Assembly: GCF_002214485.1 (NCBI RefSeq)
Contig: NZ_CP015102.1
Span: forward strand, 248,001 to 312,000
Length of the DNA: 64,000 bases
From: Thermococcus pacificus
Lineage (GTDB): Archaea; Methanobacteriota_B; Thermococci; Thermococcales; Thermococcaceae
Direction of reading: 5' to 3'
Under the pieces are notes generated by a model. The model was given only the letters and a program-made list of their open reading frames with translations. It made no database searches and was not told the origin of the DNA. Shown in pieces: positions 1-64,000 of this stretch (the stretch's first letter is position 1; every line of letters begins with the position of its first letter). A program made the position numbers and the translations under genes.

Positions 1-1728
1 GTGCTCCTCCATGTCGACGTTCTCACCGTAGGCGTCCATGAAGAGTGCCTTGAGGACGGGCTTCATCCAGCCCCTGTGGAAGCGGCACCAGCCGACGTTG
101 TCGTACCAGAACTCCCAGAGGGCGCTCGCTATTATCTTCTGGGCAAGCTCCTCGGGCTCAAGGAAGACGCCGAACTGGTAGAACGTCCAGTATCTTCCCT
201 GCACCGGAAGCGGGATGTAGTTTCCGATGGCCCAGTACATCGTTGGTGTCATCTCGCCATCCTCGCCGAGCGGTGTGAAGACGGCGTAGTCCTTGAAGCT
301 TTCTCCGTACTTGAGCCTGTCCTTAAAGCGCTCGTCGAGAATTACACTGGCTTTCCTCTTGCCGAGGCCGATTATCTTGGCTATCTCGTTCTCGGCAAAG
401 GCAACGCGGTGGGCCAGCTCAGCAACGAGCTTCGCGTTCTTCTCGCTCGCCTCAACGGGTCTCTCAAGTAAGGCATCCTTCGTGAAGTCAGGTTTGTCGC
501 TTAGGCCGACTTCCTCGGGCTTAAGCAGTCCACGGTGAACCAGCTCAAGAACCCACGCAGCGGTTCCACCGAACTCTATGGCATCGAAGCCCATAGCATC
601 AACGGCTGGAACGCTTATGTCACTCGCGCGGAGGGTTATAACGCCGCTGAGCGGGCCGTTGGCTTCCCTCGGCTCATACTCGATGTGGTGGCCGTTGGCG
701 TACTTCTTACAGACGACGGGGCAGGGTTCACCACAGTTCGTCCAGTTCTTTGGCTCGATCGCTTCCTTGTTGAATGGCTCCCAATAGTGCTTCATTATGG
801 CCTCGTGGATCTTTATGCGCTCCTCCTTCTCGATGTAGGGCATCTGCCAGTTGAGGATCGGAACGAAGTCGCCCTCTGCCGGGTAGTTTCCTCCAAAGGT
901 TCCACCGGTTTTCAGCTTGGGGTTGTACTTGTACTTGACAGTCTTCTCCGCTATGACGTCGTTGTAGGGCTTCTTATGCACGCCTTCTACTATCTCCTTC
1001 GCCGTTCTGAACGATGAGATATCCTCGCCCGGGAAGGCCCTCTTCCTCGGCTTTCCGCCGAAGATTATCCCGACGACGTTGTGTGCTCTGAGAAGAACGC
1101 TTCCAGAGCCACCTCTAGCGGCCCAGTCCTCGCTCCCCTCAACGCGCTTGCCCTTCCTGAGGGTCTGGGAGAATATGGCGCCATAATTGCTGTTGAGTGC
1201 GGCAGGTCCGACGACCGCTATCCTGTACTCGAAGTCGAAGCGCTCACCGAAGGTGTCTATTAGGTACTGGGTGAGTGCGTAGACACCTTCCTCGCCCTTG
1301 TAACCCCTCCATATCTCAATGAGCCTCTCAAGTTCTATCTCGTGGAGCTCGACCTTAACGTTCTCGCCGTCGTTGTAGAGGATAACGACAACGGGCTTCT
1401 CTGCTTTACCTTCAAAGGTAACAAAGTCCACTCCAACGTTCTTGAACGCGTAAGCGGCTCCACCCATTGCTGATGGGAAGAGCGTTCCGTAGAGCGGCGA
1501 GCGGAAGAAGAACATGAGCCTGTGAGCTCCCGGCAGGATTGAACCTGAGAAGGGCCCCATGCCCATCACAACGACATTCTTGGGGTCGTATGGATCTACG
1601 CTGTGGGTCTCAAGTTTTTCGTGGAGCTCAAGGCCGTAGTCTATGACCCCGTAAACTCCATCCTTCTCGAAATTCTCACTCTCTATCTTTTTCTCGTCCA
1701 GCTTCAGGTGAAGTACCGTGAACCTCAT
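1..1728 (-). CDS. gor: Glyceraldehyde-3-phosphate:ferredoxin oxidoreductase, C-terminus cut off by window edge
   Basis: Tungstopterin enzyme of the AOR family that oxidises glyceraldehyde-3-phosphate to 3-phosphoglycerate with ferredoxin, replacing GAPDH/PGK in the archaeal Embden-Meyerhof pathway; cytosolic. The reading frame is open from an ATG at 1728 to the window edge (576 codons). It reads closely like Pyrococcus GOR from memory, starting MRFTVLHLK, with MGGAAYAFKN, the cysteine-rich CGEPCPVVCKK cluster region and WYDNVGWCRFHRGW near the cut end. The start has GGGGTGAGATC directly upstream and a TATA box (1775-1783) about 50 bp upstream. A glycolytic motif overlaps the predicted transcription start. 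fbp, which works in the opposite direction, is the next gene upstream. The last part of the gene is outside the window. Confidence 0.93.
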   Translation of the reverse strand, partial: MRFTVLHLKLDEKKIESENFEKDGVYGVIDYGLELHEKLETHSVDPYDPKNVVVMGMGPFSGSILPGAHRLMFFFRSPLYGTLFPSAMGGAAYAFKNVGVDFVTFEGKAEKPVVVILYNDGENVKVELHEIELERLIEIWRGYKGEEGVYALTQYLIDTFGERFDFEYRIAVVGPAALNSNYGAIFSQTLRKGKRVEGSEDWAARGGSGSVLLRAHNVVGIIFGGKPRKRAFPGEDISSFRTAKEIVEGVHKKPYNDVIAEKTVKYKYNPKLKTGGTFGGNYPAEGDFVPILNWQMPYIEKEERIKIHEAIMKHYWEPFNKEAIEPKNWTNCGEPCPVVCKKYANGHHIEYEPREANGPLSGVITLRASDISVPAVDAMGFDAIEFGGTAAWVLELVHRGLLKPEEVGLSDKPDFTKDALLERPVEASEKNAKLVAELAHRVAFAENEIAKIIGLGKRKASVILDERFKDRLKYGESFKDYAVFTPLGEDGEMTPTMYWAIGNYIPLPVQGRYWTFYQFGVFLEPEELAQKIIASALWEFWYDNVGWCRFHRGWMKPVLKALFMDAYGENVDMEEH

Positions 1729-1743
1729 GATCTCACCCCTTTG

Positions 1744-1760
1744 TATCACTCCAGGTGTTA
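1744..1760 (-). promoter_or_regulatory. Thermococcales glycolytic motif (TGM) in gor promoter
   Basis: Plus-strand TATCAC-TCCAG-GTGTTA matches the palindromic consensus TATCAC-N5-GTGATA at 11 of 12 fixed positions. It lies downstream of the gor TATA box (1775-1783) and covers the predicted transcription start near 1754. In this family a TGM downstream of TATA marks genes repressed by Tgr/TrmBL1 during gluconeogenic growth. Binding itself is inferred. Confidence 0.75.
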
Positions 1761-1883
1761 TATCTTTTTTGAAGAATATTTAAGGCTTCCGCCCGGGCTC
1801 CAAAAATACGGTAGGGGAATATAAAAACGTTGGTGATTAGAAGGGTACAGAGCCGGAATGAACAGAAAAGGGGAATTAAAGGG

Positions 1884-3011
1884 TCACTCCACGTCCTCAA
1901 AGCGCTCTTCAAGCCTCTTGAGGACGCCCGGAAGGGTCGTGTACTCCATGTCCTCAAGCGGTAGCCTGTGCGGCTCGAAGGGCCCGTGCCTGCGCATGTA
2001 CTCCGTAATCTCAAGGGCCTTCTGCCTAGCATAGTCGAAGGCCGGGTCGTCGAATAGGTCAACCGGGCCGACGAGCTCTCCCCTCGGGCTTATCTGCCAG
2101 CCGAGCGCGACAACCCTCGGGGGACCGTCGAAGCGGGTCGGGTTGGCCTGGTGCATCGGGACGGGCATTACCGGGCCGTTGTGGGAACCACGCATCCAGC
2201 CGCTGACGAGGTGCGGGAAGGCAAAGGGCTCAAGGACTTCACCGAGGGCAGGAAGGCCGCTCTGGGCCCTGACTATCGCAACCGGATCGTCCTTGCCGAC
2301 GTATTCTCCAGCGACCTCGTAGAGCTTCTCAGTGCTGACCACTGCAACAGGCTCGTCCTTGCTTATCGAGTGGCCCTCCTTCGGGTAAACGCGCTTGATA
2401 ACGTAGCGGCTCTTTGCACCGATGAGGGCTAGAAGGTCGTATACCTCCTCTGGCGTGTTGAGGATGACGCGCTTGTGCTTGAGGATGTCCCAGACCTCAA
2501 AGCGGAAGCCCATGTGCATGTGCGGGTCTATGACCAGTCCGGCGGTGTTGAAGGGGTCGGCGAACATCCTGAATATCGGAAGGTTAAAAGCTCCAGGCTC
2601 GGTCTTGTCCATGTGGAAGGTAACCACCGGCTCGCTCTTCCTAAGGGTTATCTCCATCTCGGCAACTCCCGGCCCCATACCGCGGACGTTACCGCTGAAA
2701 GCGTCTTTGAGGAGGTCCTGGCCTGCCCCGTAGAGTCCGAGCTCTTTTGCCACTTCAGTGGCAGCTTTAAAGGCATCCCAAGCGAGACCATGAATCTCGG
2801 GGCTGTCAACGCCCTTTTTGTGAGTCATTATGAGCTGAAGGTCATCGCCGGCATAGGCAACGTAGAAGTCTATGAGGGTTCCATCTTCAACTGCCTTTGA
2901 GAGGACTTCCTCGGCGGTCTCAACGAGCTGCGGGTGCACCCTAGAGTGCCCCGGCCAGCCGCCGATGTCCGCTTTGATAACGCTGAGGGTAATCTTATCT
3001 CCAACTGCCAT
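1884..3011 (-). CDS. fbp: Fructose-1,6-bisphosphate aldolase/phosphatase (class V FBPase)
   Basis: Bifunctional gluconeogenic enzyme that condenses triose phosphates to fructose-1,6-bisphosphate and then dephosphorylates it to fructose-6-phosphate; cytosolic, Mg-dependent. The product is 375 aa, the usual length. It has the N-terminal metal/phosphate region IKADIGGWPGHS, YAGDDLQL, the aldolase-lysine segment RYVIKRVYPKEG and the DPAFDYARQK segment with the mobile-loop tyrosine. The ATG at 3011 is chosen because homologues begin MAVGDKI and GGTGGTT precedes it; an in-frame ATG 24 nt upstream is less likely. A TATA box lies at 3044-3052 and a TGM just upstream of it, fitting activation under gluconeogenic conditions. 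Confidence 0.96.
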   Translation of the reverse strand: MAVGDKITLSVIKADIGGWPGHSRVHPQLVETAEEVLSKAVEDGTLIDFYVAYAGDDLQLIMTHKKGVDSPEIHGLAWDAFKAATEVAKELGLYGAGQDLLKDAFSGNVRGMGPGVAEMEITLRKSEPVVTFHMDKTEPGAFNLPIFRMFADPFNTAGLVIDPHMHMGFRFEVWDILKHKRVILNTPEEVYDLLALIGAKSRYVIKRVYPKEGHSISKDEPVAVVSTEKLYEVAGEYVGKDDPVAIVRAQSGLPALGEVLEPFAFPHLVSGWMRGSHNGPVMPVPMHQANPTRFDGPPRVVALGWQISPRGELVGPVDLFDDPAFDYARQKALEITEYMRRHGPFEPHRLPLEDMEYTTLPGVLKRLEERFEDVE

Positions 3012-3057
3012 GGCAACCACCGTAACCATAGTCACTTTTATGCTTATAAAACGTTAA

Positions 3058-3074
3058 TATCACCATCGATGATA
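3058..3074 (-). promoter_or_regulatory. Thermococcales glycolytic motif upstream of fbp TATA box
   Basis: Plus-strand TATCAC-CATCG-ATGATA matches TATCAC-N5-GTGATA at 11 of 12 fixed positions. It sits about 6-20 bp upstream of the fbp TATA box (3044-3052), the position at which Tgr/TrmBL1 is known to activate gluconeogenic genes. This is the reverse of the arrangement at gor. Confidence 0.75.
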
Positions 3075-3133
3075 CACAAAAAGACGTCAAAACTCGGGGG
3101 TTCTAACTGAAATCGAGAGAAGAGAGGAAAAGA

Positions 3134-3370
3134 TCACTCGCAGATGTCGGCCCAGCCGAACTCCTCCTTGGCGACCTTGATGAGGTTTTTAAGCTCGTCC
3201 TTCTTGATGTTGACGCTTGAGCTCGCACCGACGAGGGCTATGATGCCGTGAACCTCCTCTTGAACCTGAATGACATCGTCATGAACCTTGACAACCCTGA
3301 GCTCCCTCTTGGCAGTCTCGTCCTCACTAATCCTGAACTTGTCCTTTCCGATAACTATAGGCTCCTCCAC
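3134..3370 (-). CDS. Small conserved hypothetical protein
   Basis: A 78-aa acidic protein (EEPIVIGKDKFRIS to EFGWADICE) that I cannot assign to a named family. The composition suggests a small alpha/beta domain; there is no signal peptide or membrane segment. I chose the GTG at 3370 because GAGGTGGTT lies just upstream and an AT-rich TATA-like TTTTATTAAC lies about 30 bp before it, inside the longer frame that would start at ATG 3427. It is monocistronic, between fbp and tRNA-Trp. Function unknown. Confidence 0.65.
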   Translation of the reverse strand: MEEPIVIGKDKFRISEDETAKRELRVVKVHDDVIQVQEEVHGIIALVGASSSVNIKKDELKNLIKVAKEEFGWADICE

Positions 3371-3466
3371 AGCAACCACCTCAAGATATTTTTGTAAGTC
3401 AAAGTTAATAAAACTTCCGCCAATCATAAAGCTTATAAACCTGACATGGCTAAGCTAAAGCCGGAT

Positions 3467-3606
3467 GGGGGCGTGGTGTAGCCTGGTCCATCATCGCGGG
3501 CTCCAGAGGTATGAGGACTTGCGGGTTTGCTGATTGGGGATGAGCCTTTGGAGCTCTGACCCGGAGAAACCCGCGGACCGGGGTTCAAATCCCCGCGCCC
3601 CCACCA
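3467..3606 (+). tRNA. tRNA-Trp (CCA anticodon) with intron
   Basis: The acceptor stem GGGGGCG (3467-3473) pairs with CGCCCCC (3596-3602), followed by A and an encoded CCA. The T arm is GGGGTTCAAATCCCC. The anticodon stem GCGGG/CCCGC encloses CTCCAG...A with anticodon CCA at 3503-3505. A 62-nt intron interrupts the anticodon loop at canonical position 37/38. The CTCC/GGAG helix flanked by 3-nt bulges (3505-3507 and 3567-3569) forms a bulge-helix-bulge for the splicing endonuclease. TATA box TTATAAAC lies about 30 bp upstream. Confidence 0.96.
3507..3568 (+). ncRNA. Box C/D guide RNA inside the tRNA-Trp intron
   Basis: The intron contains a C-like box (GTATGAG), D' CTGA, C' GGATGAG and D CTGA in the right order and spacing for a dual-guide box C/D RNA. 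In Euryarchaeota the tRNA-Trp intron is known to direct 2'-O-methylation of C34 and U39 of its own pre-tRNA, and the parts seen here fit that. The antisense pairing was not modelled in detail. Confidence 0.85.
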
Positions 3607-4431
<825 letters not shown>

Positions 4432-4857
4432 TCACTTAAGCTTCTCAAGAATTATCGCGGGGCAGACCTTGGTGACGCCCTCTATCTTGCCGATTTTGTT
4501 GGAGATTATGTCCGACAGGTCTTCCCCGTCCCTGGCCCAGATCTCTGCCATTATCATGTGGTCGCCGCTGGTGAGGTAGACCTCTCTCACGAACTCAAAC
4601 TCCTTTAGCTTGTTGGCAACCTCGAATATCTTCTCGGGCAGAGTGTCAACGCCCGTCAGGCTGACGAGATTGTAGCCGAGCTTTGATGGATCAACGACGA
4701 CTGTGTACTGCTTTATGACTCCTGACTCCTCCAGGGCCTTCACGCGCTTCCTAACCGCGGTCTCGCTTATGCCAAGAACCTTCGCAATCTCCGTAAAAGG
4801 AGTGCGTGCGTCCTTGGTGAGCATCTCAATTATTATCCTGTCTCTTTCGTCAAGCAT
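4432..4857 (-). CDS. lrpA: Lrp/AsnC-family transcriptional regulator LrpA
   Basis: A 141-aa DNA-binding regulator with an N-terminal winged helix ([19 protein letters not shown], then a helix-turn-helix around [13 protein letters not shown]) and a C-terminal RAM ligand-binding domain (residues ~65-141, ending [10 protein letters not shown]). It reads closely like Pyrococcus LrpA, which represses its own gene; the autoregulation here is inferred. The ATG at 4857 is preferred over 4881 because GAGGTG lies 9 nt upstream and homologues begin at this methionine. It is monocistronic between the repeat tract and the methyltransferase gene. Confidence 0.88.
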
Positions 4858-4935
4858 TTTCCCCACCTCTAACTCATCCACTTACTATCTACGCGGACTA
4901 AGTATATTAAGTTTTTGAACCTGCCGGTTCTAAAG

Positions 4936-6189
4936 TTAAACTTTGAGTTTCAGTTTGACAACCGCCTCCACGTGCGGCGTGTGGGGAAACATGTCGATTC
5001 CGGTGGCGTCCTCAACGGAGTACCTCTCGTAAAGAACCTTCAGGTTCTCGACGAGGGTCTTCGGGTTGCAGGAGACGTAAACGATGCTCTGTGGTCCATC
5101 TTTTAAGATTTTCCGGATCAGTTTGGGATGGAGCCCTGCTCTTGGCGGGTCAAGGACCACGGTGTCGTAGCTGGAGAGGTCCTCAACGTCCCTGTCCTCC
5201 CCGACCCTGAAGACCGCTTCCACGCCGTTGAGTTCGACGTTCCTACGCGCCATCTCGACCGCGAACGGGTTGACCTCTATTCCTTCCACATCGAAACCGC
5301 GTCTGGCCAGATATATCCCGAAGGTGCCAACGCCGGAGTAGAGATCAAGAACCCTCTCGCCATCCACAAGCCTGGAAACCTCCCTTACAAGGGTCACCGC
5401 CTGGTAGCTGTTTGTCTGGAAGAAGCTGTTGGGGTGGATGAGGTACGTAACGTCGTCGAGCCTTTCCCGTATGAACTCCGATTTCCAAAAGCGCTCTATC
5501 TCGCCGTAGGAGACGTCGCTCTGGGTTCTGTTGACGCTCCAGTATATTGAATCGGCGTAGTCAAAGTACCCAGGGAACTCCTCAGGAAGTGCCCCCTCCG
5601 AAGTAACGAGGTTAACCATGAGCTCCCCTGTGAACTTGCCCTCGCGGATGACGATGTACCTCAAAAAGCCCTCGTTCTTCCCTATCTCGTAGAGGCTCGG
5701 GTTGTGATCCCCTATAAACTCCCTCAGCGAGCGCAGGACTTTCCTGCTGGTCTTTCCAAAAACCGGGCACTCCTCGATGTCAACGGCATCCCACCAGGTG
5801 CCCCTCCTCCTGAAGCCAATGCCCTTAGTCGAAATGACAACATCTATCCTGTTTCTATGCCCATAAATCACGGGGGAGGGCACTACCTCGACGTCCATAC
5901 TAAGGAGGGCCGAGAGTTTCTCCGCTTTGAACTCAACCTGTTTCTCGTAGGGCAAGTGTTGGAGGAGGCAGCCGCCGCAGGTGCCAAAGTATGGGCACCT
6001 GGGCTCGGTTCGCTCCGGCGAGGGCTCCACCACATCAAAATCTACAGCTACTAGCCTCCTCTTCTTCCGTCTCCACTTCTTAACCTCAACGACGTCTCCT
6101 GGGACCGTAAACGGAACGTGAATTTCCTTTTTTCTGACTTTTACGATGCCCATACCATCGAAGTCCAGTCTCTCGACGATTCCCCGCAT
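4936..6189 (-). CDS. TrmA/RlmD-family RNA (uracil-5) methyltransferase
   Basis: A 417-aa SAM-dependent enzyme making 5-methyluridine in tRNA or 23S rRNA. Domains: N-terminal TRAM (1-53); [4Fe-4S] cysteines C65, C71, C74 and C141; a central RNA-binding region; and a Rossmann methyltransferase with DLYSGVGTFGIYLA (SAM), DPPRAG and the catalytic cysteine in SCNPKTL. Thermococcales have two such paralogues, one for tRNA U54 and one for rRNA, and I cannot tell which this is. It faces away from the divergent wHTH/MinD operon. Confidence 0.88.
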   Translation of the reverse strand: MRGIVERLDFDGMGIVKVRKKEIHVPFTVPGDVVEVKKWRRKKRRLVAVDFDVVEPSPERTEPRCPYFGTCGGCLLQHLPYEKQVEFKAEKLSALLSMDVEVVPSPVIYGHRNRIDVVISTKGIGFRRRGTWWDAVDIEECPVFGKTSRKVLRSLREFIGDHNPSLYEIGKNEGFLRYIVIREGKFTGELMVNLVTSEGALPEEFPGYFDYADSIYWSVNRTQSDVSYGEIERFWKSEFIRERLDDVTYLIHPNSFFQTNSYQAVTLVREVSRLVDGERVLDLYSGVGTFGIYLARRGFDVEGIEVNPFAVEMARRNVELNGVEAVFRVGEDRDVEDLSSYDTVVLDPPRAGLHPKLIRKILKDGPQSIVYVSCNPKTLVENLKVLYERYSVEDATGIDMFPHTPHVEAVVKLKLKV

Positions 6190-6298
6190 GCTCCCTCCTC
6201 GGGGGATGGTGTTTATAAACTTGCCTTTGAACGGGTGCCAAAGATGTTCACGGAAGGTTTATTTAGTTCGCCGACGTAAGTAGTAACGGTGCCGCGTG

Positions 6299-6514
6299 AT
6301 GTTCGGCAGGCGTAAGGATATTGTGTACAAGACACTCGCCACCAAAAAGAGGGCCGTCGCCCTCCAGAAGCTGAGCGCCGAACTCGAAACACCCGCATCT
6401 GCGGTTTTCAAAACCGTTAAGGAGCTTGAATCCGACGGTCTGGTCGAGGTCTTCTACGGCCAGGATAAGGCCGCTATAATGGTCCGCGCCAAGACGATAG
6501 GCGATTACATCTGA
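6299..6514 (+). CDS. Small winged-helix DNA-binding protein
   Basis: A 71-aa basic protein whose middle reads as a helix-turn-helix (ALQKLSAEL, then SAVFKTVKELESDGLVEVFY with a wing-like beta segment). It probably binds DNA as a small regulator. It starts at ATG 6299 with CGGTG 7 nt upstream; an in-frame GTG directly before it is possible. A TATA-like TTTATTTAG lies about 35 bp upstream. It ends 63 bp before the MinD-like gene on the same strand, so the two may form an operon. The 63-bp gap is AT-rich with a duplicated TTTCAATAATTTT. Confidence 0.7.
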   Translation: MFGRRKDIVYKTLATKKRAVALQKLSAELETPASAVFKTVKELESDGLVEVFYGQDKAAIMVRAKTIGDYI

Positions 6515-6577
6515 GCCCTTTCAATAATTTTTCAATAATTTTCTTGAATCTAGAACGATAACGGGGAGGCCTAGTCA

Positions 6578-7411
6578 GTGGTATCAGTCGTGATTACAGG
6601 AAGAGGCGGTGCCGGAAAGACCACCATGACGGCAAACCTAGGAACGTACTTCTCCAAGGTGGGCTACCGCTCCCTCGTCATAGACGGCGACCTCTACCTC
6701 CCGAAGCTGGCCTTTCACTTCGGCATATACACCCCTCAGTACAACATACACACTCTCCTGAAGAACCCAGACATGAGGGTTGTTGAGGCGGTCTACCACG
6801 ACCCAAGGACAGGCGTCGACATCCTGCCTGGCAGCTCCAAGCTCTACGACATCATAGACCTGGACCAGAAAAGGATGAGGGACATAGTCCGTGAGATTCA
6901 GACCCGCTACAACGTGACCATAATCGATTCGCCCGTCGGCATACCGTTCGACACAATCTCAACCTTCCGCCTGGCCCAGTACCAGTTAATCCTCGTTGAG
7001 ATAGAGCGCTGTCCGATACACTCCCTTGAGCACATGGTAGAGAACGAGGTCATCAAGCTGAAGTCCATAGGCGACACCTATGGCCTCAAAGTCGGCGTGG
7101 TGCTAAACAAGGTGAGGGAATCGGCCGAGAGCGTGAACGACATAGTTGACTTCCTGGAATACAGCGTCGAGGTTCCCGTCGTCGGGGTGGTACCCTTTGA
7201 TAACAGAGTCCCTGAAGCGACCAACTACGGCCGGCCGGTTCTTGACTACGCACCGAGGAGCGGGGCCTCAAAGGCCATATCCGAGGCTGGAGGGGTGCTG
7301 GACGAATGGATGTTTGGAAAGAAGAAGAAAAGGAACCCTCTAACGAGGCTGTATGAATCCCTTCTTTCACTCTTCCGCAGAACGAAGGCCCCTTCTCTCA
7401 AAAAGCTCTGA
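6578..7411 (+). CDS. MinD/ParA-family P-loop ATPase
   Basis: A 277-aa deviant Walker A ATPase of the SIMIBI class. The P-loop is [15 protein letters not shown] at residues 7-21, Walker A' is [12 protein letters not shown] and the Mrp/MinD core [11 protein letters not shown] follows. The signature first lysine of KGGxGKTT is replaced by arginine. The basic, low-complexity C-terminus (KKKKRNP, then [11 protein letters not shown]) looks like a membrane-targeting amphipathic helix, as in MinD. The GTG start at 6578 has GGGGAGG upstream. It follows a small winged-helix gene and overlaps pyrE convergently by 45 bp. Cargo is unknown; archaella/chemotaxis positioning or septum roles are only possibilities. 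Confidence 0.82.
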
Positions 7412-7924
7412 GACCCTAACGAGGGGAAGGAAGGGGTAGCGCTCTCCTATCTTCTCCTCCGCTCCCTCCTCCCTGTCCACGACGACGCTTATGGCGGCAA
7501 TCTTCCCACCGAGCTTCTCGATGACCTCAGCCGCCCTCAGAACGCTTCCGCCCGTTGTCGTCACGTCCTCCACGAGGAGAATTTTCTCGCCGGGGTTGAT
7601 CTCCCCCTCAATCTGGCTCCCAGTCCCATGCCCTTTGGGCTTCTTGCGGACTATCACGAGGGGGTTCCCCGTTTCGAGAGCCAGAGCGGTGGCGATGGGA
7701 ACTGCCCCAAGTTCCGGACCGGCTACGCGGTCGAATTCCACGCCGGCCTTTTCGGCCTCCTCCGCCATGAGCCTGGCTATCAGCCTGAGTGCTCTTGGAT
7801 TCGTGCTCAGCTTCTTGACGTTTATGTAGTAATCGCTCTCTCTTCCGGAGGTCAGAACGAAGCGCCCGAAGAGTATCGCCCCCTCGGAGAAGAAGGCATC
7901 TATGAGTTCATCCTTCAGGTTCAT
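7367..7924 (-). CDS. pyrE: Orotate phosphoribosyltransferase
   Basis: Catalyses orotate + PRPP to OMP in pyrimidine synthesis; cytosolic dimer. 185 aa. It shows the [16 protein letters not shown] substrate region, the catalytic-loop lysines VRKKPKGHG and the PRPP-binding motif [13 protein letters not shown]. The ATG at 7924 ([12 protein letters not shown]) is chosen because GAGGTG lies 8 nt upstream; a longer frame to 8038 would overlap the divergent PrsW-like gene and carries no homology. Its 3' end overlaps the 3' end of the MinD-like gene by 45 bp on the opposite strand. Confidence 0.95.
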
Positions 7925-8030
7925 TTTGGACACCTCAATGTTAACTTCCCTTAGTTTCGCACGGTGATTAGACAGGGGCTTTAAAAAACTTGGCGGTAAC
8001 GTTAATAAGGAGTAAAAGGAAGCACGTCTC

Positions 8031-8750
8031 ATGCTCACCCCCGAAAGAGCAATCGAGTACTACTTCGCCATCATCTCGGTGTTGGGCAGTCTTGTGGTTC
8101 TGCTGAGCATCAAGTACACACTGAGGAGATGGCGCTCCTTCCCCGAAACCGGATGGGTTCCCCAAGCTATCGCTATGGGAGTCCTCGGACTGGCTCTGGC
8201 GTCGATCATCGAGCTGCCGGCGATGCTCCTCAAGGCCTGGGTCACGCTCGCGTTTCTGGCGGGCATGACTGAGGAAAGCGTTAAGCTCCTCCCCCTGAGG
8301 TTCTTCGGGAGCTTTGACGGGTGGGCCAGGTGGAAGCTGGTAATTGGAACAGGCCTCTTCTTCGGGCTGATAGAAGGGATATTCTACACTACCTGGATAT
8401 TCGCCCTCGGCCAAGAGTGGCACCTGATCATAGTCCGGCTGGTTCTCATCGGCCTCCACACGATCTGGGCAGCCATATCCGTTGGTTTCCTGCTCGGGGG
8501 AAACGGATTAAAGCGCTTCACCGGGCTGGCGTTCTCGATGGTTGCTCACGCCCTTTACGACCTCCCCTCGCTGGCGGTCCTTCAGAGTTATTCCGGGAAC
8601 ACCGTGGCTTACCTGGCGGGCCTGTCTACTGGGTTCCTCCTGATCACACCATTGATGGCTAGAAAAACTGCAGAGCTGACAGGAGCTCTTGTTCCAGCTG
8701 AAGAAAAAGAGGAAGACCCGGAAGTAGAAACCTTCACCTTTTCGCCTTGA
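8031..8750 (+). CDS. PrsW-like intramembrane protease family protein
   Basis: A 239-aa polytopic membrane protein with about 7 hydrophobic segments. The four PrsW family motifs are present in order: EE in TEESVKLLP, the glutamate in FFGLIEG, the histidine in GLHTIWA and HxxxD in HALYD. These are the presumed metal or catalytic residues of this glutamic/CAAX-like membrane protease superfamily. A charged tail ([10 protein letters not shown]) lies at the C-terminus. The substrate is unknown. It is divergent from pyrE and overlaps the 3' end of lig by 17 bp. Confidence 0.75.
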
Positions 8751-10422
8751 ACTTCTCCTGGAACTCGTAGAGCCGGGCTACGCGCTCTATCGTGTCGGCC
8801 TCCTCCGGGCTTTTGTCTTCCCTCAAAGCAACGTAGCGCGGGAACCTCAGGGCGAAGCCGCTCTTGTACTTAGGGCTTTTCTGTATTTCCTGGTAGGTTA
8901 CTTCTATGACCACTTTTGGCTCGATTTCGACGAACTTGCCTTCTTCCCTGACTATGAGCGGCTTCAGCATCTTGGTGAACTCGACTAAGTCTTCATCCGT
9001 GAAGCCGCTACCGACCTTTCCGACCGGGACGAACTCCCCGCTGTGCGGATCGAAGGCCGCAACAAGGAACGATCCTAAGAGGTGTGCGCGCCTTCCCTCT
9101 CCCCACTCCGCTCCTATTATGACGAGGTCAAGGTCCTCCATCGTTGGCTTGACCTTAAGCCACTTCTTTCCGCGGTTGCCGGGTTCGTAGACGGAATCGA
9201 GGCGCTTGGCCATTACTCCTTCGTGCCCAAGCTCCAAAGCCTTTTCGTAAAACTCCTGAGCCTCATCGACGTTGTTGGTCACCAGCTGGACGGCGAGCTT
9301 TATCTTCTCGCTCTCTGCAATGGTCTCCTCCAGCCTCTTCCTCCTCTCGGAGAAAGGCAGGTTGATGAGGGTCTCGCCGTCAACGTAGAGGACATCGAAG
9401 AGGTTCAGCTCAAGGGGGATTCTCTCTATCATCTCATCGATGTTGTACTTCCTCCTAAAGCGCCTGAGGACGAACTGGAAGGGCCTTGGCCTTCCGCCCT
9501 CACCCACAGCAACAAGCTCACCCTCCACGATGACCTTCTCAGCTTTCAGGCTCTCCAAAACCGCAGAGACGACGTCGGGAATGGATTTCGTGACGTTCTC
9601 CAGCCTGCGGGAGTATATGACGACCCTGTCACCGTCCTTGTGAACCTGAACGCGGGCACCGTCGTACTTTATCTCGAATGCGGCTTTTCCTCCCATCTCA
9701 ACCAGTGCTTCCTTTACGCTGGCCGCGTTCTGGGCGAGCATCGGCCTTATGGGCTTTCCTATCTGCACAGTTACCTTTGCTAAACCATCATTTCCTTCGA
9801 GCTTCGCAACCTTTGCCACGTAACCAAAGTCGCTCGTGAGCATGTACGCCCTCTCAACCATCTCAGGTTTGACTTTGAAGGCCTCTGCTATTGCGTCCCT
9901 AAGGATACCCTCAGCAACGCCGGTTCTCATAGTCCCGAGTACAGTTCTCGCTATGTACTTCCCCTCTTCGGGCTGGGCGTCCATGAAGAGGTTCGCCAGA
10001 TACTTCATCTTTCTGTCCTGGCTCCCCTCACCCTGGGCTTCGGCAACCTTGACGAAGGTGTCGTAAACGCGCTTTATCGTTAGAGGTTGACTGAAGAAAC
10101 TCCTCTGTTTCTTTTTCTTGATTGCGAGTGCAACGCTCTCACCCAAATCGCCGGTGTCCTTGACGGAGTCCTCTATCTCCTTTTCAGGAACGCCCGTTGC
10201 AATGGAGACGGCCTTTATCAAAAGTTTTTCACCGACGCCGAGTTCCCTCTCGTCCCAGTCCGGGAAGACTTTGCCCAAGATTAGGTAGGGGACTATCTCG
10301 AGTAATTCGTCGGGGGTTTTCTTCAGAAAGTCGGCAACGAATTTCGTTTTTAGTGTCTTTAGCGTTGTTTTTTCCAGCCTTCTGTAAAGGTCCGCCAGTT
10401 CGGAGTACCGCATATCCTCCAC
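8734..10422 (-). CDS. lig: ATP-dependent DNA ligase
   Basis: 562-aa replicative and repair ligase of the archaeal/eukaryotic LIG1 type; binds PCNA in relatives. An N-terminal DNA-binding domain (1-230) is followed by the adenylation domain with catalytic lysine motif [11 protein letters not shown] (~residue 250), RRLENVT, VEGELVA and [10 protein letters not shown], and an OB-fold with KWLKVKP and [10 protein letters not shown]. The GTG at 10422 gives MEDMRYSEL, which lines up with the Thermococcus start MSDMRYSEL and has GGTGGTGAGC upstream. It is followed upstream by pantoate kinase, the same pairing I recall from T. kodakarensis. Confidence 0.95.
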
Positions 10423-10461
10423 GCTCACCACCGGAGGGAATACGGCGAGGAGGATAAAAGG

Positions 10462-11364
10462 TTAGCCCAACCACCTCCCCACCTTCGGCCGTTCCACGTA
10501 GATTTCCGCTATGTCGTAGGGGACTTCAAGTTCTGCCAGAAGGGTTTTGGCATTCTCGAGCTCTTCTTCCCTGGCGAGGGCGAAGAGACCCTTCCCAAGC
10601 ATTATCATCGAGCTGGGAAGTTTCAGGACTTTGTCAAGCTCCTTTGCAAGTTCCAGGAGCTCACCGGTTAACAGGCCGGTTGTCTCGGCGAAGTCCCTTG
10701 CGGTTATCATGAGCTTTTCTGGAGTTGGCTCCTTCAGAAGGGCTTCCAGGGCTTTCCGTCCCTCGGCTTCTATTGCCGTTACAACGTCCCCGTCGAGGAC
10801 TTCCCTTGTTGAGAGCCTTCCGAGGGGGACTACGAGGACTTTGTAATCCTCGAAGAAGAGGTTGTCAACGACGCCGTAGCCCGGGCCGCCGGCCTTAACT
10901 CGAACTTCTATCCCGCCGGCGAGCTGGGCTATAACGTCGCCGAGACCGCCCCTGTGGATTACCTCCGCCTCATGTGCAATCTGAGCGGCCCTGAGCCAAG
11001 TTCCACCAAAGCGGTAGCTCAAAGCCAAGGCCGTCCCCAGTGCACCTCCGGCGCTGTTTCCAAAGCCGTATCCGTTGGGGAAGTCGAAGTACTGCCACAC
11101 CTCGACCTCGCCGATGAATTCTTCTGGAACGAGCTTCTCAGCCACCGAATAGCTGATTGACGCCTCTTCCCGCTTCACGGGCTCGCCATTGAAGGCAATA
11201 TGGATATGCTTCTCAAGTGTCTCCTTCTCGATGCTGACGAAAACATTGGTTCCCTTGCTGAGGTTGATACCTGCTCCGAGGGAGCCGGCTTTGAGGGGGT
11301 CCTCGTTGAAGACCGGGACGAAGAAAGCCGTTATATGTGCTGGGATGAAAGCCCTGACGAGCAT
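10462..11364 (-). CDS. Pantoate kinase (archaeal CoA biosynthesis, GHMP fold)
   Basis: Phosphorylates pantoate to 4-phosphopantoate, the first step of the archaeal route to phosphopantothenate, used together with phosphopantothenate synthetase. 300 aa, the family length. It has a GHMP N-terminal segment (AFIPAHITAFFVP), the glycine-rich ATP loop GYGFGNSAGGALG (~97-110) and HRGGLGDV. The start has GGAGGTGAATCA immediately upstream. It is close to DNA ligase on the same strand (39-nt gap), a placement shared with the characterised T. kodakarensis enzyme as I recall it. Confidence 0.9.
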   Translation of the reverse strand: MLVRAFIPAHITAFFVPVFNEDPLKAGSLGAGINLSKGTNVFVSIEKETLEKHIHIAFNGEPVKREEASISYSVAEKLVPEEFIGEVEVWQYFDFPNGYGFGNSAGGALGTALALSYRFGGTWLRAAQIAHEAEVIHRGGLGDVIAQLAGGIEVRVKAGGPGYGVVDNLFFEDYKVLVVPLGRLSTREVLDGDVVTAIEAEGRKALEALLKEPTPEKLMITARDFAETTGLLTGELLELAKELDKVLKLPSSMIMLGKGLFALAREEELENAKTLLAELEVPYDIAEIYVERPKVGRWLG

Positions 11365-11457
11365 TGATTCACCTCCGGAAGAAGTGCCCCGAGATGCTTT
11401 TAAAGCCTTTTAATCTCAGACCGGACTGGGAGAATTGAGAGAAAAGAAAAGAGACAA

Positions 11458-13116
11458 TCATTCCTCGACAACGTATATCGGCACTTTTCCGTGCAGGATG
11501 CCGTACTTCTTGCCGTACCACTCGCTGAGGACGTACCAGGCGGCCACTAGGAGTACTATTCCCAGGGGCAGGAGAATGACCCAGCTCCTGACTCCAAGGC
11601 CAAAGAGCACGTAGAGCACTGCACCTATTGATGCAGCCGTCAGAGCGTACGGAATCTGAGTCGTCACGTGGTCTATGTGGTCGGAACCGCTGAACATCGA
11701 GCTCATAATCGTTGTATCGCTTATCGGAGAGCAGTGGTCGCCGAAAATTGAGCCTGTAAATGTGGCGCCGATGGTGGCAAAGACTACCTCGTTGACGTGT
11801 CCATTGGTGAAGGCAAGGCCCAGCTGGACGCCGAGGGGTACCATTATGGCGAAGGTTCCCCAGCTGGTTCCGGTTGTGAAGGCCACGAACATTGCCGCGA
11901 GGAACATTATCAGTGGCATCCACGGGCCGAGGTTGGCACCGGAGCCCGTGGCAAGGTTGATTATGTAGGTACCGGTTCCGACTGTTTCGGCCGCTGTTCC
12001 AAGGCTCCAGGCCAGAACCAGGACGGTGTTAGCGAAGAGCATCTGCTTCATTCCCCGGATAACCGTGTCCTCCCACTCCTCCACGGTCATCTTTTTCTTT
12101 CCGAGGAGAATTATGCTGGCGACTAGAACCATGGTAAAGCTTCCCCACAGCAAAGCAGTTGCCGCGTCGGCCTCGCGGAATGAGTCTACAAAGCTGTAGT
12201 TGAGGAAGTTCACGCCAAACGGGTTCTCTAAATCTGTCCACCAGTCGAGGTTCTGGCTGTAGGCGTAGAGGTTTGCCGCACCGGTGTACCAGAGTCCCAG
12301 CAGGGACACAACGACTAAAGATAGAATCGGTATGACGAAGTCCCAGAGGCTTCCACCCTCTTTTGGCATGCCGAGGTCAACCTCGGTTGTCATCAGCGGT
12401 TTTGCCCCGTCGCGGAGGACTTTTCCGGTAGTCCTGGCACGGTACTCGGCCTTGAGCATCGGACCGTAGTGCCTGTGGGTGTAGGCGACGATGAAAACGA
12501 GGATTATGGCCAGTATTGAGTAGAACCTGAAGGGAACGCTTGAGAGCCACGCGTCGTAGGAGTTGTAGGTCACTTCAGCACCGTCAAAGCCCCTCCCTAT
12601 CATAGCCAGCTCGTAGCCGATCCAGGTCGAGATAAGGGCCAGCCCCGCAACGGGTGCCGCAGTTGAATCATCTATGTAAGCCAGCATCTCCCTCGAAACC
12701 CTGGTCCTGTCTGTTATCGGCCTCATCGTGTTTCCGACTATGATGGTGTTGGTGTAGTCGTCGAAGAACACCAGAACTCCCATGAGCCAGCCGAGAACCG
12801 AGGCACCTCTGCTGGTCTTCACCCGCCTGGAGAGCGCCCTGGCCAGGGCATGAACTCCTCCGGACTTGTAGACCAATCCAACTCCTGCACCTATGAGGAA
12901 ATCGAATACCAGTATCCTGGCGTTCCAGTCATCCGTCACGCTGCCCACTACCCACTCCAGGCTCTGGGTGGTTCCCGTTATCGGGTTCCATCCCGCCACC
13001 ATTAAGCCACCAATCCAAACTCCTGCGAACAGGGCCAAGATAACCCTTTTCGTCCAAATCGCTAGGATAATTGCCACCAGCGGCGGCAGCAGGGACAGTA
13101 TACCAAAGTCCGACAC
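11458..13116 (-). CDS. nhaC: NhaC-family Na+/H+ antiporter
   Basis: 552-aa secondary transporter with about 12 hydrophobic segments, exchanging Na+ for H+ (or a metabolite exchange, as some NhaC members do) across the cytoplasmic membrane. The family motif FFDDYTNTIIVGNTMRPITD and the acidic DDSTAAPVAGLALISTW segment are present, as is GTSWGTFAIMVPLG. The GTG start at 13116 has GGAGGTGAAACC directly upstream; the longer frame to 13152 lacks a ribosome site. TATA-like TTTATATT lies near 13162. Monocistronic. Confidence 0.88.
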   Translation of the reverse strand: MSDFGILSLLPPLVAIILAIWTKRVILALFAGVWIGGLMVAGWNPITGTTQSLEWVVGSVTDDWNARILVFDFLIGAGVGLVYKSGGVHALARALSRRVKTSRGASVLGWLMGVLVFFDDYTNTIIVGNTMRPITDRTRVSREMLAYIDDSTAAPVAGLALISTWIGYELAMIGRGFDGAEVTYNSYDAWLSSVPFRFYSILAIILVFIVAYTHRHYGPMLKAEYRARTTGKVLRDGAKPLMTTEVDLGMPKEGGSLWDFVIPILSLVVVSLLGLWYTGAANLYAYSQNLDWWTDLENPFGVNFLNYSFVDSFREADAATALLWGSFTMVLVASIILLGKKKMTVEEWEDTVIRGMKQMLFANTVLVLAWSLGTAAETVGTGTYIINLATGSGANLGPWMPLIMFLAAMFVAFTTGTSWGTFAIMVPLGVQLGLAFTNGHVNEVVFATIGATFTGSIFGDHCSPISDTTIMSSMFSGSDHIDHVTTQIPYALTAASIGAVLYVLFGLGVRSWVILLPLGIVLLVAAWYVLSEWYGKKYGILHGKVPIYVVEE

Positions 13117-13425
13117 GGTTTCACCTCCAAAGGGGTTTCGCCCCAATAACAATCGACGGAATATAAATTTTTCTGGAATACTTTTGGCGTTTTGTCAATT
13201 CTCCGAAAATATTGCTGCTCTGCCTTGTATTTTGCTGACTCTAATTCTGCCTCGTGGTGTATAGTTATGTTCTGCTGCATTAATGGATACTCTCAAGTAC
13301 ATTACTGCTCGCCACCACCATAAAAACATTTCCCAGAAAAGCTTCAGACAAATCCGATTTGGGCTTAAAAAACGTCAGAGGCTCTTCCACACACCTAGAA
13401 GAGTAATTGAAACGTGAAAGAGAGT
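13117..13425. other. Intergenic region without gene
   Basis: About 300 bp that hold the nhaC promoter (minus-strand TTTATATTCC near 13160) and a tract rich in CTG/TTG words. I see no tRNA, box C/D motif or supported reading frame here. Confidence 0.5.
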
Positions 13426-14013
13426 TCATGGGGAAGAACCTATAAGTTCCTTGAGCTTCATGAAGTCCTTCCTGAGCTCCTCCCGTATCTGTGGGCGGTA
13501 AAGAGCTGCCGCCGGGTGGTAGCTAGGCATTACGATTATTTTTCCGAAGAGTGTGTGGGCCTCGAAGGTCTTTCCGTGGATTTTGCTTATCGGCTCTGGC
13601 TCGAATCCGAACTTTCTCAGGATATAGCCCATCGAGTGCCTGCCGAGCGGAACGATGACCTTCGGTCGGATTATGTCGATCTGTCTGTCGAGGTAGGGAG
13701 AGCACGTCCTTATCTCTTCCTCGGTCGGGTCTCGGTTCTCTGGTGGCCTGCACTTGACTATGTTTGTGATGTATACCTCTTCTCTCCTCAGGCCTATCAT
13801 TTCTAAAAGCTCATCGAGAACTTTACCAGCTCTGCCGACGAAGGGAAGTCCTTTCTGATCCTCCCAGTAGCCCGGTGCTTCTCCGACGAACATGACCTTT
13901 GCATCGTAGCTTCCGGCTCCCGGGACTGCGTTAGTTCGGAGCTGACCCAGCGGGCACTTCTGGCAGTTTCTGATTTTTTCTTCGAGCTTTCTCATGAGTT
14001 CCTCGTTTCCCAT
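13426..14013 (-). CDS. Type 4 uracil-DNA glycosylase (Fe-S, UDGa)
   Basis: Removes uracil from DNA, the first step of base excision repair, important because hot environments speed cytosine deamination. 195 aa. [4Fe-4S] ligands C17, C20, C88 and C104 are visible; the active-site motif is GEAPG (44-48) and the C-terminal motif is SYHPAA. The ATG at 14013 (MGNEEL) matches remembered homologue starts; in-frame GTG 14022 and ATG 14019 are alternatives. It is coupled to the upstream 117-codon gene, whose stop lies at 14019-14021. Confidence 0.93.
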   Translation of the reverse strand: MGNEELMRKLEEKIRNCQKCPLGQLRTNAVPGAGSYDAKVMFVGEAPGYWEDQKGLPFVGRAGKVLDELLEMIGLRREEVYITNIVKCRPPENRDPTEEEIRTCSPYLDRQIDIIRPKVIVPLGRHSMGYILRKFGFEPEPISKIHGKTFEAHTLFGKIIVMPSYHPAAALYRPQIREELRKDFMKLKELIGSSP

Positions 14014-14018
14014 GGTCA

Positions 14019-14372
14019 TCACGTGAGGGTCTTCTGGCTGAGGTAGGCCCTTAGGAACTCGACCCAGGCGGTGTAGTAGCCTTTCTCGTAGTCATCGCGG
14101 AACTCGTGCTCGAGGATTACATCCTGAAAGTGCCTGAGCAGCTCCTCTGCCTTCTCCCTATTGTGCTCGGTTATCAGCTGAACTATGAGGGCATCGGGGT
14201 CGTTGTCCTTTATGGCGCTCATGAAGCCGTTTATGGCCTTGCTGTATCCCCTGCCCCACTCGTCACTTCCCGCCATCTTCTGGAGCTTCTCCAGGTGTCC
14301 CTTGGCCCTGCTGAAGTCCCTCTTGAGCAGAGCCTTCAGGAACATCTCCATCCGCATCTCCCTCGCAGACAT
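14019..14372 (-). CDS. Helical hypothetical protein upstream of UDG
   Basis: A 117-aa, all-helical, charged protein (SAREMRMEMFLKALLK to WVEFLRAYLSQ) with no recognised family. The ATG at 14372 follows GGTGGTGAG and is preferred over the upstream ATG at 14387. It runs into the uracil-DNA glycosylase gene with overlapping start/stop, so the two are probably co-transcribed; a role in DNA repair is only a guess from position. Confidence 0.75.
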   Translation of the reverse strand: MSAREMRMEMFLKALLKRDFSRAKGHLEKLQKMAGSDEWGRGYSKAINGFMSAIKDNDPDALIVQLITEHNREKAEELLRHFQDVILEHEFRDDYEKGYYTAWVEFLRAYLSQKTLT

Positions 14373-14537
14373 CTCACCACCGCCCATAAGATACCCCTCG
14401 TGCTTTTAACACTTCGCCTGCTACCCAGATATGTCCATACCTATGAAGGAAAACTTGCATATTTACGCAAAAGCTTTTATACCTAGAGATTGGATAAACG
14501 TCCAAGATGAATAGAGGTCAAACTGGGGTGAACCCCT

Positions 14538-16307
14538 ATGGCGGAAAGTGTTGGTGAAGTGCCAAGCGGCGAAAAGGAATTTGCCGAATCCACGCGCAGG
14601 ATCAGAGATATAATAGAGTTCCCGGAGATAAACGAGGAAGAGTTTGAGAACATGCTGAAGGGTGCGAGCAGGGCCTACGGCGGCCCGCTGCCCCATAGGA
14701 CGTATTCAATCTGTCCCGAGACGAGGAGAGTTGTTCCTGCCCTTGTCTGGGAGAAGGATGGCAAGGTATGGATAACCAAGAAGTGCCCCGAGGGAATGAT
14801 TACCGACCTCTATTATGAGGATGTTGAGATGTACTACCGCTTCCAGAAGTGGAAGTACGACTTCAAGCTCATGAGCGCCAACGTTGAGAACAGTGGTGTC
14901 AACTGCCCGCTCGACTGCGGCCTCTGCGCCAGGCACCGCTCTCACACCAACTTGCTCAACATCGTCCTCACCAACCGCTGCAACCTGAGCTGCTGGTACT
15001 GCTTCTTCTACGCCAAGGAAGGCCAGCCGATATACGAGCCAACGCTTGAGCAGATACGTATGATGCTCAGAAATGCCAAGAAGGAGCACCCAATAGGTGC
15101 CAACGCCGTGCAGTTTACGGGCGGCGAGCCTACCATCAGAGATGACCTCATCGAGATAATTAAAATCGCCAAGGAGGAAGGCTACGACCACGTCCAGCTA
15201 AACACCGACGGAATAAAGCTCGCCTTTGACCCAGAACTCGTCAAGAAGATCCGCGAGGCCGGAACCAACACCCTCTACCTGAGCTACGACGGAATGACGC
15301 CCCAGACCAACTGGAAGAACCACTGGGAAATCCCGCTCATCTTTGAGAACGTGAGAAAGGCCGGCGGACCTGGAATAGTTCTCGTCCCGACGACCATAAG
15401 GAACGTCAACGACCACGAGCTTGGAGCCATAATCAACTTCGGCCTCAACCACCTCGACATCGTCAGGGGAGTTAACTTCCAGCCGATTTCCCAGGTCGGG
15501 AGGGTTCCCAAGAAGGAGCGCCAGCGCTTTAGGATAACCATACCGGGCGCCATCAAGAGGATTGAAGAGCAGACCAACGGTGCAATAGCTAAGGAAGACT
15601 GGTACCCGATTCCGATAGCAGGCCATATAGCCAGGTTCTTTGAGGCCTTCACCGGCTCGCGCTACTACATGACCAGCCACTACTGCTGTGGCGCGGCAAC
15701 CTACGTCTTCCTCGACCGCGAGAACAAGCGCGTCGTTCCAATCCCGAGGTTCATAGACGTTGAGGGCTTTGTTGAATTCCTCGAGAGCAAAGCCGAGGAA
15801 ATTGAGCAGTGGAAGAAGCTGGGGAGGCTCCAGAAACTCAAACTCGGTGCAGAGATATTCATGAAGTTCAAGAGCTTCTACGACGAGGAGTACGCCCCGA
15901 AGGGCATCAGCGTCCTCGAACTCATAAAGAACGCCTTCATGCACGGCAACTACGACGCCCTCGGAAAGTTCCACACCAACGCGCTCTTCCTTGGAATGAT
16001 GCACTTCATGGACGAGTACAACTACGACGTTGAGAGGGTGGAGCGCTGCGTCATCCACTACGCAATGCCGGACGGAAGGGTCGTCCCGTTCTGTACCTTC
16101 AACGTGATTCCGGAGCTCTACAGGGACAAGGTGCAGGCCCAGTTCAGCTACACCTGGGAGGAGTGGAAGGCCCTCCATCCCGACTGGGACTACAAGAAGG
16201 ACAAGTACTTCAGGAGCAAGGAGTTCGTTGAGAAGATGAGGAACAGCGAGCTCTACAGGAAGACCTACATTGACATCGAGGACTACTTCGGCCTGAACGA
16301 GGGGTGA
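14538..16307 (+). CDS. tes: Radical SAM protein, likely tetraether lipid synthase
   Basis: 589-aa radical SAM enzyme. Cysteines: C59/C83 in an N-terminal zinc-binding-like region, CPLDCGLC with H133 (C123, C127, C130), and the radical SAM motif CNLSCWYC (C148, C152, C155); GGEPT at 195-199; further cysteines in HYCCGA and PFCTF, consistent with extra clusters. This layout matches the archaeal Tes family, which joins two archaeol chains by C-C bonds to form GDGT tetraether lipids. The TATA box CTTTTATAC lies ~60 bp upstream and the start has GGGGTGA. It is followed by a coupled small gene. The family call is strong; substrate is inferred from homology. Confidence 0.8.
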   Translation: MAESVGEVPSGEKEFAESTRRIRDIIEFPEINEEEFENMLKGASRAYGGPLPHRTYSICPETRRVVPALVWEKDGKVWITKKCPEGMITDLYYEDVEMYYRFQKWKYDFKLMSANVENSGVNCPLDCGLCARHRSHTNLLNIVLTNRCNLSCWYCFFYAKEGQPIYEPTLEQIRMMLRNAKKEHPIGANAVQFTGGEPTIRDDLIEIIKIAKEEGYDHVQLNTDGIKLAFDPELVKKIREAGTNTLYLSYDGMTPQTNWKNHWEIPLIFENVRKAGGPGIVLVPTTIRNVNDHELGAIINFGLNHLDIVRGVNFQPISQVGRVPKKERQRFRITIPGAIKRIEEQTNGAIAKEDWYPIPIAGHIARFFEAFTGSRYYMTSHYCCGAATYVFLDRENKRVVPIPRFIDVEGFVEFLESKAEEIEQWKKLGRLQKLKLGAEIFMKFKSFYDEEYAPKGISVLELIKNAFMHGNYDALGKFHTNALFLGMMHFMDEYNYDVERVERCVIHYAMPDGRVVPFCTFNVIPELYRDKVQAQFSYTWEEWKALHPDWDYKKDKYFRSKEFVEKMRNSELYRKTYIDIEDYFGLNEG

Positions 16308-16312
16308 TGCAG

Positions 16313-16624
16313 ATGACGACGGAGAGGGTCTTCAACAAAAAGCTCACGAGGCTCAACTTCAAGTTCGGGAACATCGACTGGGAGAAGGCCACAATAAAGC
16401 AGTACGAGCTTGAGAAAGAACTCGGCGTCTGGAGGATATTCCTCAACGGCTACGCCAAGAACGGCTTTGTAATTTTCGATGAGGAACTCATACCTAAGGA
16501 GAAGCTCCTCGAGGCCCTGAAGGAGCTCGAGCCGGAGATAACTGCGATAAAGAGGCTCACCGTTGAGGAACTCATCGAGTCCAGCTATTCATGGAACAAC
16601 ATCCTTGGAAAAATGGAATCATAA
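16313..16624 (+). CDS. Small conserved protein coupled to tes
   Basis: 103-aa soluble protein (TTERVFNKKLTRLNFKFGN to NNILGKMES) with no recognised domain; alpha/beta composition with a charged C-terminal helix. Its ATG at 16313 lies 5 bp after the tes stop codon, and the GGTGAT that contains that stop serves as its ribosome binding site, so translation is probably coupled. Such tight linkage suggests a partner, electron-transfer or substrate-handling role for the radical SAM enzyme, but nothing in the sequence proves this. Its 3' end faces the DUF2139-like gene across 7 bp. Confidence 0.78.
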   Translation: MTTERVFNKKLTRLNFKFGNIDWEKATIKQYELEKELGVWRIFLNGYAKNGFVIFDEELIPKEKLLEALKELEPEITAIKRLTVEELIESSYSWNNILGKMES

Positions 16625-16631
16625 AGGGAGC

Positions 16632-18095
16632 TCAGCGGAGCTCCACCCTTACCTTTCCCCTCTTTTCAGGTTTTTCAAGCTCGAAGCTCACTATCCCGCT
16701 GAAGGAACTAAGGTCGAGGATGTTTTTGCCCGCCTTGAGTTCGAAGGTCTCAGCCGTCGCTTCTCCCGCCGGAAGCGAGAGGTCGTACTCGTAAACGGTC
16801 AGCCTGTTGTCCCCGCTGAGGTGGAAGACGGCTCTCGACTCACGGTAGCCGTCGAGGGGAAAGCCACCGAAGGTTCCGGCGCCAAGCTCTTTTGCCATGC
16901 CCGGCAGTGCCAGCGGCAGCGAGAAGCTCACCGCGGGGGGCCTTTCTTGGAGCACCTTCTCGTCGAGGAGGACGATGTCCCTGTTGCCGGTATCGAAGGG
17001 CGTCGCCTCCCTAGCGCCAGTGTTTGGTGCGCTGTTCGTGGCAACAAGAAGCTTCCCGTTCATCTTCTCGATGCTGGTAACCCTCGCTCCAAAGGCTCCG
17101 ACTATCTTAACCATCGGCGGAGCGACGTAAACCAAAACGCTCGGGCCAGTTATCGTGTTCGTGCTTGCCCATCCCCTCGGGTCGCTCGGGTCCGGTCTAT
17201 AGACCGCGTCGTGGTGGGCGTTGAATGCTGTTAAAATTCCCCCGCCGGCGTTGATCGCGTTCACTCTGAAGGGCGCGTAGAAGGTGTAGAAGTCGAAGAG
17301 GCGGTAAAAACTGAGCTCCTCGCCCATAAACGGGTTTCCGGCGAATATTCCACCGCGGACGAAAGCGAAAGCGCGGTTGTAGGATGAGGCCATAGCCCCG
17401 AGCTCTGGCCGTATGTAGGGCCTTCCATCGACGCTTTCACCCGGCTTGAAGGTTTCCCACCTTCCGCTTATTAAATCCAGCGCTCTAAACTCTCTCAGCC
17501 CTTCCGTGAAGTTGTTCCCGATTCCGAAGAAGGCGGTATCGTGCACCCTGGTTCCCTTTGGAGACGGCTCGTGGATTAGGGCCTCGGCCCTCCCGGTTCT
17601 CCTGTCGAGGGAATAAACGCCGAGGTTCGCGTGGCCGTCCTCCCTCGCGAGCAAAAGTCTATCGCCGTAGGGGTCATAGATTATATCGCTCACCTCGCCG
17701 GCCCAGTCGGTCTCGTGGTGTATGGAGTCCTTCCAGAGGAGCTTTACCGAGCCTTCTTCAGTGTCGTAGACGTGAACGTGGGAGTACTTGTTGTTGAAGA
17801 GTATCCGCCGGTCTTCCCTGTAAACGGCCGGAGCGTGAACCCAGCCGCCGAAGTAGATGAACCCGTCAACCGTCTCGACCGCGTTGTAGGTGTCGCCGCC
17901 GCTCGTTGGGGCTTCGCCGAGGAGCGTGAAGTCGTAGGTCTTCTCTTCACAGCTCCTAACGTCGATGAAGTGGGCCTCCGCCTCGAAGGCAAGGGTAAAG
18001 TAGAGCGTCCCGTTGTGGTACCTCAGCCCGAATATTCCTCCACTGCCCCATTCGGGGCCGTATCTGCCGGGAAAGCGGTAGTTTGGCAGGAGCAT
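16632..18095 (-). CDS. Beta-propeller-like DUF2139 family protein
   Basis: 487-aa protein, mostly repeated beta-strand patterns (GTLYFTLAFEAEAHF, DGFIYFGGWVHAP, KLLVATNSAP) suggestive of a beta-propeller, with no signal peptide. It resembles archaeal DUF2139 proteins from memory. The start ATG has GTGGTGATATT directly upstream. Function unknown. A TGM-like palindrome overlaps the ribosome site, which would place it with sugar-regulated genes if real. It is divergent from lrgA, 81 bp away. Confidence 0.65.
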   Translation of the reverse strand: MLLPNYRFPGRYGPEWGSGGIFGLRYHNGTLYFTLAFEAEAHFIDVRSCEEKTYDFTLLGEAPTSGGDTYNAVETVDGFIYFGGWVHAPAVYREDRRILFNNKYSHVHVYDTEEGSVKLLWKDSIHHETDWAGEVSDIIYDPYGDRLLLAREDGHANLGVYSLDRRTGRAEALIHEPSPKGTRVHDTAFFGIGNNFTEGLREFRALDLISGRWETFKPGESVDGRPYIRPELGAMASSYNRAFAFVRGGIFAGNPFMGEELSFYRLFDFYTFYAPFRVNAINAGGGILTAFNAHHDAVYRPDPSDPRGWASTNTITGPSVLVYVAPPMVKIVGAFGARVTSIEKMNGKLLVATNSAPNTGAREATPFDTGNRDIVLLDEKVLQERPPAVSFSLPLALPGMAKELGAGTFGGFPLDGYRESRAVFHLSGDNRLTVYEYDLSLPAGEATAETFELKAGKNILDLSSFSGIVSFELEKPEKRGKVRVELR

Positions 18096-18097
18096 AA

Positions 18098-18114
18098 TAT
18101 CACCACTGGTGTTA
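18098..18114 (-). promoter_or_regulatory. TGM-like palindrome before the DUF2139-like gene
   Basis: TATCAC-CACTG-GTGTTA matches TATCAC-N5-GTGATA at 11 of 12 positions. Caution: one half is also the ribosome binding site (GGTGAT on the minus strand), so part of the match is expected by chance. It lies between the divergent DUF2139-like and lrgA genes. Confidence 0.4.
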
Positions 18115-18176
18115 CGTGCTTGAGGTTTATTGCCCTTTCGGGAGGCTTTTTATACTTCAAGGTCATAATTGGAATC

Positions 18177-18524
18177 ATGAAGCCCTACCGCGGACTGGCG
18201 ATAATCTTCGGCTTCTACGCGCTGGGCGAGTTCACAAGCTCGGCCTTAGACCTTCCCATTCCGGGGAGCGTGCTGGGAATGCTATACCTCCTCGCGGCCC
18301 TCCTCGGCGGCGCGGTGAAGCTCGACTGGGTGGAGAACGAGGCCGAGCTGTTCGTGAGGAATATGAGCATCATGTTCGTGCCGCCGGGTGTGGGGATAAT
18401 CACATACATCGGCCTGCTGAAGAGCCAGGCCGTCCCGGTCTTCGGCGCGCTGATAATCAGCTTCCTGATAACACTCCTCGTCACAGCGAAAACCGTTGAA
18501 CTCCTAAGGGGTGAGAGGAAATGA
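18177..18524 (+). CDS. lrgA: LrgA/CidA-family holin-like membrane protein
   Basis: 115-aa membrane protein with four hydrophobic segments and the family motif LPIPGSVLGMLYLLAAL. It pairs with LrgB. In bacteria LrgAB/CidAB act on murein hydrolase export or pyruvate transport; in archaea without murein a small-molecule transport role is more plausible. The TATA box TTTTTATAC (18148-18156) is only ~25 bp before ATG 18177 and no ribosome site is seen, so the mRNA is probably leaderless. The reading frame stays open further upstream, but that part is antisense to the neighbouring gene and is not used. Confidence 0.88.
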   Translation: MKPYRGLAIIFGFYALGEFTSSALDLPIPGSVLGMLYLLAALLGGAVKLDWVENEAELFVRNMSIMFVPPGVGIITYIGLLKSQAVPVFGALIISFLITLLVTAKTVELLRGERK

Positions 18525-19195
18525 ACCCCTACGGGATAGCGCTCACCTTGGTGGTCTTCTACGCTTTCTCCGAACTGCACAGGAGAAAGAGGGCCTTCTA
18601 CACGAACCCGGTTCTTCTCTCGATAACCGCGATAGCGGCCCTTCTGTGGGCGGGTGGATACTCATACGAGTCCTACATGGAGAGCGCGGTCATACTCAAG
18701 TTCTTACTGGGGCCTGCCGTTGTCAGCCTCGCGGTTCCAGTCTACAAGGGCAGGGAGACGATAAAAGCCTACGCGCGCGAGATAACCGCCGGGATAGTCA
18801 TCGGCGGAACGGTTGCGATTCTGAGCGCCTTCTACACCGCGAAGCTCTTCGGCGGAGCGGAGGAAGTCCTCCTCAGCATGACCCCGAAGAGCGTGACTAC
18901 TGCGATAGCGATAGGAGTGAGCGAGAAAATAGGTGGAATTCCTGCCCTGACCGCAGTTCTGGTCGTCCTGACCGGGATACTGGGCAACGCGGTCGGAGTT
19001 GAACTTCTAAATGTGGCGGGGATTAAGGATAGAATAGCAAGGGGGCTCGCGATGGGCGTTACCTCGCACGGCCTCGGCACAGCCAGAATAATCCTCGATG
19101 ATGAATTGGCGGGAGCGGTGAGTGGTTTAGCCATGGCCCTGAACGGGGTCTTTACCTCACTCCTTCTTCCCTACCTCATCGAAGTCCTCAAGTAG
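18521..19195 (+). CDS. lrgB: LrgB/CidB-family membrane protein
   Basis: 224-aa membrane protein with about 7 hydrophobic segments. Family motifs are present: LGPAVVSLAVPVY, the conserved LLSMTPKSVTTAIA segment and TSHGLGTARI. It overlaps lrgA by 4 nt (ATGA), giving a translationally coupled pair. Its 3' end overlaps the convergent tfx-like gene by 39 bp. The likely complex is LrgA/LrgB in the cytoplasmic membrane; the substrate is not evident. Confidence 0.92.
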   Translation: MNPYGIALTLVVFYAFSELHRRKRAFYTNPVLLSITAIAALLWAGGYSYESYMESAVILKFLLGPAVVSLAVPVYKGRETIKAYAREITAGIVIGGTVAILSAFYTAKLFGGAEEVLLSMTPKSVTTAIAIGVSEKIGGIPALTAVLVVLTGILGNAVGVELLNVAGIKDRIARGLAMGVTSHGLGTARIILDDELAGAVSGLAMALNGVFTSLLLPYLIEVLK

Positions 19196-19597
19196 GCACT
19201 CGCTTATCCTGAGCCTGTCCTTGGCGTCGAGGAAGAGCGTGAAGTCCCTTCTGGCGAGCCTGTCCTCAATGGGCGCGTGCTCCACAAGGAAGGCTATGAC
19301 CTCTGCTGTGTTGTAGGGAACCTTAACACCGAGTTCATCGGCCTTTTTAAACAGCTTTTCCGGTACGGTGAAGATGTCCTCACCGGCTTTAACTTCGAGG
19401 CTTATCTTCGAGTTAATCTGCTCCCAGAGGAGGAGCGTGTTTCTGGCTTTCTCTATCTTCTCAAGTGCCCGCCTCTCGAGGATGCTCACGTTTGCTCTGC
19501 TCGTACCCAGCATCTCTGCTATCTCACTCTGCTTCAGCCCTCTCGCTCGAAGACGGAGGATTTTAATCTGCTGTTCCGTGAGGAAGCTCTTTCCCAT
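19157..19597 (-). CDS. Tfx-family transcriptional regulator
   Basis: 146-aa regulator. The N-terminal helix-turn-helix is the hallmark of the Tfx family: FLTEQQIKILRLRARGLKQ, then EIAEMLGTSRANVSILERRA (residues ~5-45). The rest is the Tfx C-terminal domain (KISLEVKAGEDIFTVPEKLF). Tfx was first described binding the molybdenum formylmethanofuran dehydrogenase operon in methanogens; the target here is unknown. ATG 19597 is preceded by CAGGTG. The 3' end overlaps lrgB by 39 bp on the opposite strand. Confidence 0.85.
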   Translation of the reverse strand: MGKSFLTEQQIKILRLRARGLKQSEIAEMLGTSRANVSILERRALEKIEKARNTLLLWEQINSKISLEVKAGEDIFTVPEKLFKKADELGVKVPYNTAEVIAFLVEHAPIEDRLARRDFTLFLDAKDRLRISECLLEDFDEVGKKE

Positions 19598-19765
19598 TTT
19601 AAACACCTGAATTTAACATGTTGAGAAAGGTTAAAAGTTTTTCTCGGAGGTCTCCCAAGCAAAGCTCGGACTACAGGAAAGAGCACCCAGGATAAACAGA
19701 GTCCACAGAGGGATATCGAGAGAACCGTCCAGAGAAGCGCTCGGAGAAGGAGTTTAAAATTCTGG

Positions 19766-19843
19766 TGGTCCCGCGGCCCGGATTTGAACCGGGGACCTGC
19801 GGATCTACAGTCCGCCGCCGCTCCCAGGCTAGGCTACCGCGGG
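19766..19843 (-). tRNA. tRNA-Tyr (GTA anticodon)
   Basis: Minus strand: acceptor CCCGCGG pairs with CCGCGGG, discriminator A and encoded CCA. The anticodon loop is CTGTAGA with GTA. The T arm is CCCCGGTTCAAATCCGGG. No intron. 78 nt. The nearest TATA box is the palindromic TTTATAAA at 19883-19890, about 43 bp upstream, which may be shared with the divergent gene. Confidence 0.95.
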
Positions 19844-19882
19844 ACCCTACTGGGCAACCCGTTCCATAGTGCCCCGGGTAGG

Positions 19883-19890
19883 TTTATAAA
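19883..19890. promoter_or_regulatory. Palindromic TATA box between tRNA-Tyr and a divergent gene
   Basis: The only good TATA element in the 77-bp gap is the perfect palindrome TTTATAAA. It is ~43 bp upstream of mature tRNA-Tyr on the minus strand and ~35 bp upstream of the ATG at 19921 on the plus strand, so it could serve both directions. Confidence 0.55.
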
Positions 19891-19920
19891 TTTTTCTCCT
19901 GATTGAGTGGCGGTGAGAGC

Positions 19921-20502
19921 ATGAAGGTGTATGAGCCCGTCAACCTCGCTATGCCTCTTGCAAAGGAGCTCGACGAAATCATAATGGAGCGCGGAGGTGT
20001 TCCGGACGGCGAGACCGTGAGGAGAATTTTGAAGGAGTTTGGCCTGGAGGAGGCCTGTCTCGGCAGGGGCGTTACAGTTTTCAGGAACGGGGATGTTATT
20101 GCGCTCCTTCTTCCGCGGGGGGACGTGCTGATGGTGGATATAATCCCCGCGAGCGGTGAGCTGAGTGATGCCCTTGAGGTCATCGCGTACAGGGACAAAC
20201 AACTGAATGCCTTCATAGTCGAGATACTGCCCGCCAACGACATCGAATACGAGGGTAACATTGGGTTGGAGCCGGCGATAATCGATGCAGAAACCCTTGA
20301 GCTCGAGAGCAGCCCGGTTCTCGGCCACTTCGAGGAGGATGAAGAGGGCCTTTTCCTCGTCATCGACCGCGAGACCTACGAGCGCTGGAAAGAAAGTGAG
20401 AGCACCGACACCTGCCCGGTCTGCGGCGGCGAGCTGGCATGGAAAGGTGAGGGGGCCTACTGTCGGGACTGCGGCTACAGGGTTAAGGTGGTGAGAGAAT
20501 GA
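19921..20502 (+). CDS. Conserved hypothetical protein with C-terminal zinc ribbon
   Basis: 193-aa acidic protein. An N-terminal alpha/beta part (EPVNLAMPLAKELDEII) is followed by a beta-rich middle and a C-terminal zinc ribbon CPVCGGELAWKGEGAYC with CRDCG. No enzyme motif is recognised. The start ATG 19921 follows CGGTGA; the frame is open 18 nt further. It overlaps the class II aldolase gene by 4 nt (ATGA), implying an operon and perhaps a shared pathway. Confidence 0.78.
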   Translation: MKVYEPVNLAMPLAKELDEIIMERGGVPDGETVRRILKEFGLEEACLGRGVTVFRNGDVIALLLPRGDVLMVDIIPASGELSDALEVIAYRDKQLNAFIVEILPANDIEYEGNIGLEPAIIDAETLELESSPVLGHFEEDEEGLFLVIDRETYERWKESESTDTCPVCGGELAWKGEGAYCRDCGYRVKVVRE

Positions 20503-21077
20503 GCAGGGTCATCAAAGCCCAGCTCGTGAGGTACTCCCGTCTGGCTCACGAACGCGGCCTAACCGCGGCCTTTGGAGGAAACCTGAGCATTCGGCAGGGC
20601 AACCTCGTCTTCATCAAGGCGACGGGGGCTGTAATGGACGACATGAGGGCGGAACAGGTTGCGGTCATAGACATGAGCGGAAGGCAGCTCTCAGGTGTTA
20701 GACCTTCCTCGGAGTACAGGCTCCACCTTGCAGTCTACAGGAAAAGACCGGACGTGAGGTCGATAGCCCATCTTCACCCGCCTTATGCAACGATCGCGGC
20801 GACCCTGCTCGAGAAAGCGGGGGAACTACCGATAATAACCCCCGAGGCCGAAATCTATCTCGGCAGGATACCCGTCGCACCCTTCAGACCCGCAGGGACT
20901 GAGGAGCTTGCCCGGGTGGTTGCCGAGGTCATAGCAGGTTCTGACGCCGCGCTGATGGCGAAGCACGGCATCGTAACCGCTGGCAGGAGTCTGAGGGAGG
21001 CGTTTTACAAGGCGGAGCTGGTTGAGGAGAGCGCAAAGCTGTGGTATTTGAGCAGAAAAGGGTCGAGCGGGAAATGA
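20499..21077 (+). CDS. Class II aldolase/adducin-family protein (fuculose-phosphate aldolase-like)
   Basis: 192-aa zinc-dependent aldolase. It shows AFGGNLSIR, the phosphate-binding-like PSSEYRLH, the zinc ligands in HLHPPYA and a third histidine in MAKHGIVTAG. Archaeal members condense DHAP with lactaldehyde-type aldehydes to make fuculose-1-phosphate or act in ribulose-phosphate-type metabolism; the real substrate cannot be read from sequence. It is coupled to the upstream zinc-ribbon gene by a 4-nt overlap. Confidence 0.85.
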   Translation: MSRVIKAQLVRYSRLAHERGLTAAFGGNLSIRQGNLVFIKATGAVMDDMRAEQVAVIDMSGRQLSGVRPSSEYRLHLAVYRKRPDVRSIAHLHPPYATIAATLLEKAGELPIITPEAEIYLGRIPVAPFRPAGTEELARVVAEVIAGSDAALMAKHGIVTAGRSLREAFYKAELVEESAKLWYLSRKGSSGK

Positions 21078-21092
21078 GCGAAAAAATAAAGC

Positions 21093-21344
21093 TCACTTAA
21101 CCTGCTCGAGGGCACCGAGGACCTCCCATATTATCGTCCTCGTGTGCATTGGCATGTTCGGGTCCTCGCTTATCTCCTCGAGTATAGCTATGGCGTCGGC
21201 GGCTCTAACCGCCGGCTCCTTGCTCTCATCGAGGAGAACCTCGATGGCCTGCTCCGCTGCGCGCCTTATGTTCCTGGGAACGACTGTGTCCTGAACGACC
21301 TGTTCCTTGAGAACCTGCACAATCTGTCCGATGAGCTCGCTCAT
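21093..21344 (-). CDS. UPF0147 family protein
   Basis: 83-aa all-helical protein matching the archaeal UPF0147 family ([36 protein letters not shown]). Function unknown; widely conserved in Euryarchaeota. ATG 21344 follows GGGGGTGATGGA. Monocistronic; its 3' end faces the aldolase gene. Confidence 0.9.
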
Positions 21345-21460
21345 TCCATCACCCCCTTTTCTAAAGAATTGTTACTAAAATATTCCCGGATTATCTTAAG
21401 CTTTTCTAACTAAAAAGCTTTTCGGTTAACGTCGAAACTGGGGGAAAAGAAAGTGCAGAC

Positions 21461-21988
21461 TTAGAACTCCACCCCCCGTCTCGCCAGGATTCCCCTCTGG
21501 TATGGGTGCTTTATTTCTTTCATCTCCGTTACGTAGTCTGCCAGCTCAAAGAGCTCCTCCGGGCAGTAGCGGCCGGTGAGGACTAGCTCGGTGTGAGGGG
21601 CTTTGCTCTCGATGAGCCCCTTCACTTCCTCGACGTTTAGCATCTTGAAGCCGAGGGCAACGCAGATTTCGTCGAGGATCACCAAATCCCACTCACCGCT
21701 CGAAACAACCTCCCTGGCGCGCTCCAATGCTCTCTTGGCGGCCTCTATATCGTCCGGTTCGGGCTTTCCGTGCACGAACTTGGGCAAACCGAAGGACTCT
21801 ATAACCGCTCCGCACTCCCTTATCTTCTTCTGCTCGCCGTAGACGTCCGGGGCCTTCATGAACTGGATGATTATTACTCTCCCACCAGAACCCAGCATCC
21901 TCACCGCTAACCCCAAAGCGGCGGTCGTCTTTCCCTTCCCGTTGCCGGTGTAGATGTGCACAAGGCCGAGTTTCTCCTTCCACGACAT
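21461..21988 (-). CDS. cobO: Cob(I)alamin adenosyltransferase, CobO/BtuR type
   Basis: Transfers the adenosyl group of ATP to cob(I)alamin or corrinoid precursors, making adenosylcobalamin for enzymes such as ribonucleotide reductase and methylmalonyl-CoA mutase. 175 aa. P-loop YTGNGKGKTTAALG near the N-terminus, then IIIQFMKAP, LVILDEICVALG and VLTGRYCPEEL are typical of the BtuR/CobO fold. ATG 21988 follows GGTGAAACTC; the in-frame GTG at 21997 is less likely. It marks the left border of the accessory island. Confidence 0.93.
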   Translation of the reverse strand: MSWKEKLGLVHIYTGNGKGKTTAALGLAVRMLGSGGRVIIIQFMKAPDVYGEQKKIRECGAVIESFGLPKFVHGKPEPDDIEAAKRALERAREVVSSGEWDLVILDEICVALGFKMLNVEEVKGLIESKAPHTELVLTGRYCPEELFELADYVTEMKEIKHPYQRGILARRGVEF

Positions 21989-22078
21989 GAGTTTCACCGG
22001 ATGGATATAATCTCCAGGGTTTTTAGGGGTTTGGGCAAACGGTTAAATCATGACAAGACTTAGCTTAGGTGAGGAGCA

Positions 22079-23035
22079 GTGTCAGATTACTTCCTACTAT
22101 CGCTCTCAAACCGGGAGAACCTCGAGCTGTGTGTAAAGTACAACCTCGCAGGTTTTACGAACAGTATAAACGGGCTCTGGACGTTTTTTGACATAGAAGT
22201 TGGGGATTACATCTCATTTTTATATGGGGCCAGAGTGAGAAATCTGTATCGAGTTGTCAAGAAGGTTGCTTACAAGAATGCTGAGAAACTTCCCCCGTGG
22301 TCACCAATAACATTTAGATCAAAACGAACGTACTACTTCCCATTCAGACTGTTCCTGAAGCTAGAGCGAGAGTTTAACGAACCAATGGTTAGACAGGAAT
22401 TCTCATACGTCGCAGAGAACCTGCTTTTGAGAGGAGGTTACAGGAAAACTCATTTCCAAGCAGATACAATCACGCTTTACAATGTTTCGGAGATGGGTAC
22501 CCCATTTACTGGGGAGTCTGAGCACCTAGAGCTAAACGCAGAGACGTTCGAGCCAAAAATTGTGTTTAAACGGGAAAACCAAGTAATCCCCGAGAAGTCC
22601 TATTTCAAGGAGCTTATCCTTCAGTCATTGGTGAGAAAGAAGATCAAAGAAACCGTCCTTGGAGACGCTTTGGAGTTTTTTGGAGTGGACAATTCTCCCA
22701 GCGAATTTGAAGTACTCGGCGAAAAAGCTCTTCCAGAGGGTTACGTGGACATATTCATTAAGCCAAGGCACCCCTCCCCGAAAAACAAATACTTACTTGC
22801 AGAGGTCAAAACAGGAAAAGCCCAGAAAAAAGACGTTGAGCAGCTGAGAAAATACGTAAAAGAATTTGGGGACGAAGCTGTGGGGGGAATATTGATAGCC
22901 AAAGACTTTTCAAAATCTGCTTTCGAGGATGACAAGATACTTCCCGTCAGATATCACTTTGAAGGTTTAGACACCTCCTTAGAGTACAGCTATGAAGAAC
23001 TGTTGAAGATGCTAAAACTGGAGGTGGCAATATGA
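22079..23035 (+). CDS. YTH/EVE-like domain fused to PD-(D/E)XK nuclease (predicted modification-dependent nuclease)
   Basis: 318-aa protein. Residues 1-145 look like a YTH/EVE (PUA-like) domain: [41 protein letters not shown], then a basic strand region, with W34 and W74 as candidate base-cage residues. Residues ~170-300 read as a NucS/RecB-like nuclease: GYVDIF (D224), AEVKTGK (E242, K244), QLRKY (Q255-Y259) and [15 protein letters not shown] domains often read modified bases in restriction enzymes, so a modification-dependent nuclease is inferred. GTG start with GGTGAGG upstream. Lower GC than its neighbours. It overlaps the next gene by 4 nt. Confidence 0.7.
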
Positions 23036-23289
23036 GGAAAAGACTGTTCATGTTTGTAACCCCAGATGGATTCACTTACTCCTCTCCTCATGTGCTATCT
23101 CCCGATGTTGATAACTTCCAAGTTTTAGGATTTGGTGAGGGAAAAGACAAGAAAGAAGCTTTCAGAGACTTTCTGCGGAACAATAGGTGGGTGCTAGACA
23201 CAAACTTTAATGAAGTTATCAGCGTAGAAGTAAAGCGCAGAATCCACGAAGGACAGTTCTTTTATCTCAAAGATTATCGTATCCCATGA
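23032..23289 (+). CDS. Small protein coupled to the YTH/EVE-nuclease gene
   Basis: 85-aa protein ([19 protein letters not shown] to [12 protein letters not shown]) with beta-alpha composition and no recognised family; the line [19 protein letters not shown] looks like a HicB-like or small ligand-binding fold, but this is weak. Its ATG overlaps the nuclease stop (ATGA), so it is very likely co-translated and may be a regulator, immunity or targeting partner. Its own stop overlaps the ATG of the integrase remnant. Confidence 0.65.
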
Positions 23290-23773
23290 GGTTTGACATG
23301 ACCGTGATTACACGCCAGGATGTTCAAGCCCTCTTAAGTACAATATGCAGGATTCAGTTCGCGAAAAGGGAAGAAGTCTCCAAAAGAATCGCCAACAAAA
23401 TAACCCTGGGGCTCCTCATAATGGCCACAAGTGGTCTGAGAGTGTACGAGCTCACCAAGCTACCTCTCTCGTACATTGACAAAGGCTCATTAGAGTGCCC
23501 CCCGAGGTTTCGAAAACAGGCCAGCCAAGAATGACCTTCATAACAAAGGAAGTTCAAGGCTTGCTCAGGCAGTACGTCAAAAGATACGCCCCTGAACCCG
23601 ATAAACCCCTTGTTTCTTACTTCACTCTCGAAAAACCACTCATTCGGAGAGTGGAGTTAATTAATCAGCCAATCAGGCCCAAACACATGAGGAAGTTCTT
23701 CTCGCAGGAGTGGGCGAGGGAATCTTTGGCCCATTTCAATTTTTGCTCCCATACCTTGCTCATAAATCGTTAA
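23286..23773 (+). pseudogene. Tyrosine recombinase/integrase remnant, truncated and frameshifted
   Basis: The first frame reads to about 23500 with the box I arginine in MATSGLRVYELTKLP. A frame change near 23490-23520 restores KTGQPRMTFITKEVQGLLRQ, then PKHMRKFFSQEWARES with the H-x-x-R box II. The second His/Trp and the nucleophilic tyrosine are missing, and the N-terminal core-binding domain is also absent because the frame begins at the catalytic domain. The gene is therefore dead. It supports an origin of the island by site-specific integration. Confidence 0.75.
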
Positions 23774-23976
23774 AGGCAAAACTCCAACACTGGAAAATCG
23801 TGAACCCCCATCACCAGTGACGGGCAGTCACTTTTGGAACATCCACGTAAGGGTTATCTCGGCCAGGAATGCCTCTTCAGAGGTGAACTTAATGAAAACG
23901 AAAAAAGAAAAAAAGTCACGGGAAGCGTTTATCTTCTCCTTTTGCCCCGCCTTCTTTTGTCCCGTTTTCTGGGGAG

Positions 23977-24348
23977 CTACCTCCCAACCCTTGCCCGCTG
24001 TTTCTTTGTCCGGAAATGAACATCGCCGAAGATCCTGTTATATTCCTCAACCAACATCCCCGCGAGCTCTTTCACACTCTTTCCCCTGAACTTGGGAACG
24101 TTCTCTTTCGAATGAGCTTCAATAACGTGCTGTTGGGCACTCTCAAAATCATCAAACGCATCCAGACAAGCCTTACAGTAAAAATTCGAGCTTGAGGGAA
24201 CCTCAAACACGAGGGTGTTAATCGCGACCTCCTCGTCAAAACCCAACTCCACGAGCTTTTCCGTCGTGGAACCCATTTCCTTCTTGACGGCCTTGAGCAG
24301 GATTTCATAATCCTCGCTTGCCAATCCGGTTTCAATGTGAAGGAACAT
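23977..24348 (-). CDS. C2H2 zinc-finger protein of mobile-element type
   Basis: 123-aa protein with a single C2H2 finger FYCKACLDAFDDFESAQQHV (C58, C61, H74, H79; C-x2-C-x12-H-x4-H). The N-terminal 50 residues are helical and acidic; the C-terminus is basic (RTKKQRARVGR). Small C2H2 proteins like this are typical of archaeal plasmids and viruses, where they act as DNA-binding regulators. Ribosome site GGAGGTGAGAGC is next to the ATG. It lies in the island upstream of tRNA-His. Confidence 0.72.
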   Translation of the reverse strand: MFLHIETGLASEDYEILLKAVKKEMGSTTEKLVELGFDEEVAINTLVFEVPSSSNFYCKACLDAFDDFESAQQHVIEAHSKENVPKFRGKSVKELAGMLVEEYNRIFGDVHFRTKKQRARVGR

Positions 24349-24423
24349 GCTCTCACCTCCAGAAGTTTTGGTTTTGGGTCAAAAAATACGCCCTCAGAAG
24401 GAAAGGGAGGAAGAAGGGAGGAG

Positions 24424-24837
24424 TCAGTTGAAGCCGACGCCCTTGAGGGCTTCAAGGACCTTGTTAAAGGGCTCGGCCATGACTTCTTCATCCCAGAACT
24501 CCTCAGGAACGGCCATCTTCGCGTGAACTTTACCATCTTCCTCGTACAGGAGGAGGTGACAGGGGGCGACCATGCCGATGCCCTTGTTCCTCTGCCAGAG
24601 GTCGTAGAAGACCTTCGCATTGCAGAGGCCAAGCGTCTTGTACTTTGGCATGTCAATGCCGAGCTTGTTCTTCACGACAGCCGTGAAGTCCTGCTCCCAG
24701 ACGATTCCAAAACCCGTCTGTGGAAGGACTTCCTTAACTTTTGCTTCGGCCTCCTCGAAGGTGCCCTCAAACACAAGCTTTGCCTCAATCACCTTCTGAA
24801 CCCCCCAGATTTGACTCTTCTGCCCGTTCGTATCCAT
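24424..24837 (-). CDS. DUF302 domain protein
   Basis: 137-aa protein whose body matches the DUF302 fold: VKEVLPQTGFGIVWEQDFT, YKTLGLCNAKVFYDLWQ, GMVAPCHLLLYEEDGKVHA. DUF302 proteins are small alpha/beta proteins of unknown role, often near redox or stress genes. The ATG at 24837 is chosen because the TATA box TTTATAAAT (24876-24884) would start transcription near 24855; the frame is open to 24873. It stands alone, divergent from the gene-poor region on its right. Confidence 0.75.
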   Translation of the reverse strand: MDTNGQKSQIWGVQKVIEAKLVFEGTFEEAEAKVKEVLPQTGFGIVWEQDFTAVVKNKLGIDMPKYKTLGLCNAKVFYDLWQRNKGIGMVAPCHLLLYEEDGKVHAKMAVPEEFWDEEVMAEPFNKVLEALKGVGFN

Positions 24838-25006
24838 AACGGCCGAACGGGCAAGGGAAATAACACAATCCAAAATTTATAAATCTTTCGCGTAAAGTAA
24901 TTGCTTGACACTAGTAAATTATTTTTTATTTAACACAATTTAACACATGGCTGGCCAGGAAGCCGGCGTATTGGGTTCGAAAATAAAACAAAAAGTACAT
25001 GAAATT

Positions 25007-25467
25007 TTATTCATCCCGAAAGACGATGAGGCTTCTCTCTCCGTAATCCTTGAGGTATATTCCCGCCGCGTGCAACATGGTGTCAATGAACCACTCGCTT
25101 GGTTCAACGTCAAAGTATGCCCTGACGGGCTTCTCGTTGAAGACACCCCTCTGAGGAAAACGTTGGCTGGAGTGAGCCTTATCATCATGATGTCGGCGAT
25201 GGCTCCGCTCTTGTTCTTCCGGTCAATCATTTTCGTGGAGATTGAGATGGAGCCTCTCACCCAGTATGCGGTTTTGCCTTCCTCATCGTAAACTTTGAGG
25301 ATTTTGGTTTCTTTGAGGCCGATGCTGACTTTTAGGTCGGGGGAGAAGTATCTGTCGGCGAGGGTGTCGAGATTGAGTTCCTCATGAGTGGCTTCATCAA
25401 TCCTGATGTTGGGGTAAGCTTGAAGGAGGAGCCGGGCGATAATGTTTGAAGGGGTTAGAGAGTGCTC
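25007..25467 (-). pseudogene. Truncated, frameshifted gene of unknown family
   Basis: Two adjoining minus-strand frames together form one protein-like sequence: RLLLQAYPNIRIDEATHEEL, then KVSIGLKETKILKVYDEEGK and RGSISISTKMIDRKNKSG in one frame, and after a slip near 25150, AYFDVEPSEWFIDTMLHAAG ending in VFRDE in the other. There is no start codon: a stop precedes it at 25468-25470. Both the 5' truncation and the frameshift argue for decay. No family recognised. Confidence 0.55.
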
Positions 25468-25498
25468 TCAAGCTTTGGGTATTCGTTGATTAGTTACT

Positions 25499-25606
25499 GT
25501 GACAATTCGGGCGGATTTGGTGGAGTTTGCGAAGAATAACGGCATTAACATGTCAAAGTTGCTTGAAGAAGCTTTGAAGGCGTTTTATTCTAGAAAAGCG
25601 GTTCTT
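25499..25606 (+). pseudogene. Antitoxin-like fragment running into tRNA-His
   Basis: The frame from GTG 25499 reads TIRADLVEFAKNNGINMSKL, then LEEALKAFYSRKAVLLG, and then translates the antisense of tRNA-His. The helical N-terminal part resembles CcdA/ribbon-helix-helix antitoxin tails (KxxGINxSKLLEEAL). The C-terminus appears cut off exactly at the tRNA 3' end, as expected at an integration junction. Confidence 0.45.
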
Positions 25607-25607
25607 C

Positions 25608-25685
25608 TGGGGCCGGGGCCGGGATTTGAACCCGGGCTAGGGGATCCACAGTCCCCTGTGCTGACCAGGCTACACCACCCCGGCC
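25608..25685 (-). tRNA. tRNA-His (GTG anticodon)
   Basis: Minus strand: G-1 at 25685, acceptor GCCGGGG (25684-25678) pairs with CCCCGGC (25618-25612), C73 at 25611 and encoded CCA. The anticodon loop CTGTGGA has GTG. T arm CCCGGGTTCAAATCCCGG. TATA box CTTTATAAAG lies at 25712-25721, about 30 bp upstream. The extra G-1 opposite C73 is the tRNA-His identity element. The island abuts its 3' end. Confidence 0.96.
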
Positions 25686-25826
25686 ATGTTCAGCTAAACC
25701 TTTTGGGTTAGCTTTATAAAGTTTTCGACCCAACGGGCTGAAAGAGAGAGGATACGCCTTTTACTTACCCCAACCCGCCCCTGAAGGCGCTTTCGGGACA
25801 ACTGAAAGTGATCAGGAGGTTTCGAG

Positions 25827-26465
25827 ATGAAAGCCAAGCGCGAGGCTCTCACGAGTCTCTTCACGGCGATGAGAGAAGGAAAGGTAGACGAGGACATAAT
25901 AGAACTGCTCCTGCTCATCAACTCAATCAAGGGTGTATACACGACATCCTCCTGCTCTGGCAGGATTGGGATCATCGAGGAGCCGGCCCTTGGGGCCAAG
26001 CCGCTCTCCAGGTGGCTGATAAAGGTCCACCGGCCCATCGAATTTGAAGAAGCTCTGGACGCCCTCAGGAACGCGAGGGAGGGCCTCATATTCCTCAAGA
26101 GCCAGCCGCCGATTTTTCACATCGTAGCCGAGGACATGGAAAATGCCAAAAAGCTCCACGAGATTGGATTGGCCAGCGGCTTCAAGTATACGACCTTCAA
26201 AGTTATCTCTAACCGCTACCTCGTGGAAATAAACGCCACCGAGTACTTGACGACACCCCTCGGGAAGGACGGGAAGGTCTTAGTGGACGAGGCTTACCTC
26301 CGCTTTGCCATCGAGGTCGGCAACTCCATGCTGAAACGCTCGAAAGGCAGGCTTACCAGGCTTGAGGAAAACTTCAGAAAGCTGAGGGAAGAGCTTGGCG
26401 AGGACGAGCTGTTCTACGAACTTGTTAGGGATTTTGAAATAGAAAAGAACTGGAGAATTCCTTAG
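25827..26465 (+). CDS. taw3: tRNA-Phe wyosine-derivative methyltransferase Taw3
   Basis: 212-aa homologue of TYW3, which N4-methylates 7-aminocarboxypropyl-demethylwyosine at G37 of tRNA-Phe, a late step in wybutosine-type modification that keeps the reading frame. Family signature YTTSSCSGRIGI (~residues 38-49), KVHRPIEF and FLKSQPPIFH are visible. ATG 25827 follows GGAGGTTTCGAG. Its 3' end overlaps lplA by 4 nt convergently. Confidence 0.92.
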   Translation: MKAKREALTSLFTAMREGKVDEDIIELLLLINSIKGVYTTSSCSGRIGIIEEPALGAKPLSRWLIKVHRPIEFEEALDALRNAREGLIFLKSQPPIFHIVAEDMENAKKLHEIGLASGFKYTTFKVISNRYLVEINATEYLTTPLGKDGKVLVDEAYLRFAIEVGNSMLKRSKGRLTRLEENFRKLREELGEDELFYELVRDFEIEKNWRIP

Positions 26466-27214
26466 CGCATCTCGTTCCACTCCGGGTTCCCGTATTTTTC
26501 TTCTACAAGCTTCTCCGCCAGCTCAAGCTCGTAGTCAGTGAGCTCTCCTTCCTCCAACGGAAAAGCATTGAAGAAGCTTTGCTTGAGCAACTCGTAGGCC
26601 TCCCAGCGGTTGAGCTTTATCCCCTCGCGCTCCAGCGTTGTAACGCGCTCCCATATCGAGGAAACACCCTTGTCCGCCAGCTTGGCCTTGGAAACGCGCA
26701 GGACTTTTCCGAGGATATCGACTCTCGTGGAGTACATGAAGGTTCCGTGCTGTAAAATTACGCCCTTCCTCCTCGTCTGCGCCGAGCCGCTAATCTTCTT
26801 TCCGTTCGCTACGATGTCGTTCAGACCGGAAAAGCCCGCGTCGAGCCCCAGCTCATTCAGTGCATCAACCAGAGGGCCGGCCAGATAGCGATAGCTGCTC
26901 TCGACGTTCTTCAGGGCAGGGTGGAGATCCTCGCCCGCTATAACCGAGTAGGTTATCTCGCCGAACTCGTCGTGGAAGACCGAGCCGCCGCCTGTGATGC
27001 GCCTGACAACGGGGATTCCGAGCCTCTTAGCTTCGTCAAGGTTGACGTCGTGGACGACGCTCTGGAAGCGGCCTATCGTTACGGAGCTTGGACTGAAGGC
27101 GTAGAGCCTCACCGTGTCGGGAACCTTCCCCTCGATCCTGGCACGCATTATAGCCTCGTCGATGGCCATCTGAACCTCCGGCCTGGCTACAATGAGAGGG
27201 ATGAAGCGCATCAT
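26462..27214 (-). CDS. lplA: Lipoate-protein ligase-like protein (BPL/LPL catalytic domain)
   Basis: 250-aa cytosolic enzyme predicted to attach lipoate or octanoate to lipoyl-domain proteins. Motifs of the biotin/lipoate ligase fold: VTIGRFQ, RRITGGGSVFHD (lipoyl-AMP loop), NDIVANGKKISGSAQTRRKG with the catalytic lysine, and LQHGTFMY. Archaeal ligases are often split; this is the catalytic part without a C-terminal domain. ATG 27214 follows GGTGGTTCAA (ATG 27211 is an equal alternative); the upstream frame to 27307 overlaps a box C/D RNA and is not used. Confidence 0.85.
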   Translation of the reverse strand: MMRFIPLIVARPEVQMAIDEAIMRARIEGKVPDTVRLYAFSPSSVTIGRFQSVVHDVNLDEAKRLGIPVVRRITGGGSVFHDEFGEITYSVIAGEDLHPALKNVESSYRYLAGPLVDALNELGLDAGFSGLNDIVANGKKISGSAQTRRKGVILQHGTFMYSTRVDILGKVLRVSKAKLADKGVSSIWERVTTLEREGIKLNRWEAYELLKQSFFNAFPLEEGELTDYELELAEKLVEEKYGNPEWNEMR

Positions 27215-27254
27215 TTGAACCACCAGGATTAAAAAGTTCTGCGAGTTTTTAAGC

Positions 27255-27316
27255 CCAGCGATGATGACGCCCAAGCCCTCCTGAGGGGTGATGAGAGCGG
27301 TCACCACTGAGCGGAC
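27255..27316 (+). ncRNA. Box C/D guide sRNA upstream of lplA
   Basis: Textbook archaeal dual guide: C box ATGATGA (27261-27267), 13-nt guide, D' CTGA (27281-27284), 4-nt spacer GGGG, C' TGATGA (27289-27294), 12-nt guide GAGCGGTCACCA, D box CTGA (27307-27310), then GCGG. Flanks GC and GC can form a short terminal stem. A TATA-like TTTTTAAG sits just upstream. It lies antisense to the region before lplA. Guide targets were not searched; it would direct 2'-O-methylation of rRNA or tRNA. Confidence 0.85.
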
Positions 27317-27710
27317 TTTGCTGGATAAGTTCTGGGGGCGTTAGCCCCCCAGCAACCTTTGCTCCGCAAAAGTGGATAGAGGTATCCTTTCCAGATGAGG
27401 TTGAATTTAGACAGGTTTTCCTCAAAAACTCTCCCTTGAGTGGAGAACACTTACGAAATGCTTTTTATGGCAGGTTTTAATTCTCTTTTGACGCCCAGAG
27501 GGCGTCTTTTTAATATTAAACCCTAACCCCCAAGAGCCAGTAGGGTATGTTCTAACTTGATAATCTTTGCTGGAAGGGTAGTGAAAACACTCTAGTGAAT
27601 TGATAATCTGAAACAGTCAAAGACTTTCCGCCAGCGCTTTGCGAAGCAAAGGGCTGATGGTCAGGGGCCGATTAGCTCCTCATCGGGGACCTCGGCCACC
27701 TACCCTCACA
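27317..27710. repeat. Gene-free repeat tract related to 3607-4431
   Basis: AT-rich, ~0.4 kb, no supported gene. It contains hairpins CTGGGGGCGTTAGCCCCCCAG (27324-27345) and GACGCCCAGAGGGCGTC (27490-27506) and, near 27628-27656, an inverted copy of the AGCGCTGGCGGAA segment preceded by CAGCCCTTT that also occurs at 3611-3640. The minus strand near 27655-27722 holds a weak box C/D-like pattern. It looks like decayed repeat DNA. Confidence 0.55.
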
Positions 27711-28187
27711 TCATCCCAGCCCGAGCCACTCCCTTATCTCCAGCGGGATGAGCCCTATCTTCGGGAAGACGAGCAAAGCCTTGTCCTCGACGGCGTAGGC
27801 CGGAACGCATGGAACCATGCCGTATGGGGTGGGATAATCAGGGTCGGGGGCCCAGTTGTTGTCGCCCCAGGTGAGGAAGCACTTCTCGGTCTTGTTCCCG
27901 AGCTTGACCAGGCTTATTTCCCTTACCCTATGGATGATGGGATATTCGTAGCCGGGGCGCTTGTAGACGATGACGTCGTTAACGTGGACGTCGTCTATGT
28001 TGTCCTCGTTTATCCCCTTCAGCAGCACCACATCGCCGCGGTAGAAAACGGGCTCCATCGAGCCGCTTACGACTATGACGAGGGGAGAATCGGTGTGGAG
28101 GGCCACCTTGAGGCCGAACTGGAAAATGAACACCACTATGACCGCTATGAGAGCCCACGTCAGGTCTTTCTTCCACCCTTCATCCAT
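27711..28187 (-). CDS. Signal peptidase I (S26B, archaeal/ER type)
   Basis: 158-aa membrane peptidase that removes Sec signal peptides outside the cytoplasmic membrane. One N-terminal membrane segment (residues 10-30), then box B SGSMEP with nucleophile S43, box D/E YPIIHRV with H86 and acidic residues WGDNN. His replaces the bacterial catalytic lysine, as in Sec11. It overlaps the upstream DUF531-like gene by 28 bp in another frame, so the two are co-transcribed. Confidence 0.92.
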   Translation of the reverse strand: MDEGWKKDLTWALIAVIVVFIFQFGLKVALHTDSPLVIVVSGSMEPVFYRGDVVLLKGINEDNIDDVHVNDVIVYKRPGYEYPIIHRVREISLVKLGNKTEKCFLTWGDNNWAPDPDYPTPYGMVPCVPAYAVEDKALLVFPKIGLIPLEIREWLGLG

Positions 28188-28711
28188 TTCAGTGCCTCCA
28201 TGAGGGTGCTTATTCTCGCCGGGATCGCACCGATGGCGGTGCAGGTCTCAAGGCTCACCCTTTTTCCGGTTATGTCCATATGATGGCAGGCGGTCTTAAA
28301 GATTTCCTTCGGGAGGCCGTGCCGCCCGAGGCCTATCAGGAGGAGAAAGCTCTCTCCCCCAAGGGCCCTCTCCGCGAGCTCCACCGGAGTGATCTCCTTC
28401 TCCCCGCTCGGCTTTCTGGTGGTCGCCACAATGGTACCAAATTGGGGAGGAAAGCCCTTCCTTGGGAACTCCAGCAGGTGGAAGCGGTTATTCTGAGCCA
28501 GCTCCACCAGGTACTTCCCGCCCTCGCCTATGGTAGTGTGGGAGCTTATCTCCTCCGCTACTTCCATGGGCTTTCCCTCAAGGGGAAAACCCACGAGGGC
28601 CAGATGGAAGCCGTAGGCGTAGGCTATTGGGGCCGCCCTCGCTATCGCCCTCAGGTGGGCCTCGTGGAGCCGTTTGGGGTCATATGTGTTGTACAAACCT
28701 ATCGCCAGCAT
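28160..28711 (-). CDS. DUF531 family protein
   Basis: 183-aa archaeal conserved protein, probably DUF531, with a SPOUT-like look: GLYNTYDPKRLHEAHLRAI near the N-terminus, FGTIVATTRKP and a C-terminal LLLIGLGRHGLPKEIF with CTAIGAIPARI. The glycine-rich C-terminal knot-like region resembles trefoil methyltransferases, which suggests an RNA modification role, but this is inference. It overlaps the signal peptidase gene by 28 bp. Confidence 0.75.
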   Translation of the reverse strand: MLAIGLYNTYDPKRLHEAHLRAIARAAPIAYAYGFHLALVGFPLEGKPMEVAEEISSHTTIGEGGKYLVELAQNNRFHLLEFPRKGFPPQFGTIVATTRKPSGEKEITPVELAERALGGESFLLLIGLGRHGLPKEIFKTACHHMDITGKRVSLETCTAIGAIPARISTLMEALKWMKGGRKT

Positions 28712-28774
28712 GGTTCTTCGCTGGAAGTGACCAACAAAGGTTTATAAGGATTTAGAACAGACCTAATAGTTAGT

Positions 28775-29854
28775 ATGGCGACGCGAGAAGAGATCGAGAT
28801 GCTCATCCAGAGGGGTTATTACGATGAGGCTCTCGCCGGAATAGAGGACCTCGAAGACCCCATAGAGAAAGTGGAGCTTCTCAACGACCTCGCCGTGGCG
28901 ATCCACCGGAAGGGCGGGCCGGAGGAGTGGATACCCGACATAATGGAGGACGCCATATACATCGCCAAGAAGCTGAAAGACCCCGCCCATAAAGCAACCG
29001 TCTACGCCATAATAGCGGCCACCCTGGGAATTCTCGGCTATGAGGACGATGCAATGGACTTCTTCGGCAGGGCCTTAGACGAGACCGACGACATAGGCTC
29101 GCCCATAGAAAAGGGAATAGTCCTTTCCACAATAGCGTACCATCTCACCCTCTGTGGCCACCCTGAGAGCGCTCTAGATGTGTTCAACGTGGCCTTCGAT
29201 ACCATAATAGGGGCGGAGGTAAACTACACCCACAAGGTTGAGGGCATAGTCCGTATAGGGGAACTCATGGAGATGGCTGGAGACGCGCTCCCGGCTGAAA
29301 AGGCACTCGACTTCTACAGAGTAGCCTTTGATATATTCGACAAGCTCCACGTCAACCAACGCGCTGCCGTCGTGGAGAAGAAGATAGAGCTGGCAAAGAC
29401 GGTCTACGACGTCGGACTGCCCGAGATAAGGCAATCCCTCCTCGAGGGGAGGTACCACTACGCCATAGCACTCATAGAGAAGAAGTACAGCGGAACAGCC
29501 CGGCTGATAGGGGAGTTAGAAGTGGCGCTGTGGATGAGGCGCATCAACAACATCGAGTACCTCGACGTGGTGGACAAGGCCTTCGAGAGGTGCCAGAATC
29601 CAGTATTCACAGAGGCCAACGTCCAGAAGATAGCGAGACTCCTCACAGAGCTCGGAAGCCTTGGAAGGGCTCTCAAGTTCGCGAGGGAGATAAAGGACCC
29701 GCGCAAGAGGAGCGAGGCCCTCAAGGCGATAGCTTTGGAGCTGGCCAAGAGTCAGGAGTTCAACGAGGCGAGGGAAGTTATCAAGGACATCCCCGACCCA
29801 CAGGTAAAGGCCGAGGCCCTCACAGAGGTTGCCACGATGGAAGAAAAGCTGTGA
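28775..29854 (+). CDS. TPR-like helical repeat protein
   Basis: 359-aa protein made of about nine helix-turn-helix repeats (each ~35-40 aa, e.g. GYYDEALAGIEDLEDPIEKV, AIIAATLGILGYEDDAMDFF, KFAREIKDPRKRSEALKAIA), typical of a TPR-type protein-interaction scaffold. No signal peptide or enzyme motif. The TATA box GGTTTATAAG (28739-28748) is ~29 bp before the ATG and no ribosome site is visible, so the mRNA is probably nearly leaderless. The dipeptidase gene follows 10 bp downstream. Partners unknown. Confidence 0.75.
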   Translation: MATREEIEMLIQRGYYDEALAGIEDLEDPIEKVELLNDLAVAIHRKGGPEEWIPDIMEDAIYIAKKLKDPAHKATVYAIIAATLGILGYEDDAMDFFGRALDETDDIGSPIEKGIVLSTIAYHLTLCGHPESALDVFNVAFDTIIGAEVNYTHKVEGIVRIGELMEMAGDALPAEKALDFYRVAFDIFDKLHVNQRAAVVEKKIELAKTVYDVGLPEIRQSLLEGRYHYAIALIEKKYSGTARLIGELEVALWMRRINNIEYLDVVDKAFERCQNPVFTEANVQKIARLLTELGSLGRALKFAREIKDPRKRSEALKAIALELAKSQEFNEAREVIKDIPDPQVKAEALTEVATMEEKL

Positions 29855-29864
29855 GGGAGTTTTT

Positions 29865-30800
29865 ATGATATTCGACGCACACTCCGATTTGCCGACCTTC
29901 GTTTACGACGAGAGGAAAAGGGGAAAGACCACCGTCCTCGAGCGAAACTTCGAGCGCTTCTTCAGCGGCTGGGTCTCGTCGAGGGTCATGGCGATATGGA
30001 CGAGGCCCGAGCGGAGGGGCGACGCGACGATCTACGGCCTGGAGGTTCTCAATACCCTCCTTAAGGATGTGGAGGAAAGCGAGCGCTTCGAGCTGGTGAA
30101 GAGCGTCGGTGAGATGAGGGAGGCCATAGAAGAGGGACGGGTAGCGCTGTGGCTCTCCCTTGAGGGAGGTGAACCGATAGAAGAGAGCCTCGACCTGCTG
30201 GAGGTTTTCTACAGGCTTGGATTGAGGGTTCTCACGCTCACGTGGAGCCTCAGAAACGCCATTGCTGACGGCATCTTCGAGAGAACCAACGGCGGACTAA
30301 CCAACTTCGGCGTTGAGGTCGTCGGGAAGGCCGAGGAGCTGGGGATAGTCATCGACCTGAGCCACATAAACGAGGCCGGCTTCTGGGACACCCTCGACGT
30401 GACTGCGTTTCCGGTCATAGCGTCGCACTCCAACGCCAAGAAGCTCTGCGACAACCCGAGGAACCTAACCGACGATCAGATACTGGCAATAGCAGAGCGC
30501 AGTGGGGTTATCGGCGCGGTCGCGATACCGAGCTTCGTCGACAGGGAGATGCCGACGCTTGAGAAATACGTCGAGCACATCGCGTACATGGTGGACTTAG
30601 CGGGGTATAAACACGTCGGCCTTGGCTTCGACTTCGTCTACTACCTCCCTGGCTGGAGCGGAAGGAGCGTCGAGGGCTTCGAGGACGAGTCGAGGATTCC
30701 AGCGCTACTCGAGAGGCTGAGGGAGAACTTCAGCGAGAAAGAGGTCGAGGCGATAACCTTCAGGAACTTCGAGAGGATTTTCGAGAGGGTGGTGGGTTAG
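29865..30800 (+). CDS. Membrane dipeptidase (M19 family)
   Basis: 311-aa zinc dipeptidase of the renal dipeptidase family. Metal and catalytic motifs: FDAHSDLPTF (H, D), the bridging glutamate in LSLEGGEPIE, IDLSHINEAGF and the second HS pair in PVIASHSNAKKL, then GFDFVYYLPGW. It hydrolyses dipeptides, including D-amino-acid-containing ones in some relatives. The ATG at 29865 follows GTGAGGGA. It sits downstream of the TPR-like gene, probably in one transcript. Confidence 0.9.
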   Translation: MIFDAHSDLPTFVYDERKRGKTTVLERNFERFFSGWVSSRVMAIWTRPERRGDATIYGLEVLNTLLKDVEESERFELVKSVGEMREAIEEGRVALWLSLEGGEPIEESLDLLEVFYRLGLRVLTLTWSLRNAIADGIFERTNGGLTNFGVEVVGKAEELGIVIDLSHINEAGFWDTLDVTAFPVIASHSNAKKLCDNPRNLTDDQILAIAERSGVIGAVAIPSFVDREMPTLEKYVEHIAYMVDLAGYKHVGLGFDFVYYLPGWSGRSVEGFEDESRIPALLERLRENFSEKEVEAITFRNFERIFERVVG

Positions 30801-30838
30801 GTTTTTATTGCCTCCGTCCAACGGGGTTCGGTGAGGGC

Positions 30839-31696
30839 ATGGACGAACTCTACTTTCTCACTTCCAAGGATGCGAGAAGGCTCCTTTTTTCCGGGGATAA
30901 GGTGAGGCTCAACCTCGACCTCCGAAAGACGAACAGGACGTCTGAGATAACCAGAGATGGGGATGAGTTCGTCTTTCCAGATGGAACGAGGGTCGAGAAG
31001 AGTGTAATCGAGAGAATTGCAAAGGACAATGATACGGTCTACTTCGTCAAAAACGGTGGAGTTTACAAGGCGGCGATAGCTGGCGAGAGTGGATTTTACA
31101 AGCTCGTCCCAACGATTCCTCCGACCATAGAGATAAACGGCATCCGCATGCACCGCACGAAGGAGGTAAACCCCCTTCAGGACACGAGGAACAAGGTAAA
31201 CGCGGTGAAGCCAAGGGAGGGTGAGACAGTCTTGGATACATGCATGGGACTCGGCTACACCGCCATAGAAGCCTCCAAACGGGGTGCCTACGTGATAACC
31301 GTTGAGAAGGACCCGAACGTCCTAGAGCTGGCGAGAATAAACCCCTGGAGCAGGGAGCTTTTCACCGGCGGGAAAGTTCAGGTTATACAAGGCGATTCCT
31401 TCGAGGTCGTCAAAAGGTTCAAGCCTGAGAGCTTTGACGTCGTAATCCACGACCCGCCGCGCTTCTCGTTAGCAGGCCAACTTTACAGTGAGGAGTTCTA
31501 CCGCGAGCTTTTCAGGGTTTTAAAGCCCGGGGGGAGGCTCTTCCACTACGTCGGCAACCCTGGAAAGAAGTACAGGAAGAAAGACCTCCAGAAAGGCGTT
31601 ATGGAAAGGTTAAGGAAGGCCGGCTTCGTTGGTGTTAAGCGCGTTGAGGAAGCCCTTGGAGTTGTCGCCAGAAAACCGGAAAGGGAAGGGGGTTAA
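30839..31696 (+). CDS. SAM-dependent methyltransferase (COG2521-like)
   Basis: 285-aa protein: an N-terminal ~100-residue beta domain (LNLDLRKTNRTSEI) followed by a Rossmann methyltransferase with the SAM motif VLDTCMGLGYTAIEA, acidic loop TVEKDPNV, motif IV IHDPPRFSL and VLKPGGRLFHYVG. The DPPRF motif is consistent with a nucleic-acid N-methyltransferase-like fold, but the substrate is unknown. It begins 38 bp after the dipeptidase gene with GGTGAGGGC at the start. Confidence 0.8.
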   Translation: MDELYFLTSKDARRLLFSGDKVRLNLDLRKTNRTSEITRDGDEFVFPDGTRVEKSVIERIAKDNDTVYFVKNGGVYKAAIAGESGFYKLVPTIPPTIEINGIRMHRTKEVNPLQDTRNKVNAVKPREGETVLDTCMGLGYTAIEASKRGAYVITVEKDPNVLELARINPWSRELFTGGKVQVIQGDSFEVVKRFKPESFDVVIHDPPRFSLAGQLYSEEFYRELFRVLKPGGRLFHYVGNPGKKYRKKDLQKGVMERLRKAGFVGVKRVEEALGVVARKPEREGG

Positions 31697-31876
31697 ATCC
31701 CCCGACTTCCTCCAGCTCTTCGAAAGCCTCCAGATTCGTGTAGTAGTCCATGAGCTGACCGATTTCCCTTCTGAGCTTGAAGCTCCTGGCTATTGCTATT
31801 CCAAAGCCGAGTATCGACGGCCATATCAGGTAGAGGAGCAGCTTCGCGTCGCCGACCGGAATCGGCCCCGAGAGGA
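31697..31876 (-). pseudogene. Fragment of a small membrane protein gene
   Basis: On the minus strand a protein-like stretch reads LLYLIWPSILGFGIAIARSF (one hydrophobic helix) followed by KLRREIGQLMDYYTNLEAFE. A stop codon lies directly upstream and there is no start codon, so the 5' part is missing. Its codon pattern is more gene-like than that of the other frames here. Probably a remnant. Confidence 0.35.
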
Positions 31877-31904
31877 GTCAATCCTCGTAGGCTTAGGGCA
31901 TGTC

Positions 31905-32123
31905 TTGATGAATGGGGGGCTCTTTACAGTGGACTTTTGAGACCGGAGAAATCCGAAATCTGGAGGGGCAAAAGGTGCTTCGTTGGAGTGGTTCGAGGGG
32001 AAGGAGAAGTCGACGATGTGGAGGGGGAATTCAAAATCGTCTGCAGGAACGGCTGGTGCGTCTTCTACTTCAGGGGGAGTAATAGAGGAAAGGCTCAGGG
32101 AGCTGGACCTGGGCTTCCCTTGA
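31905..32123 (+). pseudogene. Possible frameshifted small gene
   Basis: Plus-strand reading gives RCFVGVVRGEGEVDDVEGEF and KIVCRNGWCVFYFRG in one frame, and a +/-1 shift near 32078 continues VIEERLRELDLGFP to a stop at 32121-32123. This looks like a small beta-rich protein that has lost its start and frame. It overlaps the 3' end of the S9 peptidase. Low certainty. Confidence 0.28.
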
Positions 32124-33975
32124 GTATCTTCTCGACGTCGAAGCCTTCCTCGTACTTCTTCAGCTTCCGCTCGAAGAACTCAAAGAAAAGCTTGTAGCGC
32201 TTTGAGCGGTGCTTCGGCTTGCCGCGGATGCTGTGACCATGAGCACCGCGCCTGAATATCGCGATGTAGGCTTCTTTACCGAGGTCTTTCAAAACGTGGT
32301 AGAACATCAGGCTCTGGTCGAGCGGGCAGCGGTAGTCCTCCAGCGAGTGGATGAGCAGGATCGGAGCCTTCACGTTCCCCGCGTAGAAGAGCGGGCTTAG
32401 CTTTCTGTAGTTCTCGTTCTCCAGCGGGTTCGGGCCTATCACTTCCACATCGTACCAGAGGCCTATGTCCGAGAACGCATGACTGGTGAGCCAGTAGCTT
32501 ATTCCGTTCTCGCTTATTCCTGCCTTGAAGAGGTCGCTCTGCGTTAAGGCCCAGTTGGTCATGAAGCCGCCGTAGCTTATGCCGGTTATTCCAACCCTCT
32601 CGCGGTCGGCCTGCGGCTCGAGCTTGAAGAACTCCTCAATGCCGTTCATGATGTCCTGGAAGTCTTCTAAACCTGTTCTCTCAAGAACCCTGAGGGCAAA
32701 ATCCTCGTCATAGCCGTTGCTGCCGCGCGGGTTCACGAAGACGACGTAGTAGCCTTTGCTCGCCATCAACTGCATCTCGTACTTGAAGTAGTGACCGTAC
32801 ATTCCCTTAGGCCCGCCGTGGACGAAGACTATCACCGGCGCCTTCTCGTCCTCATTCAGCTCGGGCTTTAGATACCAGCCGTCTATCTCAAGATCAAGAC
32901 TCTTGAAGCGGAAGTGCCTTGGCTCGAAGGTCTTGAGCCTTTTGAATATCGGCCCGTTGTAGTCGGTGAGCTGCTTAAGCTCGCCGTCGTAGATGTAAAG
33001 CTCTCTCAGCCTCGTCGCGGTCTCGATTAGGGCAACGACCTTTCCCTCGTGAACATCGAAGCCCATCACCCAGTGGTCCCCAACTGTTATAGGTTTAACC
33101 TCGCCGTCCCAGACGTGGAGGTTAACCCTTCCGGCGTTTGCAAGTGTGAAGTAGACCCTCCCGTTGTCGAGTTTGGCCTGTCCGGTGTTGAGCGGGCCTT
33201 CATATACAGGCTTAGGCTCCCCGTCCCAGAGGTAGAGCCAGTCGTGCTCGCTCATGAATCTCTTCTCCCTCTTTCCGCGCAGGAGCAGACTCTTTCCATC
33301 GGAATCAACGGCCTCGAAGGAAACGCGCTCGAAGAGCTTCTCCTCTTCGCCGTCCTTCCACAGGTAGATGTCCCAGAACTTAAAGAGGGCCGGCTTTGAA
33401 CCCTCGCGGTGTGGAACGTTGACTACTATGGAATCGCCGTGCCAGAGGCCGGAACTGAAGCGGGGTTTTTCAAAGCTCTCTATAATCTCCTCGCTCTCCG
33501 TGTCCAGAATCCAGAAGGTAGTTTTCTCACCGTCAAAGAAGCCCATGCTGTCGAACCATACTGGAACGTCATCATCAAAGACGAAGTCCTCATCATCGCG
33601 CCTCTTGAAGCCTACAACGAGCAAACGGCGCGAGTCGTCGTTCCACTGGACGGAGCGGACGTTTTTGGCTGTGAGGACTTTCTTGGCGCTGAGGGTCTGA
33701 AGGTCTGCAACCCATATCTCACTCGCCTTTTTCTCCTCGTTGGGCCTCATGAAGGCGAGTTTTTTGCCGTCCGGAGAAATTCTGGGCATCGAGGCGTTCT
33801 CGACGAAGCGCTTAGCCCCGGTTTCGAGGTTCTCAACAACGACCGTGCTCTCGTACTTGTCTTCGTCAAGGTTGGCCTTGGTGAGGGTGTAGGCGACAAA
33901 GCCGCTCCTTATCCTCGGGTCGCCGAGGTAGGCGAACTTAGAAAAGGTCTTCTCATTCCATTCGATGTTGCTCAT
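32095..33975 (-). CDS. S9-family acylaminoacyl peptidase / prolyl oligopeptidase
   Basis: 626-aa serine peptidase, cytosolic, releasing acylated or short N-terminal residues from peptides. An N-terminal seven-bladed beta-propeller (~1-360) is followed by an alpha/beta hydrolase domain with HGGPKGMYG (oxyanion), nucleophile GISYGGFM, catalytic Asp in HSLEDYRCP and His in RRGAHGHS. Length and order match archaeal APEH. ATG 33975 follows a TATA-like TATATAAG near 34008-34015. The upstream neighbour is divergent. Confidence 0.93.
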   Translation of the reverse strand: MSNIEWNEKTFSKFAYLGDPRIRSGFVAYTLTKANLDEDKYESTVVVENLETGAKRFVENASMPRISPDGKKLAFMRPNEEKKASEIWVADLQTLSAKKVLTAKNVRSVQWNDDSRRLLVVGFKRRDDEDFVFDDDVPVWFDSMGFFDGEKTTFWILDTESEEIIESFEKPRFSSGLWHGDSIVVNVPHREGSKPALFKFWDIYLWKDGEEEKLFERVSFEAVDSDGKSLLLRGKREKRFMSEHDWLYLWDGEPKPVYEGPLNTGQAKLDNGRVYFTLANAGRVNLHVWDGEVKPITVGDHWVMGFDVHEGKVVALIETATRLRELYIYDGELKQLTDYNGPIFKRLKTFEPRHFRFKSLDLEIDGWYLKPELNEDEKAPVIVFVHGGPKGMYGHYFKYEMQLMASKGYYVVFVNPRGSNGYDEDFALRVLERTGLEDFQDIMNGIEEFFKLEPQADRERVGITGISYGGFMTNWALTQSDLFKAGISENGISYWLTSHAFSDIGLWYDVEVIGPNPLENENYRKLSPLFYAGNVKAPILLIHSLEDYRCPLDQSLMFYHVLKDLGKEAYIAIFRRGAHGHSIRGKPKHRSKRYKLFFEFFERKLKKYEEGFDVEKILKGSPGPAP

Positions 33976-34093
33976 AACGCTATCACCGATCTATAATGGG
34001 TCGTGAGGTATATAAGCTTAACCTTGAAGGACTGCAATGTGCACCGGGAAGCTTTAAAAAGTCCGGGGAGATACTGGACGGTCGGGTGCGGGC

Positions 34094-34420
34094 ATGAAGG
34101 AAGAGCACGCCGTTGGAATCATACTCACAGCGGGCATTGCAATATCGCTGGTCTTCAGGACGTACCTTGGGGTGGCCGTGGCGGCCCTGGGGATACCGTT
34201 CTACCTGGCGTACGCTGCCAGGGAGCAGAACATCCTCGCCAAGTCGAGGCTCTACGATAGGGATCTCTTCCTCATGATACTCATCGCTGTGGCCGTTATA
34301 CTGCTCTTTGACTACTTCTGGGACCCGCGGATGGGCCTCATAGCGATGGCGGTGGTCATACCGCTCATGGCCCTCTATGCGGACAGGCTAAATGCAAGAA
34401 AGAAGGGCCAAAAGGCCTGA
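34094..34420 (+). CDS. Small membrane protein of unknown function
   Basis: 108-aa protein with about four hydrophobic segments (GIILTAGIAISLVF, LGVAVAALGIPFYLAYAA, FLMILIAVAVILLFDYF, MGLIAMAVVIPLMALYA) and a basic tail. No family recognised. GGTGCGGGC precedes the ATG. A TATA-like CTTTAAAAAG lies ~40 bp upstream. The last 33 bp overlap the 3' end of the convergent kinase gene. Confidence 0.72.
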   Translation: MKEEHAVGIILTAGIAISLVFRTYLGVAVAALGIPFYLAYAAREQNILAKSRLYDRDLFLMILIAVAVILLFDYFWDPRMGLIAMAVVIPLMALYADRLNARKKGQKA

Positions 34421-35035
34421 AAGCCTTCCCGTCCTCTTATATTCCGCGAGCTCCTGTTTCATCTCCTCCAAAAAAGTGCCGTCGATTCCGAACTTCTCCC
34501 TGACACGCCTGGAGATGTAGTTGTCGTTCAGGAAGATCATGGCCATTGCCGAGGTTAGGTTCTTCGGTTTCCTCCAGTTGGCCTTCTCAAAGTCGATGAG
34601 ATAAACGCGCTTCCCGATGATTATGTGCTTCCCACCCTGTATCTGACCGTGGTCGAGGCCCAGCCTGTCGAGCAAAGCAGTCTTCTCGGCTATCTCAAAG
34701 AGATGGCGCTTCTCAAGGTCGGCGTAGAATATTATCTCCCCCTCTGCGAACTCCCTAATGAGGTACTCGAGGCCCTCGAATTTCCCGTAGGCGACCAAGG
34801 GAGGCGTTATCCCAAAGGACTCGATTGCCTTTACTATCTCTGCCTCCCGGGCAAAGTTCTGCCTTGGAGAATCGGGCCTCTGGAGCTTTATTATGACGTT
34901 TTTTTCATCTAACTTTGCCCTGAAGATTAGGCTGGTTGTTCCCTTGGCGTAGGGCCGGATTTCAGCGAATCCGCGTGAGCTCAGGTGGGCGTAAAACCGC
35001 TCCAATTGGGCTTTGCTTATTAAGTGGTCGAACAT
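34388..35035 (-). CDS. Predicted serine/threonine protein kinase (COG2112-like)
   Basis: 215-aa compact kinase-like protein. It shows a glycine-rich-like YAKGTTSLIFRAKL loop, the VIIKLQRP lysine, the HRD-equivalent region LDHGQIQGGKHIII and the metal motif LIDFEKANW in place of DFG. It belongs with the RIO/Bud32-like atypical kinases (COG2112) rather than classical kinases; the substrate is unknown. ATG 35035 is chosen because the longer frame to 35161 overlaps the divergent RAM-domain gene. A TATA-like TATTTAAG lies ~16-25 bp upstream, so the transcript has little or no leader. Confidence 0.75.
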   Translation of the reverse strand: MFDHLISKAQLERFYAHLSSRGFAEIRPYAKGTTSLIFRAKLDEKNVIIKLQRPDSPRQNFAREAEIVKAIESFGITPPLVAYGKFEGLEYLIREFAEGEIIFYADLEKRHLFEIAEKTALLDRLGLDHGQIQGGKHIIIGKRVYLIDFEKANWRKPKNLTSAMAMIFLNDNYISRRVREKFGIDGTFLEEMKQELAEYKRTGRLSGLLALLSCI

Positions 35036-35087
35036 AGGCCTCGATAAACTTAAATACTCCGAAGATAAAATACTTTTGGTGATAGCC

Positions 35088-35315
35088 ATGGTGACGGCTT
35101 TTATTTTGATGGTTACGGCCGCTGGAAAGGAAAGGGAAGTCATGGAGAAGCTTCTGGCCATGCCGGAGGTTAAGGAGGCCTACGTGGTCTATGGAGAGTA
35201 CGACCTTGTAGTTAAGGTTGAGACCGACACGCTCAAGGACCTTGACCAGTTCATCACGGAGAAGATAAGGAAGATGTCCGAGATACAGATGACCTCGACG
35301 ATGATAGCCATCTGA
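35088..35315 (+). CDS. Stand-alone Lrp/AsnC ligand-binding (RAM) domain protein
   Basis: 75-aa protein consisting only of the RAM domain of Lrp-type regulators (TAFILMVTAAGKEREVMEKL, VYGEYDLVVKVE, TSTMIAI) with no DNA-binding helix-turn-helix. Such proteins form oligomeric rings that bind amino acids or modulate full-length Lrp proteins. GGTGATAGCC precedes ATG 35088. The TATA-like CTTAAATACT near 35049-35058 lies between it and the divergent kinase gene, so the two share a promoter region. Confidence 0.88.
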   Translation: MVTAFILMVTAAGKEREVMEKLLAMPEVKEAYVVYGEYDLVVKVETDTLKDLDQFITEKIRKMSEIQMTSTMIAI

Positions 35316-35375
35316 CCCTCTCGTTCTTCTCTTGCTATTCTTCATCTTCAGTGAATGGTTCTCCCGCTAAAGGCA

Positions 35376-36557
35376 TCATAGTTGAACTCCGGAAGTTTCA
35401 GCGTACTCAAATAGATTCGAAACCGCGACTGCTAAGAACGCAATAACTATTACTGGAGCCATCACCCACCACCAGTAACGCCCCATCAACGCACCCTGCT
35501 TGAGGGCCTCTGCGATGTAGGATCCCCAGTTATTACCTGGAATTATGTTGAACAACCCCAGTACTGAGATAAAAGCCATAACCCTTGGGAAGAGCATGGT
35601 GACATAGGGGACCGTGTAACTGAGCACAATAGGGAGGATATGCCTGAACACCACATAACTGTCCGAAGCACCTATGCTTTTACTAGCCGCCATGTATTCC
35701 TTTACCTTTTCATTTTCCACTATGCCACGTATGGAGTTGGAGTACTGGCTGAAAAAGAACAGGGATAAAATTATTCCGATGAGCCAGTCCGGGACCACAA
35801 GTTTTGTGTATGCACCAACACGGGAAATGGCATATATCATGACCAATACAAGGGGAATTGCAGGAATGGAGTTAAAAGCATCCACTATGACCGTCACCGC
35901 ATCGCCCAAAACGTTCCTGTGATAGCCGGAGATTACGCCGAATGGCAGCCCGATGAGAATCACGAACGACACGGTAAGGACTGTTAGTACAACAGTACCC
36001 CACGTGGACTTTACAAAACCAACCCAAAGGTCCCTCCCGTATCCATCAGTGCCGAGCGGACCGTACGCGTTGCCGAATAGTATGGCCCTCCCAGCCTCCA
36101 CCCGGAAAATGTAATCCCCTTTTAGAAGAGTCTCGTTTTCAGAGAGAAAGAGGAGTTGGGTTGGTTGATAGAGAATGAGTGCTGTCTCGCTGAGTCCCAG
36201 CTCTCTGGCAAAGGCCTTAGCCTCGGCAACCAAGGTAGTATTGGAATTGACACTCCCACTTCCTGAAAGTCTGATTGAACGACCATCGGGGCGGGTTATA
36301 ACAAGCGTGGCTTTTGAAAGCACCAAGTTAGTGGGCAATGCTTCCACAGACACCACAATTTCTCCCTGCCCCTCTAATCTGAGTGTCCCCATATCTGCAC
36401 CCGGATGCCATACGGGGAGGGCGTTTTTTGGGTAGTCCTTCCAGTAGAGCCTGTCGTCCCAATGCTCCATGTCTGATGGAGAAACTGAGAAATGTGCACC
36501 CACTAAGAACGCAATGAAGACTGCAATCATAAGAACCCCCTTTCTGTTTATCATCAT
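35376..36557 (-). CDS. ABC transporter permease, DppC/OppC type
   Basis: 393-aa inner-membrane permease with an N-terminal membrane helix, then a large ~140-residue extracytoplasmic part (residues ~30-180), then five C-terminal helices with the EAA-like loop YMAASKSIGASDSYVVFRHI. It would pair with the upstream DppB-type permease (4-nt overlap). No substrate-binding protein or ATPase gene is next to it, so the transporter is incomplete here or uses subunits encoded elsewhere. AT-richer than the housekeeping genes around it. Confidence 0.85.
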   Translation of the reverse strand: MMINRKGVLMIAVFIAFLVGAHFSVSPSDMEHWDDRLYWKDYPKNALPVWHPGADMGTLRLEGQGEIVVSVEALPTNLVLSKATLVITRPDGRSIRLSGSGSVNSNTTLVAEAKAFARELGLSETALILYQPTQLLFLSENETLLKGDYIFRVEAGRAILFGNAYGPLGTDGYGRDLWVGFVKSTWGTVVLTVLTVSFVILIGLPFGVISGYHRNVLGDAVTVIVDAFNSIPAIPLVLVMIYAISRVGAYTKLVVPDWLIGIILSLFFFSQYSNSIRGIVENEKVKEYMAASKSIGASDSYVVFRHILPIVLSYTVPYVTMLFPRVMAFISVLGLFNIIPGNNWGSYIAEALKQGALMGRYWWWVMAPVIVIAFLAVAVSNLFEYAETSGVQL

Positions 36558-37576
36558 ATCCTGCCCCCCCTTGGGTCAAGTTTAGGTTTAATGAACTCGA
36601 TAGATATCGAGATGATAAGGTTCAGCACTATAAAAACCAGAAGGGGAAAGGTAAAGAGACTCGGAATAAAATAGAAGGTCTCAGCCCTGGCTCCCGAAAA
36701 GCTCGAGGCTATCATTTGACCCAGCCCCCCTAATTTGAAGAGGTAATCAACAACAATGACCATGCCCTCAACCTCAATTAAGTGGGAAAACCACACGGAG
36801 AGGGCCGGTACCGAGATCGCTTTAAAGACAGACCGCAAAATCCGGTTTTCGGGAAGTCCCACAGCCCGTTTATAACTGACGTAGGGGCTAAGGATTTCTC
36901 GCCTTAGCAACATATAGAACTCCATAGCAAGACGCCAAAAAGAGATGAGGACAACTGTAAGGACCGGAAATATCATGGCCCTTAGGATAGTCAAAAGTCC
37001 CGCACCGGGGCCGGGGGAGATGAGAATATCATCGGGAAGCGCTGAGTATATGATAATAAGTATGAAAACAACCCCCAACCACCAAACCGGGATACCCGAA
37101 ATTACCCGGGAGAAGATGCTTAAAATGCCTGCTACCCTCTGGCTTCTCAATGCCCAAAAAGCAACCACCACAGAGAGAAGGACTAGAAAAATCTCTGAGA
37201 CGAGAAGAAAAATGAACGTACGCAGAAAGGCTTCCCTCCTTGATATAGCAAAATGCCTATGTTCAATCTTTCTCCACATTTCATCTTTTGGGGGAGCCAA
37301 CGAGGATATCAGTGCATTGAATCCCACGACAACCGTGGGGGCTGCAAGTTCGGGGTGCTTTTTGGGTGCTATATACTTCAAGTAGTAATCACTCGGCTCC
37401 ATGCCTAGCCGGGTGGCGTTTTCATAGAGTTCAAGGTAATCGGGATAATTAAGAAGCTCGTTCCGTGCCTGCTGTTCAAGCCCCGCTTTAACACCGGTTC
37501 CCACCAGAAAAGAGACTAGCACAAGCACCAGTGTAAATCTCACCACGACCCTAAACAGCCCCAGCGAGTTGTGCAA
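36554..37576 (-). CDS. ABC transporter permease, DppB/OppB type, TTG start
   Basis: 340-aa permease: N-terminal helix, extracytoplasmic segment (~residues 30-115), then about five helices with SGIPVWWLGVVFILIIIYS and the EAA-like loop YKRAVGLPENRILRSVFKA, ending before the DppC-type gene. The start is an unusual TTG (37574-37576) with a strong GGGGGTGGTGAA just before it; this ribosome site overlaps the end of the 66-codon gene upstream, so the genes are coupled. Confidence 0.82.
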   Translation of the reverse strand: MHNSLGLFRVVVRFTLVLVLVSFLVGTGVKAGLEQQARNELLNYPDYLELYENATRLGMEPSDYYLKYIAPKKHPELAAPTVVVGFNALISSLAPPKDEMWRKIEHRHFAISRREAFLRTFIFLLVSEIFLVLLSVVVAFWALRSQRVAGILSIFSRVISGIPVWWLGVVFILIIIYSALPDDILISPGPGAGLLTILRAMIFPVLTVVLISFWRLAMEFYMLLRREILSPYVSYKRAVGLPENRILRSVFKAISVPALSVWFSHLIEVEGMVIVVDYLFKLGGLGQMIASSFSGARAETFYFIPSLFTFPLLVFIVLNLIISISIEFIKPKLDPRGGRI

Positions 37577-37577
37577 T

Positions 37578-37778
37578 TCACCACCCCCAACAAAAAGTGA
37601 GTTCCGTTACAAAACGCTCCCTGGCATCCTCCCAGCCCAATTCCGCCACAAACCTGCAGAAGTCGTAGGTTTTCTTATCGACCTCAAGTAGGGTTCCTGT
37701 AGGTGGATGCAAAACAAAAAACTTGCCATCTACTTCGAAATTATATAACTCGGGCTTTAGTGTGTTATACCCCTCCAC
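37578..37778 (-). CDS. 66-residue protein resembling a PqqD/RRE-like domain or maturase N-terminus
   Basis: Small protein with LYNFEVDGKFFVLHPPTGTL, then LEVDKKTYDFCRFVAELGWE and ending ELTFCWGW. The pattern 'DGKxFVLxPxTGxLxEVD' resembles PqqD-type peptide-recognition domains and the N-termini of radical SAM peptide maturases, but no maturase follows. Either it is a free-standing recognition protein or the leftover start of a lost maturase. It sits 1 bp before the TTG of the DppB-type gene. No clear ribosome site upstream. Confidence 0.5.
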   Translation of the reverse strand: MEGYNTLKPELYNFEVDGKFFVLHPPTGTLLEVDKKTYDFCRFVAELGWEDARERFVTELTFCWGW

Positions 37779-37872
37779 ATTCTATCATCGAATAATGAAT
37801 ACCATTAAAGTCTATAAATCTTTTGGCAAAGTTAAGTAAAACTAGGTTATAAACTAAACGCCAATTGAAAAT

Positions 37873-38189
37873 TTAACTGCCAAACAGAATCAGAAACACA
37901 TCCTCTAAAGAGAGGTTCTCAACCCGCGCACTCAACACTTTGCTGGGGAAACCCAGAGAGGATTATGTTGTGTACGATGAAGCCTATCAGAAAGAACTGG
38001 AGAAAGGAGTCCGTGCCGTACTGCTCGATGTTCGCGTTTATGGTCACCAAGCCGGCGAATATGCCCATCACAGCAACCGGTATTACAAGGCCTATTAGAT
38101 AGCTGACAACATCCCAGCGGTAGCTGAAAAACCTCCCTCCAAACATTGAAGAACTCGCGGACTATTCTAGCACTGCCCGTCATTTCCAT
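37873..38189 (-). pseudogene. Collapsed ABC-2 exporter: permease start fused to ATPase end
   Basis: Minus strand, three frames in succession. MEMTGSARIVREFFNVW from 38189; after a frameshift, FFSYRWDVVSYLIGLVIPVA and QYGTDSFLQFFLIGFIVHN, typical of an ABC-2 permease N-terminal half; then, in a third frame, KVLSARVENLSLEDVFLILF followed by GS and a stop at 37873. SLEDVFLxL is the classic C-terminal signature of exporter ABC ATPases. An internal deletion has therefore joined the permease start to the end of a following ATPase gene. Confidence 0.65.
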
Positions 38190-38226
38190 CGGACAAAGTT
38201 AGAAAAGAGATTTAAAAGAGTTGTTC

Positions 38227-38901
38227 TCACTTGTTCATCATGAGCCTTATCCTCTCGGCCGCATCTTTTGCCTTGTCCGAGATGTTGCTGAGCGTTCTCG
38301 CCACGTTGAGGATACAAATACCATCTCCCCAGCTCATTTCGTCCGCCATCTCGAAGACTTTCTGCATCAGCTTCGTGTCAAGCCCGTCTATTTTGCTCTC
38401 AACGCCCTCTATCTCGTGGATTATCTCGTACTCGGCCTTTATCTCGTTCTCAGAGAAGCCGCTCTCTATAACGCGGTCCATCTGGACTATCGCCTTGTGG
38501 ACGAGCTTTGCTGCCTTTATGCTCTCAGCTCCCATCTGGATTATTATCTCCTTGATCTCAGCCGGAATCGTGCCGGGCTTCTTCACGAGAAGCCACTTCG
38601 CGGTGTCTTCGGCGGCGTCGGCCACCTTGTCCTGCATGTGGAGGTATATGAGGACGTCCTCTCTAGCTACGGCCATCATGAGCTTTGAGCTGAGCGAGTC
38701 GCGGATTTCCTCCTTTATCCTGTCGGCAACGTCTTCAAGCCTGTCTACCTCGACTGCTAACCTCTTCATCTCCTCGTAGTCTCCCCTCTCCCACGCCTGG
38801 AGGGCCCTCTCGAGGGTCTCAACAGTGTTGAGTACGACCTCGGAGTGCTTTATGAGAGGCTTGAAGGGGCTCTTTGCGAAGAGCTTTGTCCAGACCTGCA
38901 T
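38227..38901 (-). CDS. PhoU-like DUF47 (TIGR00153-type) protein
   Basis: 224-aa all-helical protein of the DUF47/PhoU-like family (LFAKSPFKPLIKHSEVVLN, KLMMAVAREDVLIYLHMQDK, ESKIDGLDTKLMQKVFE). Such proteins are encoded next to PiT phosphate transporters and are thought to control them. Here the gene begins 4 bp after the pit stop codon, clearly in one operon. Start ATG 38901 has GGGGTGATATC upstream. Confidence 0.92.
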   Translation of the reverse strand: MQVWTKLFAKSPFKPLIKHSEVVLNTVETLERALQAWERGDYEEMKRLAVEVDRLEDVADRIKEEIRDSLSSKLMMAVAREDVLIYLHMQDKVADAAEDTAKWLLVKKPGTIPAEIKEIIIQMGAESIKAAKLVHKAIVQMDRVIESGFSENEIKAEYEIIHEIEGVESKIDGLDTKLMQKVFEMADEMSWGDGICILNVARTLSNISDKAKDAAERIRLMMNK

Positions 38902-38905
38902 GATA

Positions 38906-40150
38906 TCACCCCACGAGCATCAGGATTTTGAATATGGCCGCGCTGATCAAAGCGGCGACCGGAACGGTAACGAACCAGGAGATTATTATATCCCTAACGA
39001 TGTCCTTGTTTATTGCCTTTACTCCCCTGGCGAGGCCGACGCCTATAACCGCCCCAACGACGACGTGAGTTGTGGATATTGGAAGGCCGAGCCAGCTTGA
39101 GACGAGAACGACGGTCGCGGCCGAGAACTGTATTGTGAATCCCCTCGTGTTGGTCAGTTCGGTTATCTTTTTCCCGACGGTCTCCATAACCTTGTACCCG
39201 TAGGTGGCCACGCCAATGGTTATTCCAAGACCTCCCATCGCCAGTATCCATCTGGGAACCGGCACCTGCATTCCACTGAGGCCCATAGTGGCGACGGCGT
39301 AGACGGCCGCCACCGGCCCTATCGCATTCGCAACGTCGTTGGAACCGTGTGCCAGGGCAACGTAGCTTGAAGTCACGAGCTGGGCTTTCTTAAAGATGCT
39401 CTCGACGTTTATGAGGGGGTCTGCACTCCTGAAGCGGAGCCTTATCAGGAGGTATGTCACGATGAAGGTAACAACGCCCGCGGGGAGGCCGTACATCATC
39501 ACGCCCGTCTTGAGGTCGCCCCCGTGGAGGACTTTGATGTAGAACATCGTTCCTATCACGACGAAAGCCAGGCCTATCCAGAACGGAGACCAGATGCGGG
39601 CATTCCTAACCGGGTCTTTGGTTTCAAAAATGCTCCTCGTCATGGCTTTGAATACGAGGAACGCCATAAAGGCTCCGATAATGGGGGAGAGGATCCAGCT
39701 CAGGACAACCTGACCCATCTTGCCCCAGTTGACTATCGCTGTTCCAGCGTAGACGATTCCGTAGCCGACTATTCCCCCGATGATTGAATGGGTCGTCGAG
39801 ACCGGAAGTCCGAACTTGGTCGCTATAACCAGCCATAGTGTAGCAGCCAAGAGAGCCGCCATGGAGCCGTAGATGAGAACGTTCGGGTCGGTTATCATCG
39901 TTGGGTTGAGGATTCCCTTTCTTATTGTCTCTGTAACGCTCTTTCCGAAGAAGTAGGCACCCGTGAATTCAAGAAGTCCAGCTATGACGACGGCCTGTTT
40001 CGGCGTTATCGCCTTCGCCCCAACGGCGGTGCTCATTGAATTGGCCGCGTCGTTGGCGCCTATCGCCCAAGCCATGGCAAAACCAAGGACTATCGTTATC
40101 AGCAGCCATGGGTCCATCCCGCTCACCGGAACTGGGATAAAAACCGCCAT
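38906..40150 (-). CDS. pit: PiT-family inorganic phosphate transporter
   Basis: 414-aa membrane transporter with about 11 helices, taking up phosphate with H+ or Na+. The duplicated PiT signature is clear: GANDAANSMSTAVGAKAI in the N-terminal half, and GSNDVANAIGPVAAVYAV with LPISTTHVVVGAV in the C-terminal half. The DUF47 protein follows on the same strand. Unlike bacterial pitA-pitB arrangements no other phosphate gene is near. Confidence 0.95.
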   Translation of the reverse strand: MAVFIPVPVSGMDPWLLITIVLGFAMAWAIGANDAANSMSTAVGAKAITPKQAVVIAGLLEFTGAYFFGKSVTETIRKGILNPTMITDPNVLIYGSMAALLAATLWLVIATKFGLPVSTTHSIIGGIVGYGIVYAGTAIVNWGKMGQVVLSWILSPIIGAFMAFLVFKAMTRSIFETKDPVRNARIWSPFWIGLAFVVIGTMFYIKVLHGGDLKTGVMMYGLPAGVVTFIVTYLLIRLRFRSADPLINVESIFKKAQLVTSSYVALAHGSNDVANAIGPVAAVYAVATMGLSGMQVPVPRWILAMGGLGITIGVATYGYKVMETVGKKITELTNTRGFTIQFSAATVVLVSSWLGLPISTTHVVVGAVIGVGLARGVKAINKDIVRDIIISWFVTVPVAALISAAIFKILMLVG

Positions 40151-40225
40151 ATAAATGCCTTGCCGCAGTAGAATATAGTTGGGTGGGCATCACTATATAG
40201 GGCTAAATAGAAAATAAAGGAAGGT

Positions 40226-41860
40226 TCAGGGTTCGACTTTAACCGGCTCGACCGAGACCGTGCCGTTCGCGGCCATGTCGAGCCTCACGTAGTGGTAGAA
40301 ACCGCCCTGGTCGGGCGGTGCGTATAGCGGGGCTCCACCGCCGCCAGTTATGAGCATCTGGACGCCGTCCTCCTTTCCGTACCAGTAGATGTGGATGTGG
40401 CTGAAGATCCCGAAGGCGTTGTAGGCTTTCATCGTCTCCAGAAGCCTCTTGGCGTCCTCCGGCTTCATCGCGTGATCCCCGTTGGGTCTTGGGTCAATCG
40501 GCGGGGCGTGGAGAACCAGAACAGGCCGCTCACCCCTCTCAGCTGCCAGATTCATCTGATCCTCAAGCCACTTGAAGGTCTCGTCGCTGAGGCCGTAGTT
40601 GTCCTCAACATCGTTGATGATTATGTAGCGGTAGTTCCCGAAGGAGAAGGCGTAGTTGTCCGGGCCGAAGAGCATGTGGAAGACGTTTATTCCCTCGCCG
40701 CGGTACTCGTGGTTGCCTGGAGCGACGAAGATCGGCTTGTTCCACTTCCACTCCTTGAGCAGGGCCGCCCATTCGTCGACCCTTCCTGTGTATACCAGGT
40801 CACCTCCATCGATTATGAAAACTCCCTCGTCATTGTTGATCTCATCGCGTATCTTCAGGAACACCTCGGGCGGCTTCGTTCCACTGCCGGGCCTGTGGTC
40901 GCCGAGGGCGATTATCCTGTAGGAGCTCACGTTCTTCGGGACTATGTTCACCTCATCGGAGGAGCTTACGACCTTCACCTCAGTTCCGCCCATGTCCACT
41001 GACTTGACCTTTCCGGATACCTCAACGTAGTTGGGGTTGATGTTCTCGACAACGTAGGTGAGCTCTTTGTTCTTCGGGTTCTTCACTCTTATGCTCACAT
41101 TGAACCCGAGGGCGTGGATGTAGACGGTTGAGCCGTTTACGAGCCTTATGAAGCCCCCGCTAACGGTAACGTTCTCCCCCTCCACAACCCTCCAGTAGTA
41201 GATGAATGGCTCCATGGCCTTGAAAGAGGTGAGGTACCAGCTCTCGCTCTCGTCAGGGATTCCGTCCCAGTCGTTGTCTCCTATGACCTTCAGGACAGCT
41301 CCCTCGAAATCGCTGCTCCTTACGATGTCGTCCACATTGACTTTTGCACCCTCTCTCAGCCTCATCGCGTACTCAAGGGCCGCTCCAGCCCCTGCCTTGC
41401 TCGTCCCGGTGAAGACGAAGTGGGCCTTGCCGTTATCGTTGAAAGCTGCCATAACGCCCTTGTCCGGCCCGACGAACTTGAGTCCGAACTTGTAAATGAT
41501 GTAGCCGAAGTAGTCGTTGACGGTTATCAGAATCGGCTTTCCCCTTAGGACTGTCCTGGCGTCCTTCGGGGAGAGGATGGCTATCCCGCCGTCGTACTGG
41601 CTCGCGGGAAGGATCTGCGCATCGGGGAAATAGTGCTTCGCCAGGTCTTCGTAGCCCTCGCTGACGTAGACCTTCGACGTGTCGGCGAGCTCAGACCACT
41701 TCGCGAGAACCTGTCCCTTCCCGTAAGAGCCGAAGTCAATGCCTCCGGAAGCAGGGGATGAGGTTGGGGTAGTTGTTCCCGTCGTGGAGTTCCCACCACT
41801 TATGCATCCCGCGGCAAGGATTATGAAAACAAGAAGAAATGCAGCGGCAACCTTTCTCAT
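40226..41860 (-). CDS. Secreted metallophosphoesterase lipoprotein
   Basis: 544-aa protein. N-terminal signal peptide with a lipobox (ILAAGC, Cys ~19) and a Ser/Thr/Gly-rich linker predict an extracellular lipid-anchored protein. The middle holds a ~200-residue beta-rich part; the C-terminal half is a calcineurin-like phosphoesterase with GDHR, IIDGGDLVYTG, APGNHEY, LVLHAPP and FSHIHIYW metal-ligand motifs. The ATG at 41860 follows AGGTGAACCCA; the longer GTG start is less likely. Probably scavenges phosphate, fitting the pit operon next door. Confidence 0.88.
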   Translation of the reverse strand: MRKVAAAFLLVFIILAAGCISGGNSTTGTTTPTSSPASGGIDFGSYGKGQVLAKWSELADTSKVYVSEGYEDLAKHYFPDAQILPASQYDGGIAILSPKDARTVLRGKPILITVNDYFGYIIYKFGLKFVGPDKGVMAAFNDNGKAHFVFTGTSKAGAGAALEYAMRLREGAKVNVDDIVRSSDFEGAVLKVIGDNDWDGIPDESESWYLTSFKAMEPFIYYWRVVEGENVTVSGGFIRLVNGSTVYIHALGFNVSIRVKNPKNKELTYVVENINPNYVEVSGKVKSVDMGGTEVKVVSSSDEVNIVPKNVSSYRIIALGDHRPGSGTKPPEVFLKIRDEINNDEGVFIIDGGDLVYTGRVDEWAALLKEWKWNKPIFVAPGNHEYRGEGINVFHMLFGPDNYAFSFGNYRYIIINDVEDNYGLSDETFKWLEDQMNLAAERGERPVLVLHAPPIDPRPNGDHAMKPEDAKRLLETMKAYNAFGIFSHIHIYWYGKEDGVQMLITGGGGAPLYAPPDQGGFYHYVRLDMAANGTVSVEPVKVEP

Positions 41861-41962
41861 TGGGTTCACCTAAAAAACGTCGGGAGAGGTGCTTAAAGCC
41901 CTTTTGATTTGGGTTTCCACCAAGCTTAAATATCCATTCACCCAAGTGGTTCCGGTGGTACC

Positions 41963-42319
41963 ATGTTCGTCGGACACTACAAGGATGTCCCTGAGAAGGA
42001 CACCGGTTTTGAGGGAGTAACCATCCGCTGGCTCGTTTCTCCGAAGCTCGGGGCGAAGAACTTCGCCATGCGCTACTTCGTCCTCAAGAAGGGCGCCGAG
42101 ATACCCATGCACCAGCACGACTGGGAGCACGAGATATTCATCGTCAGGGGAGAGGGAATAATAACCGGGGGAGACAAAGAGGTCCACGTTAAAGCCGGGA
42201 ACTTCCTCTACGTCCCGCCCAACGAACCTCACGGCTACAAGGCCACCGGGGAAACGCTGGAGTTCCTCTGCATAATCCCCGCCAAGAAGGAGGCCATCCC
42301 CGAGGACGAATGGGCCTAG
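41963..42319 (+). CDS. Cupin-fold protein
   Basis: 118-aa single-domain cupin. Motif 1 PMHQHDWEHEIFIVRGEG provides H50, H52 and E57 and motif 2 PPNEPHGYK gives H90, the usual metal ligands. The rest forms the beta-barrel. No enzyme specificity can be read. TATA-like CTTAAATATCC lies ~35 bp upstream; GGTGGTACC precedes the ATG. An IS605-like end remnant lies ~90 bp downstream. Confidence 0.88.
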   Translation: MFVGHYKDVPEKDTGFEGVTIRWLVSPKLGAKNFAMRYFVLKKGAEIPMHQHDWEHEIFIVRGEGIITGGDKEVHVKAGNFLYVPPNEPHGYKATGETLEFLCIIPAKKEAIPEDEWA

Positions 42320-42407
42320 CGTCTGTGGTAGTAGACTTTTATCTTCTTTCTTCTAACTGCCAGAGGCCGGCGAGGTTATCACGATACTACTGGATCCACC
42401 CGGAGCT

Positions 42408-42460
42408 TTACTTTTTTCTTCTGAAAGCCTCACCCTTTAGGGCGGGGAGGATGTCAGTGA
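42408..42460 (+). mobile_element. Second IS200/IS605-like right-end remnant
   Basis: Plus-strand copy of the element at 4112-4164 (there on the minus strand), sharing TTACTTTTTTCTTCTGAAAG, then CCTCACCCTTTAGGGCGGGG and AGGATGTCAGTGA, with about three mismatches over 53 bp. In one frame it reads KASPFRAGRMSVSLLV and stop, like a TnpB C-terminus. There is no tnpB body. The gap 42320-42556 holds nothing else I recognise. Confidence 0.6.
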
Positions 42461-42556
42461 GCCTGTTAGTGTGACGGTGTATTGAAAGTCGGAAACGACG
42501 TGAAGAGAATGATTAGGGGCAATAAAAGGCTGAGAGAGACCACAAAAAACGGTGCC

Positions 42557-43834
42557 TCACTGTAAGAGTGTGCCCCTAAGGTATGTGGATCCAGCCCAGT
42601 CCACCCTGACCCTGACGAACTCCCCCGGCTCACCGGAGTCGAGGATTATATCCTTGTAGTTGAAGGTCCTACCTTCCACACCGCCCTTCTTTCCGGAGCC
42701 ATGGACAAGGACTTCAACCTCCTTGCCAACGTAGGACTGGTTTATCTCATACGCTATACCGAGTCTGAGCCGGTGGAGCTCGCGGGAGCGCTCCTTGACC
42801 TTCCAGCCTGGCAGCTGCTTCCACCTCGCCGCTATCGTGCCCGGCCTCGGCGAATAGCGGGAGACGTTTATCTTGTCCGGCCTTACGCGCTTCACAAGTT
42901 CGACGGTGTTCTCGAAGGCCTCATCCGTCTCGCCGGGAAATCCGACTATGATGTCGGTGTTGAGGTTCAAATCCCGAACTTTTTTGCGAAATATTTGAAC
43001 TATCTCCTCAAATTCCTCCACAGTGTACGTCCTTCCCATGCGCTTTAACACATCGTTGTCCCCGCTCTGAACCGGCAGGTGGAGGAACTTGTAGACCTTC
43101 TCGCTCTGGTAGGCCTCAACGAGCTCGTCCAGTATCTTTATCGCGTGGTTGGGGTTCATCATACCGACCCTAACGCGGAATTCGCCCTCTATGGCCGTTA
43201 TCTCGTCGAGGAGCTTGGCCAAGTTAGTGCCGATGTCGAAGCCATAGCAGCCGGTGTCCTCGCTGGAGAGCTGTATCTCCTTATAACCCCTAGAAAGTGC
43301 TTCTTTCACCCACTTGACGATGAGTTCAGGTTTGTAGCTCTTGAGAACGCCACGAGCGAAGCGCGTCGCGCAGTAGGTGCACCCGTTGAGGCACCCCTCG
43401 CTTATTGGGACGACAAAGGCAACCCCGGACTTCCAGAGGCGCGGGAGTTCAAGCTTGTCGATGTTCCTCTCGCGCCACCCCTCGACGCTCACCAGCTTTC
43501 CGCCGCCCTCGGCGATCTCCACGGCTTCGGCAATCCGGTCTATGCTCTTGACACCGAGGATTCCTGAGACGCGTGGGTCTATGACATCGGGGTTTACGTG
43601 GGTCAGGCAACCGGTGACGATGACCCTCTTTCCGGAGTCGAGGAGCTCCTTTATGCGCTCCTTCATGTGCTTCTCAGTGGGGTCCTTGACGGCGCAGGTG
43701 TTGACGACAACGTAATCCGCGCTTTCGGGGGTCTCGACCAGTTCATAGCCCGCCCTAAGCAGAATCGCTTCCATCATCTCGCCGTCCGCCTTGTTCCTAG
43801 TGCACCCGTAGCTCTCGACGTGAACCCTTACCAT
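42557..43834 (-). CDS. tRNA t6A37 methylthiotransferase (e-MtaB/CDKAL1 type)
   Basis: 425-aa radical SAM enzyme that converts t6A37 to ms2t6A37 in tRNAs. It has the N-terminal UPF0004 domain with [4Fe-4S] cysteines C11, C47 and C76, a radical SAM domain with CLNGCTYC, and a C-terminal TRAM domain (~365-425, EVEVLVHGSGKKGG). The archaeal members group with eukaryotic CDKAL1. The start ATG 43834 follows GGTAAGG. Monocistronic. Confidence 0.93.
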   Translation of the reverse strand: MVRVHVESYGCTRNKADGEMMEAILLRAGYELVETPESADYVVVNTCAVKDPTEKHMKERIKELLDSGKRVIVTGCLTHVNPDVIDPRVSGILGVKSIDRIAEAVEIAEGGGKLVSVEGWRERNIDKLELPRLWKSGVAFVVPISEGCLNGCTYCATRFARGVLKSYKPELIVKWVKEALSRGYKEIQLSSEDTGCYGFDIGTNLAKLLDEITAIEGEFRVRVGMMNPNHAIKILDELVEAYQSEKVYKFLHLPVQSGDNDVLKRMGRTYTVEEFEEIVQIFRKKVRDLNLNTDIIVGFPGETDEAFENTVELVKRVRPDKINVSRYSPRPGTIAARWKQLPGWKVKERSRELHRLRLGIAYEINQSYVGKEVEVLVHGSGKKGGVEGRTFNYKDIILDSGEPGEFVRVRVDWAGSTYLRGTLLQ

Positions 43835-43946
43835 CGGAGCGGGCTAAGGGAAGGGGTTTAAAAATAGTGCGGTGCAGGATTGGGACCTAAAATGAATCAA
43901 TGCGCGGGAAAATCAAGATTATAAGAACAGAGAAAAGGGAAGGAAA

Positions 43947-44159
43947 TCAGATGACTTCCGCGAAAGCGAACTTCCTCTTGACAGAGTTGATAACGATCTC
44001 GACCTCGTCACCGACCTGAGTGTTCGGGACGAAGATAACGAAGCCCTTAATCTTGGCGATACCATCACCGCCCTTTCCAAGGCTCTCAATCCTAACCCTG
44101 TACCTTTCTCCAACCTTAACAGGGGCTTCATAGCCACCGCCAAATCCATCTCCATACAT
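43947..44159 (-). CDS. Small TRAM-domain protein
   Basis: 70-aa protein made almost only of a TRAM OB-fold: [43 protein letters not shown]. Stand-alone archaeal TRAM proteins bind RNA and act as cold-shock-like RNA chaperones. ATG 44159 follows GTTGGTGTTAG; a longer start at 44171 is possible. It is divergent from the mbh operon. Confidence 0.9.
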
Positions 44160-44388
44160 ATCTAACACCAACTTTCCAACTTTCAGGGCTCTTCATGGAA
44201 GACTCCTAGAAGAGTCCCAAGGAAGGCTTACCTTCAGAGTATATAAAGCTTTGGGTGGTTTTTGCAACTCCAAGGCCCCCAAAAGGCACTTTCAGACCAT
44301 AGTGGAACATCAATGCAGGGTTCCTGGAAACTCTCCCTCTCAGGCATGATTTAGACATCCCACGGTAGTGTATCATGTTTAACCTTTG

Positions 44389-44405
44389 GTTTACAACGGC
44401 TGGTT
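44389..44405 (+). promoter_or_regulatory. SurR binding site, distal, upstream of mbh promoter
   Basis: GTT-TAC-AAC-GGCTG-GTT fits the full SurR consensus GTTn3AACn5GTT. It lies about 33-50 bp upstream of the BRE/TATA (AAACCG TTTTAAAAG at 44438-44452). In Pyrococcus SurR activates the mbh operon under sulfur-free conditions from upstream sites, so the position fits activation. Confidence 0.8.
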
Positions 44406-44500
44406 TCCTACCTTTTTATGACAAATTAAACTTTAAAAAACCGTTTTAAAAGATTATCTTCTACTATCCACGGAAACGCGTGGAATAAAGCTCTAAATGG

Positions 44501-44517
44501 GTTGTAAACCAAAAGTT
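44501..44517 (+). promoter_or_regulatory. Second SurR-type site in the mbh 5' leader
   Basis: GTT-GTA-AAC-CAAAA-GTT also fits GTTn3AACn5GTT exactly. With the upstream site it forms an inverted repeat (TTTGGTTTACAAC / GTTGTAAACCAAA). It lies after the predicted transcription start (~44473) and 12 bp before the start codon of mbhA. A site here could block transcription or translation. Confidence 0.65.
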
Positions 44518-44529
44518 GAGGTGAGAAAC

Positions 44530-45033
44530 ATGCCTTTCATTGTCGCCTTTGTCCTGAGCTACCTGCTGTGGCTTGTACTGACTGCAGGGACAAACGGCCT
44601 GCTCTGGAGCACGCAGGAGCTGATAGCTGGACTGATATTTTCGCTGATAGTGGCCTACGCGACGAGAGATGTCATCGGCGAAAAGGCAGGAAGGTTCCTG
44701 AACCCGGCAAAGTGGATCGGCTTCATCGCCTATTCACCGGTCCTCTTCTGGGGGATGGTCAAGGCGAACCTCCAGGTTGCCTGGCTCGTCATAACCGGGA
44801 AGATACGGCCCGGCATCGTCAGGGTTCCCGTTGACCTCGAAAACGACGCCCAGTACACGATACTGAGCAACTCGATAACCCTAACGCCAGGAACGCTGAC
44901 AATCGAGGCCTGTCCGGAGGAGAAGGCCCTCTACGTTCACTGGATAAAGATACCAGAGGGAATGGAGAGGCTGGAAAGTTCCGAACCCGTTGCCGGGCCC
45001 TTTGAGAAATGGGCAAGGAGGCTGGGAAGATGA
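44530..45033 (+). CDS. mbhA: Membrane-bound hydrogenase subunit MbhA (MrpE-like)
   Basis: 167-aa membrane protein of the MrpE/MnhE type (LSYLLWLVLTAGTNGLLWS; NSITLTPGTLTIE) and first gene of the 14-gene membrane-bound hydrogenase operon. MBH oxidises ferredoxin, evolves H2 and pumps ions; the MrpEFG-like subunits belong to the ion-translocating half. ATG 44530 follows GAGGTGAGAAAC; the upstream frame overlaps a SurR site and is not used. Confidence 0.93.
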   Translation: MPFIVAFVLSYLLWLVLTAGTNGLLWSTQELIAGLIFSLIVAYATRDVIGEKAGRFLNPAKWIGFIAYSPVLFWGMVKANLQVAWLVITGKIRPGIVRVPVDLENDAQYTILSNSITLTPGTLTIEACPEEKALYVHWIKIPEGMERLESSEPVAGPFEKWARRLGR

Positions 45034-45293
45034 TGGAGCAGGTTTTCTTCTACGCGACCCTGATAGTCATGGTAGCAGGCTTCATCTCGGTACTGAGGAT
45101 AATGCTCGGGCCGAGCGTGCCGGACAGAGTGGTTGGCGTTGACACGCTGAACACCCTCGTGGTTGCCGCGATGATACTGCTCGGGGCGGCTTACGACAGG
45201 ACGATCTACATCGACATCGCCATCGTTTACGCCCTGCTGAGCTACATAGGGACCCTCGCCGTAGCGCGCTACCTCCAGGGGGGATTGTCGTGA
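45030..45293 (+). CDS. mbhB: MBH subunit MbhB (MrpF-like)
   Basis: 87-aa membrane protein of MrpF/MnhF type with three helices (LIVMVAGFISVLRIMLGPS, DTLNTLVVAAMILLGAAY, IAIVYALLSYIGTLAVAR). The ATG at 45030 overlaps the mbhA stop, so translation is coupled. A second ATG 3 nt further is possible. It is part of the Mrp-like Na+/H+ antiporter module of MBH. Confidence 0.92.
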   Translation: MMEQVFFYATLIVMVAGFISVLRIMLGPSVPDRVVGVDTLNTLVVAAMILLGAAYDRTIYIDIAIVYALLSYIGTLAVARYLQGGLS

Positions 45294-45661
45294 GCTGGGT
45301 CGATTACCTCATCTACGCTTTCCTCGCGATCAGCCTGACCTTCAACGCACTGGGAAGCATCGCTTTGCACCGCTTCCCCGACGTCTACACGAGGCTCCAC
45401 GGCGCGACCAAGTGCACCACTTTTGGAACGATATTCGCGGTTCTAGCGGTAGTCACCCACGCCCTGTACCAGCTCCACGTTACCGGGGACTCGAAGTACC
45501 TCCAGATGGCGCTCCACAGCGTCGTCGCTCTGATAGCACTCCTTCTCACGAACCCAGTCGGAGCGCACGCGATAGCCAAGGCGGCCCATTTAAGCGGCTA
45601 CAAGCCCGCAAAAGCCGTCGTTGACGCCTACGAGGAGAAGCTCGGGGGTGGGAGAGAATGA
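45290..45661 (+). CDS. mbhC: MBH subunit MbhC (MrpG-like)
   Basis: 123-aa membrane protein with the MrpG/MnhG motif HRFPDVYTRLHGATKCTTFG and three helices. GTG start with 4-nt overlap with mbhB. It completes the MrpEFG-like trio at the front of the operon. Confidence 0.93.
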   Translation: MSWVDYLIYAFLAISLTFNALGSIALHRFPDVYTRLHGATKCTTFGTIFAVLAVVTHALYQLHVTGDSKYLQMALHSVVALIALLLTNPVGAHAIAKAAHLSGYKPAKAVVDAYEEKLGGGRE

Positions 45662-45921
45662 ACGCCCTTACCCTTGACATGACTATTCAGGCGATAATAC
45701 TCCTCGGAGTCCTCATTACGGCCTACCTCACGATTCGCTCCAGGGATTTGCTCGTCGCAGCTTTAATGTCTGCAGCAATGAGCCTGCTCCTCAGCCTCGA
45801 GTTCTACAGCCTCCACGCTCCCGATGTGGCTATAGCTGAAGCCGCGGTCGGCGCTGGTGTTGTAACAGCTCTGGTCGTCTACGGAATAGCGAAAACCGAG
45901 AGGTGGGAGGGGAGAGAATGA
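45658..45921 (+). CDS. mbhD: MBH subunit MbhD (MrpB N-terminal-like)
   Basis: 87-aa protein with three helices (AIILLGVLITAYLTI, LLVAALMSAAMSLLLSL, GAGVVTALVVYGIA), matching the DUF4040 part of MrpA/B-type subunits (HAPDVAIAEAAVGAG). 4-nt overlap with mbhC. The acidic E/D residues in the helices are expected ion-path residues. Confidence 0.92.
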   Translation: MNALTLDMTIQAIILLGVLITAYLTIRSRDLLVAALMSAAMSLLLSLEFYSLHAPDVAIAEAAVGAGVVTALVVYGIAKTERWEGRE

Positions 45922-46223
45922 AGAGAACGCTCGCGTACCTATCACTTCTGTTCATCCTCGGGGTTCTCCTCTACGTGGCTAACCCCAACTACGGCCTCAA
46001 GTTCGGGCCGGGCGGAGAGGAGTGGAAGGCCCTCCGCTACACGGACGACTACTACATCACCCACGGGCTTGAGGAAGTCGGAGGAACCAACATCGTCACG
46101 GACATAGTCTTTGACTACCGTGGCTACGATACCATTGGAGAGGCGACGGTTCTCTTCACCGCTATAGCTGGTGCTGTTGCCCTTTTCAGGCCCTGGAGGA
46201 GGGATGGGAATGAGCACCACTGA
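45918..46223 (+). CDS. mbhE: MBH subunit MbhE (MrpB-like)
   Basis: 101-aa membrane protein of the MrpB/MnhB N-terminal type: one N-terminal helix, an external loop (GPGGEEWKALRYTDDYYITH), then a helix with YRGYDTIGEATVLFTAIAG. ATG 45918 overlaps the mbhD stop and follows GGAGGGGAGAG. Confidence 0.92.
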   Translation: MKRTLAYLSLLFILGVLLYVANPNYGLKFGPGGEEWKALRYTDDYYITHGLEEVGGTNIVTDIVFDYRGYDTIGEATVLFTAIAGAVALFRPWRRDGNEHH

Positions 46224-46665
46224 CGGCGACATGGGGGTTATAGTGAGAACCGGCGCGAGGGCCACGATACCGCTCATAGGCATATTCGGTGCTTACATAG
46301 TCGCACACGGCCACCTAACGCCGGGAGGCGGCTTCCAGGGTGGAGCGACCATAGCTGGAGCCGGAATACTTTTCCTGCTCGCCTTCGGCCTGAGTGAGAT
46401 GAAGAGGCACTTCAACAAGAACCTCTACTCGGCCCTTGAGGGAATAGGCGGCCTGGCCTTCCTCGGCGCGGCGATGCTCGGAATCGGCACGGCATTCTTC
46501 TACAACGTCCTCTGGCACAACGGCCCGTTCTTCAACGGAAAACCCGGAACTCTGCTCTCGGCCGGCTACCTGCCGATAATGAACCTCGCAGTTGGCCTGA
46601 AGGTCTTCACCGGTCTGGTCAGCGCGATGGTCGGCCTGGCCCTTTACAGGAGGTGGAGGAAATGA
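46210..46665 (+). CDS. mbhF: MBH subunit MbhF (MrpB-like)
   Basis: 151-aa membrane protein of MnhB/MrpB type with four helices and the motif GHLTPGGGFQGGATIAGA. ATG 46210 is chosen for its spacing from GGAGGAGGG; ATG 46204 is possible. It overlaps mbhE by 14 nt. Confidence 0.92.
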   Translation: MSTTDGDMGVIVRTGARATIPLIGIFGAYIVAHGHLTPGGGFQGGATIAGAGILFLLAFGLSEMKRHFNKNLYSALEGIGGLAFLGAAMLGIGTAFFYNVLWHNGPFFNGKPGTLLSAGYLPIMNLAVGLKVFTGLVSAMVGLALYRRWRK

Positions 46666-47021
46666 TACAGTTCCAGTTCATAACCGCTTTCCTGCTCATA
46701 GCGCTTGGAATCTATGCCCTCCTCGCAAAGAGGAACCTGCTCAAGCTGGTCCTTGCTTTGGACATCATAGACTCCGGCATCCACCTGCTCCTCGTAAGCC
46801 TCGGCTACAGGATAGAGCTGAACGAAGTTCCGACGGCGCCGATTTACACCGGCTACGAGACGCTGAAAAGCCCGATGGTCGGCCCTCTGCCACAGGCCCT
46901 CGTCCTGACGAGCATAGTCATCGGCGTCTGTGTTTTGGCCCTCGCCGTTGCCCTGACCGTTAACGCCTACCGCCACTACGGAACCCTTGACGTGAGAGCT
47001 CTCAGGAGGTTGAGGGGATGA
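46662..47021 (+). CDS. mbhG: MBH subunit MbhG (MrpC-like)
   Basis: 119-aa membrane protein of MrpC/NuoK type with three helices and the motif PLPQALVLTSIVIGVCVLAL typical of MnhC. ATG 46662 overlaps the mbhF stop; GGAGGTGGAGGA precedes it. Confidence 0.93.
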   Translation: MIQFQFITAFLLIALGIYALLAKRNLLKLVLALDIIDSGIHLLLVSLGYRIELNEVPTAPIYTGYETLKSPMVGPLPQALVLTSIVIGVCVLALAVALTVNAYRHYGTLDVRALRRLRG

Positions 47022-48553
47022 TGGTCCTTCCGTACCTCATAATCATCCCGCTCTTAGGAGCGTTCTCGATGCCGATAGTGAGCCTAGCGGGAAGAAAAGC
47101 GAGGGAAGCCTGGGCCGTCCTGATAAGCGGTGCAACGCTTGCAGTTGGTTCGTGGGTCTTCTACCATGTCTACGAGAACGGGACAATCCTCTACACCCTT
47201 GGCGCCAAAAGCCCGCTCGGCCAGGGCGTTAACTTTCCGATAAGGATAGTCTGGGAGGTCGACCTGTTCGGTGCCCTAATGGTGCTGATGGTCACCCTCG
47301 TCTCATTCATGGCCGTCCTCTACTCCATCGGCTACATGAGGCACGACACCGGGCTGGACAAGTACTACGCGCTCATAATCACCCTCGAACTCGGAATGCT
47401 TGGCATAGCGATAACCGGCGACCTGTTCAACTTCTACGTCTTCCTCGAGATAATGAGCATAGCCAGCTACGCCCTCGTTGCCTTCAGGAACGACACATGG
47501 GAGGGGATTGAGGCCGGAATCAAGTACATGTTCGTCGGTTCCTTAGCTAGCTCCTTTGTCCTCCTCGGCATAGCCCTCCTCTACGGCCAGTACGGCACGC
47601 TGACGATGGGATACCTAGCTTTAAAGCTCTCCGAGAGCCTGACCATTACGGCCAAAGTTGCCCTTGCCCTCTTCATCGCCGGCCTGCTCTTCAAGAGCGG
47701 TGCCTCACCTGTCCACATGTGGCTTGCCGACGCCCATCCAGCCGCTCCAAGCTCGATTTCAGCGATGCTCTCCGGCCTGGTCATCAAGATAGGAGGTCTC
47801 TACGCTTTGGCGAGGATAGCCTTCAGCATCTACGGGGCAAGCGTCAGCGTGAAGACCGTCGGATGGCTCATCATAATCTTCGCCTGCATAACGCTGATCG
47901 TCGGCAACGCGATGGCGGTAATCCAGACGGACATGAAGAGGCTTCTCGCTTACTCCTCTGTCGGGCAGGTGGGTTACATCCTCCTCGGCCTTGGAATAGG
48001 CTTGGCCGCCTACGGAAGCCAGACTGGCGAGGTAGCCCTGGCCGGAGCGATATACCACACCTTCAACCACGCGCTCATGAAGGCCCTGCTCTTCCTCATA
48101 GCTGGAGCGGTGATACACCAGCTCGGCACGAGAAACCTCAACGAGCTCAGCGGTTTGGCAAAGACCATGCCAAAGACGACCTTCGCCTTCCTCATCGGAG
48201 CGGCGGCAATAGTAGGAATGCCACCGCTTAACGGGTTCGCGAGCAAGTGGCTCATCTACGAGAGCTCGGCCCTCTTCAACCCAGTTCTGGCCGCGATAGC
48301 GGTAATAGGAACTGCCTTCTGTACCGCCGCCTATGTCAGGGTCCTCTACACCTTCTTCGGAAAGCCGAGTGAAAAGGTCATGGAGGCGAAAGACCCTGAG
48401 GCGAGCATGCTCTGGCCGATGATAATCCTCACAATAGCGATAATCGTCATGGGCCTCTTCCCGTGGCAGATAAGCGACAAGGTCATGATTCCAGCGGCGA
48501 AGGCCCTCGAAAACCAGCTGTCATACATAGCCACGCTTATGGGGGGTGGTTGA
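47018..48553 (+). CDS. mbhH: MBH subunit MbhH (MrpD/NuoN-like antiporter subunit)
   Basis: 511-aa proton/sodium-translocating membrane subunit with about 14 helices. The discontinuous-helix lysine region KYMFVGSLASSFVLLG, the KSGASPVHMWLADAHPAAPS loop and AFSSVGQVGYILLG-like QMxRLLAYSSVGQ motif identify the MrpD/NuoL-M-N family. It forms the main antiporter unit of MBH. 4-nt overlap with mbhG. Confidence 0.95.
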   Translation: MMVLPYLIIIPLLGAFSMPIVSLAGRKAREAWAVLISGATLAVGSWVFYHVYENGTILYTLGAKSPLGQGVNFPIRIVWEVDLFGALMVLMVTLVSFMAVLYSIGYMRHDTGLDKYYALIITLELGMLGIAITGDLFNFYVFLEIMSIASYALVAFRNDTWEGIEAGIKYMFVGSLASSFVLLGIALLYGQYGTLTMGYLALKLSESLTITAKVALALFIAGLLFKSGASPVHMWLADAHPAAPSSISAMLSGLVIKIGGLYALARIAFSIYGASVSVKTVGWLIIIFACITLIVGNAMAVIQTDMKRLLAYSSVGQVGYILLGLGIGLAAYGSQTGEVALAGAIYHTFNHALMKALLFLIAGAVIHQLGTRNLNELSGLAKTMPKTTFAFLIGAAAIVGMPPLNGFASKWLIYESSALFNPVLAAIAVIGTAFCTAAYVRVLYTFFGKPSEKVMEAKDPEASMLWPMIILTIAIIVMGLFPWQISDKVMIPAAKALENQLSYIATLMGGG

Positions 48554-48554
48554 A

Positions 48555-48902
48555 GTGTTCGGCTACTGGGATGCCCTTTACTTCGTCTTTGCCTTTATCA
48601 TCGGCCTTATCCTTGCCTATCTCCTCGACCGGTGGGCGAAGAGGAGCGGAATGGGGACGAGAGAAACCGGGCCCGGGACAAAGATATTCATAAGCGGTGA
48701 GGACCCGGACAGGGTTATTCCGGGCTTCGAGCACCTGGAGGGCAACTACACGGGAAAGAACGTCATGTGGGGCCTAATCTACGCCCTCAGGAACTTCTTC
48801 ACCGCGCTGAAAAATGAGCACACCGGGCTGCTGACAGACTACGCGAGCTACCTCATGATAACGGCGGCCTTCGTCATGGGAGTGCTTTTGATATGGGGGT
48901 GA
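48555..48902 (+). CDS. mbhI: MBH subunit MbhI
   Basis: 115-aa protein with an N-terminal helix (LYFVFAFIIGLILAYLLDRW), a hydrophilic loop and a C-terminal helix; it links the antiporter half to the hydrogenase half in the known MBH structure. The GTG at 48555 gives MFGYWDALYF, as in the Pyrococcus protein I recall, and has GGTGGTTGAA before it; the GTG at 48546 is less likely. Confidence 0.9.
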   Translation: MFGYWDALYFVFAFIIGLILAYLLDRWAKRSGMGTRETGPGTKIFISGEDPDRVIPGFEHLEGNYTGKNVMWGLIYALRNFFTALKNEHTGLLTDYASYLMITAAFVMGVLLIWG

Positions 48903-48906
48903 TAAA

Positions 48907-49428
48907 GTGAGCATCAAGGTTCCAGTCGAGAAGAAGGAAAACCAGAGCGAGCGCGAGAGGCTTGAAAAGAGGATAGCCCAGCTCTGCAGGTTCCTGGGCA
49001 GGTCGCCCTGGGTCTTCCACATCAACAGCGGCTCCTGCAACGGCTGCGACATAGAGATAATAGCGGCCTTGACTCCACGTTACGACGCCGAGCGCTTCGG
49101 TGTAAAGCTCGTCGGCAGTCCGAGGCACGCGGACATACTCCTGGTCACGGGCCCGGTGACCAACCAGAGCCTTGAGAGGGTCAAACTGGTTTACGAGCAG
49201 ACTCCAGAGCCCAAGATGGTGATAGCCGTTGGAGCGTGCCCGACGGGTGGAAGCGTCTTCTACGAGAGCCCCTTCACCAACGCACCCCTCGACAGGGTCA
49301 TTCCCGTTGACGTTTACGTTCCGGGCTGCCCTCCGAGGCCCGAGGCGATACTCCAGGGGGTCGTTTTAGCCCTTGAGAAGCTGGCTAAAATCCTGAAAGG
49401 AGAAGTCCCAGAGGTGAGTGAGGAATGA
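48907..49428 (+). CDS. mbhJ: MBH subunit MbhJ ([NiFe]-hydrogenase small subunit)
   Basis: 173-aa small subunit carrying the proximal [4Fe-4S] cluster: SGSCNGCDIEI (C44, C47), GACPTGG and PGCPPRPEA. It corresponds to NuoB. It sits at the membrane-side catalytic arm and passes electrons from MbhN to MbhL. GTG start 4 bp after the mbhI stop. Confidence 0.95.
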   Translation: MSIKVPVEKKENQSERERLEKRIAQLCRFLGRSPWVFHINSGSCNGCDIEIIAALTPRYDAERFGVKLVGSPRHADILLVTGPVTNQSLERVKLVYEQTPEPKMVIAVGACPTGGSVFYESPFTNAPLDRVIPVDVYVPGCPPRPEAILQGVVLALEKLAKILKGEVPEVSEE

Positions 49429-49994
49429 ACGATAATCCCGTTACCGAGGCAAACGAGGTTAAAGAGCCAACCAAGGCCGAGAAGGTCGCGAAGGTTATAG
49501 CTGAGCGCTTCCCTGAGGCAGAAGTTCAGGTAAAGACCAACAAGTGGGGGAGGCAGAGGGTCTGGGTGAGAATCCCGAGAGAAAAGTACAGGGAGCTGAT
49601 GGAGTTCGTAAAAACGCTCGACGGCGAGGCCCACTACTCGATAGGCATCGAGCAGGACTGGGGGGACGAATTAGGCTTCCTCAGCCACCTCCTGATTTAC
49701 TACGACGACGCTCCGGCGGTTTCCCTACTAGTAGATGTCCACGCGCCGAAAGACGACCCGGTGATTCCAGACATCAGCGATATTTTCCCGATAGCGCTCC
49801 AGTTCGAGAGGGAAGGCATGGAGATGGTCGGGCTGGACTTTGAAGGGGCACCTGACAAGAGGAAGCTCTTCCTTCCGGACGACTTCCCAGAGGGAATCTA
49901 CCCGCTCCGCCTGGACGACAAAGGCGTTTCAGAGGAAATGGTGCACAACGCTGGTCATCCCTACCTTATAAAGAAAGGGGGCGGATCTTCATGA
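49425..49994 (+). CDS. mbhK: MBH subunit MbhK (NuoC-like)
   Basis: 189-aa NuoC-like hydrophilic subunit (HYSIGIEQDWGDELGFLSHL; FEREGMEMVGLDFEGAPDKR). In MBH it braces the hydrogenase large subunit. It overlaps mbhJ by 4 nt. The N-terminal 30 residues are charged and variable. Confidence 0.94.
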   Translation: MNDNPVTEANEVKEPTKAEKVAKVIAERFPEAEVQVKTNKWGRQRVWVRIPREKYRELMEFVKTLDGEAHYSIGIEQDWGDELGFLSHLLIYYDDAPAVSLLVDVHAPKDDPVIPDISDIFPIALQFEREGMEMVGLDFEGAPDKRKLFLPDDFPEGIYPLRLDDKGVSEEMVHNAGHPYLIKKGGGSS

Positions 49995-51271
49995 CCGAGA
50001 AGGTCGAGTACTGGGTGAAGATACCCTTCGGACCGATTCATCCCGGTCTGGAGGAGCCAGAGAAGTTCATACTCACCCTGGACGGCGAGAGAATCGTTGA
50101 CGTAGACGTCAAGCTCGGTTACAACCTGCGCGGAATTCAGTGGATAGCCCTGAGGAGGAACTACATCCAGATAATGTACCTCGCCGAGAGAATGTGCGGG
50201 ATATGCAGTTTTTCCCACAACCACACCTACACGAGGGCCGTTGAAGAGGCCGGGGGAATAGAGGTCCCAGAGAGGGCCGAATACATACGCGTCATCATCG
50301 GCGAGCTCGAGAGAATCCACTCCCACCTGCTCAACCTCGGCGTTTTGGCCCACGACATCGGCTACGACACCCTGCTCCACCTCACCTGGCTGGCAAGGGA
50401 GAAGGTCATGGACACGCTCGAAGCCGTCAGCGGTAACCGCGTGAACTACTCAATGATAACGATAGGCGGTGTCAGGAGGGACATCGACGAGAAGAAGAGG
50501 AGGATAATCCTCGACATGATTAAGTACTACAAAGAGGTCTTTCCGCAGATCGAGGAGGCCTTCCTGCATGACCCGACGATAGAGGCCCGTTTCAGGGACA
50601 CGGCTGTGATAAGCAAGCGCGTTGCACTCGAGCAGGGAGCGGTCGGGCCAACGGGAAGAGGGAGCGGAATAAGGGACGACGCGCGCTGGAGCGAGAAGCT
50701 GGGCGTTTATCCTGACCTCGGGATAAAGCCCGTAATGCCCCAAGACGTTACCGGCGAGAGGCCGAGGGGCGATGTGTTCGACAGGATGGCGGTTAGGATA
50801 GGGGAGCTCTACCAGAGCCTCGAGCTAATCGAGAATGCCCTCGATGGGATGCCCGATGGAAAGATAAAGGCCTTCCCGAAGGACAACGTCCTCTACGCGA
50901 AGCTCCGCCTTATGGTCGATGGCGAAGGAATCGGAAGGTACGAGGCACCGAGGGGAGAGCTCGTCCACTACGTCCGCGGGAAGAAGGGAAGCGACAAACC
51001 GCTCCGCTGGAAGCCGAGGGAGCCAACGTTCCCGAACCTCTTCGCTATGGCAAAAGGAGTCATAGGCGACCAGGTCGCTGACTTCGTTATTGCGGTCGCC
51101 TCGATAGACCCGTGCTTCAGCTGTACCGACAGGGTTGCAGTGATACAAAACGGGAAGAAGAGAGTTCTGACTGAGAAAGACCTCCTCAAGGAGTCGATAA
51201 GGAAGACGCGCGAGATGAACCCCGATATCAAGGGAGACCCGACCCCAATAGGAGCGAGCTGTTCGAGGTGA
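49991..51271 (+). CDS. mbhL: MBH subunit MbhL ([NiFe]-hydrogenase large subunit)
   Basis: 426-aa catalytic subunit of H2 evolution. Ni-Fe ligands are RMCGICSFSH (C69, C72) and DPCFSCTDR (C375, C378). The group 4 features PFGPIHPGLEEPEKF and SGNRVNYSMITIGGVRRDID are present. The C-terminal cysteine motif is followed by 45 more residues. It overlaps mbhK by 4 nt. Confidence 0.96.
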   Translation: MTEKVEYWVKIPFGPIHPGLEEPEKFILTLDGERIVDVDVKLGYNLRGIQWIALRRNYIQIMYLAERMCGICSFSHNHTYTRAVEEAGGIEVPERAEYIRVIIGELERIHSHLLNLGVLAHDIGYDTLLHLTWLAREKVMDTLEAVSGNRVNYSMITIGGVRRDIDEKKRRIILDMIKYYKEVFPQIEEAFLHDPTIEARFRDTAVISKRVALEQGAVGPTGRGSGIRDDARWSEKLGVYPDLGIKPVMPQDVTGERPRGDVFDRMAVRIGELYQSLELIENALDGMPDGKIKAFPKDNVLYAKLRLMVDGEGIGRYEAPRGELVHYVRGKKGSDKPLRWKPREPTFPNLFAMAKGVIGDQVADFVIAVASIDPCFSCTDRVAVIQNGKKRVLTEKDLLKESIRKTREMNPDIKGDPTPIGASCSR

Positions 51272-51276
51272 TGGCG

Positions 51277-52269
51277 ATGGACGTCGTTGGAGAGCTCGTC
51301 TACCCCGTTGCCGGCCTTTTGGGCCTCTACGTCTTTGTCTCACTCACATCGCTCGTCTGGGAGGGAATAGACAGGAAGTTAGTAGCAAGAATGCAGAGGC
51401 GCATTGGGCCCCCGATCCTTCAGCCGATATACGACTTCCTCAAGCTGGCGAGCAAAGAGACCATAATCCCCAACACTGCCAACTTCATGTTCAGGGCAGC
51501 TCCTGTTCTGGCTTTAGCTACCGCCATAGCGCTCCTGGCTTACACTCCCATGGGCTTCGCGCCGATTTTGGCGAGCAAGGGTGACGTGATAGTGTTCATC
51601 TACCTCCTGACCCTCATCGGCTTCTTCAAGATACTCGGTGCCATAAGCTCCGGCAACCCCTACGCCAAGATAGGCGCCGCAAGGGAAGCGGCCATAATGG
51701 TGTCGAGGGAACCGGCCATGATGCTGGCGGTCTTCGCCATAATGTGGCGCCTCGGAAAGCTCGGAGTTCCAAAGCCCTTCAGCATGGAAATCTTTTACAC
51801 CCACAACATCTGGGAGATAGGAACGCCGATGAGCTTCGTTGGGGCATTAATCCTCCTCTACGTCTTCTGCGTCTGGCTGGCGAGTGAGATAGAGGTCGGG
51901 TTCTTCAACATACCCGACGCGGAGGAGGAGATAGCCGAAGGTCTGCTCGTTGAGTACAGCGGCAGGTACTTGGCGTTGCTCAAGCTGACGCACTCGCTGA
52001 AGGCATTCATCTCTGCCTCGCTCGTCGTGGCAATATTCTTCCCGTGGGGGATCTCAGGCTACTTCAACCTCACCGGCCTTCCGGCCCAGGTTGTAGACCT
52101 GCTCTTCCACACGCTGAAGGTCTTTGCCCTGCTCTTCGTCGTCCAGAGCGTCTTCAGGGCAGTTACGGGGAGGCTGAAGATAACTCAGGCGGTTGACTTC
52201 CTCTGGAAGAACGTCTTCCTGGCTTCGCTCATTGGCTCACTCCTCATAGCCATGGAGGTGATAATGTGA
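51277..52269 (+). CDS. mbhM: MBH subunit MbhM (NuoH-like)
   Basis: 330-aa membrane subunit with about 8 helices, matching NuoH/HyfC-type: RRIGPPILQPIYDFLKLASK, EIEVGFFNIPDAEEEIAEGL with the acidic ion-path residues, and SGRYLALLKLTHSLKAF. It anchors the hydrogenase module and couples it to ion pumping. The ATG at 51277 follows GAGGTGAT; ATG 51271 overlapping the mbhL stop is possible. Confidence 0.94.
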   Translation: MDVVGELVYPVAGLLGLYVFVSLTSLVWEGIDRKLVARMQRRIGPPILQPIYDFLKLASKETIIPNTANFMFRAAPVLALATAIALLAYTPMGFAPILASKGDVIVFIYLLTLIGFFKILGAISSGNPYAKIGAAREAAIMVSREPAMMLAVFAIMWRLGKLGVPKPFSMEIFYTHNIWEIGTPMSFVGALILLYVFCVWLASEIEVGFFNIPDAEEEIAEGLLVEYSGRYLALLKLTHSLKAFISASLVVAIFFPWGISGYFNLTGLPAQVVDLLFHTLKVFALLFVVQSVFRAVTGRLKITQAVDFLWKNVFLASLIGSLLIAMEVIM

Positions 52270-52691
52270 GGGCACCGCCGCTTGTCCCAACGGTCCTCAG
52301 GAACCTCTTCAGGAAGCCAGCCACCAACCCATTCCCGAAAACGGAGCCGGTTCCCATTCCAGAGGACTTCAGGGGCATGATAACTTACAACGTCGACAAG
52401 TGCGTCGGCTGCAGGATGTGCGTCAACGTATGCCCGGCCGGTGTCTTCGTCTATCTGCCGGAGATAAGGAAAGTGGCCCTCTGGACCGCCCGCTGCGTCT
52501 ATTGCAGCCAGTGTGTTGACGTCTGTCCCACCGGGGCGCTTCAGATGAGCAGGGACTTCCTCTTAGCGAGCTACGACAACAAAGCCGGCCGCTTTATACC
52601 CCTGAAGCCAGAGAAGGTCGAAGAGCTGAAGAAGAAGGTCGAAGAGGCAAAGAAGGCGAAGGAAACGGCAAAGAAAGAGGCAGGAAAGTAA
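52266..52691 (+). CDS. mbhN: MBH subunit MbhN (two-[4Fe-4S] ferredoxin-like, NuoI type)
   Basis: 141-aa electron entry subunit with two CxxCxxCxxxCP clusters: CVGCRMCVNVCPAG and CVYCSQCVDVCPTG. It accepts electrons from reduced ferredoxin. The C-terminus is a charged Lys/Glu tail. GTG start overlaps mbhM by 4 nt. It is the last operon gene; its stop directly abuts the 3' end of the convergent ferritin-like cluster. Confidence 0.95.
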   Translation: MRAPPLVPTVLRNLFRKPATNPFPKTEPVPIPEDFRGMITYNVDKCVGCRMCVNVCPAGVFVYLPEIRKVALWTARCVYCSQCVDVCPTGALQMSRDFLLASYDNKAGRFIPLKPEKVEELKKKVEEAKKAKETAKKEAGK

Positions 52692-53231
52692 TCAGAGAAA
52701 GCCCTTTTTCCTTATCTCCTCTTCTATCTTCCCGACGTTTATCCCCATGAGCTCGGCCTCACCGCGGAGCCTCTGGTAGTGGGTCCACTCAACGTTTGCC
52801 AGAAACTCGTAGAGCCCTTTAGCTTCCTCGTTCTCGGTTATCGAGGCAAGGTGCTCGTAGAGCTTTTTTGCGATGAGTTCCGTCTCCATCGCAACCCTGA
52901 AGACTAAATCAATGTTTGAGGGGTCTTCGAGCGCCCTCGCAAGGCTGACTGCCTCTATGTAGGGAAGGTCAACTTTTTTCGGCTCCTCCCCGTAGGTCTT
53001 TACGTAGAGCCTTCTGAGCCCATCGCCGTGCTCCTCCGACTCCTTGGCGAGCACTCTAAAGGTTGAAACCAGACTTGGGGGAAGCCTCAGCTCCTCGGCC
53101 TTCTTTGCCAGCTCCCAGTATATCTTCGCCTCCTCGTACTCACCGAAGGTCCAGTAGGATAAAATCCCCTTCTCGGAGAGGGAAAGGAGCATGTCCCTGA
53201 ACTTCTTCAGTGTGTCTTCAAGGTTTTCCAT
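52692..53231 (-). CDS. Ferritin-like diiron protein, tandem copy 3
   Basis: 179-aa four-helix protein of the rubrerythrin/COG1633 type, third in a row of related genes. Likely diiron residues: E in YEEAKIYWEL, E in METELIAKKLYE and EWTHYQRL (ExxH), while the helix-2 motif is AKESEEHGD (ESxxH rather than textbook ExxH). No rubredoxin domain. It may detoxify peroxide or store iron. ATG 53231 is favoured because GGAGGA lies 7 nt before it; the upstream copy's stop overlaps. Confidence 0.75.
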   Translation of the reverse strand: MENLEDTLKKFRDMLLSLSEKGILSYWTFGEYEEAKIYWELAKKAEELRLPPSLVSTFRVLAKESEEHGDGLRRLYVKTYGEEPKKVDLPYIEAVSLARALEDPSNIDLVFRVAMETELIAKKLYEHLASITENEEAKGLYEFLANVEWTHYQRLRGEAELMGINVGKIEEEIRKKGFL

Positions 53232-53233
53232 CC

Positions 53234-53716
53234 TCATTCCTCCAGGCCGAGGGACTTCCAGAGGGAAGCCAGAGCCTCGTAGTGGCCCTTCTCTATCTCC
53301 GCCAACCGGAGGTATGTTTCCCTGAGCTTGGGGTTCTCCGTTTCGTCGGCGAGCTTCCTGTATATCGTCTCGGCGAGCTTCTCGCTCTCCATGGCTATTT
53401 TGAGGACGTCTTCGAGATCCTCCACCTTCCAGAACTTGCCGAGGACGTTTAGGGCTTCAACGTTAGGAACATTAACCTCGACAAGGTCGTCTCCGTATTC
53501 ATCCCGGTATATCTTGAGAAGCTCGTCGCCGTGCCTCTTGGACTCGTTGCCGAGCCTCTTGAAGGTCTCCCCGACGTTCTCGGGAAGGCCGAGTTCTTTC
53601 GCGCGTTCGGCAAGCTTCCAGTACGTTTCGGCCTCCTCGTATTCGCCTTTGATCCAGTAGCTGAGAAGTTCGCGCTCGTTCAGCTTCCTTATCTCGTTTA
53701 AAATCTCCACGACCAT
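53234..53716 (-). CDS. Ferritin-like diiron protein, tandem copy 2
   Basis: 160-aa homologue of its two neighbours, with the same helix pattern: YEEAETYWKLAERA, LGNESKRHGDELLKI (ESxxH), MESEKLAETIYR and IEKGHYEALASL (ExxH). ATG 53716 follows GGGTGATTGAA; the stop of copy 1 overlaps this region, so translation is coupled. Low-molecular-weight diiron proteins of this kind are usual in oxygen-sensitive thermophiles. Confidence 0.75.
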   Translation of the reverse strand: MVVEILNEIRKLNERELLSYWIKGEYEEAETYWKLAERAKELGLPENVGETFKRLGNESKRHGDELLKIYRDEYGDDLVEVNVPNVEALNVLGKFWKVEDLEDVLKIAMESEKLAETIYRKLADETENPKLRETYLRLAEIEKGHYEALASLWKSLGLEE

Positions 53717-53717
53717 T

Positions 53718-54212
53718 TCAATCACCCAGCTTTTCGTACTCCCTCTTGAGGGCCTCGTAGTGGGTTCTCTCGACCTCGGAAAGCTTGAGGTAGAGCTCCC
53801 TCAGTTTCGGGTCTTCCACCTTCTCGGCAAGGGTCCTGTATGCGTTCATCGCTATTAGCTCGCTCTCCATGGCAGCCTTAAGAACTTCCCCAACCTGGTC
53901 GGCCCTCTCGAACTCTTCGAGGATGGAGAGGACCTCTATCGGAGGTATATCGCTCTCAGGTTCCTTAGAATAGCTCTCCCTGAAGAGCTTCGTCAGCTCC
54001 TTTGCGTGTTTCTCAGAGTCCTTTGAGAGCTTTTTAAAGGTCTCAACAAGGCTTTCAGGAAGGCCGAGGTTTATGGCGCGCTCGGCAAGCTGGCGGTAGA
54101 ACTCTGCCTCTTCCCTTTCGCTCTTTATCCAGTAAGCTAAAGCCTCCTCGTAAGAGAGCTTCGAGAGCCGCTCGATGATTTCCTCAACGTCAATCATCTT
54201 CATCCCTGCCAT
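53718..54212 (-). CDS. Ferritin-like diiron protein, tandem copy 1
   Basis: Up to 164 aa, first of three tandem paralogues. It has REEAEFYRQLAERA, KDSEKHAKELTKL (DSxxH), MESELIAMNAYR and VERTHYEALKRE (ExxH). TATA-like CTTATTTAC near 54225-54235 puts transcription start near 54208; ATG 54203 or 54197 are therefore alternative starts. All three genes probably form one transcript facing the end of the mbh operon. Confidence 0.72.
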   Translation of the reverse strand: MAGMKMIDVEEIIERLSKLSYEEALAYWIKSEREEAEFYRQLAERAINLGLPESLVETFKKLSKDSEKHAKELTKLFRESYSKEPESDIPPIEVLSILEEFERADQVGEVLKAAMESELIAMNAYRTLAEKVEDPKLRELYLKLSEVERTHYEALKREYEKLGD

Positions 54213-54242
54213 ATTAAGGCAGAAAAGTAAATAAGCTTTGGG

Positions 54243-54728
54243 TTAGTCCTTTACCTCAAAGCGGAGGAGTTCACCCCTTTTGAGAACCCCAACGCCCGCT
54301 CTCTTCCCGAGAACCTCAATGACAACCGTGAAATCCGGGTCGGTGAGGTTGACGGGGAGACCGAAGCGCTCAACTATGAGTGAGCCGAGCTTAACTTCGA
54401 GCGCCCTTGCGGAGATCCTTTTGTTGCCCCTGACCTTGGCGCGGACGGCAAAGGTCCCTTGAATTTCTCCAGCTAGTCTTAGAACGGCCTCCTCTATCTC
54501 CTCCCACTTAGCGGGGACGAACTCATCGAGCGGAACGACCCTCTGTATCGCCTGAGTCTCGAACTCCCCGAGCCTCCGAAGGGCTCCCTCTTTTGAGAGA
54601 GGGGTTTCCGCCAAGAGAACGCCCCCCCAGTCGGTTCCTTTAACGCGGACCTCCCCCAAAGCCCACTCGAGTTCGAGGATTCCATCACCCTCGCGGCCCT
54701 GGGGCACCGTTGCGATAAGAACTGTCAT
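54243..54728 (-). CDS. THUMP-domain protein (COG1818-like)
   Basis: 161-aa protein with a THUMP RNA-binding fold (RVVPLDEFVPAKWEEIEEAV, TFAVRAKVRGNKRISARALE, NLTDPDFTVVIEVLGKRAGV). Archaeal COG1818 proteins resemble Tan1, an adaptor for tRNA acetylation; a helper in tRNA modification is likely. Divergent from the AAA ATPase gene. Confidence 0.85.
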   Translation of the reverse strand: MTVLIATVPQGREGDGILELEWALGEVRVKGTDWGGVLLAETPLSKEGALRRLGEFETQAIQRVVPLDEFVPAKWEEIEEAVLRLAGEIQGTFAVRAKVRGNKRISARALEVKLGSLIVERFGLPVNLTDPDFTVVIEVLGKRAGVGVLKRGELLRFEVKD

Positions 54729-54788
54729 CTCTGCTCACCGATGGACAGGTTTTTATATTTCAAACGCGAAACACCCCCGGTGGTTAAA

Positions 54789-55994
54789 ATGGAAAGCGGT
54801 GGCCTTAAACTTTACCCGTACCAGTCATATGAAGTTTACGGCCTTTCTCGGAACCCCTTTGAACAGCTCGCAAGCGAGGGAATAACAGACATCGAAAGCA
54901 TCCACGTTTACCAGGAAGTCGACATGCGCCTCCAGATGATAGTTTCTGAGGTGATAGGGAACAAAAGCTCCATAGCGCTAAGCATAGTCGGCCCCCTGGG
55001 AATGGGCAAGACGCAGAGGCTTAAAAGCCTTGCAAAGGCCATAGAAGAGAACCGTGGGAAGGCGATATACGTCAAGGTGGACACCAACGACATCCTCAAG
55101 CTTACCAGGGACATCTTCTACGCCCTCAAGCCACCGAAGAGCAGGACCAACATCTTCCTGGAAAACCTTTCGAAAAAGCTCGGCTTCATAGACAGGCTCG
55201 AGAAGATGCTCAGCGACACAAAGGAATACAAGAGCAGGGACATAGCTGAACTCCTCGTCGAGCAAATGAGCAAGTACCCCTACTGTGCGCTTCTGCTTGA
55301 CGAGCTTGAGAACATGCAGTCAGCGAGGGAGCATGAGAAGATACAGTTCTTCGAGATGCTGAGGCACTTCATAAGCACCATGCCGAAGGGCTGTATAGTG
55401 GCCTTTGCAAGCGTTCCCGAGGCCTATGAGGAGTACACCAAGATTTTCCCGGCCTTCTTTATGCGCCTCCACTACGAGTTCAGACTAAGGCCCATGAGCC
55501 TCGACGAAACCTTTGAGCTGGTGAAAAAAAGGCTCAACAAGGTCAGAGTTCGCGACACGGACGACCCGATTTATCCCTTCACAGAGGAGGCGATAAAGCT
55601 CATCCACCAGCTCGGGAAGGGGAACCCGAGGCAGATTTTAAGGCTGCTCCACTACGTGCTCAGCGAAGCTGCGAAGCACAAGTTCGACCCGATAGACGAT
55701 TACGTGGTCACAACGATACTTGAGGAGCCGAAGAGCCTCGAAGAATACCTAACGAGGATTCCGAAGGAGTACAAAGACCTCGTTGAGGCGATAGTCTTCG
55801 AGTTCAACGGTGGGCCCGTGAGCTACATCCAGGTGGCCAAGGCAGTCAAAAAGCCGGGAATGCAAGTCTACGACCAGCTCAACGACCTTATAAGGCTCGG
55901 CTTCCTCGTTGGAGACCCGAAGGGCAACTACAAGGTTCCGGACTACGTCAGAAAGTTTTTAGAGGAGGGGCAGGCCCAGAAGGAAGAGGAGTGA
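54789..55994 (+). CDS. AAA+ ATPase with ORC/Cdc6-like architecture
   Basis: 401-aa AAA+ protein: SIVGPLGMGKTQRLKSL (Walker A), CALLLDELEN (Walker B), sensor 1 in VAFASVPEA, and a C-terminal winged helix (PVSYIQVAKAVKKPGMQVYD). It resembles Cdc6/ORC-like ATPases but lacks the classical origin-binding signature, so a chaperone or DNA-transaction role is as likely. ATG 54789 follows GGTGGTTAAA; the upstream frame to 54741 spans the TATA box GTTTTTATATTTC and is not used. The next gene starts 4 bp after the stop. Confidence 0.72.
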   Translation: MESGGLKLYPYQSYEVYGLSRNPFEQLASEGITDIESIHVYQEVDMRLQMIVSEVIGNKSSIALSIVGPLGMGKTQRLKSLAKAIEENRGKAIYVKVDTNDILKLTRDIFYALKPPKSRTNIFLENLSKKLGFIDRLEKMLSDTKEYKSRDIAELLVEQMSKYPYCALLLDELENMQSAREHEKIQFFEMLRHFISTMPKGCIVAFASVPEAYEEYTKIFPAFFMRLHYEFRLRPMSLDETFELVKKRLNKVRVRDTDDPIYPFTEEAIKLIHQLGKGNPRQILRLLHYVLSEAAKHKFDPIDDYVVTTILEEPKSLEEYLTRIPKEYKDLVEAIVFEFNGGPVSYIQVAKAVKKPGMQVYDQLNDLIRLGFLVGDPKGNYKVPDYVRKFLEEGQAQKEEE

Positions 55995-55998
55995 TACC

Positions 55999-56529
55999 AT
56001 GCCGAACTACGACGCCCACGTGCTCAGCGGGATAGTCAGCTATCCGATAGCGGTGGCGGTTGCCGGCTACCTGTCAACCATCGGCGCTCCCTTCAAGCTG
56101 ACCACGATAGCCCTGGTAATAGGCTACGCCCTCTACGTGCTTGGGGCCGACCTGCCGGACATGGATCACCCGGATGCGCTCATCCACAGGGGAACAAAGC
56201 CCATAGTGAGCGTTCTGACAGGTGGGGCGGCCTACATCAACGTCATCGATAGGATACACCTCAATCCCGAGTGGCTCACCATCACTGCAGCGTGGGGAAT
56301 CGCCATTGCCGCGGCGCTCGTTGCCTGGTACGCCTTCACATGGCTCATGCCAAAGCACCGAGGAATAGTCCACTCCCTCCTCTTTGCGTTCATCTACGGC
56401 GCCTTAGCGTTCCTCTTAGTGGACTACGGACTTGGAATGAGTACCGGCGAGGGCCTCTACGTGGGCTTCGCGGCCTTCAGCGGCTACACGCTCCACCTGC
56501 TCCTCGACAGGGAGATTTCACTCATATGA
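55999..56529 (+). CDS. YdjM-like membrane-bound hydrolase family protein
   Basis: 176-aa membrane protein with about four helices and the YdjM/LexA-binding family motifs: an early HVLSG, DLPDMDHPDALIHRG (acidic/His metal residues) and HRGIVHSLL. Such proteins are predicted metal-dependent hydrolases of membrane lipids or other substrates; the specific function is unknown. It starts 4 bp after the AAA ATPase and is likely in that operon. Confidence 0.78.
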   Translation: MPNYDAHVLSGIVSYPIAVAVAGYLSTIGAPFKLTTIALVIGYALYVLGADLPDMDHPDALIHRGTKPIVSVLTGGAAYINVIDRIHLNPEWLTITAAWGIAIAAALVAWYAFTWLMPKHRGIVHSLLFAFIYGALAFLLVDYGLGMSTGEGLYVGFAAFSGYTLHLLLDREISLI

Positions 56530-56574
56530 GGAAAATCTTTTTATTCTCTTTTTCGTAGTAAATCTGGTGATTCA

Positions 56575-57426
56575 ATGGATCCTGGGGCGGTGATCTTCCT
56601 GCTTTTCATTGCCGCAATCGTCGGCATGATTCTCATGGGCATAAAAGGGGAGGAATCCTCCAGGGAGAGATGCCGCAGGTTCTCAGAGTCCGTAGCAGTA
56701 GAGGGGACCTTTCTGAAGCTTCCAATAGAAACCAAACTCAGTAAGGGAAAGTTCGTCCTCAGGGGAGAATGGAGGGGTTCAAAGAACAGGTACTACCACA
56801 TAGAGAGGAGCTTCGAAGCCTTGGAAGAACTCAGTGCGGGCGAGATAGAGCTCACCCCAGAGCCGTTCTCAGTGGAGGTGAAGAAGAACGACGATGCCCT
56901 CGTGGAGCTCCTCGCGTATATTGTCGAGGAGGGAGAGTTCAAGAACGCGGTGATAGTCCCCATTATCCCCTCGTACTCGGTTGAGATCGAGAAGGATACC
57001 CTCGAAGCGTCCAAAGACATGGAGTTCGCCCACCTGAGAGTTGAAGTCATCGAAAGCGGCCTTTACGGGAAGCTCTACGTGAACGTTAGCAAATGCAGGG
57101 GCGCCAGGGTGGAGTTCGAAAAGAACGGGATCCACACCAGGGAGAAGCTCGTCGAGGTTAAGGAGAGCGGTGAAGCAGAGTTCAGAAGGGAGTTCTGGAC
57201 AAAGCCTCTAATCTTGATAATGGACAGGAACCACGCAGACCCGAGGAAGCTCCGGGACGTCTTTGGAAAACAGGAGATACTAGAGGGACACGGGGAGTAT
57301 CTCATCAGACTGACCCTGGACGTTCCATTCTCAAAGGACGAGCATGACACCTCGAGGGTAACCGTCTCGCCCGGGGGAGAGGTTCCTGCGGAACTTAAGG
57401 AACCGGAGGTAAAGGTCGTGATCTGA
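56575..57426 (+). CDS. Membrane-anchored hypothetical protein
   Basis: 283-aa protein with one N-terminal membrane helix (AVIFLLFIAAIVGMILMGI) and a beta-rich remainder with an arrestin-like or sporulation-like look: KFVLRGEWRGSKNRYYHIER, YSVEIEKDTLEASKDMEF, LIRLTLDVPFSKDEHDTSRV. No catalytic motif seen. GGTGATTCA precedes the ATG. It stands alone between the YdjM-like gene and trxB. Confidence 0.72.
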   Translation: MDPGAVIFLLFIAAIVGMILMGIKGEESSRERCRRFSESVAVEGTFLKLPIETKLSKGKFVLRGEWRGSKNRYYHIERSFEALEELSAGEIELTPEPFSVEVKKNDDALVELLAYIVEEGEFKNAVIVPIIPSYSVEIEKDTLEASKDMEFAHLRVEVIESGLYGKLYVNVSKCRGARVEFEKNGIHTREKLVEVKESGEAEFRREFWTKPLILIMDRNHADPRKLRDVFGKQEILEGHGEYLIRLTLDVPFSKDEHDTSRVTVSPGGEVPAELKEPEVKVVI

Positions 57427-57491
57427 TTACCCACATTAGGGCAATAATGCTTTTAAATAAGCCACGTTAGGAAAGCCCGGAGGTGAGAGAG

Positions 57492-58484
57492 ATGTTCAGC
57501 CTTGGAGGATTCTCACGCGGGGGAGAGTACGAGAACAAGACCTGGGACGTGCTCATCATAGGAGCGGGGCCGGCCGGCTTCACGGCGGCTATATACGCGG
57601 CCCGCTATGGCCTAGATACTCTCATCATCAGCAAAGACCTCGGCGGAAACATGGCCCTAACGGACCTCATAGAGAACTACCCAGGCTTTCCAGAGGGTAT
57701 CAGCGGTTCAGAGCTGGCCAACAGGATGCACGAGCACGTCAAGAAGCTGGGAGTTGATGTGGTCTTCGACGAGGTCGAGAGGATCGACCCAGCTGAGTGC
57801 GCCTACTACGAGGGGCCGTGCAAGTTCACGGTGAAGACCAAGAACGGCAAGGAATACAAGGGCAAAACGATAATCATAGCCGTTGGAGCAGCGCCGAGGA
57901 AGCTCCACGTCCCGGGAGAGGAAGAGTTCACAGGAAGGGGCGTCTCCTACTGCGCCACCTGTGACGGCCCACTCTTTAAGGGCAAGAAGGTTATAGTTGT
58001 TGGCGGCGGAAACACTGCCCTTCAGGAGGCGTTATATCTGAAGAGCATAGGCGTCGACGTCACCCTTGTCCACAGGCGCGACCAGTTCAGGGCCGATAAG
58101 ATACTGCAGGACCGCTTTAAGGAGAGCGGCATTCCCGCGATACTCAACACCGTCGTGACGGAGATAAAGGGAACCAACAAGGTAGAGGCCGTTAAACTGA
58201 AGAACCGCGTCACCGGCGAGGAGTGGGAGATGCCCGTTGACGGTGTCTTCATCTTCATCGGCTATGAGCCAAAGACGGACTTCGTCAAGCACCTCGGCAT
58301 AACCGACGAGTACGGCTACATCCCGGTGGACATGCACATGCGCACGAAGGTTCCGGGCATCTTCGCCGCTGGAGATATCACCAACGTCTTCAAGCAAATA
58401 GCGGTCGCAGTCGGCCAGGGAGCGATAGCGGCCAACTCCGCCAAGGAGCTCCTCGAGGAGTGGAACTCGAAGGTCGTGGAGTGA
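57492..58484 (+). CDS. trxB: Thioredoxin reductase (NADPH-dependent, low-MW type)
   Basis: 330-aa flavoenzyme reducing thioredoxin/glutaredoxin-like disulfide proteins (for example PDO) with NAD(P)H. FAD-binding GAGPAG (24-29), redox-active CATC (C154, C157), NAD(P)H-binding VVGGGNTALQEAL and the C-terminal GIFAAGDI are present. ATG 57492 follows GAGGTGAGAG. A TATA-like CTTTTAAATAAG lies ~40 bp upstream. It may cooperate with the sulfur response of the organism (SurR). Confidence 0.95.
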   Translation: MFSLGGFSRGGEYENKTWDVLIIGAGPAGFTAAIYAARYGLDTLIISKDLGGNMALTDLIENYPGFPEGISGSELANRMHEHVKKLGVDVVFDEVERIDPAECAYYEGPCKFTVKTKNGKEYKGKTIIIAVGAAPRKLHVPGEEEFTGRGVSYCATCDGPLFKGKKVIVVGGGNTALQEALYLKSIGVDVTLVHRRDQFRADKILQDRFKESGIPAILNTVVTEIKGTNKVEAVKLKNRVTGEEWEMPVDGVFIFIGYEPKTDFVKHLGITDEYGYIPVDMHMRTKVPGIFAAGDITNVFKQIAVAVGQGAIAANSAKELLEEWNSKVVE

Positions 58485-58644
58485 ATTCTCACTCTCCTTC
58501 GTTCTTCCTTCTCGGTGCTTCTTGCCCTCCACGTCTTCTTAGTTGAGGATTTTCCGGATTCTCTCGAAAAATCTTCGGTCAAAGATGTGCATCGATGAAC
58601 ACAGGCTTATATAGGAGAATCCCCATCCCCCACTGGTGATGCAC

Positions 58645-59982
58645 ATGGTGGTTAGGCCGAACGTTAAGGAACTCCCTGGGCCGAAGGCCAAGGAGGTCAT
58701 AAAGAGGAACTTTGAGTTTCTCGCATACACGACCCAGGACCCCGAGACCCTCCCGATAGTCATCGACCACGGTGACGGAATCCTCGTCTACGACGTCGAC
58801 GGAAACACCTTCTACGACTTCGGAAGCGGAGTCGGTGTCCTCAACGTGGGCCACGCCCACCCGCGCGTCGTCGAGGCCGTCAAGAGGCAGGCAGAGAAGT
58901 TCACCCACTTCGCGCTCAACGACTTCTTCTATGAGAACGCGGTCATACTCGCCCAGAAGCTCGCCGAGCTCGCCCCCGGCGACTTCCCGAAGAAGGTCGT
59001 CTACCAGAACAGCGGTGCCGAGGCCAACGAGGCCATGATGAAGCTCGTCAAGTACGGAACAGGCAGGAAGAGGTTCATAGCCTTCTACCACGCCTTCCAC
59101 GGAAGGACGCAGGCGGTTCTCAGCCTCACCGCCAGCAAGTGGGTCCAGCAGGACAGGTTCTTCCCGACGATGCCCGGCGTTGAACACATCCCCTACCCGA
59201 ACCCCTACAGGAACCCCTGGCATATCGACGGTTACGCCGAGCCGGACGAGCTCGTTAACCGGGTTATCGAGTTCATAGAGGAGTACGTTTTCAGGCACGT
59301 CCCGCCGCACGAGGTCGGCGCGATAGTCTTCGAGCCGATACAGGGTGAAGGCGGCTACGTCGTCCCGCCGAAGAACTTCTTCAAGGAGCTCAAGAAGCTC
59401 GCCGACAGCTACGGAATCCTCCTGGCAGACGACGAGGTCCAGATGGGCGTCGGTAGGACGGGCAAGTTCTGGGCCATCGAGCACTTCGGCGTTGCCCCAG
59501 ACACCATCCAGTTCGGTAAGGCCATAGGCGGCGGAATTCCGCTGGCGGGTGTCGTCCACAGAGCCGACATAGCTTTCGACAAGCCGGGCAGGCACGCCTC
59601 GACCTTCGGCGGCAACCCTGTTGCCATAGCCGCCGGACTTGAAGTCGTCGAGATCGTCAAGGAGCTCCTCCCGCACGTCCAGGAAGTTGGAGACTACCTC
59701 CACAAGTACCTCAAGGAGTTCGAGGAGAAGTACGAGGTCATCGGTGACGCTCGCGGTCTCGGACTGGCCCAGGCAGTCGAGATCGTCAAGAGCAAGGACA
59801 CCAAGGAGAAGAACCCCGAGTTGAGGGACAGGATCGTCAAGGAAGCGGTAAAGCGCGGACTCATCCTCCTCGGCTGCGGCGACAACAGCATAAGGTTCAT
59901 CCCACCGCTGACCATCCAGAAGGAGGAGATCGACGTCGCCATGGAGATCTTCGAGGAGAGTCTCAAGGCTGCTCTCCAGTGA
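58645..59982 (+). CDS. Class III aminotransferase, ornithine aminotransferase-like
   Basis: 445-aa PLP enzyme. It shows [20 protein letters not shown], the PLP-binding [33 protein letters not shown] and the Schiff-base lysine in [12 protein letters not shown]. Length and position correspond, from memory, to the T. kodakarensis ornithine omega-aminotransferase; related Thermococcales proteins are amino acid racemases, so the exact activity needs testing. ATG 58645 follows GGTGATGCAC. Confidence 0.82.
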
Positions 59983-60086
59983 TCTTTTTCTCTTTCATCT
60001 TCGAAATCCCTCCATTGTAACCCCTACCACCCTTCTGCTGAGACATCTTTTTAAAGCCGTAACTTGAAATAGCGTCGGTGATGGGC

Positions 60087-60686
60087 ATGAGCGAGCTGAC
60101 AGAGATACTCAAACCTTACGGACCCTACGTCCTTGCCGGGGTCACGCTGCTCTACGTGCTCTACCTCTACCTCAACAGGAAGAAGTTCAAGAGCGCAAGT
60201 GTGCTTGCAATATCCGCGGTCATGGCGGCCGTTGTTGGCGTCACAACAGCGTTCATAACCATATCCACGCCGGCGACGGGCGGCTACCTCAACTTCGGTG
60301 ACACTATGGTTATGTTCTCGGCGATGGTCTTTGGGCCCGTCGTCGGAGTCTTCGCAGGCGGGGTCGGTTCCGCCCTTGGGGACATAATAGCAGGCTACCC
60401 AGGCTGGGCACCGATAACCCTCGTTGTCAAGGGGCTTGAGGGCCTCGTCATCGGCTATCTGGCCAGAAAGAGCGACAACGTTGGCAACCTCATAGTAGCA
60501 GGCGTTGTCGGTGGAATGATAATGGTCCTCGGCTACTTCTCCTTCGAGGCATACATGTACGGTGTTCCGGCAGCTGCGACGGAGATACCCGTGAACACCC
60601 TCCAGGCAGTTACCGGAGTCATCGTTGGAACCGGACTGGCAAAGGCAATAAAGAAGAGGTATCCTGAGGTGGAGGACTTCGTCTAA
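60087..60686 (+). CDS. ECF transporter S component (vitamin uptake)
   Basis: 199-aa membrane protein with about six helices and the ECF S-component look: an N-terminal anchor, then ASVLAISAVMAAVVGVTTAF, NFGDTMVMFSAMVFGPVVGV and FAGGVGSALGDIIAGYPGWA as typical for riboflavin/thiamine-type substrate-binding units. The vitamin is not determined. It has no ECF A/T genes beside it, so it probably uses a shared energising module. GGTGATGGGC precedes ATG 60087. Confidence 0.8.
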   Translation: MSELTEILKPYGPYVLAGVTLLYVLYLYLNRKKFKSASVLAISAVMAAVVGVTTAFITISTPATGGYLNFGDTMVMFSAMVFGPVVGVFAGGVGSALGDIIAGYPGWAPITLVVKGLEGLVIGYLARKSDNVGNLIVAGVVGGMIMVLGYFSFEAYMYGVPAAATEIPVNTLQAVTGVIVGTGLAKAIKKRYPEVEDFV

Positions 60687-60967
60687 ACCTCCAGCTTCTT
60701 TAATTCTTCCCACATCTCGTTTTCAGCGAGCAGGGGCTCGATGGATATCCTCCTCGAGGCGCGCTTCATCTGGCCAAGGTACTTTGAGTCCGCCACAACA
60801 GCGTCGTAGCCAAGCTCCTCTATCTTATAAATCTTGAACCCACACCCGCGGAGCACCTCGGCCGCGTGCTCTATGAACTGAGGCCCCACGAGGATTATAT
60901 CCGGCTCAAGTCCCTCACTCTTGAGCTCATTAACAGCCTTGTGGAGGAGGTCTTTGAGCTCCTTCAT
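60683..60967 (-). CDS. Candidate family 4 (A-domain) encapsulin
   Basis: 94-aa protein ([59 protein letters not shown]). From memory it resembles the truncated HK97-type A-domain proteins called family 4 encapsulins, found in hyperthermophiles right after enzyme genes such as deoC, GAPDH or hydrogenases. Its ATG overlaps the deoC stop (ATGA), so both proteins are made together, as expected for a cargo-shell or scaffold pair. Whether it assembles, and into what, is unknown. Its 3' end overlaps the ECF S gene by 4 bp. Confidence 0.65.
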
Positions 60968-61635
60968 TTCGATGCACCCTCCACAATCTTTACCCCGCTT
61001 GAGGTACCAATCCTCGTTGCTCCAGCCTCTATCATGGCAAGAGCCTGCTCGTAAGTCCTTATTCCGCCAGATGCCTTAACCCCCATCTCCGGGCCAACGG
61101 TCTTCCTCATCAATCTGACGTCCTCAACCGTTGCACCGCCCGTTCCAAAGCCGGTCGAGGTCTTAACGAAGTCCGCTCCGGCCTCCTTCGCCAGCTCGCA
61201 GGCCTTCACCTTCTCCTCCTCGGTGAGGTAGCAGGTCTCGATAATGACCTTGACCTTGGCGCCCTTTTCGTGGGCGACCCTGACGACCTCGGCTATGTCG
61301 TTCCTGACGTAGTCGTAGTCTTTATCCTTCAGCGCGCCGATGTTGATGACCATGTCGAGCTCGTCGGCACCGTCTTCAATGGCCCTCTTAGCCTCGAAGA
61401 CCTTAACTTCGGTTGGAGTTGCCCCGAGCGGAAAACCAATAACGCTCGCGACCTTGACGTCGGCGTTCTTTTCCCTCAGGTAATCCTTGGCGAGCTTGAC
61501 GCGGTAGGGGTTCACGCAAACGGCATAGAAGCCGTACTGTATGGCTTCGTCGCAGAGCTTCTTTATGTCCTCTTCAGTGGCGTAGGGCTTCAAGTTTGTA
61601 TGATCAATGTAGCGCGCAATCTCCCGAGCGTTCAT
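60964..61635 (-). CDS. deoC: Deoxyribose-phosphate aldolase
   Basis: 223-aa class I aldolase of 2-deoxyribose-5-phosphate, linking deoxynucleoside breakdown to glyceraldehyde-3-phosphate and acetaldehyde. Schiff-base lysine region [16 protein letters not shown], second lysine VKASGGIRT and the N-terminal [15 protein letters not shown] are clear. ATG 61635 follows GGTGGTCATTG; the TTG at 61638 is not used. Coupled to the 94-aa protein downstream. Confidence 0.95.
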
Positions 61636-61725
61636 CAATGACCACCTAACATCGATAGCTCGGAAGAACTATTTAGCGTTTTCCCCTTCCTCCATGAAAA
61701 ACGAAGATACAAAGAACAGAATTTC

Positions 61726-62052
61726 TCAAAGGGAACCCTCCAGCTCTCTCAATACAGATACCAAGCGTTCCTCAACGCGGGGCTCGCCAAGATCCGGCCT
61801 AACCCTCCCCTCGGCTATCTCCTCAAGAACCTTAACCGCGTTGTCCCAGCTTTCTTCGAGGGTTTTTCCCTTGGGAATATGGTTTCTGAGCACGTGCCAC
61901 CTGCCAGTTTCCTCGGAATAAACGAGAACCCTCGGGATGTAGTCTAGGTCAAGAAAGGTGTTGTCAAGGCTCAGCTCAATCCTGAGGCCGTCTAACTCGA
62001 TGTAACCCTCCTCGCGGAGCCGCCTCTTCCAGTCCTTGGCAGTCATGGTCAT
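61726..62052 (-). CDS. Small hypothetical protein
   Basis: 108-aa protein (AKDWKRRLREEGYIELDGLR, YIPRVLVYSEETGRWHVLRN, EERLVSVLRELEGSL) with no family recognised; alpha/beta, charged. The TATA box CTTTTAAAC near 62070-62078 is only ~22-25 bp before the ATG, so the mRNA is likely leaderless. The first ATG is used; a second in-frame ATG follows 6 nt later. Between deoC and a CGP-CTERM gene. Confidence 0.65.
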   Translation of the reverse strand: MTMTAKDWKRRLREEGYIELDGLRIELSLDNTFLDLDYIPRVLVYSEETGRWHVLRNHIPKGKTLEESWDNAVKVLEEIAEGRVRPDLGEPRVEERLVSVLRELEGSL

Positions 62053-62082
62053 CGGTGAAAATCGGAAGGTGGGTTTAAAAGT

Positions 62083-64000
<1,918 letters not shown>

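Follow-up and report, generated by a model that had tools for sequence, protein, structure and literature searches.

Candidate SurR sites on either side of the TATA box at the mbh promoter of Thermococcus pacificus: a conserved upstream operator and a leader site that comes and goes

The mbh promoter and its SurR-type sites

The window analysed here, the whole 64,000-nucleotide stretch of Thermococcus pacificus DNA, contains the promoter of an mbh operon, together with its leader, at 44381-44530 (Table 1). The operon begins with mbhA and is assigned to Mbh because genes resembling NuoD/hydrogenase large subunits and NuoH lie downstream. The mbhA start codon at 44530 was assigned by comparison with relatives and is preceded by a ribosome-binding site (RBS); the list of open reading frames instead puts the start at an in-frame ATG at 44497. 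Upstream of mbh lies a divergent ORF of 78 amino acids (43919-44155), for which neither NCBIfam nor Pfam gave a match at E 0.001. In T. kodakarensis, the distance from the TATA box to the start is given in a passage of PMC4247193 as about 23 bp; together with the position of the TATA box in the window, this predicts an mbh transcription start near 44472, and therefore a leader site at about +30 to +46. Around the predicted start (44465-44484) there is a small inverted repeat, TCCACG...CGTGGA.

Table 1. Features of the mbh promoter, leader and operon in the window
Feature	Position	Strand	Evidence or remark
Upstream SurR site, minus-strand reading GTTGTAAACCAAAGGTT	44381..44397	-	strict match; position kept across the family
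Upstream SurR site, plus-strand reading GTTTACAACGGCTGGTT	44389..44405	+	strict match
Conserved block between upstream operator and BRE	44409..44436	.	consensus over 75 distinct promoters and PWM scan
Probable BRE, A-rich	44437..44443	+	AAAA at 44437-44440, 2.0 bits (50 representative promoters)
Probable TATA box TTTTAA	44444..44449	+	columns 1.8-2.0 bits (50 representative promoters)
Leader SurR site GTTGTAAACCAAAAGTT, adjoining the RBS	44501..44517	+	strict match
RBS GAGGTGA	44518..44524	+	sequence; similar element before the start codon in aligned relatives
mbhA (MrpE-type antiporter subunit), first gene of the operon	44530..45033	+	NCBIfam NF006245, 308 bits (cut-off 192)
Hydrogenase-module genes, NuoD/hydrogenase-large-subunit-like and NuoH-like	49991..52269	+	downstream of mbhA

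In these archaea, SurR acts as the master switch between making hydrogen and making hydrogen sulfide. A SurR orthologue (E 1e-91 to PDB 2qlz, PF0095) that keeps the CxxC motif (CTEC in the N-terminal domain) is encoded in the genome; its gene and a Pdo-like gene are divergently oriented, and a SurR site lies between the two. The window contains three strict matches to the SurR motif, GTTn3AACn5GTT, where 0.35 would be expected. All three are at the mbh promoter, and none of 100 window shuffles reached three matches. Genome-wide, there are 40 strict matches against 20 for a reversed control pattern, and a large share of the genome-wide matches can therefore be due to chance. It is unlikely that the matches at the mbh promoter are chance occurrences. 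Scored among the other strict matches of the genome, the leader site is mid-range, at rank 22 of 38.

The two upstream sites lie on opposite strands and overlap, with a palindromic core (44389-44397) common to both; the upstream operator is thus a 25-bp, nearly symmetrical element of the form AACn5GTTn3AACn5GTT. A preliminary description of this DNA had reported two sites, one upstream of BRE/TATA and one in the leader. Both are present where it placed them, on the plus strand at 44389-44405 and 44501-44517. One lies on each side of the TATA box, the downstream one in the leader as defined by the predicted transcription start. That the sites are of SurR type and the mbh promoter a real one is borne out by the SurR orthologue with its CxxC motif and by the recurrence of both positions in the family. 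The description had also called the two sites inverted copies. A 13-bp inverted repeat does exist (44385-44397 against 44501-44513); it is made by the minus-strand upstream site, through which the description's start coordinate of 44389 cuts, and the two plus-strand sites themselves share one orientation.

Elsewhere in the genome, strict matches are found before or near genes for two FNOR-like proteins, CoA-disulfide reductase-like proteins, HypD, HypF and CbiM, among others. At three further promoters (FNOR-like 1, FNOR-like 2 and a second MrpE cluster), a TATA-like box has SurR-type cores on either side, but their downstream sites sit close behind the box, unlike the one at mbh. At FNOR-like 1 (locus L158, 2008-2044), the cores on the two sides of the TATA box are about 28 bp apart, and the ORF probably starts at 2089, not 2034. 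A search for further promoter pairs 40-60 bp apart returned eight places.

The upstream operator across Thermococcaceae

A search of 94 genomes of the family with a cut-off of E 0.001 yielded mbhA relatives in 93. Nine genomes without a close mbhA (best hit of 51% identity or weaker, or none) were set aside, and the comparison rests on the best mbhA of each of the remaining 85. Across these promoters, the upstream core is found 54-57 bp ahead of the TATA box, the distance being exactly 55 bp in 75, as in the window, where the motif likewise precedes BRE and TATA box. An operator with at most one mismatch in the nine positions of GTTn3AACn5GTT is present within this 54-57 bp range in 78 of the 85 promoters, and in both readings in 69. 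The seven exceptions carry two mismatches, and five of them belong to Pyrococcus-like genomes. In 50 representative promoters, the key columns of the upstream operator reach 2.0 bits, against 0.3-1.4 bits for the columns of the leader site.

Between the operator and the BRE, the block at 44409-44436 (consensus tACcTTT.TTT..aAttctaagcTT) is strongly kept across mbh promoters, with A44410, C44411 and T44413 at 2.0 bits each in the representative set. A degenerate second SurR site was considered and rejected for this block, as a PWM built from strict matches elsewhere in the genome gave no peak there; it is possibly the site of another factor.

Distribution and nature of the leader site

The leader site is far less regular: 13 of the 85 promoters have a strict site, 19 a near-strict one and one a short one, and 52 have none. 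Where present (strict or near, 33/85), it always has the same orientation and lies 29-31 nt before the start codon; all 13 strict sites are in plus orientation at -31 to -29, with none in the opposite one. In leaders resampled from a Markov model, a strict site arises anywhere on either strand at 0.00065 per leader, and a site with at most one mismatch at the fixed position at 0.00041 per leader, compared with 32 of 85 observed. The site also recurs in distant branches, Pyrococcus-like genomes included. In five Pyrococcus-like promoters (L014, L026, L028, L029, L031), the usual pattern is reversed: the leader site is strict and the upstream one degenerate.

On a tree built from 2 kb of the operon, the state of the leader site changes about 15 times (mean 26.4, minimum 20 with shuffled labels), from which it follows that the site is easily lost or gained. 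Its fixed positions show no clear excess of conservation over the rest of the leader (identities of 0.30-0.48 against 0.38-0.47 in 56 long-leader promoters, measured with single references), and this test speaks against strong selection on the site. The frequent changes, the absence from 52 promoters and the unexceptional columns would all suit a site that is real but nearly neutral, a leftover or decoy to which SurR may bind without noticeable effect on mbh. Such a reading seems rather improbable given that a near-perfect site occupies one fixed position in so many more leaders than chance provides, and that it does so in distant branches.

Two forms of leader can be distinguished. The long form has an ATG start and a TATA box about 86 nt before it; the TTG form is 22 nt shorter in the region corresponding to 44450-44530. 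When TATA boxes were called automatically, the box fell at -93 to -83 in 56 promoters, 31 of them with a leader site. Two of the 56 (L006, L017) start with TTG, carry a further TATA-like box at -62 and properly count as short forms. In 24 promoters, all with TTG starts, the TATA box lies about 59-66 nt before the start, and two of these have no more than a near-site. Long and short forms are interspersed on the mbh gene tree, also among close relatives. For instance, the tree neighbours G000 and G020 differ in their leaders, that of G000 being most like long leaders elsewhere and that of G020 most like short ones, which could be due to swapping or to repeated loss; G020, closely related to the window's species, has no leader site. 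One might go further and regard the two as exchangeable forms, the long one often with a SurR site and the short TTG one almost never, so that the leader would be a swappable module setting the restraint of SurR on hydrogen production; we consider this unlikely.

The leader motif adjoins the RBS, and its near-matches often preserve the part AAACCAAAAGT but deviate in the first or last GTT. Both observations would fit an element acting in translation or in the RNA, with an accidental resemblance to the SurR motif. That is quite unlikely, since the folding of the leader RNA does not surpass that of shuffled sequence (z -0.03) and Rfam gave no match to it, results that led to the rejection of an RNA structure or riboswitch in the leader. 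Moreover, AAACCAAAAGTTG occurs with at most one mismatch at only six places in the genome, three of which overlap listed SurR matches, and it is therefore not a general leader element. It is exceedingly improbable that the site serves a SurR-controlled antisense promoter, of the kind reported for T. kodakarensis TK2012 in a passage of PMC4247193: a minus-strand TTWTAW box within the expected 25 nt was found in none of the 33 leaders with a site, and this candidate was rejected as well.

The arrangement of the two sites bears on two further proposals of the preliminary description. The inverted repeat had been taken as meaningful; yet only two of the 33 two-site promoters, those of the window's genome and of its relative G072, have cores whose central three bases are inverted copies of each other. 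As a conserved unit the repeat was therefore rejected, and it appears to be incidental. The description had also suggested looping, in which SurR molecules on the flanking sites would touch and loop out the promoter. The distance between cores is indeed 112-116 bp in 19 of the 33 two-site promoters, but it follows the distance from TATA box to ATG, which is equally constant in long-leader promoters with and without a leader site, and so does not appear to be kept for its own sake. The close spacing of the pair at FNOR-like 1 argues against a common looping distance, and both sites would lose SurR under the same condition; looping is thus very unlikely.

Proposed working of the two sites

The reading somewhat favoured here is that the promoter is controlled by SurR, the upstream site being the activator site and the leader site a putative accessory SurR site that probably damps output. 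A passage of PMC12162507 gives the rule that SurR sites upstream of the TATA box activate and those downstream of it repress, with certain promoters requiring both sites for repression, and states that SurR, once oxidised, no longer binds DNA. Without sulfur, reduced SurR would bind the 25-bp operator (44381-44405), 55 bp before the TATA box, and activate mbh; with sulfur, SurR would be oxidised and leave the DNA, and mbh transcription would drop. The leader site would act as a second SurR site, presumably occupied under the same reduced condition, and, at about 30-46 bp into the transcribed region, might form a partial block that damps or caps mbh when SurR is abundant. Because it should be occupied while mbh is on, it would limit expression rather than switch it, and would be dispensable for the sulfur switch. 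It is important to point out that the leader site lies 57 bp from the TATA box, compared with the close-set downstream sites of the FNOR-like and second MrpE promoters, and the repression rule may for this reason not carry over to the mbh leader.

The proposal that the leader site is an off switch responding to sulfur did not hold up. Genome G024, which we take to be that of T. kodakarensis, belongs to the short-leader (TTG-start) class and has no leader site. A passage of PMC4247193 describes how T. kodakarensis shuts down mbh almost completely within 20 minutes after sulfur is added; the sulfur switch therefore needs no more than the upstream site, and the leader site is not that switch. The same pair of facts would sit well with a leader site of little effect. 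Since oxidised SurR loses DNA binding, both sites would be empty together in the presence of sulfur.

Pairs of SurR sites around a TATA box have been described before. Hidese and colleagues (2017) reportedly placed SurR sites on both sides of the TATA box at FNOR1 and FNOR2 of T. kodakarensis and mutated each site. The pairing is of the same type as at mbh, but the FNOR-like sites in the present genome hug the TATA box, whereas those at mbh are 55 and 57 bp away from it. PMC12162507, in a passage citing Hidese et al. 2017, states that both sites are essential to repression in some cases. As to mbh itself, Table 2 of PMC8595942 lists two SurR motifs for T. piezophilus mbh (Mrp-Mbh), one of them leader-proximal, at 21 bp from the start codon, and the other a long motif at 127 bp, the same paired arrangement as in the window, with distances identical to those at locus L038. 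By strict match, the T. piezophilus leader motif is of the short form, whereas that of the window has the full long form and exactly repeats the upstream core in inverted orientation. Table 2 of PMC12162507 lists two long SurR motifs for T. barophilus mbh2, 11 and 96 bp from the start codon; there are two motifs as in the window, but the table gives both in reverse orientation, and the distances differ.

On the evidence of these tables, the paired arrangement at mbh is already published. The fixed 55-bp spacing, the family-wide symmetric 25-bp operator and the two leader forms come from the present comparison, and the published passages cited here do not mention them. In the literature searched, where primary work on SurR was reached only through citing papers, no experimental work on the leader site of an mbh promoter came up. 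The conserved part of the promoter is the upstream operator with its 55-bp spacing, while the leader site comes and goes; close relatives with and without it offer a natural test of what a second SurR site contributes.
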